Part shown: positions 1 through 64,000 of the stretch, one piece after another
How positions within the stretch are numbered: the first letter of the stretch is position 1
Layout of the letters: each line of letters opens with the position of its first letter
Source of the DNA: Syntrophus sp. (in: bacteria)
GTDB taxonomy: Bacteria > Desulfobacterota > Syntrophorhabdia > Syntrophorhabdales > Syntrophorhabdaceae
Direction: 5' to 3'
Assembly (NCBI GenBank): GCA_013824835.1
Contig: PNOM01000001.1
Coordinates: 1 to 64,000 of the forward strand
Length of the DNA stretch: 64,000 bases
The notes under the pieces: model-generated
Told to the model about the DNA's origin: nothing
The model's database searches: none
Seen by the model: the letters and a program-made list of their open reading frames with translations, nothing else
Made by a program: the position numbers and the translations under genes

Positions 1-442
1 GTAATAGAGATGCGTATACCGAATAAAGATAAGGAGAGCAGTATTCGTCTCCTTGTATGAAAATCTGGCCAGGAACCTTCTCGCCATCTCCCAGTTTCGC
101 GGCTTCGGGAAACTGGGAAACTAAGGCCTCTATATCGTTTTCCACGCTACATATTATTGCATCATTTATATCGGTAGAGAACACTTTGCCAGCATCAACG
201 ACTTCAACCAATCCTGAAGAGTGTAGCAGTTGAAAAATGAGTGCTACCGATCTATAAAACGGACTCTCCGTGGGTCCACCCATGTGCAAGACATCATCCC
301 ACGTGCGTTTGGTCAGAAGGATTTTATCGACCCACAATATCACCGAGGGGTACCGAAGCAGCCATTCATAGTCAAATCCACACGCTTCACAAACTCCAAC
401 CTCAGTCCCCACAGAGAGACCAGAAACTAGAACATTGGTCAT
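1..442 (-). CDS. partial hypothetical protein, third integron cassette
   Basis: An open frame on the minus strand starts at an ATG at 442, preceded by the ribosome binding site AAGGGGGT, and stays open to the window edge, so at least 147 residues are encoded and the C-terminus is missing. The product begins MTNVLVSGLSVG, has a CxxC pair near residues 18-21 and a hydrophobic segment near 32-42. I do not recognise the family. It lies just beyond the attC at 465-521 and in the same orientation as the other cassettes, so by position it is the gene of the third cassette. Function unknown. Confidence 0.7.
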   Translation of the reverse strand, partial: MTNVLVSGLSVGTEVGVCEACGFDYEWLLRYPSVILWVDKILLTKRTWDDVLHMGGPTESPFYRSVALIFQLLHSSGLVEVVDAGKVFSTDINDAIICSVENDIEALVSQFPEAAKLGDGEKVPGQIFIQGDEYCSPYLYSVYASLL

Positions 443-464
443 CGTGACCCCCTTTCGATAAAAT

Positions 465-521
465 CGCTAACACAAAAATCAGCGGCGGCTGCAAGACGTC
501 CGCTGGATTGCCTTGTTGGGC
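465..521 (-). other. attC recombination site of the two-gene cassette
   Basis: A 57-base imperfect palindrome lies immediately after the stop codon of the gene at 522-1553. Read on the minus strand it starts with GCCCAAC (consensus RYYYAAC) and ends with GTTAGCG, which keeps the invariant GTT but fits RRRY only in part. The inner arms on the plus strand are AATCAGCGG and CCGCTGGATT, complementary apart from one unpaired G. Such an extrahelical base marks the L'' arm of attC sites and sets their orientation; here it places L'' next to the end of the minus-strand gene, as expected for a cassette read on that strand. Confidence 0.8.
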
Positions 522-1553
522 TCATATAATCTCCTTCCGGTCATGCCGTAAGAAGTCACAAAATAGGCCAATTAGCGCCTTTTGCTCGCTGGATGTTCCA
601 TCTGGACGAACTAAGGTTCTTGCGTATGCCATGTTTTCGAACGCACGCGCAGTAACAAATAGACTCTTGAGTAATTCTTTTTTTGCAAAATACTCTCCCA
701 GTATTTCGGCACAATACTCGGAGACCTGCCTATCGAATTCATCGCGCAAGGTGTTTCCTGAGAAGAGACCTGTTTTTCCCGCATCCGCCAGGAGTTGCAA
801 GGCCATTTGCACAATTTCCTCTGTTCTCTTGCGACCAGCTTCACCGTAACGAAATCCATCAGTCAAAGTTGCCGTCCGTCCCATCACGTCCAAAGAGGCA
901 AGGGAGCGCGAGGCATAGTCGAGACAGATGAGCAAATAGGAAACAACAATATAGAGTAGACGTACCGATACTTCGGACGTCTTTCCCGTAGCAACATATT
1001 CATCCAGGAGGAACTTGACAGCCAATAGAAGCGAATTGCAGCCGTCAAAACTCAAACTATCAAGAAGCGTGGTCTTGATCCCTCGGAACCAAGCACGCCA
1101 CTCCGTCGCGGAATCAACAACGCAGGGACTCTTTAGGATTGTGAGCAGCTCTTCCTCTGTCAGGCGGTCACTAGGAGGGAAGGAAGCAATTATGCGTTGA
1201 AGAAACTCGCCTTGCAGAATTCCAACACCATGAGCCGCCGCGAAGTCGCGTGTTTCCGACCTGTTATCCGACGTAACAACGATCGCACGATCTACACCCA
1301 ACACACCCATCAACCCCTTTGTCCACAGCACTCTTTCCATGGCCTGCGGTGTCTTCCTCCGCTTCACATCCACGCATGACCGTTCTGCGGCGATTGAGGT
1401 TACTTTTGCATACAACCAAAGGTCGACATCGGTTACATCATATTTTCTGTAGGTCAGGGGGATGCCCCGCACTACAAAATAGCCGGTATTTCTGAAGTAT
1501 CCCCTGAGTGCCTCTTCTGCCGCATAACCCTTTTGTCCTGAATTGCTGACCAT
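522..1553 (-). CDS. PD-(D/E)xK nuclease-like protein, second gene of cassette 2
   Basis: A 343-residue protein. The N-terminus fits a restriction-endonuclease-like fold: an acidic residue in a helix (E13/E14), D44 in the segment TDVDLWLY, then D62-V63-K64 in CVDVKRR with Q70 following, which resembles the E...D...(D/E)xK...Q pattern of Mrr/Holliday-resolvase-like nucleases. The remaining ~220 residues are helical and unrecognised. The start overlaps the stop of the upstream gene by one base at 1553, so the two are probably translated together. The stop lies directly against the attC at 465-521, as is usual in compact cassettes. Nuclease activity is inferred from the motif only; a role in DNA defence is plausible but unproven. 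Confidence 0.75.
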   Translation of the reverse strand: MVSNSGQKGYAAEEALRGYFRNTGYFVVRGIPLTYRKYDVTDVDLWLYAKVTSIAAERSCVDVKRRKTPQAMERVLWTKGLMGVLGVDRAIVVTSDNRSETRDFAAAHGVGILQGEFLQRIIASFPPSDRLTEEELLTILKSPCVVDSATEWRAWFRGIKTTLLDSLSFDGCNSLLLAVKFLLDEYVATGKTSEVSVRLLYIVVSYLLICLDYASRSLASLDVMGRTATLTDGFRYGEAGRKRTEEIVQMALQLLADAGKTGLFSGNTLRDEFDRQVSEYCAEILGEYFAKKELLKSLFVTARAFENMAYARTLVRPDGTSSEQKALIGLFCDFLRHDRKEII

Positions 1554-2806
1554 TATCGCAGACCTCCAGTTCGCAAATCGCTCAGCAGTCGTGCGACACC
1601 CCGCTTCAGAGGTTCTGTCTGCCGCTTTCGCACCACTGATCGGTTTACTTCTGGGCCATTGTATCTTGTAGCTGATACCCCTGGTAGTTCCAGAAGTGGT
1701 GACCCACCCGCCTCGCCTTCGGTAATCACCGTCAACGCGAGTCTCCCAACCTCTTTCTTCAGTAACCTCATAAAGAAGCGCCCATCCCCAACCGGACGGA
1801 CTTCAACGACACCCTTCATCTCAAGAACTTTATAGTCTTGGCCTATAGCTGTTGCTGGCCCAACTGATGCGCCACTAATCAACTTGTTCATCAGGGCCTC
1901 GATCATGCGGATACGGCCACGCCCATGGGAACTGGAAGTCATTCCATAAGTCAGTGAGGTTACAAATGCCTTTGCAAGATCAAATGCATCGTCCACCGCC
2001 GAGTTAGTGAACTTGGAAAATGCTGCAGGACGAGTAACGAATGAGAATGTGCCTGCCTCGTTGCCAATCGAGTTTTCGTCGATAAACCCGATGGCACACA
2101 GTTTGGAGTACAGCGTGTCTCCAAGAATCCGCACGGCCTCTGACTTCGCTATGCAGCCGGAGGATTTCAGACGTTCAGTCAAATCCACGACACGTTGTTC
2201 ATCACTTCCCGATAGAGAACGAAGAACTGCACTTACTTTGATGATGTCTTCGTGGCGGAAAAGATTACCATTGAAATAGACCTGCTCTCCTGCAGCGTCC
2301 TCCGCGTCGAAGAAGCCTATTTGCTCACACTGCTGCAGAATCTCTTGGGTTTCTGAATCCCTCATGTGGTAGCTATCAGAAACATATTCTGCTGCGGACT
2401 CCTTCACGATAGGTAAATCGGATGCCTTCTCCGCCAACTCAATGGCAACCTTCTCACACGCCCCTGGCGACGCTTCATCGAATATGTTAGCGGTGTGTTC
2501 AAGCGTTTGTGCTGCTGTGAGACCAAGGACGCTGATGCCCGACTGTCCTTTATCGATCAGTCTTTGTCTCACCAACTCATCGAGGATTGACGGGAGCTCC
2601 AAGCGCACCGATATACCGTTGGCCTTGGCAAGGGCATTGACTCGTTCATTGGTGAGATCGCTTGAGGCCGAGCCCGCTAAAGCGTTCAAGACTATTCCGC
2701 ACTTGCCTGCAAAACCGATCTGTTCGTAGTCCGGCGTGGTAAGCTTAACCCCTTGCAGCTTCTGTGTGTGGTGGATTATCCATGCACCCGATGTCTTCTT
2801 TTCCAT
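1553..2806 (-). CDS. hypothetical protein, first gene of cassette 2
   Basis: A 417-residue protein of unknown family. The ATG at 2806 is chosen because AGGAG stands five bases upstream; a GTG at 2812 would sit inside that ribosome binding site. The sequence is mostly helical and hydrophilic with no membrane segment. Stretches near residues 30-75 and 195-245 could be winged-helix modules, but this is only an impression. The C-terminus is Arg-rich (RKRQTEPLKRGVARLL) and might bind nucleic acid. It is coupled to the nuclease-like gene downstream by a one-base overlap, and both sit in a single integron cassette between two attC sites, so they probably form one functional unit. Confidence 0.75.
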   Translation of the reverse strand: MEKKTSGAWIIHHTQKLQGVKLTTPDYEQIGFAGKCGIVLNALAGSASSDLTNERVNALAKANGISVRLELPSILDELVRQRLIDKGQSGISVLGLTAAQTLEHTANIFDEASPGACEKVAIELAEKASDLPIVKESAAEYVSDSYHMRDSETQEILQQCEQIGFFDAEDAAGEQVYFNGNLFRHEDIIKVSAVLRSLSGSDEQRVVDLTERLKSSGCIAKSEAVRILGDTLYSKLCAIGFIDENSIGNEAGTFSFVTRPAAFSKFTNSAVDDAFDLAKAFVTSLTYGMTSSSHGRGRIRMIEALMNKLISGASVGPATAIGQDYKVLEMKGVVEVRPVGDGRFFMRLLKKEVGRLALTVITEGEAGGSPLLELPGVSATRYNGPEVNRSVVRKRQTEPLKRGVARLLSDLRTGGLR

Positions 2807-2816
2807 ATTCACTCCT

Positions 2817-2873
2817 GCCTAACGTCTGGATCAGCCACGACTGTAAGGAGTTGGCTGCATCCGATTGTTGGAC
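2817..2873 (-). other. attC recombination site of the first cassette
   Basis: A 57-base site between the first two cassettes. On the minus strand it begins GTCCAAC and ends GTTAGGC, both exact matches to the integron core sites RYYYAAC and GTTRRRY. The inner arms on the plus strand are GGATCAGCCA and TGGCTGCATCC, perfectly complementary except for one extra C in the second arm, the extrahelical base typical of the L'' arm. Its placement orients the site with the minus-strand gene at 2883-3368. The next cassette's ribosome binding site begins right after GTTAGGC. Confidence 0.9.
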
Positions 2874-2882
2874 CTACCCTTC

Positions 2883-3368
2883 TCACAAAAGCACCATTCT
2901 ATTCCACTTCGCGATGGCGATAACTGCCAACAATACTATGGTGAGTATCCACAAAGCCATGAACAGTTTGCAGACAATAAAAGATATGTTTCTTGCGCTC
3001 ATGTAGCGTGAATTGATCTTGATTGACGAGAATACATCCGTGCCAAAAGCTGACTGAGCTTCACTCTTTAACAGATCCATCCAGTGGTCTATCCAGACAG
3101 AGCCTGTGTTTAAAATCAGGTGCCACAAGTAGCTCAGAACTAATCCACAGATTGCGCCGGCCGCAAGAGTGTAGATGCGCGCCCAAGTCGGCGACTGAAC
3201 CCCTATAGGCAGGTTCGTTACAACAAAGCCAAACAAAGCAGCGTGGGCAACAAGAAAGTGTTGCGACCGAGCCCAATAGGCGTTACTTTCGTATGTAAAA
3301 TGTCCAAGAATAGCCGAGTACCTTTTTAGCGCCAAGTCGGCAGACCTATCGGATTCTTCTTCTATCAT
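2883..3368 (-). CDS. small membrane protein, first integron cassette
   Basis: A 161-residue protein with about three predicted membrane segments: roughly residues 38-57, 68-90 and 134-158. The N-terminal ~35 residues are charged and probably cytoplasmic. The family is not recognised; the layout (short soluble N-terminus, paired helices, long loop, final helix) recalls small membrane proteins of bacterial conflict systems, but I see no diagnostic motif. The ATG at 3368 follows GGGAGGT. The gene lies between the attI-like core at 3398-3404 and the attC at 2817-2873, which makes it the first, most recently inserted cassette. Confidence 0.75.
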   Translation of the reverse strand: MIEEESDRSADLALKRYSAILGHFTYESNAYWARSQHFLVAHAALFGFVVTNLPIGVQSPTWARIYTLAAGAICGLVLSYLWHLILNTGSVWIDHWMDLLKSEAQSAFGTDVFSSIKINSRYMSARNISFIVCKLFMALWILTIVLLAVIAIAKWNRMVLL

Positions 3369-3397
3369 TGTACCTCCCGTGCTTTCCTCGATTTGCG

Positions 3398-3404
3398 GCC
3401 CAAC
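3398..3404 (-). other. attI-like integron insertion core site
   Basis: The heptamer GTTGGGC on the minus strand matches GTTRRRY exactly and lies 30 bases upstream of the first cassette gene and 84 bases past the integrase stop codon. This is where attI should lie if integrase and cassettes run in the same direction. The stretch towards the integrase also holds an AT-rich inverted repeat with arms ACCGGA and TCCGGT (about 3443-3471). The extent of attI beyond the core cannot be set from sequence alone. Confidence 0.65.
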
Positions 3405-3488
3405 AATTAAGTATACAGAAAAAATCTGTATATCACCTCATATGACCGGATTATATAGAATATTTCCGGTTCACGATTACTCATATCT

Positions 3489-4670
3489 TCAACTATCTAA
3501 TGGGCTTCTTACACTCAAGCCCGGTTTGTTTAAAACATGGGTGTAAATCATTGTTGTGGAGACATCGTTGTGACCGAGAAGTTCCTGTACTGTTCTTATG
3601 TCATAGTTTGCTTCCAGAAGATGTGTAGCAAAACAGTGACGGAAGGTGTGAACGCTGACCGACTTATCGATGTCTGCTGACCGGGCGGCAGCCTTCACCG
3701 CCTTCTGAAGGCCATTTTCGTGAATGTGGTGGCGTCTGATTTCGTCTGATCTCGGATCTTTGGAAAGGCTTTTTGCCGGAAACAAATACTGCCAGCCCCA
3801 TTCAGAACTTGCATTCTTATACTTACGTTCCAGCGCATAAGGCAGATAGACGCGACCGTACCCCTTTGCCAGGTCATCCTGATGAAGAAGCCTGACTTGT
3901 TCCATGTGAGTCTGCAATGACTCTTTTAAATTATTGGGCAACACCGTAATGCGGTCCTTCATCCCCTTTGCGTCCCGAACCAGTATCTGATTATTTCCAA
4001 AATCAATATCCTTTACCCGGAGTCTCAAGCATTCCATCAGCCGTAACCCGCTTCCATAGATGAGCTTCGCCATTAATTGATACTCAAAAGGGATGGAAGC
4101 AATGACTCTCATTGCTTCTTCTTTGGTCATGACAGTAGGTAAATGTTTCGGTTTCTTCGCCCGTATGGCATTTATGGATTCACCCAAGTCCTTCTTCAGA
4201 ACCTCTCTGTATAGGAACAACAGGGCATTGAAAGCCTGGTTCTGGGTTGATGAGGAGACTTTCAGGTTTACTGCAAGGTGGGAAAGAAAGGATTCTATCT
4301 CCTGGGCTCTCATTTCACCGGGGTCTTTTTCGTTGTGAAAGCGAAGGTATCTCTGAATCCAGGAAAGATAACTCTGCTCGGTCCTGATGGAGTAATGTTT
4401 CAAGCGGATCAGATTTCTGACTTGGTCAAGAAGGGGAGGGGAGGCAAGAGGCTCAATATCTTTTTGCAATACCGGGTCAATATCAATCTCTTCTCCGGCA
4501 AGGGCAGATAGAATCTCGTTTAACATCGGCACAGAATGAGAAAAACTCCAGTATTTTCCATCAGGATGCCACTGGTGCGGCTTGACAGTCTTGATTTTGG
4601 CAACAACACCGGCGCTATAAGGGAATGTCACTTTTATACTCCCAGGGGTGTCCGATGTAATGGTGATCAT
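3489..4670 (-). CDS. intI: integron integrase (IntI-type tyrosine recombinase)
   Basis: A 393-residue tyrosine recombinase. The catalytic set is visible: Arg in GSGLRLMEC, Lys in KGMKDR, HTFRH, the His of LLGHND and Tyr in MIYTH. Two features mark it as an integron integrase rather than XerC/D: the insert with WGWQYLFPA followed by [15 protein letters not shown], which corresponds to the IntI-specific patch, and the tail [16 protein letters not shown]. It carries about 75 residues before the SAM-like domain, including [12 protein letters not shown], which the roughly 337-residue class 1 enzyme lacks. Product: recombination of attC and attI sites. The gene reads in the same direction as its cassettes, unlike class 1-3 integrons. 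The ATG at 4670 is supported by length; no strong ribosome binding site is seen. Confidence 0.92.
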
Positions 4671-4994
4671 GGCAAATAATGTTTTTCACCAGGATACGAT
4701 GTTTGTTTCAAATGAAGCCCCCTCCAAATGACCGTTTATATACAGGTTTGATCTTTCTCAAATATTATATATTGGCCGGAAAAATGCAATAAAAATATTG
4801 ATAATTTTGTAAGGCCTCAGTTTAGATGCCAAAGCACACAAGAAGGAGATATTTTTTACACGGATAGACGCAGATAAAGGCATGATGGACACGGATAAAA
4901 AAAGGAAACTCTTTCTGTGTCCGGCATCGGAATAAACCGACAATGCCGTCCACGTATGCTCCCGCATAGCGGGTTGAAGAAGATGGTGAAAATG
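4671..4994. other. intergenic stretch with short repeats
   Basis: No convincing gene. The part nearest the integrase is AT-rich and probably holds its promoter. Around 4857-4900 there is a short imperfect direct repeat (ACACGGATAGACGCAGATAAA, then GACACGGATAAAA), and at about 4966-4978 a small hairpin CCCGC-tat-GCGGG. Confidence 0.4.
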
Positions 4995-5087
4995 GGCTTG
5001 CTTTAGCAATTTCCGAAGAAGACCGGGGCCAAGTTCATCATGTTGTGGTATTGAAAGTGTCCACTGATACCCAGACTTGGTCATCAT
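4995..5087 (-). pseudogene. hicA: truncated HicA-like toxin
   Basis: After two possible ATG codons at 5087, the frame encodes GYQWTLSIPQHDELGPG followed by LLRKLLKQA, which fits the C-terminal half of HicA (IPxHxxxELxxGxLRxILxxA). The N-terminal helix and the strand with the catalytic His are absent, and past residue 31 the frame runs on as unrelated sequence to a stop at 4758. The toxin is therefore probably inactive. It begins at the stop codon of hicB (TAATG overlap). Confidence 0.6.
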
Positions 5088-5284
5088 TATATGGGAGCCT
5101 TAAAAGCTGATGGATCACACTGTTGTCTGGATTCCATCACTTCCAGCCACCCCTCAATGGCTTCCGTAATATTTTCCATTGCTTCTTCGTACGTCTTGCC
5201 CTGAGACAGGCATCCCGGAAGGGCCGGTATCTCTACCGCATAGTAACCCGCTTCATCCTGTTCAATAATTGCATGAAGTTTCAT
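5087..5284 (-). CDS. hicB: HicB-family antitoxin
   Basis: A 65-residue protein with the HicB partial RNase H-like fold: KLHAIIEQDEAGYYAVEIPALPGCLSQG, in two parts, followed by a helix TYEEAMENITEAIEGWLE. The ATG at 5284 is preceded by GGGAGGACAG; an ATG 12 bases upstream would lie within that site. HicB binds and neutralises the RNase HicA and represses the operon. Here its partner is reduced to a fragment, so this looks like an orphan antitoxin. The short form lacks a clear DNA-binding C-terminal domain. Confidence 0.8.
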   Translation of the reverse strand: MKLHAIIEQDEAGYYAVEIPALPGCLSQGKTYEEAMENITEAIEGWLEVMESRQQCDPSAFKAPI

Positions 5285-5635
5285 CTGTCCTCCCATTAGG
5301 ATCGTTTTTGCAGAGCAAAAGTTAATGCCACTCTTTATTGCAAATGTTGTTGAAATGTATCATGGAATTACCCATGTTGTCAAAAAACAAGGGGGCTGAA
5401 ATAATCCCAGATAAGTTGTGAGAGCATGGTGTCGGGTCTTCCTAAGCAAACCGTCGTGAGGCAAGGAAGCTCGGTCTTTTGCGTATAAGCAAAAGTTCCG
5501 AAGCCGAACGCGAGCGAACGGTTTAATCGCGAAGGAATTTTCGAGCGACATGAAGCCGCTGGAGCGTAATGAGCGTGTTTGCGTGGAATATCCCGGCACA
5601 GATGCTTATCCTAATGGAAAATCCGGGATAACTTC
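5285..5635. other. intergenic stretch without recognised gene
   Basis: No convincing coding sequence. A short minus-strand frame at 5360-5599 has the Arg/Ser-rich look of translated non-coding DNA. A perfect 8-base inverted repeat, TATCCCGG and CCGGGATA, spans about 5588-5631 downstream of the pyrimidine operon and could act as a terminator or repeat stem. Confidence 0.3.
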
Positions 5636-5827
5636 TTACTTCTTATTTTTAACTTTCCCTTTCATAGTTTTATTGCTGCAGGGCATGTTTTTGTGAACCA
5701 GTGATTTTTTCAGCTCACAATAGAGGGCTACAAAGGTCCGGCAGCTTCCTGCCCCGTCTATTGCCGTTTCAGTAGGGGTTTTTGCATATGCGCACATCAA
5801 GTCGCAGAAATCAAGCATTCCCTTCAT
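5636..5827 (-). CDS. small Cys-containing conserved-type protein
   Basis: A 63-residue protein starting 16 bases after the pyrC stop in the same direction, so probably the last gene of the pyrimidine operon. It contains five Cys (residues 8, 12, 29, 37 and 49) in the pattern CDLMC...GAGSCRTF...YCELKK...MPC and a Lys-rich tail. The Cys spacing and the balanced composition suggest a real small protein, perhaps metal-binding. I cannot name a family. A weak GGGGGC stands upstream of the ATG. Confidence 0.55.
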   Translation of the reverse strand: MKGMLDFCDLMCAYAKTPTETAIDGAGSCRTFVALYCELKKSLVHKNMPCSNKTMKGKVKNKK

Positions 5828-5843
5828 TTACGTTGAGCCCCCT

Positions 5844-7133
5844 TTATCTGCCGAATCCCTTGTCTCTGTATACGATTTTTCCGTCTACAATAGTAAGGAG
5901 GTTCTTCCCTGTGAGTTCCATTCCCTGAAAAGGCGTATTCTTCCCTTTTGACGCAAATTCTTTTGTATCCACAACCCATGGGGTGTCCGGGTTAAAGATA
6001 ATCAGGTCCGCCGGTTTGCCCGGGGTAAGGGTGCCAAAGGGGAGCTTCAGCATCCGTGCGGGGTTTATGGTGAATTTTTCCAGGAGTTCCTTCATGGAGA
6101 GTACACCCTCGCGAACAAGGGCAAGGGAGAGCGAGAAGGCGGTCTCAAGGCCCGATATGCCGGAGGAGGCAAGGTTATATTCAACGTCTTTTGAGGTGAG
6201 GTCATGAGGCGCATGGTCCGTAGCGATAATATCGATGGTGCCGTTCTTTAAACCCCTTTTTATGGCATCCACATCTTCTTTGGACCTGAGGGGCGGATTT
6301 ACCTTGGTGTTCGTATCAAAGGTGAGGGTTGCCTCGTCAGTGAGGGTAAAATAGTGGGGGCACGTGTCGCATGAAATCTGCTTGTACCGTCTTTTTTCCT
6401 GATTGATGGCGTCAACACTGCCCCGTGTGGAGATGTGGGTCAGATGCACATGGGAATTGACATAACGGGCAATGGTCATGTCCCGCTGCGCGATGATCTC
6501 TTCAGCAATAGACGGAATCCCCTCAAGGCCGGAGAGAAGGGATGCGCGCCCTTCGTTGACGAAGCCTTTTGAGAGGTCTTCATCCTCACAATGGGATATG
6601 ACCGGGATATGGAAGATGGTGACATACTCCATTGCCATTCGGAGCAATCCGGCATTTTTTACAGATTTTCCGTCATCGGATATGGCAACAATCCCTGCCT
6701 TGAACATCTCCCCTATTTCCGATAATTCCTCACCCTTGAGACCCTTTGTGATGGAACCGCAGGGAAAGACCCGGCATACCCCTTCTGACCTTGCCTTTTC
6801 AACGATTGCTTCAGTCACGCTGCCGTTGTCATTTACGGGAGAGGTATTGGCCATGCAGACAAGGGTGGTGAAGCCGCCCTTTACTGCCGCCATAGTGCCT
6901 GTTTTTATGGTTTCCTTCCATTCATAGCCCGGTTCCCTCAAGTGGGCATGGACATCAATCAGCCCTGGCGCCACTATGGCGCCTGAGGCGTCGATTACAT
7001 GCACATCACCCTTTTTTTCAGGGATATCACGGTCAATCTTTTCAATAAGAGCGCCGTTAATGTATACATCGAGAACCGCATCAATATTATTTGCAGGATC
7101 AATCACCCTGCCGTTTTTTATCAGAATTTTCAT
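5844..7133 (-). CDS. pyrC: dihydroorotase
   Basis: A 429-residue type I dihydroorotase, which cyclises N-carbamoyl-aspartate to dihydroorotate in pyrimidine synthesis. The metal-binding motif [10 protein letters not shown] lies at residues 60-69 (H62, H64), with the substrate-binding MANTSPV region and the catalytic DHAPH near residue 305. The amidohydrolase barrel and C-terminal beta-sandwich residues are complete. The ATG overlaps the pyrB stop by four bases, so the two are translationally coupled; in several bacteria type I dihydroorotase forms a complex with aspartate transcarbamoylase. Confidence 0.96.
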
Positions 7134-8053
7134 CCGTCACCTCCGGCAAGGAGAAAGAGGGTTGCCATCCTCACTGCAACACCATTTTCGACCTGGTCAA
7201 GGATTACCGAGCAGGGCCCGTCTGCCACTTCGTCGGTGATTTCAACCCCCCGATTCATAGGCCCGGGATGCATGATAATCACATCCTTCTTTGCCTTCTC
7301 AAGGTGTGATGCCTTGAGCCCGTATAGGGTTGAGTATTCTTTGATTGAGGGTATGTAAGAGATACCGCCCCGTTCCTTCTGTATGCGGAGCATCATAATT
7401 ACGTCTGCATTTTTTACCGCTTTCTCAATGTTGTATTCAACCTTGACTCCGAGGTCTTCAAGATAAGGGGGGAGCATGGTTGGGGGTCCTGAGCATGTAA
7501 TTTTTGTTTCAAAATGTTTTAAGGCGAATATATTGGACCGCGCAACCCTGCTGTGGGCAATATCGCCTATTATGGTGATATTGAGCCCATCAATCTTCCC
7601 CTTTTTCTCTCTCATGGTAAAGAGGTCGAGGAGCGCCTGGGTGGGGTGTTCATGGGCGCCGTCGCCGCCGTTAATCACCGATGCGTCCATGATCCGCGCG
7701 AGCATGTGGGGCGCGCCGGGCATACTGTGACGGATAATAATGACATCGGGCATCATTGATTCAAGGTTTTTTGCCGTGTCCTTCAGGGTTTCCCCTTTTA
7801 CGTAGCTGCTTGTGCTCGCAGAGATGTTAATGGTGTCGGCGCTCATCCGTTTTGCAGCGATCTCAAAGGATGTGCGGGTCCTTGTGCTCGGTTCGTAGAA
7901 GAGGGTGATAATGGTCTTGCCTCTGAGGGTAGGAACCTTTTTAATCTCTCTTTGAGAGACTTCTTTGAACGATTCTGCGGTGTCGAGAATGAGGATGATG
8001 TCTTCCCGTGAGAGTCCCTTGATGCCGAGAAGATCTTTTTTATCCCAGTTCAC
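7130..8053 (-). CDS. pyrB: aspartate carbamoyltransferase catalytic subunit
   Basis: A 307-residue enzyme joining carbamoyl phosphate to aspartate. The carbamoyl-phosphate loop STRTRTS is at residues 56-62 and HPTQALLD follows near residue 141; a C-terminal HPGPMNRG motif completes the family signature. No pyrI regulatory subunit gene is seen nearby. Four-base overlaps with pyrR upstream and pyrC downstream show one operon. Confidence 0.97.
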
Positions 8054-8583
8054 TGTGGTTTCACCACGATTACATCATCTTTGCTGTCGAGCTCACGGAG
8101 CCTCACCAGTACCTCCTCTTCGGGATTTGCAGTATAGAGTATGCCTGCATAATCAGGATGGATGGGAAGCTGCCGTTCCCCCCTGTCTACAAGTACAGCG
8201 AGTTGTATCTTGTTCGGTCTGCCGAGATCCATAATCGCATCTATTGCTGCCCGTATCGTTCTTCCTGTGTGGAGCACATCATCAACGAGAACAATGGTCT
8301 TGTTATTCACATCAAAGGGTATCTCTGTCTTTTTTAAAACCGGCGATTTCAGCTTGAAGATATCATCCCTGTACATGGTGATATCGAGTATGCCGAGGGG
8401 AAGGGATATTCCCTCCACATCAAGGATCTTATCCCTGATCCTTTGGGCAAGATGAACACCTCTTGTCCTGATGCCGATGAGACTGAGAGCCCCGCACCCC
8501 TGGTTCTTTTCAATGATCTCGTGGGTGATTCTGTTAATGGTCCGTTCGAGCGCTTTTTTATCGAGGAGCGTTTTATTTTTCAT
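8050..8583 (-). CDS. pyrR: PyrR bifunctional regulator / uracil phosphoribosyltransferase
   Basis: A 177-residue PRPP-binding protein. The signature [12 protein letters not shown] sits at residues 98-109, with the PyrR-type [12 protein letters not shown] segment following. In Gram-positive bacteria PyrR attenuates pyr operons by binding RNA; whether this one does so is not evident because no attenuator was recognised upstream. The ATG at 8583 is chosen over a TTG three bases earlier; it shares its A with the stop of the ferredoxin gene (TGATG). Confidence 0.93.
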
Positions 8584-8762
8584 CAATCATCCATATAGAT
8601 AGCCTTATTGGGGCACATTTCAACACAGGATGTACACTCGATGCAATCCTCAGGGGCATGCACAATGACATCCCCTTCCTTGCACGCAAAAACTTCATAG
8701 GGACATATGTCGATGCATTCCTTGCAATTTTCACATAACTTTTTGGAAATGTAAGGTCTCAC
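8583..8762 (-). CDS. 2[4Fe-4S] ferredoxin
   Basis: A 59-residue protein too short for most gene finders. Two clusters are obvious: CENCKECIDICP and CIECTSCVEMCP, both of the CxxCxxCxxxCP type, so it should carry two [4Fe-4S] centres and act as a low-potential electron carrier. The GTG at 8762 is the only possible start, because an in-frame TAG stands directly before it. Its stop overlaps the pyrR start by one base, so it heads the pyrimidine operon. A link to a ferredoxin-dependent step is possible but not shown. Confidence 0.9.
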   Translation of the reverse strand: MRPYISKKLCENCKECIDICPYEVFACKEGDVIVHAPEDCIECTSCVEMCPNKAIYMDD

Positions 8763-8831
8763 CTAAAATATTACTATAATGGGTTTGCAAAAAAAAAGCA
8801 ATAATTAGTGCAGTATCTTTAGCGCCCTCTG

Positions 8832-9118
8832 TTAATTTTTGATAATATCAAAAGCCTTCTCATATTTCTCTATTTCCTGGTCGGCCAACGGCTTGTTCGT
8901 GAATGCTCATCTGCGGCGTCCTGCTGTAGCCCGCGCCCTTCGACGTTTGCCACCCGCAAGTGAAGGTCTGATGCATCGTTGCTTCTTCTTTGGCTGCGGG
9001 TACCCGGCTACAGAGCAGTCTTTACCTCCTTAAATGGGCCTTCGGTCAGCAACGCTCGCAGTCCATCCACATCTGAAGCATCCACTCCAAGCCATCGTCC
9101 ACCAACACCAATGATCAT
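8832..9118 (-). pseudogene. interrupted small gene remnant
   Basis: On the minus strand an ATG at 9118 opens a frame beginning MIIGVGGRWLGVDASDVDG and ending after 36 codons at 9008. About 105 bases later a second piece reads FTNKPLADQEIEKYEKAFD and stops at 8832. Both have protein-like composition. The DNA between them is bounded by near-inverted ends CTGCTGTAGCC and GGCTACAGAGCAG, so a small repeat may have split one gene. No family recognised. Confidence 0.35.
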
Positions 9119-9139
9119 ACGCTTTTACCATGCGAATGA

Positions 9140-9284
9140 TCATTGGTAAAATAGAGCATCGCGAGGTGTATTCTGCTGGTTCTTTATTTTGCAGTATATT
9201 CCGGCAACCTTATCGTTAAAAATGTCTAATGGGTGCCAGGAGCCGTCCAGGAACATCAACTTTTTAACCCCAGCATAACTGATA
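9140..9284 (-). pseudogene. 5'-truncated gene remnant
   Basis: A minus-strand frame without a start codon reads ISYAGVKKLMFLDGSWHPL and continues to a stop at 9140. It abuts the end of the MITE-like element at 9285, which suggests that the element removed or separated the 5' part. The next remnant begins 22 bases downstream, so they may once have been one operon. No family recognised. Confidence 0.35.
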
Positions 9285-9403
9285 CCATTTTTAATTCAAT
9301 AGTGTATTTTATAACAGATGTCATTGCGAGCAAAGCGAAGCAATCTCAATGCATTAGATTGCCACGTCGCTATGCTCCTCGCAATGACTTGAATTAGAAA
9401 TGG
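9285..9403. mobile_element. MITE-like element, copy 1
   Basis: A 119-base element with 15-base terminal inverted repeats, CCATTTTTAATTCAA and TTGAATTAGAAATGG (one mismatch), and an internal inverted pair TCATTGCGAGC and CTCGCAATGA. A longer copy in the opposite orientation lies at 32400-32600. It has no coding capacity, so it would need a transposase supplied in trans. Confidence 0.65.
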
Positions 9404-9534
9404 AATGAGCCTCTTACGTATCTTTATCGTTTACATTGATTGTCCATTCTTGCTATTATGAAGACTATGGAAAAAGAGGCAAGGATTCAATCTGCATGGG
9501 GGTATAGATATTTGCTGATATATGGGTATAGGTT

Positions 9535-10020
9535 ATGAAGGTGCTTGGCATTGATCCTGGTCTTGCAAGTACAGGTTTTGGTGCAATCGCCTATGCCGGA
9601 AGCACGCCATCTCTTTTGAAATGCGGCTCTATCAAGACCGCCAAGACAGATCATATCTCCCAAAGGCTCTTTCAGATCTATTCTGACATCTGTCTTCTCA
9701 TAAAAACGCTGGAGCCTGATCTCGTGGCAGTGGAGAACATATTTTCTCTGGTGCGGTACCCGAAGGCCGGTATATTGCTTGGCGGAGTGATGGGTATTAT
9801 TTATCTGACCATTGTACAGAATGGTCTTACTCTTATCGAGATTTCACCAAAGGAGATAAAAAATGCCCTTGTTGGGTACGGAAGCGCAGACAAAAAACAG
9901 GTGAGAAATACCGTCCAGGCATTGCTCAGGATAGACGGTATCAGCTCTTTCCATGCTGCCGATGCCCTCGCGGTGGCATTGACCGCATTTTACAGAAGCA
10001 ATACCAGGGGGTGCGCATGA
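9535..10020 (+). CDS. ruvC: Holliday junction endonuclease RuvC
   Basis: A 161-residue resolvase of the RNase H fold that cuts four-way junctions. The acidic residues are in place: D7 in GIDPGL, E67 in VAVENIF, and H140/D143 in SFHAADALAVAL. First gene of ruvCAB; it overlaps ruvA by four bases (ATGA). Confidence 0.97.
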   Translation: MKVLGIDPGLASTGFGAIAYAGSTPSLLKCGSIKTAKTDHISQRLFQIYSDICLLIKTLEPDLVAVENIFSLVRYPKAGILLGGVMGIIYLTIVQNGLTLIEISPKEIKNALVGYGSADKKQVRNTVQALLRIDGISSFHAADALAVALTAFYRSNTRGCA

Positions 10021-10631
10021 TCTCTTATCTGGAAGGTAAACTGAAGGGTATATATGACGAAAGGGTCACCCTGCTTGTAAACGGGATAGGCTATGATGTT
10101 CTGCTACCCGCCTATGTCATGCATGAGGTCAGAAGGACGATAAAACCGGAAAGCCCCTTGAGCCTTTTTATTTCATACAATCAGACAGAGCGGCAGCCGA
10201 AGCCGATCCTTGTGGGATTCAAAATTGAACTGGATAAAGAATTCTTTGAACTCTTCATCTCCGTGGAAGACATAGGGCCTTCAGCGGCTATCAAGGCCCT
10301 CGTAAAGCCTGTCCGTGACATTGCCCACTGGATTGAAGAGAAGGATATAAAGTCATTAAAACAGTTGAAGGGCATTGGAGAGAGAAAAGCGGAAAAGATC
10401 GTTGCAACTCTTCGGGGGAAGGTTGCAAAATATGCACTGATACCAGAGGTCTATCTGCCCATTGAGACAGCGGAAGACTTCAAAAAAGAGGTTGAGCAGG
10501 TGCTTGTTACCCAGTTGGGGCATAAGGCTTTTGAGGCGAGGAAGATGATTGAAGAGGCCATGAAGCGGAATCCCCGCATCGCTTCTTCAGAGGAGTTATT
10601 TGAAGAGGTATATAGAGGTCAGAAGAAATGA
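10017..10631 (+). CDS. ruvA: Holliday junction DNA helicase subunit RuvA
   Basis: A 204-residue junction-binding protein that loads RuvB rings. It has the N-terminal OB-fold ([20 protein letters not shown]), central helix-hairpin-helix motifs including [13 protein letters not shown], and the C-terminal RuvB-contacting helices. The ATG at 10017 is preferred over a GTG six bases earlier, because family members start at this Met and AGGGGG lies just upstream. Confidence 0.96.
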
Positions 10632-11674
10632 TTAATGAGGAGATTACTACCCTGTCCACCCAGATTGAGGAGGATAGGGCAATAGATGAAGAGAATAACA
10701 AGAGCTTAAGGCCGGCATCTCTGTCCGAGTATATCGGCCAGGATAAGGTAGTTGAGACCCTGAAGATTGCGATCGAGGCAGCGCTCCAGAGAAAGGAACC
10801 CCTGGAGCATATCCTTTTTAACGGGCCGCCCGGTCTTGGTAAAACTACCCTGGCCCACATTATTGCCAATGAGATGGGAACGAGGATTATTACCACCTCC
10901 GGCCCGGCCCTTGAGAAAGGCGGTGACCTGATGGGCCTTTTGACCCACATGGAAAAAGGCGATGTTTTTTTTATTGATGAAATCCACAGGATTCCCAAGA
11001 TTGTGGAGGAGTTTCTCTACCCTGCAATGGAGGATTTTGCTGTGGATTTTATCTTTGATAAAGGCGTTCACGCAAGGACCCACAGGTACAGGCTTGAACG
11101 GTTTACCCTTATCGGGGCAACGACGAGGTCGGGGCTTCTCTCGTCACCCCTCAGGGAAAGGTTCGGCATCACAAGGGATCTGGAGTTCTATGACGAGCGG
11201 GATCTGGTGAGTATTATCACCCGTTCTGCCGCGATATTGGATGTATCGATAGATAAAGAAGGGGCTTATGAAACTGCGAGAAGGGCGCGGGGTACTCCAA
11301 GGGTGGCAAACAGGCTCCTGAAACGGGTCCGTGATTATGCACAGGTAAGGGCAGACGGACACATTACAGGGAAGGTGGCCATAGAGGCACTTTCTTTGGA
11401 AGGTATTGATGAATTTGGTTTGAGTGAAACAGACAGAAAGCTTCTCCGTACCGTAATCATTAACTACAAAGGTGGTCCCGTAGGCATAGAAGCTATTGCA
11501 GCAACCCTTCAGCTTGAGAGTGATGTACTGATAGAGGTTGTTGAGCCCTATCTTCTCAAAATGGGCTTTATAATCAGGACTTCCCAGGGGAGAAAGGCTT
11601 CAGAGATGGCCTTCAGCCATCTCAATATCCCTTACAGAGGCGCATTCGAGGGGCCGGGTTTATTTGATAAATAG
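10628..11674 (+). CDS. ruvB: Holliday junction DNA helicase motor RuvB
   Basis: A 348-residue AAA+ ATPase driving branch migration. Walker A GPPGLGKT is at residues 66-73 and Walker B DEIH at 117-120; sensor residues follow in [20 protein letters not shown], and a winged-helix domain closes the protein. It overlaps ruvA by four bases. The ~25 residues before the core are acidic, as in many relatives. Confidence 0.97.
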
Positions 11675-11689
11675 AGCTTAATTGCCTCT

Positions 11690-13177
11690 CTACTTTACCT
11701 TCTCTCCGAATTTTGCCATAATGAGCTCGCCCAGACTGCCCAACCCGCTTGCCGTAGTTTCTTCTTTTTTCACCTTATCTTTGTATTGATTATATTCATT
11801 CTCTGCGGTTTTTTCTTCCACGCCGCTTCGACTGAAGGTGACTTTGCCTTTGCCTTCATCAACTGCCGTAACAATGACCTGCATAGGGGTTCCTTCCGGG
11901 AAAAGGCGGCTGTGGTTTGTACCACGGGGCGTTCCCATCTCGGAATTTGGTATTAAGCCTGTTACGCCGCTCTCTGTTTTTAAAAATATTCCATAAGGCA
12001 TAACCCTTTCAACGACTCCCTGAAAAATCTCTCCCATAGCGGGAAGAGGGGGCCTCTCCTGTTGGTTTTTCTGCTCCATGGATAAGGAAATCTTTTTATT
12101 TTTAGGGTCAACCTCGATCACACATACATCAACCATCTGACCGACCTCGACAACCTCCTGGGGATGTTTAATCCTTCTCCCTGCCCCGAGTTTAGACACG
12201 TGAATCAATCCATCGATCCCTGGTTCCAGTGATACAAATACCCCAAAGGGCGCAAGACGTACAATGGTTCCCCTTACCTCGGTATCTGCAGGGTACCGCT
12301 CTGCAACAGTTGTCCACGGGTCAGCCTGCATTGACTTAAGACTAAGGGTAAGACGGTCTCTTGTCCAATCGAGGGAGATGATCTTTACCGTAACTTCCTG
12401 CCCGATAGAGAGGATATTTTCAACCTTTTCCGAACGGTCCCAGGTAACTTCGCTCATGGGAATAAGCCCGTCCATACCGCCGATATCAACAAATACACCG
12501 AAGTTCTGGATGGAGCGTACCTTTGCAGATACCTCCATGCCCACTTCAAGACTTTTCTTGAGGGCATCGAGCTGAACCTGTCTTTCTTCTTCAAGGAGAG
12601 CGCGTCTTGAAAGAATTATGTTGCGCCCGTCTTCTTCATACTCCAGCACTTTAAAAGGGAATGTCTCGTGGAGATATGCGCCTGCATCCCGGCTTCCCCT
12701 TAAATCGATCTGGGAAAAGGGACAGAAACACCGTGCTTTTCCCACATGCACCTCAAAACCTCCCTTGAGTTCACTGGTCACTTTACCGCTCACCGGAAGC
12801 CCTGCTTCGTATGCATCACGGATGCCGGCCAGACTGACCGTAGAAAGACCCCGAACAAGGGTTGTCAGTTTCTTCAAGCCGTTTTGCACAGAGACAAAAA
12901 AGACTTCCACTTCATCATCAACCTTTATCGCACAGGTAGAGTTTTCATCCATGAATTCATTTATGTCTATAACTCCTTCGCTTTTCCCCCCCAGATCAAC
13001 ATACGCGAAATCACCAGAGATACTGACCACTCTTGCCTTAATCTTCTGACCTGGGTCGAGTCTCTTCGACAGGGTATTACTTTTTTCAAATAACTCTGAA
13101 AACTGTTCTTCTTTTTCAGATTCCTGATCGATGCTGTCCAAATTTTGAATGCTATTCTCTACGTTTGCTTCAGACAT
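11690..13177 (-). CDS. rpsA: ribosomal protein S1-like RNA-binding protein
   Basis: A 495-residue protein with about five S1 (OB-fold) repeats: near residues 40-105, 120-185, 205-280, 290-365 and 380-450. Repeats 3 and 4 are closest to consensus (NFGVFVDIGGMDGLIP and PFGVFVSLEPGIDGLIHVSK). Proteobacterial S1 has six repeats, so this is shorter. S1 binds mRNA on the 30S subunit. Converges with ruvB and stands alone as a transcription unit. Confidence 0.88.
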   Translation of the reverse strand: MSEANVENSIQNLDSIDQESEKEEQFSELFEKSNTLSKRLDPGQKIKARVVSISGDFAYVDLGGKSEGVIDINEFMDENSTCAIKVDDEVEVFFVSVQNGLKKLTTLVRGLSTVSLAGIRDAYEAGLPVSGKVTSELKGGFEVHVGKARCFCPFSQIDLRGSRDAGAYLHETFPFKVLEYEEDGRNIILSRRALLEEERQVQLDALKKSLEVGMEVSAKVRSIQNFGVFVDIGGMDGLIPMSEVTWDRSEKVENILSIGQEVTVKIISLDWTRDRLTLSLKSMQADPWTTVAERYPADTEVRGTIVRLAPFGVFVSLEPGIDGLIHVSKLGAGRRIKHPQEVVEVGQMVDVCVIEVDPKNKKISLSMEQKNQQERPPLPAMGEIFQGVVERVMPYGIFLKTESGVTGLIPNSEMGTPRGTNHSRLFPEGTPMQVIVTAVDEGKGKVTFSRSGVEEKTAENEYNQYKDKVKKEETTASGLGSLGELIMAKFGEKVK

Positions 13178-13483
13178 AATTCTTCACCTCTTCCGGTAAC
13201 CGTGCTTTCAGATCATCTTGTATTGTTTAATTAATCAACGAGATGTATGGCATGGTTAATATGTTTTTACTAATAGTGCATTATTGTACAATTTCTTTTG
13301 CTCTATGTCCAGTATAGTCTTCTGTTTTCTCATCAGATAAGACTTTACAGCATGATTTGACAATTATAAGGGGAGTGAGTAAATATATTATACAGAAAAA
13401 ACACACACATTTTCCGGCTGTATGTACACGGTACATGCTGTTAGTTTGAATTTGTGTAATTTACTATCTTGAAAGGAGTATCT
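13178..13483. other. divergent promoter region between S1-like gene and fkpA
   Basis: AT-rich stretch with no gene. It must hold promoters for both flanking, divergently read genes. Confidence 0.5.
13357..13385 (+). promoter_or_regulatory. candidate sigma-70 promoter of the FKBP gene
   Basis: TTGACA, a 17-base spacer and the weaker TAAATA, about 100 bases upstream of the FKBP start. The -35 box is perfect but the -10 box is only partial, so the call is moderate. Confidence 0.4.
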
Positions 13484-14203
13484 ATGAAACTGAAACTGGT
13501 ATTTGCTTTGTCCCTTTTGCTGCTCGTGAACCAGGTGTATGCACAGGATAGCCAGGCTTTAAAGAGTCAAAAAGAAAAAAACAGCTATGCGATCGGCGTT
13601 GATGTGGGTAACACTCTGAAGCGACAGGCTCTTGATGTTGATCCGAGTGTGCTTTTGCTGGGTATTAAGGATGCCCTATCCAATGGGAAGCTCTTACTTA
13701 ATGAGAAGGAAATGCGCGACACATTAGTAAATCTTCAAAAAGAGCTGATGGCAAAACAGACTGAACAGACCCAGAGATTAGCAGAATCCAACAAGAAGAG
13801 CGGAGAAGCCTTTCTCGCTGAAAACAAGAAGAAAGGAGGTGTTGTTACCCTTCCGAGCGGTCTTCAATACAAAATAATAAAAACGGGTACAGGTAATTTC
13901 CCGATGGCAACAGATACGGTCACCGTAAATTATAAGGGTACCATGGTTGACGGAACGGAGTTTGACAGTTCCTATAAGCGGGGAGATCCAGTGACCTTTC
14001 AGGTGGGGGGTGTTATTCCCGGCTGGACTGAAGCCCTTCAGAAAATGAAGGTTGGGTCAAAATGGCAGTTGTTTGTTCCCTCAAGTCTTGGCTATGGCGA
14101 GAGAGGTGCAGGCAATGTGATCGGTCCGAACGCAACGCTCATATTTGAAGTTGAGTTGATTTCTATCTCACCAAAGGATTCTCCATCTCCCACGAAAAAG
14201 TAG
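13484..14203 (+). CDS. periplasmic FKBP-type peptidyl-prolyl isomerase
   Basis: A 239-residue protein with a signal peptide (MKLKLVFALSLLLLVNQVYA), an N-terminal helical dimerisation region as in FkpA/Mip (residues ~25-110), and a C-terminal FKBP domain (VTVNYKGTMVDGTEFDSSY ... VIPGWTEALQKMKVGSKW ... LIFEVELISI). It probably assists folding of exported proteins. The ATG at 13484 follows AAAGGAG by six bases; a TTG 15 bases upstream overlaps that site. Confidence 0.92.
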   Translation: MKLKLVFALSLLLLVNQVYAQDSQALKSQKEKNSYAIGVDVGNTLKRQALDVDPSVLLLGIKDALSNGKLLLNEKEMRDTLVNLQKELMAKQTEQTQRLAESNKKSGEAFLAENKKKGGVVTLPSGLQYKIIKTGTGNFPMATDTVTVNYKGTMVDGTEFDSSYKRGDPVTFQVGGVIPGWTEALQKMKVGSKWQLFVPSSLGYGERGAGNVIGPNATLIFEVELISISPKDSPSPTKK

Positions 14204-14320
14204 AGATACAGGGCTCTCCCTTAGCTCACACCGTGAGCGAGAGGGGGTGGCTCCGCAAGCTTTGCTTGTGGAGGGGGCGACGTGAGCCCCTCTGATAGAG
14301 ATACAGGGCTCTCCCTTAGC
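14201..14320 (+). repeat. dispersed hairpin repeat flanked by 25-base direct repeats
   Basis: A 70-base core (14226-14295) containing CACCGTGAGCGAGAGGGGG, a central hairpin CTCCGCAAGC...GCTTGTGGAG, and GAGGGGGCGACG is bounded by identical 25-base direct repeats at 14201-14225 and 14296-14320. The first repeat includes the FKBP stop codon. The same core, reverse-complemented and with a different central hairpin, forms the tandem array at 23037-23299. Confidence 0.7.
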
Positions 14321-14351
14321 CATATGTTACAGGGTTGTAAGGAGAGCCCTG
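14304..14351 (+). terminator. terminator-like hairpin after the FKBP gene
   Basis: Perfect 11-base arms CAGGGCTCTCC and GGAGAGCCCTG with a 26-base loop. No long T-run follows (GCCGCTTTATT), so it is a weak intrinsic terminator at best. The left arm is part of the duplicated 25-base repeat. Confidence 0.45.
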
Positions 14352-14643
14352 CCGCTTTATTCCTGCAATTTTAAGAGATTACCGCAATAAGAAACCACAG
14401 GAACTCATTAGTTTAAATAAAAGTAACTATTCAGCATTCTAACAATTGCCGCCCAGAACCTTTTATTCATTCATAAGGTGAAGTACTAAGATTATGAAAA
14501 TGCTCGGCCTTGCCTTGACATTATATGGGATGATGCCTATCTTTCGATCACAAAGTGAGTCGCTCCCTTAAAAGGACCGTCAGTCCAGGGGAAGGGCTCT
14601 TAAAGGATGGGGTTGAAGCAACACAGTTTTAGGAGGAGGCACA
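14352..14643. other. intergenic stretch upstream of ferredoxin gene
   Basis: No convincing gene. It presumably holds the ferredoxin promoter; a 25-codon frame from 14494 (MKMLGLALTLYGMMP...) lacks a ribosome binding site and is not called. Confidence 0.3.
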
Positions 14644-14832
14644 ATGAAAGTAAGGGTTGATGAAGATGTATGTGTAGGAGATGGATCTTGTGTAGAGATC
14701 TGCCCTGATGTTTTCAGGATTGATGGTGACCTCGCAATGGTAAAGGGGAACAGGGTGCCGGAAGAACTGGAGGATATGGTCAGGGAAGCAGCAGAGGCAT
14801 GTCCTGTTGAAGCAATAATGATTGATGAATAG
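14644..14832 (+). CDS. single-cluster ferredoxin with Asp ligand position
   Basis: A 62-residue ferredoxin: CVGDGSCVEICP near residues 10-21 and a remote Cys-Pro at 53-54 (EACPVEAI). The second cluster Cys is replaced by Asp-13, the pattern of Thermotoga/Pyrococcus/Desulfovibrio ferredoxins that bind a [3Fe-4S] or an Asp-ligated [4Fe-4S] cluster. AGGAGG stands just upstream of the ATG. It lies alone between the FKBP gene and secD; the redox partner is not apparent. Confidence 0.9.
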   Translation: MKVRVDEDVCVGDGSCVEICPDVFRIDGDLAMVKGNRVPEELEDMVREAAEACPVEAIMIDE

Positions 14833-15009
14833 TCTTTTTTCATGAGAGGACGATGTATGCCTATTGGTGCTCTACTTCCCCTTAAAGGGGAATAGGTTTT
14901 ATCTTCTATCTCTTTGTAAGAAAATTTGTGAGAAAATTCCCTTGACAAAAGAATCAGTATAGATATAACTTGCATATACTTTTTTCAAAACTACAATTTG
15001 AGGTTATAA

Positions 15010-16605
15010 GTGCTAAAGTCATTAAAACTTAGAGTAATTCTTATTTTAGTATTGCTGGTAGTGTCAGTTATTTTCTGTTTGCCCAGTGTGATCGACCTGA
15101 AGGGTGCGTGGAAGAAATATCTTCCATCGGAAAAGATACACCTGGGGCTCGATCTTAAAGGGGGCATGCACCTGCTCCTGGAGCTTGACACGCAGAAAAT
15201 GATGCAGAACCTTGTAGACAGGAAGTTCAATAACTTCAAGGATGCAATGATTCGCGACAATATACGCTTCCTTGGGTTGGACAAAAAAGAGAACTCCTTA
15301 TCGGTTGTCATCAGGTCAGACCAGAAAGAAAAGCTCTATAACCTTGTAGGTAAAGAGTTTTCTGACCTGAAGGCAGGGGTTTCCAGGGCAGAAGGCGATA
15401 ATTTTCACGTCGAGTTTGTATGGCTTGAAAAAGAAATGGTCAATATAAAACAGAATGCCGTTCATCAGGCCCTTGAAACGATCAGGAACAGGGTAGACCA
15501 GTTCGGGGTGTCGGAGCCTGTTATTGTTCAGCAGGGAGAGAACCAGATACTCGTTCAGCTTCCCGGTATCCAGGACCCCGAGAGGGCCTTGGAATTGATA
15601 GGAAAGACGGCACAGCTTGAATTTAAGCTTGTCGATGATGATAACACGTCAAAGTCGACTACAGGCGGCGCTATTCCTGAAGGTTGCGAGCTTCTTACGA
15701 TGAGGGGGAGGAACAGGGAGACAGGTATTGTTACGACGACACCCATTCTTTTAAAGAAACAGGCTTTGTTGACAGGAGAACTTCTCAGTAATGCAAAAAT
15801 AGGAATCGGCGGTGAATTTAGCACCGAACCGAGAGTAGATATTGAATTCAACAGTGAAGGGGCCCGGATTTTTGACAAGATCACAGGGGAGAATGTCGGT
15901 AAAAAGATTGCTATTGTCCTTGATAATACAGTTTATTCGGCACCGGTTGTAAAAGAGAGAATTTCCGGCGGAAAAGCCCAGATAAGCGGCGGTTTTTCCA
16001 TGGATGAAGCAAAAGACCTCGCAATCGTTCTCCGTGCCGGCGCACTGCCTGCACCGGTTAAGGTAGTCCAGAACATTACAATCGGTCCTACCCTTGGTCA
16101 GGATTCGATCAGAAAAGGCGTGCAAGCCACGGTTGTGGGCTGCGCATTTGTAATTATATTTATGATTTTCTATTATCGTCTCTCAGGGGTTATTGCAAAC
16201 GTTGCCCTTTTGCTCAATCTTATTTATCTCCTCGGTGCCTTCAGCGCATTAAAGGCTACCATGACCCTCCCCGGTATTGCCGGCATTGCCCTTACTATCG
16301 GGATGGGTGTAGATTCAAACGTCCTCATATTCGAAAGGATAAGGGAGGAGTTGAGACTCGGAAAAACCGTCAGGGCGGCGGTGGAAGGGGGATATACGAA
16401 AGCCTGGGTGACAATATTCGACTCACACATAACAACGCTTATAACCGCCTGTGTTCTCTTTATATTTGGCACAGGTCCCATTAAAGGCTTTGCAATAACA
16501 CTGATTATAGGGATGATAATAAATCTTTTTACCGCTGTGTTCGGTTCAAAAGCAATATTTGACTGGATCTTGATCAGGTTCAAACCGCGGAAGCTGAGTA
16601 TCTGA
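15010..16605 (+). CDS. secD: protein translocase subunit SecD
   Basis: A 531-residue inner-membrane protein that helps pull exported proteins across using the proton-motive force. It has an N-terminal membrane helix, the large periplasmic P1 domain (HLGLDLKGGMHLLLELD; RNRVDQFGVSEPVI), then five C-terminal helices with the SecD motif GIALTIGMGVDSNVLIFERI. The GTG at 15010 follows GAGGTT at proper distance. secF begins 10 bases after its stop. Confidence 0.96.
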   Translation: MLKSLKLRVILILVLLVVSVIFCLPSVIDLKGAWKKYLPSEKIHLGLDLKGGMHLLLELDTQKMMQNLVDRKFNNFKDAMIRDNIRFLGLDKKENSLSVVIRSDQKEKLYNLVGKEFSDLKAGVSRAEGDNFHVEFVWLEKEMVNIKQNAVHQALETIRNRVDQFGVSEPVIVQQGENQILVQLPGIQDPERALELIGKTAQLEFKLVDDDNTSKSTTGGAIPEGCELLTMRGRNRETGIVTTTPILLKKQALLTGELLSNAKIGIGGEFSTEPRVDIEFNSEGARIFDKITGENVGKKIAIVLDNTVYSAPVVKERISGGKAQISGGFSMDEAKDLAIVLRAGALPAPVKVVQNITIGPTLGQDSIRKGVQATVVGCAFVIIFMIFYYRLSGVIANVALLLNLIYLLGAFSALKATMTLPGIAGIALTIGMGVDSNVLIFERIREELRLGKTVRAAVEGGYTKAWVTIFDSHITTLITACVLFIFGTGPIKGFAITLIIGMIINLFTAVFGSKAIFDWILIRFKPRKLSI

Positions 16606-16615
16606 GGAAACTATC

Positions 16616-17518
16616 ATGATTGAACTAATAAAAAATACCAATATCGATTTTATCGGATTCAGAAAAAAGGCTTTTATCCTCTCTATAATGCTTGTAGCTC
16701 TTGGACTTTTTGCTTTTGTGATGGTCTTACTGGGGAAGGCAAATCTTAGTGTTGACTTTACCGGTGGAACCAACATGCACATAAAGTCCAGCCAGCATGT
16801 GGATATCGGCACATTAAGAACGGCTCTTATCGAAGGAGGCGTAAGCGATGCGCAGATACAGGAAGTCAGCGGAAGAAAGGAATTTCTCGTCAAGACAAAG
16901 CTTGCAGATACAGAGAAAGAAAAAATCCAGAACAAAATAATTTCTATTCTATCCGGACGTTTCAAGGACAATAAATTTGAAATCCTTGCCAGCAGTATGG
17001 TCGGTCCTGGCGTGGGAAATGATCTGAAAAAATATGCAATAATTGCTGCATGCCTTGCCCTGATCGGCATTATAGGCTATATTGCCTGGCGGTTTACCCT
17101 GGTGTCGGGTATCGCTGCAACTATTGCAACTTTTCACGATGTTGTGGCCATTCTCGGCTTGTTTTACATCCTCAACAAGGAGTTTAACCTCCTTATCATT
17201 ACAGCCCTTCTCACGATTGCAGGTTATTCTCTCCAGGATACTGTGGTGGTTTTTGACCGTATCAGAGAAAATATGGCGAAGATGAAATCAAAAGATGATT
17301 TTGCTGATGTTATCAATAAAAGCATCAATGAGGTCTTAAGCAGGACCATTGTGACCGGCATCAGCACCCTCATTGCATTGGGTTCTCTCATGATTCTCGG
17401 CGGAGAAGTGCTCTTTGATTTTTCTTTTGCACTATTTGTAGGGCTTATCGTGGGCACTTATTCATCAATCTTTGTCGCAAGCCCGTTAGTGTATGTATGG
17501 AGAAAGAAGTTCCGATAG
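16616..17518 (+). CDS. secF: protein translocase subunit SecF
   Basis: A 300-residue partner of SecD with one N-terminal helix, a short periplasmic domain (LSVDFTGGTNMHI) and five helices with the family motif GYSLQDTVVVFDRIREN. In an operon with secD. Confidence 0.96.
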   Translation: MIELIKNTNIDFIGFRKKAFILSIMLVALGLFAFVMVLLGKANLSVDFTGGTNMHIKSSQHVDIGTLRTALIEGGVSDAQIQEVSGRKEFLVKTKLADTEKEKIQNKIISILSGRFKDNKFEILASSMVGPGVGNDLKKYAIIAACLALIGIIGYIAWRFTLVSGIAATIATFHDVVAILGLFYILNKEFNLLIITALLTIAGYSLQDTVVVFDRIRENMAKMKSKDDFADVINKSINEVLSRTIVTGISTLIALGSLMILGGEVLFDFSFALFVGLIVGTYSSIFVASPLVYVWRKKFR

Positions 17519-17555
17519 TCTTATGCTCGAATAGCTCTGATATCAGGTTAAACTG

Positions 17556-19865
17556 ATGCAACTAAAGCTGGAAGAAGTTTTAAAGGACAAAGAGAGGGAA
17601 TTAAAGCTTTACAAAAGATTTCAGGATCTCAAAAGTCTCTGCGAGAAAAGCATCTTTCCCAGCGTTGATCTACCACTAAAGAGCCACATTGAAACCCTCA
17701 CACAACTCATAGAAAGACTTATCCCTGACCCGAAAGACCGTACGGAAGAGATGTTCTCTGGTGAGATATTTGCCCTTCTGGGTGCTATATATCTTCATGA
17801 CATCGGCCTTGTAAAGAACTACACATGGTACGGAAATGAGGAAATATTCAATTCCCTGGATGTTTCGAATAAGAAAATACTTGTAAATTATGGAATAGGA
17901 AAAGAGCTCGATATACCGGAAATGGCAATCGAGATCATTAACTATCTGACCTTTTCGGATATAGTGAAAAAAATACCCCTTGAATGGTCGATCACAGAGG
18001 ACACGAAAAAGGCAATAATACGAAATACGAAAATTATTGAGCATATATTTAATTTTTCCCATCTCCTTGTGGATGTTTTCTACACTGGCCTGGGGAATTC
18101 TCAGTTAAGAAGATTTCAGCGCCCCATGCTGGTTCTGAGAAGCAGTGACGTAGTAATCGATATCAACAGCAGGGAGGGGATTATAGGCATCAAGTGTGCC
18201 GCAAAATTTCCTTATGAACTCCACGTTATTGAAAACGCGAAGGTTTATGTTCAGAATGCCTTCAGCCTTTTTAAGAATAATGTAAATGGCAGACTTGGCT
18301 TTCAGTATAAAGAGATTGTATGGGATATAACCAAGGATTTTGATTACTACAGGGATATTTTTGGAGTACCGAGATTTTCCTCCTACGGAGAGCATGAAAG
18401 GCCGCCTTTTGATAGATGGAAAGAGGCTTCAACAATATTGGATAATCTGTTTAATCACGGGTATGCTATTGTGGTTGGCGAAGCCTCTTCAGGTAAAACA
18501 ACGGCGTTGGAATCTTTTCTAATACCCCAGATTATATCCATTGCGCCTAATACCTTTTATTGTGAATTATGGGGAGATCCTGTAAGCGAGATAAGGGATA
18601 TAATATGCAAAAGGTATAAGGCATTCAGCTATTCAGGACTTGATATTATCTCTATCTGCAAGAAACTTCTTGAAGAGGGGCCATGTTTTTTTGTGATCGA
18701 TACATGTGAGAAGCTGATTAATATGGGTGAGAAGGAACAAGAGAAATTTGAGAGATTTCTCGAATTCTGCTTTGAAAAGGACAATATCTTTCTTGTGGTC
18801 TCCGGAGACAAAGAGGATTTTTTTGAATGGCACAGACCTTTCAAAAAAATGAGGTTGTCTGCTGTCAGTGAAATAAAACCGATTCAAGGGGTTATGGTTC
18901 TGGATACCTACGGAGAGGGGAAGATTCCCTGGAGTGTAGATGAACATTACAAGCCGGTCGAATGCGAGATGCTTCAGGGCGATGTAAGCCTTGAACAGAT
19001 GGTTGAGGATATGCTGAATAAAACTCCGGACAGTATGAAGTTCAGGGGTATATTGGCGGTTCTTATAGAAAGCAGCGAGAAACATTTGAAGCGGTATACC
19101 ATGGAGGCAATTTCCTTTGAAACTGCTCTTCGTGATGAAGAGATTCAGGAATACCTGAATATCATGAAGGACGGGGACATCGTGAAAGAGATGGAATTCC
19201 TCGGTTCGCCCTATTTCTCGCTGTCAAACAGATACCTGAAAGAACCTCTTTACCGGCTCTTAAGGCTGGATGAGTTTGAGGAGAAAAAAAAGATACGCAA
19301 TATGATTCAGAATGCCTTGATTAACGATTCTTTTCTTGATAATGTGGCTCTGGACATTGTGGAAAAATGGAAAGATCACATGGTTTTTTCAAAGGAGGGG
19401 GCAGGCATGATCCTGGGGAGTCTCATTGCAAGAGGGGAAGACTATAAACCTTTGTTTGAGAAGGCAAAGCATGATGGTAAAGGGATCGACATTCAGCCCA
19501 TTCTGAAACTTGTCTATTCAGAAGATGAACAGAAGAGAAGCGAAGCCATTAAGCTCCTCTTTGATATTCAGGATAAAAACATGGTAAATCCCCTGCTCCT
19601 CCATTTGAAAAAGGAGAATGTCCGGGAGATCCAGGATCTCCTCATAAAGGGCATCAGTCTTACGGGGAAAAAGAGATCCATTGTGGCCATTATGAATACC
19701 CTGAAAGAGATCGGGGAAAGCCAGCTCAGACTGAAAGCGATAGATTTTTTCTACTCTCTCTATGGCAGCAACGGGAAAAGCCTGCTTATAGAACTCCGGG
19801 AAAAGGAGGATGACCCTCTTGTCCTGGATGAAATCGACAGACTTCTTTCTAACCTGGAAATTTAG
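17556..19865 (+). CDS. HD-domain / P-loop NTPase / HEAT-like protein
   Basis: A 769-residue soluble protein. Residues ~40-170 resemble an HD phosphohydrolase domain: H44 and the pair H81-D82 in [10 protein letters not shown], with a second helical part. Residues ~295-470 form a P-loop NTPase of STAND type: Walker [11 protein letters not shown] near 308-317 and Walker B-like [10 protein letters not shown] near 376-385. The last ~200 residues are paired short helices ([38 protein letters not shown]) that look like HEAT repeats. HD coupled to an NTPase and a repeat sensor occurs in signalling and immunity-type proteins; the ligand and target here are unknown. It follows secF by 38 bases and its end overlaps serS convergently by 17 bases. 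Confidence 0.8.
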
Positions 19866-21120
19866 CCATATTGTGCATATAGGGTCTTAAGACATCAGGG
19901 ACACTAATCGAGCCGTCTTGAGTCTGGTAATTCTCCATTACTGCCATTACGGTACGTCCAATGGCGAGACCGGAGCCGTTCAGGGTATGGGCAAACTCTG
20001 TTTTTCCCGTTCCTTTTCGGTACCTGATCTTAGCCCGCCTTGCCTGAAAGCTACCAAAATTGCTGCACGATGATATTTCTCTATAAATATTCTGTCCAGG
20101 CAGCCAGACTTCAATATCATAGGTCTTTGAGGATGAGAACCCCATGTCGCCGGTGCATAGAGCGGAAACCCTGTAATGGATATTCAGTTTTTTCAGGACA
20201 TCTTCCGCGTCGAGGAGCAGTCCTTCAAGCTCATCATAAGAATTTTCCGGTAAGGCAAACTTGACCAGTTCCACTTTATTGAACTGATGTTGCCGTGTAA
20301 GCCCCCGTGTATCCTTCCCGTGCGCCCCAGCTTCTTTCCTGAAGCACGGCGTGTATGCCACATATTTTATGGGAAGCTCATCCTCTTTCAATATTTCGTT
20401 GCTATGAATGTTTGTGACAGGGACCTCTGCGGTGGGTATAAGAAAATAATCAATCCCTTCAAGCTTGAATAGTTCTTCTTCAAACTTGGGGAGCTGACCT
20501 GTATTGGTCATTGACTCACGGTTGACCATGAAGGGCGGAAGGACCTCAATATACCCGTGTTCCCGGGTGTGGAGGTCGAGCATGAAGTTAATCAAGGCCC
20601 GCTCAAGAAGGGCGCCAAAGGACTTGTAGAGGGTAAACCGTGATCCGGTGATTTTTGCAGCCCGCTTGAAATCGAGAATATCAAGTTTTTCTCCTATATC
20701 CCAGTGGGCAAGGGGTTCAAAATCAAAGACAGGTTTTTCACCCCACACCTTCACCACCTTGTTGTCTTCGTCGCCTTTACCGACAGGGACACTATAGTGA
20801 GGGATGTTGGGTATCAGAAGAACCATATTTTCCCATTCCTGCTCTGCTGATCGCAGATCCTGCTCAAGGGTTTCAATATCCTTTCCGAGGGCTCTCATAT
20901 CCTCGATCTTCAAGGAGGTATCTACTCCTGATTTTCTCAGTTTTGCAATCTCGTTTGACAGCTCATTTTTTTCATTTTTCATCTTCTCTGATTCCTGGAT
21001 GAGCTTTCTCCGTTTTTCATCAACATCGAGGAGTTTCCCTGAATCAAAGGGCGCCCCTCGATTTATCATGCTCTCATATACAATTTCCGTTTTTTCCCGG
21101 ATGATTTTTGGGTCGATCAT
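19849..21120 (-). CDS. serS: seryl-tRNA synthetase
   Basis: A 423-residue class II synthetase charging tRNA-Ser. The N-terminal coiled-coil arm spans residues ~25-105; motif 2 is [17 protein letters not shown] and motif 3 contains [18 protein letters not shown]. It starts directly after the stop of the GerMN gene and probably shares its transcript. Confidence 0.97.
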
Positions 21121-21648
21121 TTAGTCCTCCAATAGTTGATTGTTAAACTCAATCGGCATATACGTATAGAGCTGACCACCTATGGTGTAAAGGGCCTGCC
21201 CGTTCACAAGGAGCTGGACCTTTTTAGCATCCTTAAAACATGAAAGAAAGGAATTGACAATCCCGTATATCACATGAATTTCGTTACGGGTGCTCATCAT
21301 CCCGTTTTTTATATCCTGCGAGAGATTGAGATATATAATACCATCTGTGTCAATGATGAATTCGTTGAGGGAAAGCTTTTCGGGAACTGCCTTTTCCTTC
21401 TTTAATGTCTTTATAATAAGTTCTGCCTTTTCCCGTTCCGGCATAGAAACATTTATTTCAAAGGTCTTTTTAGCAAGTTTTCCTGAATTTCCGGGAATAA
21501 AAATGGAAAAGGCCTCCTTTTTCTCAGGTACAATCACCTTCCCGGGCTCTTCCCGGAGCGTTTTAGTCTGTAGAATTATAAGTACACCAAGAATAATCAA
21601 AAGAATACACAAAATGGCAAATCTGCTGTAGGGAACCGGTTTTTTCAA
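21121..21648 (-). CDS. GerMN-domain membrane-anchored protein
   Basis: A 175-residue protein with one N-terminal membrane anchor (FAILCILLIILGVLIIL) and an extracytoplasmic GerMN domain (residues ~55-165: EREKAELIIKTLKKEKAVP ... GIIYLNLSQDIKN ... VQLLVNGQALYTIGG). GerMN domains occur in Bacillus GerM and in cell-envelope proteins of non-spore-formers; a peptidoglycan-related role is likely but unproven. Its start overlaps the stop of the isochorismatase-like gene by four bases. Confidence 0.8.
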   Translation of the reverse strand: MKKPVPYSRFAILCILLIILGVLIILQTKTLREEPGKVIVPEKKEAFSIFIPGNSGKLAKKTFEINVSMPEREKAELIIKTLKKEKAVPEKLSLNEFIIDTDGIIYLNLSQDIKNGMMSTRNEIHVIYGIVNSFLSCFKDAKKVQLLVNGQALYTIGGQLYTYMPIEFNNQLLED

Positions 21649-22214
21649 TATGAGCTGCCTTTTATTGCCTTAAGAAACTCATCGGAACGGGCTACTCTGA
21701 AAATGGGATAGATTGCGGAATTTCTGTAGGCATCAAGAAAATTCTGGTGGATCTCCTTTTTATAGGCAGCGCTCAGGTCTTCAAGGATGATGGCATAGAA
21801 ATCGTGGCACACTGCATCGAATGCAGTAGCGAGGACACAGAAATGGGTATTCACGCCCCCTATTGCAACAGTATCAACATTCATAGTCCGCAGGGTCTGA
21901 TCGAGGTCAGTCTTAAAAAAGGCGCTGAACCTTCTTTTTTCCAATATTATGTCGCTTTTTTGTGGCTCAAGATCGGAAAGGGGCCGGGTACCGTCTGTTC
22001 CTCTGATTGCATGGGGTTTCATTCTTCCATTGAAGATGAAATCCTTTTCAAGGAAACTGTCGCAGGCAAATATCACTGGAATCGAAAGGCCACGGCATGT
22101 CTTCAGGAAATCTCTGACAGGGGCAATAATCTTCTCTTCTTCCTTTTCTCCTTTCTTCCGGTCCTTACGGTAATTTCCTTCAAGCATATCGACGATGATA
22201 ATGGCAGGTTTCAT
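21645..22214 (-). CDS. isochorismatase-family cysteine hydrolase
   Basis: A 189-residue hydrolase with the catalytic triad of the family: D9 (IIIVDML), K93 (ILEKRRFSAF) and C126 (GVNTHFCVLAT), including the expected cis-peptide region before the Cys. Relatives include nicotinamidase, which deamidates nicotinamide for NAD salvage, and other amidohydrolases; the substrate cannot be decided here. Four-base overlaps on both sides place it in the tatD-serS operon. Confidence 0.85.
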   Translation of the reverse strand: MKPAIIIVDMLEGNYRKDRKKGEKEEEKIIAPVRDFLKTCRGLSIPVIFACDSFLEKDFIFNGRMKPHAIRGTDGTRPLSDLEPQKSDIILEKRRFSAFFKTDLDQTLRTMNVDTVAIGGVNTHFCVLATAFDAVCHDFYAIILEDLSAAYKKEIHQNFLDAYRNSAIYPIFRVARSDEFLKAIKGSSY

Positions 22215-22999
22215 TGTGCTCCTCCTGTGTATGCTCCAAGGAAAAGTGAGCGAAAGTTCTGTTGGATGTGGGCGGCCATTGAGTCAGTCGTTATGTCTTT
22301 GATCAAGGCAAGCCTATTGATGGTAATCTTTACAAAATAGGGCATATTCCTCTTTCCCCGGTGTGGCTGGGGTGTTAGAAATGGTGCGTCGGTTTCAGCG
22401 AGCAACCTGCTGAGAGGGATATATTTTACTGCCTCGGTCAATGGATTATTGTTGCCATAAGTAATTGTTCCGGGAATTGATATGTAGAATCCCATATCAA
22501 GGAACTTTTTTGCTGTTTCGAGGTCATAGGAAAAGCAGTGTATTACTCCCTTCACAGGGCTCCTGTCTGCTGACTCTTTGAGAATTGAGAGTGTTTCCTC
22601 CTTTGATTCCCGCGAATGTACGATAATGGGCAGCCCCAGTTCCTTTGCCAGCTCGATCTGATCCTGAAAGGCCCTGACCTGCGCGTTTCTGGGTGAATGA
22701 TTTCTGAAAAAGTCGAGGCCGATCTCTCCTAAAGCCACAATCTTCGCATGTTTCAGGTAAGGAGTCATTTTTTTCCCCATATCTGCATTATAATCTGTGC
22801 TGTTGTGGGGGTGGATACCTATTGCCCCGTAGATGGGGGGAAATGTATTCACAAGCTCAAGTACCTTGTCGAAATATTTTTCCTCAGTGCCTACAGTGAG
22901 TATATATGTGAGACCTTCAATAAGGCTCTTATCTATAATTGCTGCCCTGTCTTTATTAAAGTCATCCATCTCGAGGTGGCAATGAGAGTCAACAAACAT
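22211..22999 (-). CDS. tatD: TatD-family metal-dependent deoxyribonuclease
   Basis: A 262-residue TIM-barrel hydrolase: metal ligands in VDSHCHLEM (H6, H8), GEIGLDFF, IVHSRES, IHCFSYD and AETDAPFL. TatD proteins are 3'-exonucleases and some act as D-aminoacyl-tRNA deacylases. First gene of the operon tatD, hydrolase, GerMN, serS. Confidence 0.93.
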   Translation of the reverse strand: MFVDSHCHLEMDDFNKDRAAIIDKSLIEGLTYILTVGTEEKYFDKVLELVNTFPPIYGAIGIHPHNSTDYNADMGKKMTPYLKHAKIVALGEIGLDFFRNHSPRNAQVRAFQDQIELAKELGLPIIVHSRESKEETLSILKESADRSPVKGVIHCFSYDLETAKKFLDMGFYISIPGTITYGNNNPLTEAVKYIPLSRLLAETDAPFLTPQPHRGKRNMPYFVKITINRLALIKDITTDSMAAHIQQNFRSLFLGAYTGGAQ

Positions 23000-23036
23000 G
23001 GGTGATTTATACCATATTATGGGTGGCTATTCAATA

Positions 23037-23299
23037 AAAGGGGCTTGCGTCGCCCCCTCGCACGGCAGAAGCCGTGCGAGCCTCCCCCTCTCGCTCACGG
23101 TGTGAGCTAAATGACACTTGGACAAAGGGGCTTGCGTCGCCCCCTCGCACGGCTTCTGCCGTGCGAGCCTCCCCCTCTCGCTCACGGGTGTGAGCTAAAT
23201 GACACTTGGACAAAGGGGCTTGCGTCGCCCCCTCGCACGGCAGAAGCCGTGCGAGCCTCCCCCTCTCGCTCACGGGTGTGAGCTAAATGACACTTGGAC
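23037..23299 (-). repeat. tandem array of three 87-88-base hairpin repeats
   Basis: Copies at 23037-23123, 23124-23211 and 23212-23299, with a degenerate start of a fourth at 23300. Each contains a perfect hairpin with arms CGCACGGC and GCCGTGCG. The four-base loop is AGAA in copies 1 and 3 but TTCT, its reverse complement, in copy 2. Related to the element at 14201-14320. No spacers, so not a CRISPR. Confidence 0.85.
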
Positions 23300-23491
23300 A
23301 AAGGGGTTCAAGCCTGCCCCCACAACTTCATGTTCAAGGTTCGGGGTTCAACGTTGAACATTGAACGTAGAACAGGGTTTCATTGTCTCCCCCTCTCGTC
23401 TGCCGTGCAGGCTAATCTGATATTTCAATAATAGATTAGCCTGCAGCTCTGCTGCGGGGTAGTTGATAAAATGTCGCATGGCACAGAAAAA
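23300..23491. other. intergenic stretch between repeat array and bactofilin gene
   Basis: No gene is visible. It contains short repeats around GTTCAACGTTGAAC and GAACATTGAAC, then the hairpin at 23408-23444 and a trailing CTGCTGCGGGGTA that recurs in part near 25775. Confidence 0.4.
23408..23444 (-). terminator. hairpin downstream of the bactofilin gene
   Basis: Arms GCAGGCTAATCT and AGATTAGCCTGC, 12 perfect bases, enclose an AT-rich loop of 13 bases. It lies about 50 bases past the bactofilin stop and could end that transcript, though no T-run follows. Confidence 0.45.
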
Positions 23492-23890
23492 TTATGCCTG
23501 ATTTGCCTTGTGTTCGAGAGGCAGAATATCTTTATAGTCTGCATGTGTTGTTTCTTTTGTGGAAGAACGGCCATCAAAGAAAGCACCTTCAGATATTATA
23601 AGCTTTGTGGTAAAAATATCACCTTCGACAGCTCCTTTTGATTTTATCTCCACGGTTTCTTCTGAGGTGATATTTCCCTTGATTGTTCCATCTATGACAA
23701 CCCTCCGTGAAACCACATCTCCTTTCACTATTCCAGTCTCACCCACTATCAGCCAATCTGCCTTGATATTCCCATTAATGGTCCCATCAAGTCTTACCAC
23801 GCCTTTAGTGGCGAGATCGCCTTTAATGCTTGATTCAGAACTGATTATTACTTCAAGGGATAATTCTTTTTTCCTATTTTTCTTAAACAC
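23492..23890 (-). CDS. bactofilin
   Basis: A 132-residue cytoskeletal protein of the bactofilin (DUF583) family: a right-handed beta-helix of repeats such as IKGDLATKGVVRLDGTINGN and GIVKGDVVSRRVVIDGTIKGN, in pieces, flanked by short unstructured tails. Bactofilins form membrane-associated filaments that position peptidoglycan enzymes. The start abuts the stop of an M23 peptidase gene, a pairing known from Helicobacter, Caulobacter-type and Myxococcus systems that shape the cell. Confidence 0.93.
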   Translation of the reverse strand: MFKKNRKKELSLEVIISSESSIKGDLATKGVVRLDGTINGNIKADWLIVGETGIVKGDVVSRRVVIDGTIKGNITSEETVEIKSKGAVEGDIFTTKLIISEGAFFDGRSSTKETTHADYKDILPLEHKANQA

Positions 23891-24726
23891 TACAATATGT
23901 CCTTTAAGAATGTGGCAGGGTTTACGTATCTGCCTTTATTCCAGACCTCATAATGAAGGTGGGGGCCGGTGGCGTTGCCGGTGATGCCTGAAATCCCGAT
24001 CGTTTCACCCCGGGCAACCCGTTGTCCTACCTTGACGTAGTTTTGCTTGTTGTGGGCATACACGGTTGTAAAGCCGTATCCGTGTTCGAGGACAACGATA
24101 TTACCGTTATTATAGTGCCAGCCTGAAAAACTTACTATACCGTCTGCAGTTGCCTTCACAGGGGTGCCAATAGGCGTCCTGATGTCAATACCTGTGTGCT
24201 GTATATGTTTACCTGATACGGGATGTTCCCTGATGCCGAATTCTGAGCTTATTACCCCCTTTAAAGGCCACCCGATAGGGGTTGCCCGGTAAGTGTTTTT
24301 TTGATCCGAAATATACGATCTGATTTCTACGACTGACTGAATGGTTTCGTCCACCTGTTTTTTGAGAAGATCGATATCAATGGCCCCGGGGTTTTCATTT
24401 TCCGCCTCAAGAAGAATGGCCTTTTTTGATTTGTGGGAAAGGAGTCTTGCAAATTCCGCGTCTGCCTTCTTCAGGGAGTGCATCACAGTTTTAAGTTCTG
24501 TGAATTGGGTTGAAAAATAGGAAAGTTTTCTTCTCATTCCATAATATTCGAGGGTGTTTACTCCGGTGGATACGATGTATCCGGCACCCACAATACTGAG
24601 AAAAAAACAGGAAATCAATCCGATTGCAGGGACCTTTATTTTTATAGGTTTTACTTTAGAGTGAGGAACTACCATAATAGTTACGGCAGTGAAAGTCTTT
24701 TTCAAAAAAAGCTTTAGCTTCCCCAT
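23890..24726 (-). CDS. M23-family peptidoglycan endopeptidase
   Basis: A 278-residue envelope protein. A membrane helix (residues ~35-57) is followed by a coiled-coil stretch (~65-110) and a C-terminal LytM/M23 domain with metal-binding HTGIDIRTPIG and HLHYEVWNKG plus TVYAHNKQ. All catalytic His and Asp appear present, so it should cut peptide cross-links in the wall. Coupled to bactofilin by a one-base overlap. Confidence 0.93.
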   Translation of the reverse strand: MGKLKLFLKKTFTAVTIMVVPHSKVKPIKIKVPAIGLISCFFLSIVGAGYIVSTGVNTLEYYGMRRKLSYFSTQFTELKTVMHSLKKADAEFARLLSHKSKKAILLEAENENPGAIDIDLLKKQVDETIQSVVEIRSYISDQKNTYRATPIGWPLKGVISSEFGIREHPVSGKHIQHTGIDIRTPIGTPVKATADGIVSFSGWHYNNGNIVVLEHGYGFTTVYAHNKQNYVKVGQRVARGETIGISGITGNATGPHLHYEVWNKGRYVNPATFLKDIL

Positions 24727-24808
24727 ATAAGTCCCTTTAAGTCGTTAAATTTCGCAGGAAAGTTTATATATTATCAAAACAAAATATTAATTGTCCAGAA
24801 AAATATTT

Positions 24809-25474
24809 TTACCGGTGTTTTATTACCCCTATCTGCGGGCAGAGATGTGCAATAGGGCATATGTTGCACATTGGTGAAACAGGCTTGCAAAGCCTTTGTC
24901 CAAAGGCAACGAGAAGGGTATTGTAGACAATCCAGTATTTTTCAGGCAGAAGGCGCCTGAGTGCATCTTCGGTCTCATGGGGGTTTCTGGTATCCACAAG
25001 GCCTATACGATTGGAGATCCTGTGGACATGGACATCAACACAAATGCCCAGTTTCCCGTACCCCTCGTTAAGTACGAGGTTGGCTGTTTTTCTTCCCACG
25101 CCTTTTATTGTGAGAAGTTCATCAATGGTATCAGGGACCATGCCGCTATACTTCCCGATAATGATCTGTGATACATCCTTTAATGTCTGCGCCTTATTAC
25201 GGTAAAAGCCAACAGGGTATATGAGACCTTGCAACTCTTTATCGGAAAGACCAAGGATTTCTTCAGGTGTTTTTGCCCTTGCCATGAGCCGCTCCATGGC
25301 CTTCTCCGTTGTTTCGTCCTTTGTCCGTAGGCTCAGGAGGGTGCCTACAAGCACGAGAAAAGGGTTTCGTTCCTTCTGTGATAGTTTTGTGATAACCGGC
25401 ACGTTGTTTTTCAGATATTTCTTGAGGATATCCATCATTTCATCAATTTTTGCATTGTCCCACCCAATCTTCAA
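24809..25474 (-). CDS. nth: endonuclease III
   Basis: A 221-residue DNA glycosylase/AP lyase that removes oxidised pyrimidines. The helix-hairpin-helix ELLTIKGVGRKTANLVL holds the catalytic Lys, VDVHVHR holds the Asp, and the C-terminus has the iron-sulphur loop C-x6-C-x2-C-x5-C (CKPVSPMCNICPIAHLC). The start is read as TTG at 25474, because GAGGAG stands eight bases upstream and it overlaps the preceding stop as TTGA; a further-upstream ATG would add 26 residues lying wholly over the neighbouring gene. Confidence 0.93.
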   Translation of the reverse strand: MKIGWDNAKIDEMMDILKKYLKNNVPVITKLSQKERNPFLVLVGTLLSLRTKDETTEKAMERLMARAKTPEEILGLSDKELQGLIYPVGFYRNKAQTLKDVSQIIIGKYSGMVPDTIDELLTIKGVGRKTANLVLNEGYGKLGICVDVHVHRISNRIGLVDTRNPHETEDALRRLLPEKYWIVYNTLLVAFGQRLCKPVSPMCNICPIAHLCPQIGVIKHR

Positions 25475-26004
25475 CCGAATATCTCCTCTGCAAAACGTGC
25501 CATGTGTGCGGTATGGGACCCCTCCCAGTATATGTTCCGGCACGATGGACATATACTGAACGTTTCATATTGATGAAAGACAAACTCAGGGATGTACTGC
25601 TCCACATCAATCTTTTTGATGGGTGCAAGGGGGGTGTTGCATTTAATGCACCGGGTCATGGCTTTTTTCAAATCAACATAAGGGCGGATGATATCCTGAA
25701 TCTCCCTGATTTGTTCCATTGCCTTGTCGGATATTATGAATACCACCCGATCAATCCGAATGATTCCCCACAGCTTGCTGCGGGGTAACAACATTCCCTC
25801 GCCCCTTCGAGGGAGAGGGTCGGGAGAGGGGGATTGCGGAGGTTCATTGCCCTTGATCAGGCGCCTCCTTGTAAAGAAGAATTGATAATCCGAAGAACAA
25901 TAGGGTGTTAATTCGTTCATGTTCTTTATATAAACCGTATCCAGCCCGAGGATTCTCAGATATTTTGCGAGCTTGCCGAGCATTGCATCACAGATAAATC
26001 TCAT
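25471..26004 (-). CDS. Mut7-C PIN-like RNase domain protein with repeat-derived insertion
   Basis: A 177-residue protein. It starts MRFICDAMLGKLAKYLRILG, the signature of the Mut7-C PIN-like domain, and ends with a zinc ribbon (CIKCNTPL ... CPSCRNIYWEGSH). Starts upstream of 26004 would run into mtaD. Between residues ~53 and 86 it carries a segment including SPSPDPLPRRGEG absent from the expected domain, apparently encoded by an inserted palindromic repeat. Activity is unknown; members are predicted RNases. In an operon with mtaD and nth. Confidence 0.82.
   Translation of the reverse strand: MRFICDAMLGKLAKYLRILGLDTVYIKNMNELTPYCSSDYQFFFTRRRLIKGNEPPQSPSPDPLPRRGEGMLLPRSKLWGIIRIDRVVFIISDKAMEQIREIQDIIRPYVDLKKAMTRCIKCNTPLAPIKKIDVEQYIPEFVFHQYETFSICPSCRNIYWEGSHTAHMARFAEEIFG
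25747..25848 (-). repeat. in-frame palindromic repeat inside the Mut7-C gene
   Basis: About 100 bases coding for NEPPQSPSPDPLPRRGEG and the following residues. The DNA contains the palindromes CTCGCCCCTTCGAGGG and CCCACAGCTTGCTGCGGGG. The peptide SPSPxPLPRxGEG is a well-known translation product of inserted bacterial REP-like repeats. The reading frame is preserved. Confidence 0.75.
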
Positions 26005-26030
26005 GATAACCTGCTGACCTCCCTGCCCTA

Positions 26031-27287
26031 TTACCTCTCCACCAAGGTTTTTGCGACTCTTTTCGCATTTACCAGTATTTCTTCTTCCCCTGGAATGTGC
26101 CTGTTTTCCATCACTACCCGGCCCATGCATATCACGGTATCTACCACATAACCATTTGCTGAATAGACGATATCGGAATAGATATCAAAGCCGGGGGTCA
26201 ATTCAGGTCTTTGAGGATCAACGAGCATGATGTCAGGGCTGTTGCCTGTTTTAATCTCCCAATCGCCGAGGCGGAAGATCTCTGCTGCACTTTTTGTGGC
26301 GATAGCGAAGGTATCTTTTGCCCCGAGCATAGTCGTGTCTCCAGTGCTGTATTTTGCAAGGAGTGAGGCAAACTTCATGGTCTCCATAATATCAAGATTA
26401 TTGTTGGAAGCGCATCCATCTGTACCGAAACAGAATGGTATATCCCTCTCTTGTACGAGAAGATAGGGGAAAAACCTTCCCACAGCGAGCTTCAGGTTGG
26501 ATACAGGGTTATTGACCAGGCTAACACCCCTTGCCTTGAGGATGTCGCAGTCCTTTTCGTCAAGCCAGCATCCGTGGCAGCCGATGAATCTGGGTGAAAG
26601 TATGCCAATGGAATCAAGAAAACCTACAGGTGATACCCCGTATTTATTGCGGGAAAGGGTATCCTCTTCGCCAGTCTCAGAGAGGTGCATGTGAATCAGG
26701 ATATCGTTCTTTTCAGAAAAATTTCGTATCCATTCAAGACTTTCCTTGCAGACCGTATAGACGCTGTGGGGGCCGAAGGTAAAGGTTACATGGGATTTAT
26801 ATTTTTCTGAAATCTCAAAAAGCCTGATATTGTTCTCGATCTCTTCCCCACCTTTTTTCAGGTCGAACATGTCGATGAAGACGGCGCTGATAAAGCCCCT
26901 TATCCCCATGTCGCAGACCGCGCGTGCAGTCGCTTCCCAGAACCAGTACATGTCGTTGAAAACAGTAACGCCGTTTCTTATCATTTCCAGGCAGGCAAGC
27001 TTTGCCCCCCAGTATACATCTTCTTCAGTCAATTTTGCTTCCAGGGGCCATATCTTCTCTTCCAGCCATGTTTTCAGGGGCAAATTGTCGCCATAGCCCC
27101 TGAAGAGGGTCATAGCAGCATGGGTATGGCCATTAATGAGAGAGGGCAGGGCAATCTTGTTGTTCCCATAGATGGTCTTGTCTGCCCTTTGTGAACAATT
27201 GTCCGCAATTTCCCTGATTGTACCGTCTTCTATGAAGATATCCTTTGTTTGTCCATCTAATACTACGTTTTTAATAAGTAAATTCAT
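26031..27287 (-). CDS. mtaD: 5-methylthioadenosine/S-adenosylhomocysteine deaminase-like amidohydrolase
   Basis: A 418-residue amidohydrolase. Metal-binding NGHTHAAMTLFRG begins near residue 51; HMHLSETGEE, GCHGCWLDEKD and FGTDGCASNNNLD complete the MtaD/SsnA-like signature. The enzyme should deaminate SAH, MTA or 5'-deoxyadenosine to the inosine derivative. The next gene is a nucleoside phosphorylase that could act on the same purine nucleosides, with a four-base overlap, so together they form a salvage pair. Confidence 0.92.
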   Translation of the reverse strand: MNLLIKNVVLDGQTKDIFIEDGTIREIADNCSQRADKTIYGNNKIALPSLINGHTHAAMTLFRGYGDNLPLKTWLEEKIWPLEAKLTEEDVYWGAKLACLEMIRNGVTVFNDMYWFWEATARAVCDMGIRGFISAVFIDMFDLKKGGEEIENNIRLFEISEKYKSHVTFTFGPHSVYTVCKESLEWIRNFSEKNDILIHMHLSETGEEDTLSRNKYGVSPVGFLDSIGILSPRFIGCHGCWLDEKDCDILKARGVSLVNNPVSNLKLAVGRFFPYLLVQERDIPFCFGTDGCASNNNLDIMETMKFASLLAKYSTGDTTMLGAKDTFAIATKSAAEIFRLGDWEIKTGNSPDIMLVDPQRPELTPGFDIYSDIVYSANGYVVDTVICMGRVVMENRHIPGEEEILVNAKRVAKTLVER

Positions 27288-27979
27288 TCACTATCCTTCG
27301 CAAGCAGTTTTTCAATGAGCGTCTCTATGGCCTTTTGACCATTAGAAGCGTTCTCCTTGATCTCTTCTATGGTGAGGGGTATCTTCACGATGCCGTTGCA
27401 GTAATTGTCAATAGAACAAAGGCTCACATAGGGTATCCCGAGCTCCATGCACAGCGTGGCCTCTGAGGCCATAGTCATGCCCACAACGTCTCCGTACCCC
27501 CGAAGGAGGTCGATTTCAGCTTTTGTCTCAAGCCTTGGACCTCGTGTCTGCACATAAATCCCTTCTGAAAGGACATCCATCTTTAACTCCCTGCACAGGC
27601 CGTAAAGACTGAGCCGAAGGTCTGTATCCATAACAGGGATTATGAATCTCATTTCATTATCGAAAAAGGTAGGGATATCCCAGAGAGATATGAAATCATG
27701 GGGGATAAGAAAAATGCCCGGTCTAATCTCCATCTTCATGCTCCCCGTGGAATTGATGGCAACGACCTCTTTTGCATCCAGATCCTTAAGGGCGTGAATA
27801 TTGGCGCAATGGTTGATTTTGTGGGGGGGCACAGGAGGGCTTCCGTGACGCTGGATAAAGACATGGATGCCGTCAGTCTTGATTTTGATGTCTCCGTAGG
27901 GGGTCCTCACGGGTTCTTCATTCCATCCCGCAAAGAGGGATGATTCCATTAACGACGTGCCACCAATGATTGCGGTCAT
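27284..27979 (-). CDS. mtnP: MTA/MTI-type purine nucleoside phosphorylase
   Basis: A 231-residue phosphorylase of the PNP/MTAP family: GGTSLMESSLF, FIQRHGSPPVPPHKINHCAN (phosphate and ribose site), EGIYVQTRGPRLETKAEI, and GMTMASEATLC. The ATG at 27979 is chosen because MTAIIGGTSL is the usual N-terminus and AAGGACGGG precedes it. Whether it uses MTA, 5'-deoxyadenosine, or the inosine products of MtaD is not decidable. Confidence 0.92.
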   Translation of the reverse strand: MTAIIGGTSLMESSLFAGWNEEPVRTPYGDIKIKTDGIHVFIQRHGSPPVPPHKINHCANIHALKDLDAKEVVAINSTGSMKMEIRPGIFLIPHDFISLWDIPTFFDNEMRFIIPVMDTDLRLSLYGLCRELKMDVLSEGIYVQTRGPRLETKAEIDLLRGYGDVVGMTMASEATLCMELGIPYVSLCSIDNYCNGIVKIPLTIEEIKENASNGQKAIETLIEKLLAKDSE

Positions 27980-28096
27980 TTTCCCGTCCTTTCGAAGAGT
28001 TTTATTTATACCGATACTCTGCAACGATTCACTATTTACTACTCACGGCCAATGGAGTCAAGCATTTTGTGCGGCTAACAATTTACTAAATTCCTT

Positions 28097-28125
28097 TTGA
28101 CAGACAATCAATGATGGAATATAAT
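28097..28125 (+). promoter_or_regulatory. perfect-consensus sigma-70 promoter
   Basis: TTGACA, a 17-base spacer, TATAAT: both boxes and spacing match the housekeeping consensus exactly, 30 bases before the start of the secreted repeat protein. Such promoters are rare and imply strong or constitutive transcription. Confidence 0.85.
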
Positions 28126-28155
28126 TGTAACAAAATCTTTCAGGGAGGCCCTTAA

Positions 28156-28605
28156 ATGAAAAAATTATTGATTTTGATCTGTTTTTCCATGTTTATTGCC
28201 CTTCTTTACAGTGTGTCCCTGGTTGTGCCTGTTTTTGCCGTATCTGTCCAGTCCCCAAGCGCCCAGTCCCCAAGCGCCCAGTCCCCAAGCGCCCAGTCCC
28301 CAAGCGCTCAATCTCCAAGCAACAACAGATGTAATCCAGGATATTCACTCACAAATTATAATGGCAACAGATCATGTATAAAGTGCAACCCTGGATACAG
28401 CTACACAAAATACAACGGCCGGGATTCATGCATAAAGTGCAATCCCGGATACAGCTATACAAAATATAATGATCGGGTTTCATGTATAAAGTGCAACCCT
28501 GGATACAGCTACACAAAATACAACGGCCGGGATTCATGCATAAAGTGCAATCCCGGATACAGTTATACAAAATATAATGGCCGTGATTCGTGTGTGAAGC
28601 GATAG
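28156..28605 (+). CDS. secreted Cys-repeat protein
   Basis: A 149-residue exported protein. A signal peptide (residues 1-28, ending VVPVFA) is followed by five QSPS(A) pentapeptides, encoded by nearly identical 15-base units, and by five 18-residue repeats of consensus CNPGYSYTKYNGRDSCIK (residues ~59-148), each with two Cys. The ribosome binding site GGGAGG lies seven bases before the ATG. The pattern CxPGY...C recalls disulphide-rich modules of extracellular proteins. No family name is certain; the product may be a surface or matrix protein. It converges with ligA. Confidence 0.85.
   Translation: MKKLLILICFSMFIALLYSVSLVVPVFAVSVQSPSAQSPSAQSPSAQSPSAQSPSNNRCNPGYSLTNYNGNRSCIKCNPGYSYTKYNGRDSCIKCNPGYSYTKYNDRVSCIKCNPGYSYTKYNGRDSCIKCNPGYSYTKYNGRDSCVKR
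28247..28320 (+). repeat. 15-base tandem repeat encoding QSPSA
   Basis: Five near-identical copies of cagtccccaagcgcc, coding for a Ser/Pro/Gln linker. Near-perfect identity suggests recent slippage and likely length variation. Confidence 0.85.
28330..28599 (+). repeat. 54-base tandem repeat encoding the Cys module
   Basis: Five 54-base units, each coding for 18 residues. Units 2 and 4 are almost identical in DNA, as are units 3 and 5 over part of their length, which points to duplication of a two-unit block. Confidence 0.85.
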
Positions 28606-28610
28606 GGGAT

Positions 28611-32187
<3,577 letters not shown>

Positions 32188-32729
32188 AATGCCCTATAAT
32201 GACATGTCTGCAGGATGATTGTCAATATTTCACAAACTTCAGCAGCCATTCTCGGTGAATATGTAACTGCCTGAGATTGCTTCCCCTTCACTTCACCCTG
32301 GGCTTCGACTCATACCAAATAGCTCTCATACATTAAACTTAAAATTGGTTGGAAATCCTTCCCTCATTATTCATTGGATGATAGCGATTGGGTATTATTC
32401 CATTTTTAATTCAAGTCATTGCGAGGAGCGTAGCGACGTGGCAATCTTAGCCTTAGAATACGAGATCGCCACGTCGGCCTGGGCCTCCTCGCGATGACTG
32501 CCAGAGAGTTTCTTCCATTGACAACATTGAGAGCGGGGTGGTCAGGGTAATTTGCTCGCAATGACATCTGACATAAAATAGACTATTGAATTAGAAATGG
32601 AATTAGCCGTTCCCGACGGGCTTCATCGCAAAAAAAGCAGCCCCTTTTGTTATTGTTGGGGATGCTTTTCTCTGGGTAATTAAACATATTGGTTGCAAAT
32701 TAGAATAAGAATTGAAGCGGGGGGAGGGA
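32188..32729. other. intergenic stretch with a MITE-like element
   Basis: No gene. It contains the second MITE-like copy (32400-32600) and flanking AT-rich sequence between the acyl-CoA synthetase start and the convergent-side end of the diguanylate cyclase gene. Confidence 0.5.
32400..32600. mobile_element. MITE-like element, copy 2
   Basis: A 201-base element with ends CCATTTTTAATTCAA and TTGAATTAGAAATGG, in the opposite orientation to the copy at 9285-9403. Inside are GTCATTGCGAGGAGC, GACGTGGCAATC and, near the far end, GCTCGCAATGACATCTGACAT, in two overlapping pieces. It is longer than copy 1 because of extra central sequence. Confidence 0.65.
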
Positions 32730-34028
32730 TCACTCCCCCCGGTATATGGCAATATGGTTTCTGCCAAGCTTTCTTGCCTTATAGAGCGTGTCTACTACCT
32801 TGGAAAGCAAAGTCACGGGATCTATAGTTCCATCTATCTGAATCAGGCCCATACTGATATCCATTGTAAATTTCTTATAATCTACAGAGAATTCATGCTG
32901 ATTTACAGTGCGCTGTATTCTCTCGGCAGCCAATTTTGCCTCAGCCATGCTTACCCCTTTGAAAATCACAATAAATTCATCACCTCCGAATCTGTATGCA
33001 CTATCTCCGGTTCGCAATGCACCCTTTAACATTTTACCGGTAGCGATCAGCAATTCATCGCCTACTGTATGGCCCAGGGTTGTATTAATCTCTCTAAAGC
33101 CATCAAGGTCCATGAAAAGAAGGGCGCCAAGCCCTCCTCTTTTGCGACCGTTTTTGGAAAGCTCCACTGTTTGCCGCAGGGTCTCTTCCATGGAGTGCCT
33201 GTTCGGAAGCCCTGTGAGGGCATCAAACCGTGTAATGTAGAACAGTTTTTGCTCGTTCTTCTTTAATTCAGTCAAATCATCACAGAAGATTACTAATTCT
33301 CCTGTACTCAATCTTGCCGGGAAAAAGTCAACAATCTTCTGGACCCCGTTTTTGCACGTAGATGTATGCACCCACGGTTCTTTCTTTTCGTGAATAGAAT
33401 CCTCCATGTCATTAATCCAGTTTACAATGACATTGTGCGGGTATCCCGATTCGGGGAATATCTTTATGAACCAGGCCATTGCATCGGGAATTTCATTATG
33501 CTGATAACCGAATAATTCGACAATTTTGGGATTTATATATTTCAACCTGCCGTCCTTATCAATAAGCATGATTCCCAGGGGCGCATTTTCAGATAAGATT
33601 TGAAATTTCTCTTTTTCGTCGAGAACGGTCTGCTCGATCTCTTTACGTTTTGAGATATCCCTTATTGCCGAAACCAATTTCTCCTTTTCCAGGGGTTTAA
33701 GCAGATAACGACTGATAGAAAGATCAATAGATTCAAACAGATAATCCAGATCATTGCGGGCAACCGCCATGATAATATGTGGATCATCTCCGCCTTCCTT
33801 GATTTTCCGGACCATGTCAAGGCCGCTCAGCTTCGGAAGCGTGAGATTTGTTATGATTATTTCAGGTCTGTGTTCTCTGAAAATATTCAGGCCTTCAATA
33901 CCATCTTTGGCAATGTATACATTTTTGACCTGATTACGCAGTATCTCAGCAATTTTTTCTCTCATAGTGCTTTCATTTTCCACATACAACACGGAGATTT
34001 CTAATTTGCCCTTGTTTTTATTATCCAT
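32730..34028 (-). CDS. diguanylate cyclase with degenerate receiver and PAS domain
   Basis: A 432-residue signalling protein: receiver-like domain (residues ~10-128), PAS (~140-255) and GGDEF (~262-430). The receiver has Asn-61 where the phosphoacceptor Asp should be (IIITNLTLPKLSG) and YVEN in place of the acidic pair, so it is unlikely to be phosphorylated. The cyclase site GGDEF is intact and the inhibitory RxxD site precedes it (RTGDSAYRFGGDEF), so it should make c-di-GMP with product feedback. It is divergent from the pilus genes, one of which carries a c-di-GMP-binding domain. Confidence 0.92.
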   Translation of the reverse strand: MDNKNKGKLEISVLYVENESTMREKIAEILRNQVKNVYIAKDGIEGLNIFREHRPEIIITNLTLPKLSGLDMVRKIKEGGDDPHIIMAVARNDLDYLFESIDLSISRYLLKPLEKEKLVSAIRDISKRKEIEQTVLDEKEKFQILSENAPLGIMLIDKDGRLKYINPKIVELFGYQHNEIPDAMAWFIKIFPESGYPHNVIVNWINDMEDSIHEKKEPWVHTSTCKNGVQKIVDFFPARLSTGELVIFCDDLTELKKNEQKLFYITRFDALTGLPNRHSMEETLRQTVELSKNGRKRGGLGALLFMDLDGFREINTTLGHTVGDELLIATGKMLKGALRTGDSAYRFGGDEFIVIFKGVSMAEAKLAAERIQRTVNQHEFSVDYKKFTMDISMGLIQIDGTIDPVTLLSKVVDTLYKARKLGRNHIAIYRGE

Positions 34029-34296
34029 TCCTTACCTCGTCCATGAATTTCGCGGTTCTGTCATAGTATATTGGCATATAATATCTATACCCTGATTCAC
34101 TGTCAGCATAATGTTATAATTAATATACTACATCGATAAAGTTTTTTATAAGGTTTTCTTGTAAATAAAGCTGTGGCGGTGGTTTAAAATGCTTGCATGT
34201 GTACATATATTAATGAAAGTAAGGGTGTAATTTATTTAACATATATGATAAAAGTATGCATGGTTTTAACTTATCTTTCATCTAAACGAGGTTTAT

Positions 34297-35916
34297 GTGG
34301 ATAGCCTTGGCATAGATATCGGAACAGTAAGCGTAAAATATGTAAGATGGAGGGGTAATAAGGGCAAGGGGTCAGTTGTATCTCATGGGGTGTATCAGTA
34401 CAAGGGGGAACTTGAAGATTTGAAGGGCATACTCACGGATATCAGGATAAAAGAGGGGGTAGATCATAGAGTCTACATCGGCCTGACCTCCCAGGATATC
34501 CTCAAGAAGACCTTTACAATCCCCGTCCTCCCTAAAGAAGAGTTGAAGGAAGCCCTTAATTGGTCTGCCTCAAAGATTGTTTCTTCACCTCTGGAAGAAA
34601 TGATTTACGAATGTACTGTTCTCGGGGATGTGAAAGAGAGGGATATAAGAAAACAGGAAGTGTTTTTTGCAGGAGCACGCAAAGAATTTGTCGGGAGTAT
34701 TCTTTCCGTATTTGATGAGGCCGGGTTCAGCAAAGTTGCCCTTCTTACGGATATTGCCTTCACGTATTTGCCTGTAGTCGACAAGTCTCCCGAGAGTTCT
34801 GTAGGTGTTATCGATATCGGGGGCAGACAAACCAGTATCTACGTTTTCAGTGGCAAAAGACTGATGTTTGCCCGGGAGACCATGACCGCTTCAGAGAGTT
34901 TTTCCGATGCCCTGATAAGCGGTTTTGTTTTTTCTTATGAGGAAGCGGAGGAATATAAGACACACAAAGGATTGACTGAAGAATCGGCGGGATTTCTCGG
35001 TCTACCCCTGGATAGGCTTAGTGGTGAAATCCGCAGGACTTTCAACGTATACGCCCAGCGGTATCCCGAGAAACCGGTCAAAAAGTTCTTTATCACTGGA
35101 AGAGGCTCGAAGATGCCGAATCTTCTCCCCAAGCTCAGGGAGCATTTTATTGAAGAGATTCAATACCTGACCGCCATGCCCGGCATTGAGGACGAGTTTC
35201 TTCCTGCCTATTCACTATGCGCCTATGGGGATAGCTTTATCAATCTCCTTCCCCCTGAGATCAGGCTTAAGGAAAAGGAGGCAGCATACGGGAAATGGGC
35301 GAGGATAGGCTCAGTTGGTGTTTTCGGTGTGCTGTTTTTTTTATCCATGGAGCACTGGAACGAATTGAATAAACTTGGCAATGCTCTGACCATCGAGATG
35401 AACAGCCTTTCACAAAAGCGTAATGAGCTTAATGCATTAGGGGGTAAAGTTTCCTCTTCTTATCACAAAGAAGTGCTGGCCATGGCGGATGAGGTACGTA
35501 AAAAGGATGTGATGTTTGTTACCTTAATGAAATACCTGTCGTCCCGTCTCCCAAGGGAAGTATACCTGAAGGAAGTGGATTTCGACGGATACAGGAAAAT
35601 AGAAGGAGTCACGAAAGATAACCAAAAAGACGCTCTTCAAAAAGGATCATTAGCGGCCATAGCAGCAGCGGGCAAGCAAAAAGCAGAGTTTAAGGAGACC
35701 GACAGCGAGTCAAAAGATTATAAGGTGATAATAAAGGGATATATATTTGGCGATTCTGAAGTAACTGGACCATCTCTCCTGGAGCTTATTGTGCGCCTTC
35801 AGTACTCAGGTTTTCTCAGGGAGATTGAAGTTGAGAGCCAGGAGATGAAAGAAATCCATGGCAAGAAGGCGATGGAGTTTTCAATCCGGGCGAGGGGCAT
35901 ACCCCATGAAGTTTAG
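34297..35916 (+). CDS. PilM-PilN fusion, type IV pilus assembly
   Basis: A 539-residue protein joining two usually separate parts. Residues ~1-330 are PilM, an actin-like ATPase of the cytoplasmic face (GIDIGTVSVKYVRW; GVIDIGGRQTSIYVFSG). From residue ~325 come a membrane helix (IGSVGVFGVLFFLSM), a coiled coil and a PilN-like periplasmic domain with a TFP-like YLSSRLPREVYLKEVDF segment. PilM-PilN-PilO form the alignment complex linking motor to secretin. The GTG start at 34297 follows GAGG by six bases. First gene of the pilus operon. Confidence 0.88.
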   Translation: MDSLGIDIGTVSVKYVRWRGNKGKGSVVSHGVYQYKGELEDLKGILTDIRIKEGVDHRVYIGLTSQDILKKTFTIPVLPKEELKEALNWSASKIVSSPLEEMIYECTVLGDVKERDIRKQEVFFAGARKEFVGSILSVFDEAGFSKVALLTDIAFTYLPVVDKSPESSVGVIDIGGRQTSIYVFSGKRLMFARETMTASESFSDALISGFVFSYEEAEEYKTHKGLTEESAGFLGLPLDRLSGEIRRTFNVYAQRYPEKPVKKFFITGRGSKMPNLLPKLREHFIEEIQYLTAMPGIEDEFLPAYSLCAYGDSFINLLPPEIRLKEKEAAYGKWARIGSVGVFGVLFFLSMEHWNELNKLGNALTIEMNSLSQKRNELNALGGKVSSSYHKEVLAMADEVRKKDVMFVTLMKYLSSRLPREVYLKEVDFDGYRKIEGVTKDNQKDALQKGSLAAIAAAGKQKAEFKETDSESKDYKVIIKGYIFGDSEVTGPSLLELIVRLQYSGFLREIEVESQEMKEIHGKKAMEFSIRARGIPHEV

Positions 35917-36463
35917 GCTTGCATATATATGGTTTGCATTGCCAGTGGTTTTAATTGCCATCTGGGTAGTTGTTGTATACCTTCCTCTGTCGGCAAAGAT
36001 CAAGGTTAAGACAGGTGAACTGGCGAATATGAAGAAGGAGTCTGAAAACATTGATAATCAGATCAGAGTCATGGTCGAAGCAAGAAAAAAAGACGAGCAG
36101 ATTAAAGCATCCGCGGAGCAGCTTCAAATGAATATACCCCTTCTGAATGACTTCCCCCAGTTTGTGAGAGGTATGGTGAAGGCAGCGGGAAAAGACGGGA
36201 TTGTTATTGACAGGCTGAGCACGAGACTGGAGACGGGCGATGGGAACCAAGCGAGTCCGATGCTGAATCCTGTACTGGAGATGAATACGCGGGGGAGTTT
36301 TATGCAGGTTGGTAAATTTCTTGAGGATTTGCAGGGCAAAGAGGCTTACAGGAGAATCTCCAAAGCCCGCATCTCCTATGATGAGAAGGAATACCCTACA
36401 CTCAATGCGGCGGTCAAGATAGAATTCAAGGTATGGAGAGAGAATATCATTGAAAATAAGTAA
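35906..36463 (+). CDS. pilO: PilO-like pilus alignment protein
   Basis: A 185-residue bitopic protein: short cytoplasmic start, membrane helix (LAYIWFALPVVLIAIWVVVVY), coiled coil (residues ~40-85) and a ferredoxin-like periplasmic domain. Position after pilMN and before a pilP-like gene supports PilO (MshJ-like). The ATG at 35906 is preferred because it starts the membrane helix and overlaps pilMN by 11 bases; an upstream ATG at 35858 has no ribosome binding site. Confidence 0.85.
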   Translation: MKFRLAYIWFALPVVLIAIWVVVVYLPLSAKIKVKTGELANMKKESENIDNQIRVMVEARKKDEQIKASAEQLQMNIPLLNDFPQFVRGMVKAAGKDGIVIDRLSTRLETGDGNQASPMLNPVLEMNTRGSFMQVGKFLEDLQGKEAYRRISKARISYDEKEYPTLNAAVKIEFKVWRENIIENK

Positions 36464-36986
36464 ACCTACCATCATATTCATGGTGATCGCAGGGCTCGTG
36501 CTCGTCTATATCATTTTTTTTACCGGCAAGAAAAAACCGCCTCCCGTGCCGGCCAATGCGCCTGCGCCCGTATCGGCGCCTCAAGGTGCGGCCATACCTG
36601 CTTCGGTTGAGCGAAAATTTGTCCCCCAAAAATTTGTCCCCCAAATAATTGCCCTTAATCAGTTGAACCTTGCCTGGGATAGAGATCCTTTCCTGCTCCC
36701 GAAGGTTCCGGAGAAAAAAGGTGGTAAAGTTTCCAATGTTCCTTTCAAGCTGGTGGCTATTCTTGAGGGCAGAAGCGGGAGAATGGTGATTCTCGGCACC
36801 GAAATTGTACGAAAGGGAGAAATGGTGGGGGAAGAAAAGGTCTTGGAAATAGGCAATGACAGGGTTGTTCTTGTCCGCGGCAAGACCCGGAGGGTTTTGA
36901 TTCTGGAGGAGCCGGTCTGGCCGGATTCCGGGAAAGATGAAGGTGAAAAGGGACGAAAAAAAACGGATGACAGGGTGGGCAAATGA
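36450..36986 (+). CDS. pilP: PilP-like pilus assembly protein
   Basis: A 178-residue protein with an N-terminal membrane helix (IIFMVIAGLVLVYIIFF), a Pro/Ala-rich linker with a small direct repeat KFVPQKFVPQ, and a beta domain with the PilP signature WDRDPFLLP and FKLVAILEGRSGRMVILG. PilP bridges the PilNO complex and the secretin. The TTG at 36450 overlaps pilO by 14 bases. Confidence 0.8.
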   Translation: MKISKPTIIFMVIAGLVLVYIIFFTGKKKPPPVPANAPAPVSAPQGAAIPASVERKFVPQKFVPQIIALNQLNLAWDRDPFLLPKVPEKKGGKVSNVPFKLVAILEGRSGRMVILGTEIVRKGEMVGEEKVLEIGNDRVVLVRGKTRRVLILEEPVWPDSGKDEGEKGRKKTDDRVGK

Positions 36987-38530
36987 TTTATAGATATGTT
37001 GTTTTATCAATACTTTGTTTATTTCTTGCATCATGTACCCATGGAGAAAAGGCAAAGGATACCAGGGTGGCGACTGCTGAGAAGGCGCCGGGACGGGTGG
37101 ATATACCGAGCCCGATAGGGCTGCAATCGGAAAAGGAAAAACAGATCACCATAGTTGCATCATCTGAAACCTTCTCTTTTTCCCTGCGCGAGGCTGATGT
37201 AAGGGATGTTTTGAGAGGTATCGCAAAGGAGACACATTACAACATGGTCATTGAGCCTGACGTAAAAGGTCTTAGTACTGTGGATTTAAAAAACGTGACC
37301 CTTGAAAAGGCCCTTGAGTATATCGTAGAGCCCCTGGGGCTCAGCTATAAGATAGAGGGGAAAACGGTATATGTTTCGAAGCCGAAGCTTGAGACGAAGA
37401 TGTTTCCCATCAACTACCTGTCGTTGAAAAAGATAGGGGACAGCACCGTGGCATGGAATACCGGAGGATCCTCAACTGGCGGGGGCGCAGCTCCAACAGG
37501 AGGAACTGCTACCGGAACCGGTGCGGCAGGTACGGCCGCGGGCGGCAGTACTGTTACGATGAGAAGTGTAACGGAATCGGATATCTGGAAAAACCTGGAA
37601 GATAACATTAAGGAGCTTATTTCCAAAGAAGATGGAAAGGTGTTTGTGAACAGACAGGCAAACATGGTGGTTGTCACCGATTACCCCGGGAAACTGAAAG
37701 CAATTACCAGATTCCTTGAGGGTATCGAGGCAATAGTGCACAGGCAGGTAATGATAGAAGCAAAGGTTGTGGAAGTTCAATTGGAAGACAAATATAAAGA
37801 AGGTATCAACTGGCAGGTTCTTAATGGAAAGTTATGGAACTATACGGTAAACGTGGGTCAGCAGTTGAGAAGCCCTATAGTATTGCCTGGCAGCGCTATA
37901 GCTGCTGCTACGGATTCGCCGTTTTTTGCCTTATTTGTGGGAGGCGCGAACCTTGACATCAATAATACCTTTGTTGAACTATTAAAAACACAGGGGACAA
38001 TAAATATCGTATCCAGCCCCAGGATTACCACCATGAACAACCAGAGGGCAGTAATAAAGGTGGCAAGACAGGATGTCTATTTTGACGTGCAGCAGAGTAC
38101 TTCTTCCGGTACCACAACGCCTACCGTTACCTATACCCCCAGGTTTATTAATGTGGGCCTCATATTGGACGTTATTCCCCAGATAGATGATGCAGGCAAC
38201 ATAATTTTGAATATTCATCCCATGCTCACCAATAAGGTTAATCAAGTAGCCCAACCAATCAATACCGGAATCGGACCTACCACATATACGTATGTTCCAG
38301 TCCTCGATGTGCGTGAAACTGACACGATGGTCAAGGTAAAGGATGGCGATACGGTTATCATAGGCGGCATTCTACAAGATTATAAAATTAATAATGTTAA
38401 AGGGATACCCGGGCTCATGTCGATCCCCCTTCTCGGTAAACTGTTTTCATATACCGATGAATCGACAACAAAAATTGAATTGGTGATACTCTTGACGCCA
38501 AGGATTGTGTATAACAGGGATGGTAAATGA
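36983..38530 (+). CDS. type IV pilus secretin (MshL/PilQ-type)
   Basis: A 515-residue outer-membrane secretin. A lipoprotein signal (CLFLASC) precedes an N0/STN domain (FSFSLREADVRDVLRGIAKE, residues ~55-125), a Gly/Ala/Thr-rich low-complexity loop (~155-190), an N1-like domain and the secretin core (RQVMIEAKVVEVQLEDKY ... VDPQI-type beta barrel ... GDTVIIGGILQDY). The single N-domain arrangement is nearer to MshL than to PilQ. It would form the gate through which the pilus leaves the cell. Confidence 0.9.
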   Translation: MIYRYVVLSILCLFLASCTHGEKAKDTRVATAEKAPGRVDIPSPIGLQSEKEKQITIVASSETFSFSLREADVRDVLRGIAKETHYNMVIEPDVKGLSTVDLKNVTLEKALEYIVEPLGLSYKIEGKTVYVSKPKLETKMFPINYLSLKKIGDSTVAWNTGGSSTGGGAAPTGGTATGTGAAGTAAGGSTVTMRSVTESDIWKNLEDNIKELISKEDGKVFVNRQANMVVVTDYPGKLKAITRFLEGIEAIVHRQVMIEAKVVEVQLEDKYKEGINWQVLNGKLWNYTVNVGQQLRSPIVLPGSAIAAATDSPFFALFVGGANLDINNTFVELLKTQGTINIVSSPRITTMNNQRAVIKVARQDVYFDVQQSTSSGTTTPTVTYTPRFINVGLILDVIPQIDDAGNIILNIHPMLTNKVNQVAQPINTGIGPTTYTYVPVLDVRETDTMVKVKDGDTVIIGGILQDYKINNVKGIPGLMSIPLLGKLFSYTDESTTKIELVILLTPRIVYNRDGK

Positions 38531-39606
38531 GCGTAATTCTTGATGCCTTAAAAAAAGCCCAGGAACAAAGGAAGAAGCCCTCTGTAAGCGGCCCTTTTCA
38601 GGGGGCAGTCAATGAGTCAAATTCACGAAGGCCCTTGTATATTGGACTTGTTGCCGGGTCCATTGCCATTGCTGCTCTGGTTGTATTATTACTGCCGAGG
38701 TTTTTTGGATCAGCAGTCAAAAAGACCGTTCCCCCCAGTCCTGGAGTTGCTGCAGTGGCGACGGTTCCCGTATCTTTACCCGCAAATCCTAAACCGCCGC
38801 AGGCGGCCGCGAAGGTGGATACCACAAAAGAAAAAGATGGCGGCATGAAGGCAAAAAAGGATGACAGGGAGTCCTTGGCCGTTGTCAGGAGACCGGCTGA
38901 CAGTGCGGTAAAGACTGTAGATACAAAGGCAGTAAAGATGCCGAGAGAGCGGCGGGCTGATCGGCTGCCCGCTGATGAAAAGCGCGATAACTCCCGGTTT
39001 GTGATGGAGAAGATTGATGAAACGAGAATTACTGACCTGTACAACAGCGCGGTACGGGCAGGAGTACAGGGCAATCTCAAGGAGGCTAAAAGGCTCTATC
39101 ATGCCTTGCTTCAGGAACAGCCCCGTTACAATGAGGCGCTCAATAATCTCGGGGTTATAGCCCTGCGTGAAGGGAAAACAAAGGAAGCCTTGTTCTATTT
39201 CCAGAAATGTCTTGAGAACAAAAAGGACTACGCGAAAGCCTACAATAATATCGGACTTGTCATGGTCCAGGAGGGGCAAAAAAAGATTGCCGAAGAGAAC
39301 TTCCGAAAGGCTATCGAGCTTGAAGGCGAGACAGTAGAGCCATATATTAATCTGTCGGGGCTTCTAAGGGGCCAGCAAAGGCAGGAGGAGGCATTAAAAC
39401 TTCTCCGTGTGATCATTGACAGGAAGGTCAAGAGCTCCGGTTTATTCCTTTCCTACGCCCTTTTACTTGATGAGTCCGGGAATTATTCAGAGGCAGTGCG
39501 ATACTACCGTTATTACCTTACCGAAGGCGGAGAAAAGGAGAGCAGGGCAAAGGTGATAGAGAGGGTGAAGGTTCTTGAAGAGTATCGACCTGCCGGAAAT
39601 CCTTGA
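38527..39606 (+). CDS. TPR membrane protein with GspB/MshN-like N-terminus
   Basis: A 359-residue protein. It begins SVILDALKKAQEQRKKPS, like GspB/MshN-type secretion partners, has a membrane helix (~36-58), a Lys/Ala/Pro-rich linker, and from residue ~170 at least four tetratricopeptide repeats (YNEALNNLGVIALREGKTKE; YAKAYNNIGLVMVQEGQKK). It lies in the pilus operon, overlapping the secretin gene by four bases, and may help place or stabilise the secretin. Confidence 0.82.
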   Translation: MSVILDALKKAQEQRKKPSVSGPFQGAVNESNSRRPLYIGLVAGSIAIAALVVLLLPRFFGSAVKKTVPPSPGVAAVATVPVSLPANPKPPQAAAKVDTTKEKDGGMKAKKDDRESLAVVRRPADSAVKTVDTKAVKMPRERRADRLPADEKRDNSRFVMEKIDETRITDLYNSAVRAGVQGNLKEAKRLYHALLQEQPRYNEALNNLGVIALREGKTKEALFYFQKCLENKKDYAKAYNNIGLVMVQEGQKKIAEENFRKAIELEGETVEPYINLSGLLRGQQRQEEALKLLRVIIDRKVKSSGLFLSYALLLDESGNYSEAVRYYRYYLTEGGEKESRAKVIERVKVLEEYRPAGNP

Positions 39607-41131
39607 AAAAGGTCTTTCTTTAGGCGTAAAAAGCATCTTTTTCTTTGCAGGTTTTCCGGTTCTCGGCAACAAAGACGGTGTTGTCAGAATCGGTAATGTA
39701 AAGTTAAAGGATCGGGATATTCGCGCCCTCATGGATTCTACAACTACACCATGGCAGCAGCAAAGATTTGAACAGTATAAAGAACTTGATTATACCACTG
39801 GCGTGAGTCACTACGGGCTTCTCCGGATGAATGCATTTGTTCAGAGGGGTTCCATAGGTCTTGTGGCAAGACCTGTCCCGGCGGATGTTCCTTCCTTCAC
39901 CATACTTGGTTTGCCGGAAGGGCTTAAAGCCCTGACCCGTCAACGCGATGGACTCGTTCTTGTGACCGGTCCCGCAGGATGCGGTAAATCAACTACAATG
40001 GCTGCTCTGGTGGATTTTATAAATCAGGACAGAAGCTGCCATATTGTGACTATTGAGGACCCTGTGGAGTATATCCACAGACCAAAGAAATCAATAGTAA
40101 GTCAGAGGGAGATCGGGAAAGATACGAAATCCTACGACGAGGCGTTGCGAAGGGTGATGCGCCAGGACTCTGATGTGATCTTTGTGGGAGAAGTGAGAGA
40201 CGGGACCTTGATGAAGATGGCTCTCGACCTTGCAGCAACGGGCCGTCTTGTATTTTCTACACTTCACACAGACAATGTGGTGCAGACCCTTGACAGAATA
40301 TTCGATTTTCTTTCAGGCGACGAGATGGGCCAGGTGAGAAGCCAGGTCGCACAGACGCTTCGCGGTATCGTATGCCAGAGACTTATACCAAGGGCGGATG
40401 GGAAGGGTTTTGCTTGTGCAAGTGAATTAATGCGGGTAAACTACGCGGTCAGGAACCTGATCAGGGAAGGCAAGATCCATCAGATACCGTCGGTGATAGG
40501 AACCGGCAATGAGGGTATGATCACTATGGATCAGGATCTGTTAAGACTCAACCGTATGGGGATCATCGGCATGCCTGACGCTATTACCCACTCTTCAAAG
40601 GATCGGAGTTTTATAGAAAAGATTGCCGACAGAAGTCATGGGGCCGAGGGTATGGCAAAAGGCAAGAATATTCTTCCCATGGGGAAAGAAGCAATCATCT
40701 ACCAGTCCGAATTCGGGGGAGGGCGCCTGGGCTACTTTGATGGATCGGGAAACCTGCTTGATACGCCCATGGGGCTTCTTTTCAGGGCCGCAGGGGCGAA
40801 AAGAAAGGATTTCCATTACATTGCCGATTACACGATCATGAATGGTGCGGGCAGCCCCTTCTCTCTCCAGTCGCTCTTCCACCTTTCTTACAGGATTCTT
40901 GAATGTGGCTCCACGGGAATGGCACATCCCTTTAAGGTGAGGATTGTTACTCAGGAGAAGGAAGAGATAGAGATACCCAGGGGATCGATAGACCTGATAC
41001 ATGACGGCAACTGGCAGACCATTACTATTCCCTTGCAAAAAGTCTATCGGGAGAAAAAAGTGAAGTACTTTATGCTGCTCTTTGATAGTGATATCCGGGA
41101 AATTGTATTTAACGACATCAGTTTTTTGTGA
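39575..41131 (+). CDS. PilT-like ATPase with extra C-terminal domain
   Basis: A 518-residue protein. Residues ~1-350 are a PilT-type retraction ATPase: Walker A GPAGCGKSTT, Asp box TIEDPVEY, Walker B VIFVGEVRD and the His box STLHTDN. A region of ~160 residues follows that ordinary PilT (about 345-370) lacks; it is rich in beta-strand-like sequence (YQSEFGGGRLGYFDG ... GNWQTITIPLQKV ... VKYFMLLFDSDIREIVFND) and resembles a lectin/CBM-type beta-sandwich. The TTG start at 39575 overlaps the TPR gene by 32 bases, with GAAGG just upstream. A second, ordinary pilT follows directly. Confidence 0.8.
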   Translation: MKSIDLPEILEKGLSLGVKSIFFFAGFPVLGNKDGVVRIGNVKLKDRDIRALMDSTTTPWQQQRFEQYKELDYTTGVSHYGLLRMNAFVQRGSIGLVARPVPADVPSFTILGLPEGLKALTRQRDGLVLVTGPAGCGKSTTMAALVDFINQDRSCHIVTIEDPVEYIHRPKKSIVSQREIGKDTKSYDEALRRVMRQDSDVIFVGEVRDGTLMKMALDLAATGRLVFSTLHTDNVVQTLDRIFDFLSGDEMGQVRSQVAQTLRGIVCQRLIPRADGKGFACASELMRVNYAVRNLIREGKIHQIPSVIGTGNEGMITMDQDLLRLNRMGIIGMPDAITHSSKDRSFIEKIADRSHGAEGMAKGKNILPMGKEAIIYQSEFGGGRLGYFDGSGNLLDTPMGLLFRAAGAKRKDFHYIADYTIMNGAGSPFSLQSLFHLSYRILECGSTGMAHPFKVRIVTQEKEEIEIPRGSIDLIHDGNWQTITIPLQKVYREKKVKYFMLLFDSDIREIVFNDISFL

Positions 41132-41138
41132 GGCAATA

Positions 41139-42170
41139 ATGGACTTAAAAGAGATGTTTGATGTCATGGTAATGAATGAGGCTTCCGACCTCCACCTGAT
41201 TGTGGGGATGCCTGCTACCATGAGGGTAAATGGTGATCTTGTTCCTATAAACAGCAAAATTCTCTCTGATAGAGGAATGATAAGGTTTCTCGACGAAGTC
41301 CTGTCAGATGACACACGGAAGCAGCGGTTTCTCGAAGAAAAAGAGATCGATTTTGCATACGAACTTAGAGGAGGGGACCGTTTCAGGATAAATGCCTATT
41401 ATCAGAAAGGTTCCATTGCCTTTTCTGCAAGGAGGATACAGCAGAACGTTCCAAAGCTCGAGGATTTGAACGTCCCCATGGTGCTTAAGGATTTGATCCG
41501 GCGGCCCAATGGGCTTGTCATTGTAACGGGACCCACGGGCTGCGGGAAGTCTACTACCCTGGCGGCTATGATTGATCTCATCAACGAAGAACAATCCCTT
41601 CATGTTGTAACAGTAGAAGACCCTATAGAGTATGTCTATGCCCCGAAGAAGTGCATAATTTCTCAGAGGGAAGTAGGCGATGACACCCCGTCCTTTGCAA
41701 GCGCCATGAGGCATGTCTTAAGGCAGGACCCGGATGTGATCCTTATCGGCGAGATGCGGGATCTGGAGACAATGAGGGCTGCCATTACCGCAGCAGAAAC
41801 AGGTCATCTCGTGTTTTCAACCTTACATACCACAAGTGCTTCACAGACCGTGGACAGGATCGTCGATGTTTTTCCGTCAAATCAGCAGGCTCAGATCCGT
41901 TCCCAGCTTTCTATAACCCTCCAGGCAGTAGTGACCCAGAGGCTTCTGAAAAGGACAGACATGAAAGGAAGGATTCCTGCCACGGAGGTTCTTATTGCTA
42001 CGCCGGCGGTGCGGAATCTAATAAGAGAAGGAAAAACATATCAGCTTTATTCTACGATCGAGATGGGAAAGGAATATGGTATGCATACTATGGAACAGAA
42101 TATCAATGAACTGTTGAGTAAAAAGATGATAAAATGGGATGATGCACAGACCGCACAAGGTAAGGGATAA
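41139..42170 (+). CDS. pilT: twitching motility ATPase PilT
   Basis: A 343-residue hexameric ATPase that retracts pili. Motifs: NEASDLHLIVGMP (N-domain), Walker A GPTGCGKSTT, Asp box TVEDPIEYV, Walker B VILIGEMRD, His box STLHTTSASQTVDRI and the retraction-type AIRNLIRE-like AVRNLIREGK. The ATG at 41139 follows GTGAGG; it gives the usual PilT N-terminus. Confidence 0.93.
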   Translation: MDLKEMFDVMVMNEASDLHLIVGMPATMRVNGDLVPINSKILSDRGMIRFLDEVLSDDTRKQRFLEEKEIDFAYELRGGDRFRINAYYQKGSIAFSARRIQQNVPKLEDLNVPMVLKDLIRRPNGLVIVTGPTGCGKSTTLAAMIDLINEEQSLHVVTVEDPIEYVYAPKKCIISQREVGDDTPSFASAMRHVLRQDPDVILIGEMRDLETMRAAITAAETGHLVFSTLHTTSASQTVDRIVDVFPSNQQAQIRSQLSITLQAVVTQRLLKRTDMKGRIPATEVLIATPAVRNLIREGKTYQLYSTIEMGKEYGMHTMEQNINELLSKKMIKWDDAQTAQGKG

Positions 42171-42191
42171 TTTAATACAGGAGGTTGACTT

Positions 42192-43889
42192 GTGACCCAA
42201 CTGGTGAGAAGGAGACTCGGAGAAATACTGGTAGAAGCGGGTCGGATAAGTCAGGAAGAGCTGAATAAGGCCCTTGCTGAGCAGAAGAAATATGGTGAAA
42301 AGCTCGGCAAGGTGATTGTAAAGATAGGCCTGCTCTCTGAAAAAGAGATCATGGATACCATAAGTAAACAGCTTGGTATTCACATCGTTACACTTGATGG
42401 AAGGGAGATACCTGCTGAGTTGATTGCCCTGATTCCCGAGGATATGGAAAAGAATTATATGGTGCTCCCCATTGAAAGACGCTTCAATGTGCTGAAGCTG
42501 GCCATGGTCGATCCCCTCGACTTGAATGCAATAGACGAAGTGACGCGACTGGTCCGCATGGAAGTGGAGCCTTACATTGTAACAGAGGGCGAGATGAAAC
42601 GCGCCCTCGAGAAGTATCTGGGCATGAAAACCCTTGTTGAAGAGACCCTTGAACGTATGAAGGAGACCAGGGACATTGCCCTGGTGAGCGAAGAGGATAA
42701 GGATCAGCAGGAAAATGTTACGGTGAGCATGACGGAGGAGGAACCCGTGGTTCGGTTTGTAAACAGCCTCCTTGCTCAGGCCCTCACAGACAATGTCAGT
42801 GATATCCATATAGAGCCATATGAGCGGCGCATGCGGGTCAGGATGAGGATAGACGGGAAACTGCGGGAGGTGCCCTCACCGGAGAAAAAGATGTTTCTTC
42901 CCATAATCTCCAGAATAAAGATCATTGGAGGGATGGACATTGCCAAGACGCGGATGCCCCAGGATGGCCGGTTTGATATGCGGGACGGGTCAAAGGTGGT
43001 GAGCGTCAGAGTCTCGACCTTTCCTACAATCTACGGCGAAAAAGCGGTCCTCAGACTCCTTGACAAGAGCGCGGCCCTCTCTGGTGTAGATAAGCTGGGC
43101 CTATTAACTGAGGATGAGGAGAAGGTGAGAGACGTTTTGAAGCGGCCCTACGGGTTTATTCTTTCAACGGGTCCTACAGGAAGCGGTAAGTCCACCACTC
43201 TCTATGCCTTCCTGAACTATCTGAATTCGGTGGAAAAGAATATCATCACAGTCGAGGACCCTGTAGAGTATACCCTTGAGGGTATTGCCCAGGCCCAGGT
43301 GAATGCACGAGCCGGACTGACCTTTGAGTCCGGGCTCCGGTCCATCCTGAGGCAGGACCCGGATATCATAATGGTGGGGGAGATCAGGGATAAGGAGACT
43401 GCCACCATTGCTATCCACTCGGCATTAACAGGGCATCTCGTGCTCTCTACCCTCCATACAAATGATGCGCCCAGCGCAGTTACACGGCTTGTGGAAATGG
43501 GTATTGAGACCTTCCTTGTATCCTCATCGGTCTCCTGTGTAATCGGGCAAAGACTGCTCAGAAGGATATGCAATGAGTGTAAAGAGCCTTACACGCCATC
43601 CCGATTGGTTTTGGAGAGCATGGGCATTAAAGACGATGTGGTGCTTTACAAGGGCCGGGGATGTCCCGCATGCCGCGGGAGCGGTTATAAGGGGAGGACC
43701 GGTATCTATGAAGTGCTTGTAATGGATGATGATATCAGGGAGCTTGTGTATGCAAAGGCTTCCTCTGATGCGGTCAGGAAAAGGGCAGTGGAAAAGGGCA
43801 TGACCCTCATGAAGGATGATGCGGTGAGAAAGGCCATCATGGGCATTACCACCATTGAAGAGGCAATAAACACGGCCCTGGTTGATTAA
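42192..43889 (+). CDS. pilus extension ATPase with MshEN c-di-GMP-binding domain
   Basis: A 565-residue PilB/MshE-type ATPase. The N-terminus holds two tandem motifs of the c-di-GMP-binding MshEN type: RLGEILVEAGRISQEEL and KLGKVIVKIGLLSEKEI. The motor has Walker A GPTGSGKSTT, Asp box TVEDPVEYT, Walker B IIMVGEIRDKET and His box STLHTNDAPSAVTRL; two CxxC pairs (CNEC and CPAC) form the zinc site. The GTG at 42192 follows AGGAGG. It should power pilus growth under c-di-GMP control. Confidence 0.92.
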   Translation: MTQLVRRRLGEILVEAGRISQEELNKALAEQKKYGEKLGKVIVKIGLLSEKEIMDTISKQLGIHIVTLDGREIPAELIALIPEDMEKNYMVLPIERRFNVLKLAMVDPLDLNAIDEVTRLVRMEVEPYIVTEGEMKRALEKYLGMKTLVEETLERMKETRDIALVSEEDKDQQENVTVSMTEEEPVVRFVNSLLAQALTDNVSDIHIEPYERRMRVRMRIDGKLREVPSPEKKMFLPIISRIKIIGGMDIAKTRMPQDGRFDMRDGSKVVSVRVSTFPTIYGEKAVLRLLDKSAALSGVDKLGLLTEDEEKVRDVLKRPYGFILSTGPTGSGKSTTLYAFLNYLNSVEKNIITVEDPVEYTLEGIAQAQVNARAGLTFESGLRSILRQDPDIIMVGEIRDKETATIAIHSALTGHLVLSTLHTNDAPSAVTRLVEMGIETFLVSSSVSCVIGQRLLRRICNECKEPYTPSRLVLESMGIKDDVVLYKGRGCPACRGSGYKGRTGIYEVLVMDDDIRELVYAKASSDAVRKRAVEKGMTLMKDDAVRKAIMGITTIEEAINTALVD

Positions 43890-43891
43890 GA

Positions 43892-45121
43892 ATGGCAAAA
43901 TTTGCTTATAAGGCACGGGATGAAAAAGGCGCCCTGATCACAGGGAATATTGATGCCGATAATAAACAGGCGGTATATGCGCAGATTGACTCTATGGGCC
44001 TCTATCCTGTTCATGTATCTGAGGTAACCCGTCAATCGGAATCTCTCAACGAACTTTTTGCCAGGTTTCAACGGATTAAAAACGATGACCTCATATTCTT
44101 TACCAGACAGCTCCAAACGATTATACGAGCGGGCATTCCCCTCATCTCGGGTCTCAAGGCCCTAGAGGAGCAGACTGCAAATACAAGACTGAAGACAGCT
44201 ATAAGGGCTATTTATCAGGATATTGACCGGGGCAAGACATTCTCTGATGCCCTTGAAAGGCATAGCGGCATATTCTCAGAGCTTTATGTGAGTATGGTGA
44301 GGGCAGCGGAGCTGGGTGGCGTGCTTGACGATGTCCTCGCGCGACTGTCTGAACTCCTCGAATTCCAGATGAAGACAAAGGAGATGATGAAGTCTGCAAT
44401 GAGATACCCGATTTTTGTTATCGTTGCTCTGGTGATAGCTTTCATGGTTCTTATGACTGCTGTGGTACCCAGGTTTATGTCGGTATTCAAGGAGGCCAAG
44501 ATGGAGCTTCCCCTGCCCACGCAAATCCTTGTGATATTGAACAATCTCATTCAGGAATATGGGGTCTATCTGTTTTTTGCTGTTGTAGCGGCCGTCATCG
44601 GGTTTATTGTCTGGGTCAGGAGCGAGCAGGGCGCATATCTCTTTGATAAATTCAAGCTGCATGTTCCCTTGATCGGTCCCATTGTATTAAAGATCTGCAT
44701 GAGCAGATTTGCAAATATGCTGGAAAATCTTATCAAGGCGGGTGTTCCCATTATACAGACCCTTGAGATTGTATCGAGGACAATAGGCAATGCATATATC
44801 GGCGCAAAGATCAAAGAGATCGAGGCCAAGATCGGAAAGGGCATGGGCATTGCAGGGCCCTTGAAAGAAGCGAATATTTTCCCGCCCCTTGTAATACATC
44901 TTGTCTCAACAGGCGAAGAGACCGGGTCACTTGAAGATATGCTGAAAGAGGTGTCAATCCATTATGACAGGGAGATTACGTACTCGGTAACCAGGCTTTC
45001 TGCGTGGATAGAACCTATCCTCACCATGGGTCTTGCAGTCATGGTTCTCTTCCTTGCCCTTGCCATATTTATGCCCTGGTGGAACATGATGAATGTAATG
45101 AAGGGAGGAGGAGGGCACTGA
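43892..45121 (+). CDS. pilC: inner-membrane pilus platform protein PilC
   Basis: A 409-residue GspF-family protein with two repeated cytoplasmic domains (FFTRQLQTIIRAGIPLISGL; MLENLIKAGVPIIQTLEIV) and three membrane segments near 170-190, 220-240 and 375-395. It couples the motor ATPases to pilin insertion. Two bases after the extension ATPase stop. Confidence 0.95.
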   Translation: MAKFAYKARDEKGALITGNIDADNKQAVYAQIDSMGLYPVHVSEVTRQSESLNELFARFQRIKNDDLIFFTRQLQTIIRAGIPLISGLKALEEQTANTRLKTAIRAIYQDIDRGKTFSDALERHSGIFSELYVSMVRAAELGGVLDDVLARLSELLEFQMKTKEMMKSAMRYPIFVIVALVIAFMVLMTAVVPRFMSVFKEAKMELPLPTQILVILNNLIQEYGVYLFFAVVAAVIGFIVWVRSEQGAYLFDKFKLHVPLIGPIVLKICMSRFANMLENLIKAGVPIIQTLEIVSRTIGNAYIGAKIKEIEAKIGKGMGIAGPLKEANIFPPLVIHLVSTGEETGSLEDMLKEVSIHYDREITYSVTRLSAWIEPILTMGLAVMVLFLALAIFMPWWNMMNVMKGGGGH

Positions 45122-46161
45122 GAAAGTTTTTTAAGAACCCGGCGAACCTTCGATATAACCTGAATACCATAATCCCCATTGTGGTCTTTCTCACCAGCAT
45201 CCTCTCTGCAATTGTTGCTGACCGTGCCCCGGAATCTCTCCAAACGCGCCTCCCGTGGGTACTGGGCATTGCCCTTTTCTCTGCCTTCTGTTCCTTCCTC
45301 GTTGTTGCAGCCATGACCCAACCCGTTAAGACCCTTATGGGGAAGGCCGAGAAGCTGATAAGATTGGAGGAGTCCCGGAAGGAAAAGGGACAGATGATTG
45401 AAGTCTACCAGCTTATTGAGCGGCTCATGGAGTATGCAGGAGAGAAAATACTGAAATCTGACAACCGGGATAAGGCAATCATGGCGGATGTAGGGAGGCT
45501 TGATTACATCATCCCCCTTGGATATATGTCTCTCATGGTTGCCCATGAGGTGAGAAATCCCCTGAGTACGATCACGGGAATGACAGAACTGCTTAAAGAA
45601 AAGGTGGTCGATGCTACGCAAATGGCCTACCTTGAGAGGATTCTTGAGGCAGCGAAGAAGATTGATAGTTTTACGAATGAACTTCTTGATTTTACTGATA
45701 ACGATTTCATTAAGGATATCTTTGATGTTAACAAAGTGATCGAGGAAGTGGTAGAGACATTGTCTCTGGAAATTCCAGGAGTGACATGTGAGCATGTAAA
45801 GCAAGAAGATGTGATATATATTGGTGACGGGCAAAAGATACAGCAGGCCCTGCACAATATCATGCGAAATGCCTTTCAGCTTGAAAGCAAAGCACCTGGC
45901 CTTGGTTTTGTGAAGGTTGAGGCCGAGTTGGGGGAGGCCCTCATTATAAAGGTATATAACAGGAATTCCCGGATAGATATCGAGGACAGGGAGAATATAT
46001 TCAAGCCCTTCTTTTCCAAAAAGAAAGGGGGGCGGGGTATCGGCCTCTTCATTGCAGCGAGAAATGTCAGTCTCCATGGGGGAGAGATAATGACAGAGAG
46101 CGACGAGTCAGGGACCACCTTTATTATCAAACTGCCAATGACACAGGGGCTTGAGAGCTAA
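45118..46161 (+). CDS. sensor histidine kinase of the pilus cluster
   Basis: A 347-residue kinase. Two membrane helices near residues 18-35 and 44-63, then an H-box MVAHEVRNPLSTI with the phospho-His near 143 and a HATPase domain (NIMRNAFQ; GRGIGLFIAARNVSLHGG). No ATG, GTG or TTG lies in a good position; the CTG at 45118 sits after GGAGGAGG and overlaps the pilC stop as CTGA, so I take it as a non-standard start. A GTG at 45082 lacks a ribosome binding site. Partner of the regulator downstream, as in PilS/PilR. Confidence 0.85.
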   Translation: MRKFFKNPANLRYNLNTIIPIVVFLTSILSAIVADRAPESLQTRLPWVLGIALFSAFCSFLVVAAMTQPVKTLMGKAEKLIRLEESRKEKGQMIEVYQLIERLMEYAGEKILKSDNRDKAIMADVGRLDYIIPLGYMSLMVAHEVRNPLSTITGMTELLKEKVVDATQMAYLERILEAAKKIDSFTNELLDFTDNDFIKDIFDVNKVIEEVVETLSLEIPGVTCEHVKQEDVIYIGDGQKIQQALHNIMRNAFQLESKAPGLGFVKVEAELGEALIIKVYNRNSRIDIEDRENIFKPFFSKKKGGRGIGLFIAARNVSLHGGEIMTESDESGTTFIIKLPMTQGLES

Positions 46162-46172
46162 CTTAATGAACC

Positions 46173-47522
46173 ATGAGTGAAAAGATTGTCATAATCGAAG
46201 ATGATGGAGGAGTCAGATTCTTCCTTGAGGAAGCGCTCAGGGGAGAAGGGTATCGCGTCTTTTCTTATGAAAGCTACGAGGCATTTCTCTCCAAACTGGA
46301 CCGTACTGTTGACCTCTTGATTATGGATATTAACCTGCCGGGCATGGACGGGCTAAGCGCTATTGATGATTTAAAGAAGAAGATTATTGCGCCGATACTC
46401 ATCATTACAGCCTATGGCACAAAGAAGAATGCCATGGAGGCTATAAGCAAAGGCGCGACTGATTTTTTTGTAAAACCTATTCCCCTTGATGAGCTCAAAA
46501 TCATGGTGCGGAGGGTACTTGGGAAGAAACGGCTGATTGAGGAGATTGATCTATTAAAGGAAGAACAGTTTACCTCCCATTCCTTTCATGGGGTGCTCGG
46601 GAAATCGGAGCAAATGAAAGAGATATTCAGGACTGTCGAGAAGATTGCAGAAAAGGACCTGACTGTATTAATCACAGGGGAAACCGGTGTCGGAAAGGAA
46701 GAGATAGCAAATCTGATTCATGTCCTTTCAAAACGAAAAGGGGATTTAGTAGTAGTCAACTGCGCCTCCATTCCTGATGCCCTTTTGGAGAGCGAACTCT
46801 TTGGGTATGAAAAAGGCGCATTTACAGGCGCGGTCCAACAGAAACTCGGTAAGATGGAGATTGCAGACAAAGGCACCGTGGTGCTTGATGAAATAGGTGA
46901 AATGACACCATCTCTCCAGGCAAAACTGCTACGGGTAGTGGAAAAAAAGGAGATTGAACGCCTCGGGTCTACAAAAAAACGTGTTGTTGATGTGAGAATT
47001 ATCTCAACGACGAACCGCATTCTGGAAGATGAGATAGCACGGGGACGATTTCGGGACGACCTTTACTATCGTCTATCCCAGATACGGATTCATGTACCGC
47101 CCCTCAGGGATCGAAGTGATGATGCGGATGTCTTGCTGGATGCTGTTCTGTCAGGTTTTGGAAAGGAGTCGGGCATTGTATTAAAGATCAGTGACGATGC
47201 CCGCCAAAGGCTCCGTGGCTACAAATGGCCCGGCAATGTACGGGAGCTTATAAATGTGCTAAAGAAGGCTGCTATCATGTGCGAAGGGGATGAGATAACC
47301 ATTGATGACCTGCCGCTCCACCTTCAGGGTGATTATGTTCTTGACACACAGGACTATTCAGACAGGACCCTTGAGGAGGCCATTGCTGCGCTTGAAAAGC
47401 GGATGATACTCGACGCCCTGAAAAAGACAGATGGTTCCCAGGTGAATGCTGCCAGACTACTTGGTATCTCGGAACGGAGCATGTGGTACAGGATCAAAAA
47501 GTACGGGATTGAGGCAAAATAA
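46173..47522 (+). CDS. NtrC-family sigma-54-dependent response regulator
   Basis: A 449-residue regulator: receiver with phosphoacceptor D52 (IMDINLPGMDG), AAA+ domain with Walker A GETGVGKE, the sigma-54 contact loop GAFTGA and Walker B VVLDEIGEM, and a C-terminal Fis-type helix-turn-helix (NAARLLGISERSMWYRIKKYG). All residues needed for ATP-driven open-complex formation are present. It probably activates the pilin promoter at 47648-47663 through dyads at 47526-47559. Confidence 0.94.
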   Translation: MSEKIVIIEDDGGVRFFLEEALRGEGYRVFSYESYEAFLSKLDRTVDLLIMDINLPGMDGLSAIDDLKKKIIAPILIITAYGTKKNAMEAISKGATDFFVKPIPLDELKIMVRRVLGKKRLIEEIDLLKEEQFTSHSFHGVLGKSEQMKEIFRTVEKIAEKDLTVLITGETGVGKEEIANLIHVLSKRKGDLVVVNCASIPDALLESELFGYEKGAFTGAVQQKLGKMEIADKGTVVLDEIGEMTPSLQAKLLRVVEKKEIERLGSTKKRVVDVRIISTTNRILEDEIARGRFRDDLYYRLSQIRIHVPPLRDRSDDADVLLDAVLSGFGKESGIVLKISDDARQRLRGYKWPGNVRELINVLKKAAIMCEGDEITIDDLPLHLQGDYVLDTQDYSDRTLEEAIAALEKRMILDALKKTDGSQVNAARLLGISERSMWYRIKKYGIEAK

Positions 47523-47525
47523 GAA

Positions 47526-47559
47526 CTACAATTATCGTAGAGTGCTACAATAATTGTAG
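47526..47559 (+). promoter_or_regulatory. two tandem dyads, candidate enhancer sites
   Basis: CTACAATTATCGTAG (47526-47540) and the perfectly symmetrical CTACAATAATTGTAG (47545-47559) lie 19 bases apart centre to centre, close to two helical turns. They sit about 90-120 bases upstream of a sigma-54 promoter and just after the gene for an NtrC-type activator, the place expected for its enhancer. The same bases could also fold as a terminator hairpin for the regulator gene. Confidence 0.6.
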
Positions 47560-47647
47560 CTGTATTCTTCTGGCATGGATGCACATAATAAAGATAAGTT
47601 GCTGTAGCTTAACGGGTTTATATTGAGGCCCGAAATGATCTATTTAA

Positions 47648-47663
47648 TGGCATATAAATTGCT
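47648..47663 (+). promoter_or_regulatory. sigma-54 promoter of pilin 1
   Basis: TGGCATATAAATTGCT: the -24 GG and -12 GC are separated by exactly ten bases, as sigma-54 requires, and the flanks match TGGCAC-N5-TTGCT except one base. It lies about 80 bases upstream of the first pilin start. Confidence 0.75.
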
Positions 47664-47744
47664 GATAAATAGGGATGAATGTTATGTGGACAAGTGCAGG
47701 AACAGGATGTTACAAAAATATATTTTAAGAAAAGGAGGAGTTGT

Positions 47745-48119
47745 ATGAACACGCTCAGAAACAACAAAGGTTTTACCCTCGTGGAACTCATTATCGTCAT
47801 CGTGATCCTCGGTATCCTTGCGGCAGTGGCAATCCCCAAGTATATTGATATGCAGGCCCAGGCAAAAAAAGCGACGGCTGACGGTATATTAGCTGCCTTA
47901 AGGGGTGCGGAGAGTACCGTGTTTGCGGCTCAAATCATGAAGGTAACTCCTGCGGTGACCGCTGACTATGCTAACGTTAAGAGCAACGTAACTGGCGTAA
48001 CCTTTGCAGGGGCTGGTCCTTTTACTGTTGATGTAAGTGGGACAACCTTCACATTTACCCGTACCTCAGGCGCTACCGCCAACGAAGCGGGAACGTGGAA
48101 CAGAGATAACGGAACGTAA
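47745..48119 (+). CDS. type IV major pilin candidate 1
   Basis: A 124-residue type IV pilin. After a short leader MNTLRNNKG comes the prepilin cleavage site G|FTLVEL with Glu at +5 and the hydrophobic helix IIVIVILGILAAVAIP. The remaining ~90 residues are a small beta-rich head without Cys. AAAGGAGGAG precedes the ATG at 47745; an upstream ATG at 47679 is rejected. Transcribed from a sigma-54 promoter and followed by a strong terminator, so it is its own unit. Confidence 0.93.
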   Translation: MNTLRNNKGFTLVELIIVIVILGILAAVAIPKYIDMQAQAKKATADGILAALRGAESTVFAAQIMKVTPAVTADYANVKSNVTGVTFAGAGPFTVDVSGTTFTFTRTSGATANEAGTWNRDNGT

Positions 48120-48129
48120 TATTGTGTGT

Positions 48130-48175
48130 AAGGCCTATATATAAGAGTGTAACTGTACTCTTATATATAGGCCTT
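48130..48175 (+). terminator. strong hairpin terminator after pilin 1
   Basis: A perfect 19-base inverted repeat starting AAGGCCTATATATAAGAGT with an 8-base loop, followed by TGTTA. The stem begins 10 bases past the pilin stop. Confidence 0.8.
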
Positions 48176-48191
48176 TGTTACGACACTGAAG

Positions 48192-48219
48192 TGGATTTGG
48201 TATGAAAATAAACTATAAT
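48192..48219 (+). promoter_or_regulatory. candidate sigma-70 promoter of pilin 2
   Basis: TGGATT, 16 bases, then a perfect TATAAT, about 115 bases before the second pilin start. The -35 box is weak, so the call is tentative. Confidence 0.35.
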
Positions 48220-48335
48220 ATGTTTAATATCTTTATGAATCTAAAGTTTAGGTAATATGCGTTTATTTGGTTTTAGCATGGTGCAAGGGGTGATATTTAC
48301 ACAAAAGTATCCATAGCTGTAAGGAGCGAAATATA

Positions 48336-48725
48336 ATGCCGGGGGGTTCTTACCAGACGAGTGTACTTGAAAATAACAAAGGTTTTACCCTCGTGGAACT
48401 CATTATCGTCATCGTGATCCTCGGTATCCTTGCGGCAGTGGCAATTCCACGGTACATGGATATGCAGACCCAGGCAAGAAATGCAACGGCCGACGGTGTT
48501 ATGGCTGCGTTACGGAGTGCTGAAAATATTCTGTTTGCTGCTCAACTTACTGGCAATGTACCTGCAGTGAACTATACTGAAACTAATGTTGTAGCCAATG
48601 TCGCAGGCGTAGCCTTTGCAGGCACAGGCCCCTGGACTAACGCTATCGGCGGGACCATATACACTTTTACCCGAACTGCACCTGCCAACAGCAACATAGC
48701 GGGAACGTGGGCCAGATCGCCATAA
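48336..48725 (+). CDS. type IV pilin candidate 2
   Basis: A 129-residue pilin with leader MPGGSYQTSVLENNKG, cleavage site G|FTLVEL and Glu +5. A 71-base stretch around the cleavage site and helix (48375-48445) is identical to pilin 1 (47763-47833), and the next ~60 bases are very similar, while the heads diverge moderately. Recent duplication or gene conversion is likely. AAGGAG stands upstream of the ATG. No sigma-54 site was found here. Confidence 0.92.
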   Translation: MPGGSYQTSVLENNKGFTLVELIIVIVILGILAAVAIPRYMDMQTQARNATADGVMAALRSAENILFAAQLTGNVPAVNYTETNVVANVAGVAFAGTGPWTNAIGGTIYTFTRTAPANSNIAGTWARSP

Positions 48726-49033
48726 GGATATTGTGTTTTTCTTTATGAGTAGATTCATAAGGGCTTACAACACCATGTGTTGCCATGAACGGCCTGTTAT
48801 TCAATATAATCGTTCTGTATCAGGATTGTATAATAAATTTTAAGCTGTCATTGCGAGGAACGAAGAGACGTGGCAATATAATAATATTAAATGGTTACGT
48901 GAGGAGAGATTGCTCCCCCTTCGCTATGCTCTGGGTTGCGGCTCACTCGCTTGCAATGACTGCAAATAGGCTTTTTAAGAGTGTGTTAAATTTAGTTGTT
49001 CATTGTATGAAAAAATCGTCGAGAACGCGATAA
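48726..49033. other. intergenic stretch with a palindromic repeat
   Basis: No gene. Holds the TCATTGCGAGG-type repeat at 48847-48961 and short AT-rich flanks. Confidence 0.5.
48847..48961. repeat. TCATTGCGAGG palindromic repeat
   Basis: Starts GTCATTGCGAGGAACGAAG and ends CGCTTGCAATGAC, an imperfect inverted pair with AGACGTGGCAAT inside. It shares the internal part of the MITE-like elements at 9285 and 32400 but lacks their AATTCAA ends. Confidence 0.65.
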
Positions 49034-51232
49034 ATGGAATGGATTAATATCCTAAGAAACTTTATGCTGCAATGGGTCAAGGAAATTCCCGAGGAGAAGG
49101 GGGATACACATTTTTTTGGTTTTACGGGATTTTATGCACTCCTTGCCGTAATTCTTTTGTTTGTTGGAATTTACTTTTTCCTGAAAATACCTGTTATACC
49201 CTTTGACACAGATCTATGGTATCACCTCAACAGCGGACGATATATTATTGAAACAAAGTCGCTTCCCGTAGACAGCTTTTTTTCCTTTATTTCACCTTCT
49301 CGCCCCTGGACAGACTATTTCTGGTTGTTTCAGGTACTGGTATACAAGGTGTACAGCTTCGCAGATTATTACGGCCTCATAAGCCTGCGGACTTTGCTCT
49401 ATTTCGGGGTTATGGTGGTGATCCTCCTCTATATGCTCAAGGCATCGAAGAAAACCAGTGCAGGTCTTTACATGATCGGCTGTTTTGTCCTCTATTTCCT
49501 CTTTATCCAGGGACGATTTAGTAATATACGGCCCCATATGTTTACCTACTTCTTTATGATCTTGACGATATACCTTTTTGAGTTCAACATAAGGAAAACC
49601 CTCTATGTCTTGCCTTTCCTTGCGGTATTATGGGCCAATTTCCACGGTATCACCTATCCTGTCCTCCTCCTCATCGTCTTTTCCTATTGTGTTGAATTTA
49701 TTGTGACGCATATTGAGTCAAGAACTCTTCCGGAGAAAAAAGTAATCCTCTATTATTGCGGGATAGTTTTATCATTAGGGACTCTCCTCCTTAGTCCTCA
49801 CGGATTGAGACTGTTGTCAATTCCTTTCGTTTCCACTCAATACGCATCACTTTATATCAATGAGCTTAAGGGTATGGAAATTGGTTCCCTCTTTTCCCTG
49901 CAGGTGTTTCAGGGAATACCCGCTGATTGGACGCTCTTCAATGTACTGCTCCTACTGGTGGCCTGCTCTTTCCTTGCATCGTGTGCAAACAGGAATATAC
50001 GAATAAGCCATTTCCTCATGTGTGTGGGCGGGGCTTACCTCCTTACAAGAGGTGTAAGGTTCAGATATGAATTTGCGCTCCTGTCTTTGCCTCTTCTGAT
50101 GGATAATATACCGCTCTTTGCCTTCCCTCAATCAGATACCTGGAAAAAGGTTATATGCATCCTGGCCCTGTCAGTTCTTATGATCATGCCGATTGCAGTT
50201 ATAAAGAATAGCCTCCATGCTCTACCGAAATATCCCTTTTCTCCAGGGGCCCTGCCGGAAGGCATCGCCTTATTCCTGAATCAAGTATCGCCTGGGGGAA
50301 AGGTTTTGAACCATCCCAACAATGGAGGATACCTCCAATGGATGCTGTACCCGAAACATAAGATCTTTATGGATATGGAAATTCCCTTTCTTTTCAAGGA
50401 TAAGGATTTTTTTACTGTCGCGAACGCCTTTGGCAATGAAGAGACATTACGTAAAGTACTCGCGCAGTATCATCCCTCTTTTATAACGGTCAGTCTTCAA
50501 AATAAGGCGTTCAAAGGGATAATAAGCAAGTTCACCAACTATAGACTCATCTTCTTTGACAATGGCGAAGCCCTTTACGGTGATATCACAACCTTACCTG
50601 ACCTAATTTCCCGATATAAGTTGAAGGCGATTGATCCCTTTGAAGACCTTGAGGGGAAGCAGATTGATTCCCTTATCACGGAAAGGGGCAAAGAGGCAAT
50701 CCTCAATGATGTTTCAAAGGTGTTGCACTATTATAAGGATTCAATTGTGGGCAATCAGATTATGGCGGCAATCTGCCAGAAAGAGGGCAGATATTATGAT
50801 GGTATGTCCTATGCTGACAGACTGATCAGGGGTTTCCCGGAGCAGGCCCCAGGATACAGGATCAAGGGGGATGCCTTGTATAAACTGAAGATGTTCAATA
50901 ATGCAAAAAAGCACTATGAAATGGCCCTTGACCGTTCGGGAGAAAAGCAAAGAAAAGAGATATACAGGCGGATGGGCGTCCTGTTTATTGAAATGAGGGA
51001 ATATGGCAAGGCATACCGCTATGCCGCTAAGGCGATAGACTTGTTCTCATCCGATTCAACATATATGGATATTTATGAACTTGGTTCTGCCGCGCTGTTA
51101 TCAGGCAGGAGAAGGGAGGCGGAAACGGCTTTAAAGATGGGTTTTGAAAAGATACCGGAGAGTGATACTGTGTGGAAAGAGAATTACAAAAAGCTCTTTG
51201 TGGTCCTCGCAGGTCTGGATAAGAAGAATTAG
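49034..51232 (+). CDS. multi-spanning membrane protein with C-terminal TPRs, GT-C-like
   Basis: A 732-residue protein with about ten membrane helices in the first ~430 residues and a soluble C-terminus with tetratricopeptide-like repeats (residues ~590-720). The first periplasmic loop has FDTDLWYHLNSGRY (residues 57-70), an acidic pair after helix 1 as in GT-C glycosyltransferases, and a downstream PWTDYFWLFQVL. By fold and position after the pilins it could transfer glycan to pilin, but I see no diagnostic oligosaccharyltransferase motif. The weak ribosome binding site GAGAACG stands upstream. Confidence 0.75.
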   Translation: MEWINILRNFMLQWVKEIPEEKGDTHFFGFTGFYALLAVILLFVGIYFFLKIPVIPFDTDLWYHLNSGRYIIETKSLPVDSFFSFISPSRPWTDYFWLFQVLVYKVYSFADYYGLISLRTLLYFGVMVVILLYMLKASKKTSAGLYMIGCFVLYFLFIQGRFSNIRPHMFTYFFMILTIYLFEFNIRKTLYVLPFLAVLWANFHGITYPVLLLIVFSYCVEFIVTHIESRTLPEKKVILYYCGIVLSLGTLLLSPHGLRLLSIPFVSTQYASLYINELKGMEIGSLFSLQVFQGIPADWTLFNVLLLLVACSFLASCANRNIRISHFLMCVGGAYLLTRGVRFRYEFALLSLPLLMDNIPLFAFPQSDTWKKVICILALSVLMIMPIAVIKNSLHALPKYPFSPGALPEGIALFLNQVSPGGKVLNHPNNGGYLQWMLYPKHKIFMDMEIPFLFKDKDFFTVANAFGNEETLRKVLAQYHPSFITVSLQNKAFKGIISKFTNYRLIFFDNGEALYGDITTLPDLISRYKLKAIDPFEDLEGKQIDSLITERGKEAILNDVSKVLHYYKDSIVGNQIMAAICQKEGRYYDGMSYADRLIRGFPEQAPGYRIKGDALYKLKMFNNAKKHYEMALDRSGEKQRKEIYRRMGVLFIEMREYGKAYRYAAKAIDLFSSDSTYMDIYELGSAALLSGRRREAETALKMGFEKIPESDTVWKENYKKLFVVLAGLDKKN

Positions 51233-51244
51233 ACAAGGAGCGAC

Positions 51245-51868
51245 ATGAAGGAGAAGACGTCTGATGTAACACCAACCAGGGGAAAGGGGGCTTTAGAATC
51301 AATGCTCGCGGGACTGCGGGCAAAACTGGCGGATCGTTTGATTGAGCCAGGCCATAGAACCGGCCGCATCCTCGACATCGGCTGCGGACCGCAGCCATAT
51401 TTTCTGCTCAACATTGCGTTTTCAGAAAAACACGGCCTTGATCAGGCCATAATGGAGGCCGATCAACAGCGTTTCCTTGATAAAGGCGTTCATTTGAAAA
51501 AATATAATGTAGAAGAGACCCGCAAACTGCCATTCCCGGATCAGTACTTCGATGTAGTCACCATGCTCGCTGTTTTCGAACACATTACCCCCGTTTTTCT
51601 ACCCCAGGTGATTAAGGAGATCAAGCGTGTTCTGAGACCTGGCGGATTATACATTCTTACCACCCCCGCTGCCTGGACTGATGTTTTGCTCCGGACCCTT
51701 GCCCAGCTCCGCCTGGTCAGCTCCACGGAGATAGACGACCACAAAGACACCTATGCCCCGGCGAAGATCATTGCCCTATTGGAGAAGGGAGGATTTTCAA
51801 GGGAAAAGATAGATTGCGGGTTTTTTGAGGCATTCATGAACATCTGGGCAAAGGCTGAGAAACATTAG
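51245..51868 (+). CDS. class I SAM-dependent methyltransferase
   Basis: A 207-residue methyltransferase of the UbiE/type 11 group: motif I RILDIGCGPQPY (residues ~40-51), acidic motif II region HGLDQAIMEAD, and VVTMLAVFEHI / LRPGGLYILTTP motifs. It follows the GT-C-like gene by 12 bases with AAGGAG before the ATG, so it may act in the same glycan or surface-modification pathway. Substrate unknown. Confidence 0.85.
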   Translation: MKEKTSDVTPTRGKGALESMLAGLRAKLADRLIEPGHRTGRILDIGCGPQPYFLLNIAFSEKHGLDQAIMEADQQRFLDKGVHLKKYNVEETRKLPFPDQYFDVVTMLAVFEHITPVFLPQVIKEIKRVLRPGGLYILTTPAAWTDVLLRTLAQLRLVSSTEIDDHKDTYAPAKIIALLEKGGFSREKIDCGFFEAFMNIWAKAEKH

Positions 51869-51896
51869 GTGTGATTCCAATTGCCAAGCATCTACT

Positions 51897-52265
51897 TCAA
51901 CGGTCCAACGGCCCTCTTGGTTCCAACAGAAGCCTTAATCCTTCAATAATTTCCCTTATCATTGATCTTGAAAGAGAACCGATCTTTTCATCGAGTAATG
52001 ATCTGTCTACGGTGATGATCTGTGATATGTTTGCAACGCTATCTTTGGGCAGGCTGGCTTCCTCTTTTTTGATCAACACGTTTCCGGGGGCTTTTGCATG
52101 GGCAAGATTGGAAGTTATCAAACAGACGATGATGGTGTTAATCCTGCTTTGGTTAAATACATCATTCTGAATTACAACGCAAGGGTGTTTATATCCGGGT
52201 CCTGAAGCAACAGGATCGCCAAGGTCAATCCCAAAGACATCGCCCTGGTTAATGTTACTGCTCAA
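51897..52265 (-). CDS. mazF: MazF/PemK-type toxin
   Basis: A 122-residue endoribonuclease toxin: N-terminal NINQGDVFGIDLGDPVASGPG, HPCVVIQND and the C-terminal DSVANISQIITVDRSLL match the MazF fold with the conserved Arg/Thr positions (RINTIIVCLIT). It should cut mRNA when freed from its antitoxin, whose gene precedes it with a four-base overlap. Confidence 0.9.
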   Translation of the reverse strand: MSSNINQGDVFGIDLGDPVASGPGYKHPCVVIQNDVFNQSRINTIIVCLITSNLAHAKAPGNVLIKKEEASLPKDSVANISQIITVDRSLLDEKIGSLSRSMIREIIEGLRLLLEPRGPLDR

Positions 52266-52510
52266 TATGGGTCCTTCACGACATGTCTTCCAAAATGGCG
52301 CAATGCATCTTTTCTTGCCTCAATTTCCCCTGGTTCTTCCTTTCCTGAGTATACTTCGTTCAGGGAATCGAGTATTGTTTTTGACTTGATCCGCTCCAGG
52401 TATTCCTTTGTGGCAAGGGTAAATATCGCGCTTCTTGAACGTTTCTGATCTTTTGCAACCTTTTCAATTTCAAGAAAAAGCTCATCAGGGATTGATATGG
52501 CAGTCTTCAT
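52262..52510 (-). CDS. ribbon-helix-helix antitoxin of the MazEF-type pair
   Basis: An 82-residue antitoxin. The N-terminus MKTAISIPDELFLEIEKVA is a ribbon-helix-helix DNA-binding motif; the acidic C-terminus (YSGKEEPGEIEARKDAL) should bind the toxin. The ATG at 52510 gives the usual MKTAISIP start; a GTG 21 bases upstream is possible. Confidence 0.85.
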   Translation of the reverse strand: MKTAISIPDELFLEIEKVAKDQKRSRSAIFTLATKEYLERIKSKTILDSLNEVYSGKEEPGEIEARKDALRHFGRHVVKDPY

Positions 52511-52568
52511 ACTTATAGTATTACTCGACACAATACTTTTGTCAATACTATTATCTTAACAGAGGCTG

Positions 52569-52907
52569 TTATTTGTCCTTCCGGGTTAATCTTTTAATTG
52601 CCATATTGGCGCTCTCATGCGGTAGCTCATTGCGCGGCGCGGGTTCCGCCGACCGCCAGTCCGTTTCACTGATTGTTCGGAAGCGATGTATGGCCTCCTC
52701 AATCGTTGCGCGGTTGATTGTCTCCGCATGGATGACCATATTTAAGCCGATGCCGTATCTGTAAGAGCGGTCCGTAGAGAACGATTCAAATACCGTCGGC
52801 GGAGTGTTTTTGATAATTTCTTCTGTCAGTTTGTTTTGATAATCACTATAGGTAAAGCCCTGATATTTATCATAAATTGTTTCCGGTTTGAGCAGTAGGC
52901 GATACAT
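52569..52907 (-). CDS. hypothetical protein of accessory pair
   Basis: A 112-residue protein without recognised domain. GGAGA stands four bases before the ATG at 52907. Notable stretches are PETIYDKYQGFTYSDYQNK and YRYGIGLNMVIHAETINR. It overlaps the end of the next gene by 38 bases and sits among toxin-antitoxin genes. Function unknown. Confidence 0.55.
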   Translation of the reverse strand: MYRLLLKPETIYDKYQGFTYSDYQNKLTEEIIKNTPPTVFESFSTDRSYRYGIGLNMVIHAETINRATIEEAIHRFRTISETDWRSAEPAPRNELPHESANMAIKRLTRKDK

Positions 52908-53274
52908 GCTGTCTCCGGTCGTGGAAAATAGGTTCAAACTTCATTTCTGCCTCAGCGGACTGTTCTTCCGGGGTTAGCATTTCCCATGTCTGCTCCTGAG
53001 CAATCTCCTCGCAACTATCCCAGAATTCAAGCGCCGTGGTAACGATCGTGGCGTTCCAGATGGTCAACCCTTCACTACCAAGAAAATAGAAATCTGCCCA
53101 CTGATTGAAGATTGCCTGGCGGTCCGGTTCGTCAAAGTCATGGTGGCTTGTAAACTGCCCGCCATAAACGGCTGATTTATTCCGAATCTTCTGACGTAAC
53201 CGGATATAGGCATCACGCTGTTTTCGGCGGGATAGGCGGCTGTATGGAATCCATTTGTAATTGCGCTTCATCAT
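52870..53274 (-). CDS. hypothetical protein of accessory pair
   Basis: A 134-residue protein without recognised family. A basic N-terminus (KWIPYSRLSRRKQRDAYIRLR) suggests nucleic-acid contact; the middle is aromatic-rich (NQWADFYFLGSEGLTIWNA). The start lies at the stop of the serine-recombinase remnant, suggesting past co-transcription. The overlap with the next gene indicates that the two are made together. Confidence 0.6.
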   Translation of the reverse strand: MMKRNYKWIPYSRLSRRKQRDAYIRLRQKIRNKSAVYGGQFTSHHDFDEPDRQAIFNQWADFYFLGSEGLTIWNATIVTTALEFWDSCEEIAQEQTWEMLTPEEQSAEAEMKFEPIFHDRRQHVSPTAQTGNNL

Positions 53275-53472
53275 GTGGTTAACGCATTACTCCAGACAAC
53301 GAGGGTATCGTTTTCATGGAGTATTTCGAGGGTTTTGGTAAAACAGGGGTGCTCTGCGCCGCTGCCGCTGATCTTGTCCTCAAGTATCTTTTGACGCTCG
53401 ATGTTCTTAAGAGCTTCCAGTTGTGTCAAGGTTCGGACCCTGTGTTGAGACGCAGGCGTAGCCGGTCAGCAT
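53271..53472 (-). pseudogene. serine recombinase (resolvase) N-terminal fragment, frameshifted
   Basis: From an ATG at 53472 the frame reads MLTGYACVSTQGPNLD, the catalytic start of resolvase/invertase recombinases (YxRVSTxxQ; the Ser is kept). Near 53425 the homology changes frame and continues TQLEALKNIERQKILEDKIS and EILHENDTLVVWSNALTT, the next part of the same domain, then stops at 53271. The DNA-binding domain is missing. Remnant of a mobile element. Confidence 0.7.
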
Positions 53473-53515
53473 TCTGGCTCCCGTATGTCTGTCTCTGTGA
53501 TTATTATGGATTTCG

Positions 53516-53887
53516 TCACCGGTTAAGCAATGGTAAGAGTCGTAGGCGCGTGGTTATGTCATCAATAGACAGTAGTGCGCCTGCCTCCAATTCTGACTCC
53601 ATCTGGTGGAGAGCTCGGGTAATCTTAGCCCCGATCACATCTGGACTGACATCTTCAGCCCGAATCTGCACAACGCTCGGGGTAGTCCCCTGAGTGGATG
53701 CAAGGATAGCGCTAAAATCCAGATCATGGGTCAGCACGACATAACCATTAGCCGATGCCCAGGCCATAATTTCTGAATCACGGGCGTTTGCCTTGCCGAC
53801 CGTCGACCAGTGCAGGGCCTCAAAACCGCTATCAGTCAACAAGGAAATCCATCGTGGCGAAAGGTTCATATCAACAACTAACTTCAT
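53516..53887 (-). CDS. DUF5615-family PIN-like toxin
   Basis: A 123-residue PIN-like protein: KLVVDMNLSPRWISLL with the first Asp, ARDSEIMAWAS, and THDLDFSAILA hold the conserved acidic residues of DUF5615 (COG4634). Members are predicted RNase toxins paired with DUF433 proteins, which is exactly the gene upstream here (four-base overlap). Confidence 0.85.
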   Translation of the reverse strand: MKLVVDMNLSPRWISLLTDSGFEALHWSTVGKANARDSEIMAWASANGYVVLTHDLDFSAILASTQGTTPSVVQIRAEDVSPDVIGAKITRALHQMESELEAGALLSIDDITTRLRLLPLLNR

Positions 53888-54114
53888 GCATTGGCCAGCA
53901 TAATCTCACGTTCTTCTGCCCGCCATGCTGCATAGCGTATGGCCTGCAATATGTCCTCCCGTTCCAGATAGGGATAGTCCGCCAGTATTTCATCGATAGA
54001 ATGGCCTGCCCCGATCTGGCCAACTATCATGCCGACAGTAACACGCATTCCGCGGATGCAGGCCTTGCCCCCCATCATGTCCGGTTGCTGGGTGATGCGG
54101 TCCAGTATTGTCAT
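53884..54114 (-). CDS. DUF433-family antitoxin
   Basis: A 76-residue protein of the DUF433 (COG2442) type: ITQQPDMMGGKACIRGMRVT, then VGMIVGQIGAGHSIDEILAD and a winged/homeodomain-like end (YPYLEREDILQAIRYAAWRA). It should neutralise the DUF5615 toxin that follows and repress the operon. Confidence 0.87.
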   Translation of the reverse strand: MTILDRITQQPDMMGGKACIRGMRVTVGMIVGQIGAGHSIDEILADYPYLEREDILQAIRYAAWRAEEREIMLANA

Positions 54115-54205
54115 AGTATGCTCCTTTCTTAAAACTCATTGAAATACTAATCATATGAGAATATTATTTCAAGAACTTTTTATGAGAAGCTGGGGAAATG
54201 GGGTA

Positions 54206-54658
54206 TCAGACCTTCAATACGAGGTTGATCATGTCACCTCGTGAAAAACCCATGGCATGAAAGAACTGGAGCAAATCCCAGTCATTCCAGTTCACAAGGG
54301 TATAGATCGTATCTACACCATATTTCTTGATGTTGGTAATCAGGGCATTGGAAAGGACCTTGGCGATACCCCTGTTCTGATAATCAGGGTCTATGCCTAT
54401 TGTATCAATCCAGCCGATGTTGTTGGGGACCTTAAACTCCCATCCGCTTACTTCTCCAAGGATAAAACCTGCCACTTTGCCGTCAATTTCCGAAACAAGG
54501 GATGCATCAGGGGGTCTTGATTCCGCCTGTTTTATTATCTTGGTAATCCAGTAGTCTCTTCTCGTTTCCCCAAGTACCTTTGTGTCTATATCAACTATGT
54601 AATCCAAATCATCTTTTGTCATGTAGCGGACATTAAGTTTATCATAGAAATTGCTCAT
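54206..54658 (-). CDS. GNAT-family N-acetyltransferase
   Basis: A 150-residue acetyltransferase with the acetyl-CoA motif IDPDYQNRGIAKVL (near residues 90-103) and the family end NWNDWDLLQFFHAMGF. It resembles RimI-like and small-molecule acetyltransferases; the acceptor is unknown. It stands alone between the toxin-antitoxin island and hemC. Confidence 0.85.
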   Translation of the reverse strand: MSNFYDKLNVRYMTKDDLDYIVDIDTKVLGETRRDYWITKIIKQAESRPPDASLVSEIDGKVAGFILGEVSGWEFKVPNNIGWIDTIGIDPDYQNRGIAKVLSNALITNIKKYGVDTIYTLVNWNDWDLLQFFHAMGFSRGDMINLVLKV

Positions 54659-54747
54659 GTTTAACTCCTGCTTGTGCTTGTGATATAATTAACATATAAT
54701 ACCGACACTGCTATGTCAATTAATATTGATACCTACTTGTAACATTT

Positions 54748-55656
54748 TTAACAAGCGGGTATCCCATTACATGGCAGATGCATCTGAGACAGGATTCGTA
54801 GAATAAGATTTTCCGCATTTTTTACTTTATCCGTTTCCTTGGCCTTTACCATAGACAGGCCCATTTCATCGCCATAGGCTGCGTGGATAGTTGCCATATC
54901 GTCTATTATGGCAGCATTGACCCCCAGGGGCACGCTGCAGCCGCCTCCAATGAGACTCTGGAACCTTCTCTCTATGGAGACCTCAAGGAAGGCCCTGGTG
55001 TCGTGTATGGGCACAAGAAGGCCAAGGACATCTTTCTCATTCCGTGTTTCTATGCCGATTGCACCCTGACCGGAAGGGGGCACCATCATGCCAAGGGGAA
55101 AGACCTCTTTTACGTGCTCTTCGAATCCCATTCTCTTCACCCCGGCCAGAGCCAGTATAATGCCGTCAAGGGCGAGAGTCCTTATTTTATCGATCCTTGT
55201 ATCCACATTGCCGCGAATAGGTACAATGACAATACCTTTATTTAAATGGAGTATCTGTGACTTTCGCCGCACACTGTTTGTGCCGATCCTTGAACCTTCC
55301 CTGATTTCGGAGAAACCGTCATGGGTAAAGGAAATGAAGGCATCACGGGGGTCTTCCCGTTTCAGCATTGCCCCGATGACAAGCCCCTCTGCAAGCTCGG
55401 AAGGGAGGTCCTTCATGCTGTGGATTGCCATGTCAATCCCGCCCCTTACGAGCTCTTCTTCAATCTCCTTTACAAAAAGACCCTTTTCACCTATGGTCTG
55501 GAGGGGTTTATCCCATTGGGTGTCGCCTGTTGTTTTTATCGTTTTTATAAGGAATTGAAACCCCGGGTAATGGTTTTTAAGCTCTTTTATCACCATGTCC
55601 GTTTGTTTCAGGGCAAGCCTGCTCCCCCTTGTCCCTATGATCCATCTCGTCTTCAT
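54748..55656 (-). CDS. hemC: porphobilinogen deaminase (hydroxymethylbilane synthase)
   Basis: A 302-residue enzyme polymerising four porphobilinogens. N-terminal IIGTRGSRLALKQTD, catalytic HSMKDLPSEL, and the dipyrromethane-binding Cys in GGGCSVPLG near residue 240. The ATG at 55656 is chosen because AGAGG lies six bases upstream; an ATG two codons earlier overlaps it. It overlaps the end of hemA by about 80 bases in another frame, unusually long. Confidence 0.95.
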   Translation of the reverse strand: MKTRWIIGTRGSRLALKQTDMVIKELKNHYPGFQFLIKTIKTTGDTQWDKPLQTIGEKGLFVKEIEEELVRGGIDMAIHSMKDLPSELAEGLVIGAMLKREDPRDAFISFTHDGFSEIREGSRIGTNSVRRKSQILHLNKGIVIVPIRGNVDTRIDKIRTLALDGIILALAGVKRMGFEEHVKEVFPLGMMVPPSGQGAIGIETRNEKDVLGLLVPIHDTRAFLEVSIERRFQSLIGGGCSVPLGVNAAIIDDMATIHAAYGDEMGLSMVKAKETDKVKNAENLILRILSQMHLPCNGIPAC

Positions 55657-56908
55657 GTTCATCCTCTATCTGGAATATATTTTTCATTACCTCAAGCACT
55701 TCAGGGCTTCCATCCTGCCTGATAAGGGCAAGATGGGGGTGGAGCAGCTTGTTTACAATTGACCTTGTCATAATGTCGATACGGGCCAAGGTATCCTCGT
55801 CTATGCCCTTAACCTTCTGCAAGGCTTTTTTCAGTTCTGAGGATCGTATCTTTTCGACCTTCCGGGAAATACTGGTGATGATAGGGGTCATGTCGAGCTG
55901 TTTCAGCCACTGGCTGAACAGCGCTACCTCCTCTTCCACGATGCCGTAAGCCTTTTCCGATTCCTTGACCCTGCTCACGAGGTGTTTTTGGGAAAGGTCT
56001 TTGAGATCGTCGATATCATAGAGATATACGTTTTCAATATTATTTGCCAGAGGATCGATATCACGGGGGACTGCAATGTCAATAAAGAAAAGGGGACGGT
56101 ACTTCCTTTTTTTCATTGCAGATTGGACAAGGTCTTTCTCTATGATTGGTTTATCTGCCCCTGTAGAGGAGATTACCATATCAACCTTTGTGAGCAGGTC
56201 GGGTATCTCATTGAAAGGGCAGGGGATACCGAGGTGTTCTTCTGCAAGCTTCTGTGCGTTCTGAAGGGTCCTGTTCGTAATAAAAATCTCGTTAACCCCT
56301 TCTTTTTTGAAATGTCTGAGGGCAATCTCACACATTTCACCTGCGCCGATAACGAGGATCCGTTTTTGGCTCACATCCAAAAAGATCTTTTTTGAAAGCT
56401 CAACCGCCATGGAACTGATAGATACGGGGTTATACCCTATTTTTGTCTCTGACCGCACCCTTTTTGCCACATTGAATGTACGGTGAAAGACCTTATTGAG
56501 GAGGAAACCCGTTGTGTCCTGAAAGGCTGCAAACCGGTAGGCATCCTTTGCCTGCCCAAGAATCTGGGGTTCGCCCACGATCATTGAGTCAAGTCCTGAA
56601 GCTACAAGAAAGAGGTGTCTGTAAGCATCTTCATCGAAAAAACTGTAGGTGAACTCCTTGAGCCATTCGGGTTTTATTCCAAGATGATCGGTAAGAGTTT
56701 TCTTGATCACCCTGAGGGATTCTTCGCAGTCAGAAGAGGAGCAGTATACCTCTGTTCGATTGCAGGTGGAGAGAACAACTGTTTCATCTATGCCCCTTCT
56801 TTTTAGTCCCTGTAGCACAGAGGGCAATGTTTCCTCCTGAATATAGAGTCTTTCCCTTACTTCTACAGGGGCTGTATTATGGTTTAACCCAAAGGCGACT
56901 ATATGCAT
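55577..56908 (-). CDS. hemA: glutamyl-tRNA reductase
   Basis: A 443-residue enzyme making glutamate-1-semialdehyde for tetrapyrroles by the C5 pathway. VLSTCNRTEVY holds the catalytic C49; VGEPQILGQ, RVRSETKIG and the NADPH-binding VIGAGEMCEIALRHF follow, with a helical dimerisation domain to ~415. The last ~27 residues are charged (EDEHEDEMDHRDKGEQ) and overlap hemC, so they are probably dispensable. Confidence 0.95.
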   Translation of the reverse strand: MHIVAFGLNHNTAPVEVRERLYIQEETLPSVLQGLKRRGIDETVVLSTCNRTEVYCSSSDCEESLRVIKKTLTDHLGIKPEWLKEFTYSFFDEDAYRHLFLVASGLDSMIVGEPQILGQAKDAYRFAAFQDTTGFLLNKVFHRTFNVAKRVRSETKIGYNPVSISSMAVELSKKIFLDVSQKRILVIGAGEMCEIALRHFKKEGVNEIFITNRTLQNAQKLAEEHLGIPCPFNEIPDLLTKVDMVISSTGADKPIIEKDLVQSAMKKRKYRPLFFIDIAVPRDIDPLANNIENVYLYDIDDLKDLSQKHLVSRVKESEKAYGIVEEEVALFSQWLKQLDMTPIITSISRKVEKIRSSELKKALQKVKGIDEDTLARIDIMTRSIVNKLLHPHLALIRQDGSPEVLEVMKNIFQIEDEHEDEMDHRDKGEQACPETNGHGDKRA

Positions 56909-56932
56909 AATTCCTTCATTGTTGAGGCAGCG

Positions 56933-57751
56933 CTAAGATAGGTATGAATGGAGTCCCCCTATAAAGAGATTGACCCCGAAGAAGGTGAAGATCATGGATA
57001 AAAAGCCGATGATCATCATATAGGCAGTTTTTCTGCCCCTCCACCCCATGGTAAGCCGATTATGGAGGAGGATTGCATATACAATCCATGTAATAAGTGA
57101 CCACGTTTCTTTTGGATCCCAGTTCCAGTGAGAACCCCATGCGAATCCAGCCCAGATTGAGCCGGTGACAATACCGACGGTTAGGAAGGGGAAACCGTAA
57201 GAGACACACTTGTAATTAATAGAATCAAGGGTTTCAAGGGATGGCAGATGTATCGAAAAGGGAAGGGCAGTTTTTCTTTTAATGCTCCTCTCTGCAATAA
57301 GATACATGAGGGATACAAAAAAGCTGATAAAAAATGCGGCATTTCCCGCGAAAGAGAATATTGTGTGGACTGGAAGCCAATAGCTTTGCAATACAGGTGG
57401 TATGGGTTTTACAGCAACGGGAAACGTCAGGGCCCAGATGAGCATGAGGGAGATCACGGGGAGTATAATGCACCCTACGATCTCTATCCGGTAGGACCTT
57501 CTAAGGTAAAGAAAAAAACCTGCAATGGACAAGGAAAAAAATGAAAGGGCTTCGTGAAAATTTGTGATAGGGGTATATCCTGCCTGAATATATCGGAGGA
57601 TCAGCGACACAAGGTGGAGCGCAAAGCCGATTGTCACACTGATATGAGCCGGTTTTCCGAACCCCTTTTTGCCGGTAATTAAGAAGAGAAGATAGGAGAG
57701 GGTTGACAGGAGATAGAATGAGAGGGCGGCAATCAGAAAATATATGTTCAT
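56933..57751 (-). CDS. CcsA/HemX-type membrane protein
   Basis: A 272-residue protein with about eight membrane helices and the tryptophan-rich haem-handling motif WAGFAWGSHWNWDPKETWSL, as in CcsA/CcsB cytochrome c synthesis proteins and HemX. Next to hemA it is often called hemX, thought to regulate or stabilise HemA, but the strong WxWDPKE motif also fits cytochrome c assembly. Two flanking His (HTIFSF; LLHNRL) could bind haem. Confidence 0.85.
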   Translation of the reverse strand: MNIYFLIAALSFYLLSTLSYLLFLITGKKGFGKPAHISVTIGFALHLVSLILRYIQAGYTPITNFHEALSFFSLSIAGFFLYLRRSYRIEIVGCIILPVISLMLIWALTFPVAVKPIPPVLQSYWLPVHTIFSFAGNAAFFISFFVSLMYLIAERSIKRKTALPFSIHLPSLETLDSINYKCVSYGFPFLTVGIVTGSIWAGFAWGSHWNWDPKETWSLITWIVYAILLHNRLTMGWRGRKTAYMMIIGFLSMIFTFFGVNLFIGGLHSYLS

Positions 57752-58371
57752 TTTTCCGGTATAAGAAATTGTTGCATGATTTTACGAAGGCTCATACCAT
57801 TCAGCTCCTTAATGTCCAGCTTCACTAATGCCTTCATAATCTGCTTTCTCCTCCCATCATTTTTTACGGTGTCAATAAGAAGCTTTCTTATTTTCCCCAA
57901 TTTATAGGCATAGCGAACATAATCATTGGTAACCTGACCGGCAATGAGCTGCCGCAATCTTTTTGAGAGGGAAGGCAGTGTGCCGGATGTGGAAATGGCG
58001 ATGGTGACAGGTCCTTTTTTGACAATAGAAGGGACAATGAAATCGCATAGTTTAGGGTTATCGACGACATTTACCGGGATATTTCTCTTCTCTGCGTCTA
58101 CCTTTATCCGGGCATTAATCTCTTCATTATTGGTAGCGGCAAATACCAGTGCAATCCCCTCGAGGTCGTCTTCCATATATTCCCTCTCGGCGACCTCTAT
58201 CGCTCCATTCTTTGATAAGCGTGAAATGGCCCTGGTTATCTTCGGACTCACTAATCTGATGGCAGTTTTAAATGTGATAAGAATCCGCACCTTTCTTTCA
58301 GCAACCTTGCCGCCCCCGACGACAAGACAGGGTTTTTTTGAAATATCCAGAAATATCGGGTAGTACTGCAT
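57748..58371 (-). CDS. precorrin-2 dehydrogenase / sirohydrochlorin ferrochelatase-type protein
   Basis: A 207-residue protein equal to the N-terminal domain of CysG (Met8p/SirC type): NAD-binding CLVVGGGKVAERK, VFAATNNEEIN and NVVDNPKLCDFIVPSIVKKG. It oxidises precorrin-2 and may insert iron to make sirohaem. The ATG at 58371 lies one base after the acylphosphatase stop (TGATATG), suggesting translational re-initiation; a GTG 33 bases upstream is possible. First of the haem-related run to hemC. Confidence 0.9.
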   Translation of the reverse strand: MQYYPIFLDISKKPCLVVGGGKVAERKVRILITFKTAIRLVSPKITRAISRLSKNGAIEVAEREYMEDDLEGIALVFAATNNEEINARIKVDAEKRNIPVNVVDNPKLCDFIVPSIVKKGPVTIAISTSGTLPSLSKRLRQLIAGQVTNDYVRYAYKLGKIRKLLIDTVKNDGRRKQIMKALVKLDIKELNGMSLRKIMQQFLIPEK

Positions 58372-58372
58372 A

Positions 58373-58648
58373 TCAGTATCGTATGTCGAATGTTTTGAAT
58401 TCACCAGTATATTTTTCCCGAATAATTTCTATCCCTTTGACGTATGCTCGATCCGGGCCTTTTTTGCACCATTCAGCCAGTTGGTCCGTATATTCTTTGT
58501 TGCCTTCGCAGAGAACTTCAACGCGGCTGTCACTGAGATTGCGTACCCACCCTGTTAAACCAAGTGTGTTGGCGGTCGTGGCAGTGTAGTGCCTGAAGTT
58601 GACGCCCTGTACTATTCCGCTTACCAGAATGTGTATTCTTATCATCAT
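58373..58648 (-). CDS. acyP: acylphosphatase
   Basis: A 91-residue enzyme hydrolysing acyl phosphates. The anion loop GIVQGVNFRHY holds the catalytic R19 and GWVRN holds N37. Full length for the family. Two adjacent ATG codons exist at the start. Confidence 0.94.
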   Translation of the reverse strand: MMIRIHILVSGIVQGVNFRHYTATTANTLGLTGWVRNLSDSRVEVLCEGNKEYTDQLAEWCKKGPDRAYVKGIEIIREKYTGEFKTFDIRY

Positions 58649-58739
58649 TGTTCTTTTCTATTGATTGTGGCCCTTATTTATTATAATTAACATACAGATA
58701 GTACAAAATCAAAGCCTTTTGCTATATGGAGGAGAGGGA

Positions 58740-61700
58740 ATGTATAGAATTGGCATAGATATCGGTTCTGTAAGTGTGAACCTGATTGTCATGGATGAGA
58801 CGGGGATTATTGTAAAAAACAGCTATATACGCCACAAAGGCAAACCCTATGAGAAGGCAAGGGATATTCTGGAAGAGGTGATGAAGCACTATGAGATCAA
58901 TTTTATCGCAACCACAGGAACAGGAGGAAAAACCTTCGCTTCACTGATTGACACTGCCTTTGTCAATGAAATTGTAGCCCTTACGCGGGGCTTCACCTAT
59001 CTCTACCCTCATGTGGGCAGTGTTATAGATATAGGTGGTGAAGATTCGAAACTCATCATATTTGAGAATAGCTCCAGGACGAATCGTCTCAAGGTGAAGG
59101 ATTTTTCCATGAATACCCTTTGTGCTGCGGGGACAGGCTCGTTTCTCGATCAGCAGGCAACAAGGCTCCGTTTCACCATAGAAGAATTCAGCGAGGTTGC
59201 CCTTAAATCTGACAGCCCTCCGAGGATAGCGGGACGATGTACGGTATTCGCAAAATCAGATATGATCCATTTGCAGCAGATAGCGACGCCGGACTACGAG
59301 ATTGTCGCTGGTCTCTGCTACGCCCTTGCAAGAAATTTTAAGAGTAATATTGCCAAAGGGAAGGAGATCAGAAAACCCGTGGCCTTTGTAGGGGGGGTTG
59401 CGGAAAATGCAGGCATGAGGAAGGCCATACAGGACGTCTTTTCTTTGAAGGATGATGATTTTATTGTTCCCGAGTATTCTGCATCTATGGCGGCAATCGG
59501 TGCTGTATATACGGTTCATGACGAGCCGTCCTTAAGGCGTGAGTGTGTGGGGTTTAAAAAACTGGATCTTTATCTGGAAAATGAAAAACGGGAAGAGAAC
59601 CATGAACCGCTCACAATATCCGAAGAGAATCTCAACGTATCCTATGCAATGAAAAAGATAGAAGAGGGGAAAACAAAGGCCTTTCTTGGTGTTGATGTGG
59701 GTTCTATAAGTACAAATCTTGTGATTATAGATGAGGATAAAAACGTCCTGGCCAAGCGTTATCTGATGACCGAGGGGAGACCCCTTGAGGCGGTAAAAGG
59801 GGGCCTTGCTGAAATAGGGGAAGAGGTGGGGGATAAGGTCGAAATTATTGGAGTTGCTACTACCGGATCAGGGAGATATCTTACTGCCGATTATATAGGG
59901 GCCGACATAGTGAGGAATGAGATTACGGCACAGGCAGAAGCAGCGATTTCCCTGGATTCTGAAGTTGACACCATATTCGAAATCGGGGGACAGGACTCAA
60001 AATATATCAGCATCGAGAATGGCGTGATTATTGATTTCGAAATGAATAAGGCCTGTGCAGCAGGGACAGGTTCTTTCCTTGAGGAACAGGCTGAGCGGCT
60101 TGGCATTTCGGTGAAGGAGGAATTTGCCGACCTTGCCCTTTCTTCGAAAAAGCCCGTGAAAATGGGGGAAAGGTGTACTGTATTTATGGAATCAGATGTA
60201 GTGCACCATCAGCAGAGGGGGGCAAAAACGGATGATATTGTAAGCGGTCTCTCCTATTCGATTGTGACAAACTATTTGAACAAGGTGGTTGGAGACAGGA
60301 GAGTCGGGAAAAAGATATTTTTTCAGGGCGGCACAGCCTTTAATAAGGGTGTAGTGGCTGCCTTCGAGATGGTCCTCAAAAGACCGGTCACAGTACCCCC
60401 TCACCATGATGTAACAGGGGCAATCGGCGCTGCAATACTGGCCATGAAAGAATATAACGGGGAGAGGAGCGCCTTTAAGGGTTTTGACCTCAGCAAAAGG
60501 GGGTATGAAATTGACTCCTTTGAGTGTAAGGGGTGTGAGAATCTGTGTGAAATCAGAAGGGTCACGGTGGAAAAAGAGACGCCCCTCTACTACGGGAGCA
60601 GATGTGAAAAGTATGATGTAGTGAAGAAAGCCGGGAAAAGGGATTTGCCGGACCTTTTTAAAATAAGAAATGACATGCTTCTTAATGCCTATGATAAAGA
60701 TGTGAGCGGTGAAAAGATAGGCATACCCATGATGTTGAATATGCATGAATTCCTGCCTTTCTGGAAGACCTTCTTCGGCGAGCTTGGTTTTCAGGTAATC
60801 CTTTCTGACTCGACAAACAAAAGAACAATCAAGGACGGAGGGGAGAATGTCATAGTAGAGGCGTGCTTTCCCTTAAAACTGGCCCACGGCCATATACTCA
60901 ACCTGATTATAAAAGGGGTAAAGAGAATATTTATTCCCAGCGTGATAACCATGAAGGCGCCTTCCGGGAATGGAACTGGTGCTTATGCATGTCCCTATGC
61001 CCAATCCATTCCATATACCGCGCCGGCATCTATAGATTTTGCAGCATCAGGGGTAGCGGTAGACTCTCCAGTCATCTATTTTGGTGGAGGGGAAAGGCTT
61101 CTTCTTGAGAACCTTGCTGCATACGGGAAGGTTTTGGGCAAATCAGCGGGGCAGGTCAGGAAGGCCTGCAAGACTGCATTGGCAGTACAGGAAGGATTCT
61201 ATGAAAAATGTCTGGATTATGGCCTTAATGTTCTTTCAAATTTAAAGGAGAACGAAAAGGCAATGGTGATTATCGGCAGACCTTACAACAGTATGGACCC
61301 AGGGGCAAATCTTAATATTCACAAAAAACTGATTGATCTCGGGGTGATCCCCATCCCTCTTGACATGCTGCCCTTATCATCCATTGAAGGAGCTGAGGAC
61401 GGGATCGAAGATATGTACTGGGGGTATGGACAGAAGATATTAAAGGCAGCGAAGTTTGTGCGGAATCACCACAAGCTTTACGGTATCTATGTCACCAATT
61501 TCGGGTGCGGCCCTGATTCATTCATTACTCATTTTTTCAAGAGACTGATGAAAGGCAAACCCTATCTTCAGTTGGAGATTGATGAGCACAGCGCTGATGC
61601 AGGTGCGGTTACGCGTCTGGAGGCATTTCTTGACAGTATTAAAAACGCAAAAACAGAGAAGAATGAAAAGGCAGTGAAAAAGGTTGCATTTAAGATGAAC

Positions 61701-62891
61701 GGGGTCAGGAAGAAGATTTATATTCCCCGTATGTCCGATCATTCCATTGCCCTTTCGAGCGCCTTTCGGGCCTGCGGTGTGGATGCCGCAGTTATGGACG
61801 AGCCTGATGAGGAATCAGCATATCTGGGACGGAAGTTTACATCAGGGAAAGAGTGTTATCCCTGCATTCTCACTACCGGCGATATGGTAAAGTATGCATC
61901 AAAAGATACCTTTGAGCCGGATAAGAGCGCCTTCTTTATGCCCTCAGGGGGTGGCCCATGCCGCTTTGGACAATACAACAGATTTCACAGGATGGTATTG
62001 GATGAGGCTGGTTTCAGAGATGTACCCATTTATGCGCCTAATCAGGACGAAAGGTTTTACCAGGAGCTGAATATAATGGGCGGGAAATTTTCGCGATTAG
62101 GCTGGCGTGCAGTCGTTGCAATTGATCTTATTACAAAGATGCTCCTTGAGACAAGGCCTTTTGAAATGAAACAGGGTGAAACGGACAGGGTATATGGAGA
62201 GGCCCTGGCCCTTATCTCCGGGGAGGTCGAAAGGGGGGGCGATAAGATAATGAAAACCCTTGAAAACACAGCGCATATGTTTGAATCTATCAGAAAAAGT
62301 TTGGTAAAAAAACCCATAGTCGGTATCGTAGGCGAAATATATATCAGGTCCAACAGATTCAGCAACAATTATCTGATTAAAAAGGTTGAAGAGTTTGGTG
62401 GACAGGTATGGCTTGCGCCTATTGCGGAGTGGATCGCATATGTGAACTATACGTCGCGAAGAAGAAGTATGAAACGTGCTGGTCTATCCAATATGTTCAA
62501 CCTTGTCCTTACAGATTATATTCAGAAAAAGGATGAGCATAGAATGGAAAAGATATTCAAAAAGATGCTAAGATATGGTCCTGAGCCAAGGGTGGATTCA
62601 ATTATCAGAAAAGCAAGACCTTATGTGGATGTAAGTTTTGAAGGAGAGGCCATATTGAGCGTAGGTAAAACGATTGATTTTATAGATAAGGGAGTCTCGG
62701 GAATTGTTAATGCAATGCCCTTTACCTGTATGCCTGGTACTATTTCGAGCGCAGTTATGAAGCTTATTCACAACAAATATGATGTTCCGACTATTAATGT
62801 AGCCTATGACGGCCAGGGGGGTACAAACATTGCCACCCGCCTCGAAGCATTCATGTACCAGGTAAAGGAGCAGTTTCAGGACAATGGGTAA
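58740..62891 (+). CDS. CoA-substrate-specific enzyme activase / dehydratase fusion (BcrAD/BadFG, DUF2229)
   Basis: A 1383-residue protein. Two tandem ASKHA-fold ATPase domains of the BcrA/BadF/HgdC type come first: GIDIGSVSVNLIVMDETG with CAAGTGSFLDQQATRL (residues 1-265), and GVDVGSISTNLVIIDED with CAAGTGSFLEEQAERL (~315-575). A Cys-rich DUF2229 region follows (ECKGCENLCEI) and then a part resembling the 2-hydroxyacyl-CoA dehydratase subunit. Each activator Cys in CAAGTG could share a [4Fe-4S] cluster. Such fusions are widespread in strict anaerobes; substrate unknown. The ATG at 58740 follows GGAGGAGAGG. Confidence 0.9.
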   Translation: MYRIGIDIGSVSVNLIVMDETGIIVKNSYIRHKGKPYEKARDILEEVMKHYEINFIATTGTGGKTFASLIDTAFVNEIVALTRGFTYLYPHVGSVIDIGGEDSKLIIFENSSRTNRLKVKDFSMNTLCAAGTGSFLDQQATRLRFTIEEFSEVALKSDSPPRIAGRCTVFAKSDMIHLQQIATPDYEIVAGLCYALARNFKSNIAKGKEIRKPVAFVGGVAENAGMRKAIQDVFSLKDDDFIVPEYSASMAAIGAVYTVHDEPSLRRECVGFKKLDLYLENEKREENHEPLTISEENLNVSYAMKKIEEGKTKAFLGVDVGSISTNLVIIDEDKNVLAKRYLMTEGRPLEAVKGGLAEIGEEVGDKVEIIGVATTGSGRYLTADYIGADIVRNEITAQAEAAISLDSEVDTIFEIGGQDSKYISIENGVIIDFEMNKACAAGTGSFLEEQAERLGISVKEEFADLALSSKKPVKMGERCTVFMESDVVHHQQRGAKTDDIVSGLSYSIVTNYLNKVVGDRRVGKKIFFQGGTAFNKGVVAAFEMVLKRPVTVPPHHDVTGAIGAAILAMKEYNGERSAFKGFDLSKRGYEIDSFECKGCENLCEIRRVTVEKETPLYYGSRCEKYDVVKKAGKRDLPDLFKIRNDMLLNAYDKDVSGEKIGIPMMLNMHEFLPFWKTFFGELGFQVILSDSTNKRTIKDGGENVIVEACFPLKLAHGHILNLIIKGVKRIFIPSVITMKAPSGNGTGAYACPYAQSIPYTAPASIDFAASGVAVDSPVIYFGGGERLLLENLAAYGKVLGKSAGQVRKACKTALAVQEGFYEKCLDYGLNVLSNLKENEKAMVIIGRPYNSMDPGANLNIHKKLIDLGVIPIPLDMLPLSSIEGAEDGIEDMYWGYGQKILKAAKFVRNHHKLYGIYVTNFGCGPDSFITHFFKRLMKGKPYLQLEIDEHSADAGAVTRLEAFLDSIKNAKTEKNEKAVKKVAFKMNGVRKKIYIPRMSDHSIALSSAFRACGVDAAVMDEPDEESAYLGRKFTSGKECYPCILTTGDMVKYASKDTFEPDKSAFFMPSGGGPCRFGQYNRFHRMVLDEAGFRDVPIYAPNQDERFYQELNIMGGKFSRLGWRAVVAIDLITKMLLETRPFEMKQGETDRVYGEALALISGEVERGGDKIMKTLENTAHMFESIRKSLVKKPIVGIVGEIYIRSNRFSNNYLIKKVEEFGGQVWLAPIAEWIAYVNYTSRRRSMKRAGLSNMFNLVLTDYIQKKDEHRMEKIFKKMLRYGPEPRVDSIIRKARPYVDVSFEGEAILSVGKTIDFIDKGVSGIVNAMPFTCMPGTISSAVMKLIHNKYDVPTINVAYDGQGGTNIATRLEAFMYQVKEQFQDNG

Positions 62892-64000
62892 TCCTTCTTT
62901 TGAAATAATAGCAATAGTCATCCTTGTTCTTTTGAACGGTATCTTCTCTGCCGGTGAAATAGCCATCATATCATCGAGAAAAAGCAAGATAAAAGAGATG
63001 ATACGGGATAAAAAGGAACATGCGGAGACGCTCCTTTCCATGAAGGAGAATCCGGAGAGATTTCTCTCGGTAGTGCAGGTAGGAATCGCTCTCTTTGGCA
63101 CTCTCGCATCGGCGATCGGCGGCATTATCTCGATAAAATATCTGACCCCTATACTGGACAGGATTTTCACGAAAGAGATTAGTGAGGCCCTTGCCCTTGT
63201 CATTGTGGTTGCTGTCTTAACCTATCTTTTCCTCGTTATAGGAGAGCTGGTGCCGAAATACATCGGGATGAACTACAAGGAAGGAGTTGCTTTAAAGATT
63301 ACCCCTATATTTGAACTCACTTCAAAATTACTTTTTTTTGCGGTAAATTTTCTGACCATTTCTACCATGTTTATTGTAAAGGGTATGAAACTCAAAAAAG
63401 GGGAAGAACATGTCGGGGAAAGCGAGATAAAGATTCTCCTTGAAGAAGGGAGGCAAAAAGGGGTTTTTGACCGGACAGAAGAGGAGCTGATTCACGGTGT
63501 TTTCAAATTTGCAGACAGGCTCGTCAAAGAGATCATGGTTCCCAGGCCCAATATCTATTGTATTGACATAGAGGGGGGTAAAGATGAAATCCTTAAGTAT
63601 ATTATCGAAAATGAATACTCCCGATACCCTGTATACAAATATCATCCCGATAATATTATAGGGATTGTGTATCATAAGGATATTACCAGACATATATGGC
63701 AGAAGGAGCTTTTTGATCTGGAGAAACTCCTGAAAAAACCGTTTTTTGTACCTGATACTATGGAAATAAGCATCCTTCTCAAGGAGATGCAAAAAAGGCG
63801 TGTCCACATGGCCATTGTTATTGATGAGTATGGGACCACTACCGGCATAGTGACCCTTGAAGATATCATGGAAGAGATATTCGGGGAAATCATGGATGAG
63901 ACTGATGTAGACGACAGGATGGAACGGTTAAAGGATGGATCCATCATTATAGACGGCGCATATTCTATCAGAGATTTGAACAGTAAAATGAATTTTGATC
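62884..64000 (+). CDS. partial CNNM/CBS-domain transporter (HlyC/CorC family)
   Basis: At least 372 residues, continuing past the window edge. Three to four N-terminal membrane helices form the CNNM (DUF21) domain ([31 protein letters not shown]), then a CBS pair ([35 protein letters not shown]-type, in parts) and the start of the CorC_HlyC domain ([16 protein letters not shown]). Probable Mg/Co efflux. The ATG at 62884 overlaps the stop of the preceding gene by eight bases. Confidence 0.9.

Follow-up and report, generated by a model that had tools for sequence, protein, structure and literature searches.

Results

The window analysed here comprises the first 64 kb of contig C1 (129,281 bp), from an assembly of 3.3 Mb in 235 contigs, and because it begins where C1 begins, the contig genuinely ends at the window's left edge. 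Its minus strand carries a gene for a 393-aa integron integrase (intI; 3489–4670), in which residues 80–393 form the core-binding and catalytic part (TIGR02249, Phage_int_SAM_4, and Phage_integrase). A 120-nt spacer and all cassette genes occupy the same strand: a first cassette gene encoding a 161-aa protein of the 8xMP membrane-protein family (2883–3368; PF24838, E 3e-12), a second cassette of 2.3 kb with two genes (522–2812), and a third cassette gene that is cut by the contig end, its frame open to the edge (2–442). With the attC sites on this strand as well, the locus is a reversed integron, in which intI points the same way as the captured genes, as a first, sequence-only reading had proposed. 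The chromosomal setting suggested there is borne out by the neighbouring pyrC-pyrB-pyrR genes.

In the second cassette, a 419-aa gene (1553–2812), for which family searches and PADLOC found no family, overlaps a 343-aa gene (522–1553) that is weakly Mrr-nuclease-like (PF04471, E 0.0015, 19.1 bits against a cut-off of 21). The two look like a candidate defence pair; PADLOC gave no convincing match on the cassettes. A HicB-like antitoxin gene is located upstream of intI (5087–5296), and a benzoyl-CoA-reductase-type activase is encoded in the genome. The window's PyrB is 63–66% identical to those of Nitrospirae and deltaproteobacterial MAGs, and a 16S search of the assembly returned no match. The class to which the window belongs was covered by 46 genomes from one order. 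The host may be a Syntrophorhabdales-like member of the Desulfobacterota.

The integrase scores 472.1 bits against TIGR02249 (cut-off 265), with positions 1–314 of the 315-position model covered, versus 140 bits against the XerD model TIGR02225 (cut-off 329.6). No Xer model reached its cut-off, and the assignment to IntI rather than Xer holds. Its best PDB sequence match is the Vibrio integrase structure IntI4 (2a3v, E 1e-90), in an alignment that runs through the IntI-specific added region, and Foldseek likewise ranked 2a3v first for an AF2 model of the protein (E 4e-28). The frame is intact and the residues conserved across IntIs are present. This is the sole IntI above the TIGR02249 cut-off in the genome, and no IntI over the cut-off was found in other genomes of the same genus.

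For attC detection, a covariance model (R1) was built with R''/R' and L''/L' pairing and the extra unpaired base from 39 attCs of canonical integrons in other organisms, the window's own sites being excluded to avoid circularity. As a positive control, R1 recovered many attCs in other loci, nearly always upstream of and opposite to intI. Across the 64-kb window it gave two matches only at E<10, both minus-strand and 57 nt long: the first cassette's attC (2817–2873; 31.9 bits, E 1.3e-4) and the second's (465–521; 42.0 bits, E 1.2e-6). An independently trained model thus matches both sites that had been read by eye, at the same coordinates and on the same strand. The finer features held in part. 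The extrahelical base is clear for 2817–2873, where, read on the minus strand, it falls in the 5' (L'') arm and sets the attC orientation as first read. Matching core heptamers with complementary arms had also been described, but the outer R' box of 465–521 does not fit GTTRRRY: it reads GTTAGCG and pairs with its R'' at only 4/7 positions; within each cassette the boxes match at 6/7 plus one wobble (first) and 6/7 (second). Because of this R' box a heuristic attC finder missed 465–521, and the covariance model was used instead. Folding of the two sites was weakly better than that of shuffled sequences (z −0.9 to −1.9) and, as weak evidence, was not relied on. An Rfam scan at gathering cut-offs returned no match.

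Further attC sites, which had been anticipated, were matched by R1 on contigs C32, C155, and C107. Pfam places BrnT toxins, RelB-YafQ, an IS91-type transposase, and an efflux gene around those on C32, and past the attC region come genes that resemble tatA, tatC, and glmU when read by eye. The IS91-type transposase (L131:150–1310) lies within the C32 cassette array or borders it. No overlap was found between the left end of C1 and other contigs, and only the two window attCs are physically linked to intI.

Between the integrase stop and the first cassette, a GTTRRRY core is present as reported: GTTGGGC (3398–3404, minus strand), the attI crossover core, with TACTTAATTG just before it. The same stretch follows intI in L145 and L149, and less closely in L137; TACTTAATTG^TTRRRY is common to the window, its same-class relative G016 and, nearly, the relative G005, while a third relative, G039, has a variant. 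Flanking attI is a palindrome, TATACAG-ATTTTTT-CTGTATA (3412–3432, minus strand; 6/2000 shuffles). TATACAG-CTGTATA also occurs 3' of intI in L230, L235, L053, L138, and L143, and was found near intI in none of ~80 canonical or undetermined loci. In L230, L235, L053, L143, and L231, a palindrome close to GTCTTATACAGACTGTATAAGAC directly follows the intI stop, with a related one at attI. Such repeated palindromes in reversed integrons are possible accessory sites for the integrase or sites for a regulator. A promoter scan of 3350–4900 gave 2 promoter-like sites versus 2.9 expected, and the minus-strand spacer had none.

The sequence-only reading did not list an N-terminal domain at residues ~1–65 of the integrase (4476–4670, minus strand), and these first 65 residues are missing from ordinary IntIs. 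The isolated window domain scores 17.7 bits against PF07443, under the gathering cut-off of 25 bits, and 18 of 18 aligned homologues match this family at E<=0.1 (best 3.8e-6). A sequence search of the PDB matched it to one entry only, the HARP domain of SMARCAL1 (4o66, E 0.32). The AF2 model of the domain has a pLDDT of 90.7, and near the top of its Foldseek matches are XPB damage-recognition domains (probability 0.97) and 4o66 (E 0.14), at E-values (0.06–0.14) that are not significant. Given these E-values and the sub-cut-off PF07443 score, we call the domain HARP-like only; profile and predicted structure together support a HARP/SMARCAL1-like, putatively structure-specific DNA-binding fold. 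It resembles the SMARCAL1 HARP and XPB damage-recognition domains in a PY..., KxK, W...KxW pattern and in predicted fold; in contrast, those domains are fused to SF2 motors and the window's to a tyrosine recombinase, at low sequence identity. HARP domains fused to SNF2 proteins give annealing-helicase activity (PMC4035279); in SMARCAL1, a motor is coupled to a domain that recognises forks (PMC6213257). Among the papers listed by a PubMed Central search, none linked integrons to a HARP domain.

A profile of the domain matches IntIs of Elusimicrobiota, of one Methylomirabilota genome, and of several genomes in the window's phylum, as well as a separate group of XerA-like recombinases. The HARP-like domain was found here only in reversed integrons and one other recombinase family, and it is carried by at least two unrelated IntI lineages. 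Members of the other family, L181–L184, share the combination of a HARP-like N-terminal domain and a tyrosine recombinase, but they match NF040815 (XerA-like) best, fall below the IntI cut-off, have no attC nearby, and are multi-copy; as reversed integrons they were rejected. The HARP-domain XerA-like family (L181–L192; L181:9889–10935, L191:5931–6605, L192:7331–7963) reaches several copies per genome, as in the complete genome G080. Some copies have a similar internal deletion that joins HARP to the C-terminal third, with no attC nearby, and the family is possibly a mobile element. Two further candidates did not hold. The N-terminal extension of the canonical relatives L134–L142, first taken for the same domain, is a different one with no HARP-profile matches, and an acidobacterial integrase, L083, looked full-length in BLAST but has no HARP match. 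In L134, L135, L139–L142, and L147, from the same phylum, the extension resembles a second SAM-like core-binding domain.

Three same-class relatives carry related loci. G016 and G039 have the same layout, with six and two attCs, respectively, and G005 is a remnant with two. Their HARP-IntI genes are all broken, by a frameshift (G016), an internal stop (G039), or an internal deletion (G005, whose C-terminal piece is 87.5% identical). Other genomes of the same family encode canonical integrons (G020, G018, G013, and G015). Counting loci with both an IntI and an R1-detected attC, HARP-IntI loci are reversed in 7/7 cases (the window, G016, G039, G005, G538, G566, and G524), and the domain occurs in 0/48 canonical integrons. 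Five integrons are reversed without HARP (G044, L072 of Chlorobiaceae, and L230, L231, and L235 of Planctomycetota), so the domain is not needed for reversal. The association (Fisher p 2e-6) is drawn from loci that are related to one another, with two phylogenetically independent contrasts only, both in the same direction or neutral; some counts rest on one attC match, a few of these at E 0.01–0.4. The contigs of four further HARP-IntIs (L143, L020, L055, and L066) end within ~360 nt downstream of the intI gene, a break of the kind that arrays are prone to; this is compatible with reversal and proves nothing.

To place the integrase core, trees were built and compared by AU tests. The window groups with G016 and G039 in a clade within a supported set that includes canonical Gemmatimonas, cyanobacterial, and Olavius-symbiont IntIs (97/94 and 95/85 for the window core with canonical IntIs in the 12-row set), and the reversed IntIs of Elusimicrobiota, Chlorobiaceae, and Planctomycetota form another group. 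A single clade of HARP-IntI cores is rejected (p 1e-55), as is one of all reversed IntIs (p 0.012 and 0.028). Inverted IntIs have been described as a single sub-clade (PMC8352920), and reversed IntIs in Spirochaetota generally (PMC9668308); the window core, whose position the first reading had missed, falls outside the group corresponding here to that sub-clade. There have therefore been at least two events in which an integron was reversed or an already reversed platform had its core replaced. The window-lineage HARP domains group with HARP-Xer of their phylum and not with Elusimicrobiota HARP-IntI (a 100/100 branch), which suggests separate fusions, although trees of 60 residues are weak.

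Discussion

Reversed integrons are already known; what goes beyond them here is an integrase core outside the inverted sub-clade joined to a HARP-like N-terminal domain. The first reading's view that few lineages are known to carry such integrons is roughly right but dated, as reversed IntIs have been described across Spirochaetota (PMC9668308) and as a single sub-clade (PMC8352920), and those recovered here come from Planctomycetota, Chlorobiaceae, Elusimicrobiota, and the window's own phylum. The chromosomal reverse integrons of Treponema are alike in that intI faces attI and the cassettes run in the same direction (PMC3607928, PMC4909258), but their IntI lies in one reported branch near Kuenenia, Chlorobium, and Blastopirellula, and the window core lies elsewhere. 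Planctomycetota, Chlorobiaceae, and Elusimicrobiota loci of the inverted sub-clade share the layout, several share the attI palindrome, and those of Elusimicrobiota have HARP, whereas their core lineage differs and the Planctomycetota and Chlorobiaceae members are without HARP. Canonical sedentary chromosomal integrons (Vibrio, cyanobacteria, Gallionella) agree with the window in IntI family, attC architecture, and toxin-antitoxin cassettes; unlike it, they have intI divergent from the array and no HARP-like domain.

The locus is very probably a reversed integron of the working type, with a HARP-like domain on its IntI, in a lineage that is either separate from the inverted sub-clade or has had its core replaced. 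By analogy with known integrons, IntI would act on attC hairpins, formed by folded single strands of cassette circles, and recombine them with attI at its G^TT core (3404, 85 nt beyond the end of intI), and new cassettes would enter between intI and the array. Transcription of the cassettes may start at a promoter within the 120-nt spacer, arise by read-through from intI, or both. The HARP-like domain may help IntI hold the branched or half-single-stranded DNA of a folded attC or of forks; a grip of this kind is the most likely role for it, put forward tentatively. The reversed layout would have arisen apart from the known inverted-IntI sub-clade, or else a platform that was already reversed received a new core. 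It is conceivable, if rather doubtful, that the domain has been recruited more than once, so far always in reversed integrons, because in such a layout IntI would profit from an added grip on folded attC or on ssDNA at forks, which would make these enzymes a distinct functional class of integrase.

Core replacement would mean that a single reversed HARP-IntI platform is ancestral and that the window lineage later exchanged its catalytic core for a canonical one. Both the attI-flanking palindrome, which extends to the Planctomycetota reversed loci, and HARP itself span the two core lineages, and since the palindrome is common to them this chimera stays an alternative to a second reversal; against it, the HARP domains of the window lineage side with HARP-Xer in the short-domain trees, and we hold it possible without favouring it. 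That the locus instead simply belongs to the known inverted (Treponema/Blastopirellula-type) clade, with only the host new, is unlikely and already weakened: reverse integrons are well established (PMC3607928, PMC4909258, PMC9668308) and the palindrome is held in common with Planctomycetota, but the core falls with canonical IntIs, a single reversed clade is rejected by the AU test, the HARP profile does not match the reversed Chlorobiaceae locus, and the Planctomycetota matches begin after the HARP part. Still less probable is a degenerate remnant in which an intact integrase sits idle next to two fossil attCs, since the broken intI copies of relatives, the imperfect outer R' of 465–521, and the lack of an above-cut-off IntI elsewhere in the genus are set against an intact frame with conserved residues, well-matched boxes within each cassette, and several other attC-bearing contigs in the genome.

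Integron recombination is unusual in that its substrate is a folded single DNA strand. For the reversed integron with a HARP-like IntI, the preferred reading here, an integrase that carries a domain related to fork- and junction-binding folds makes it directly testable which host or integrase features help the attC strand to fold and be caught. As inverted IntIs are not one clade, either integrons can change orientation or platforms can exchange cores.
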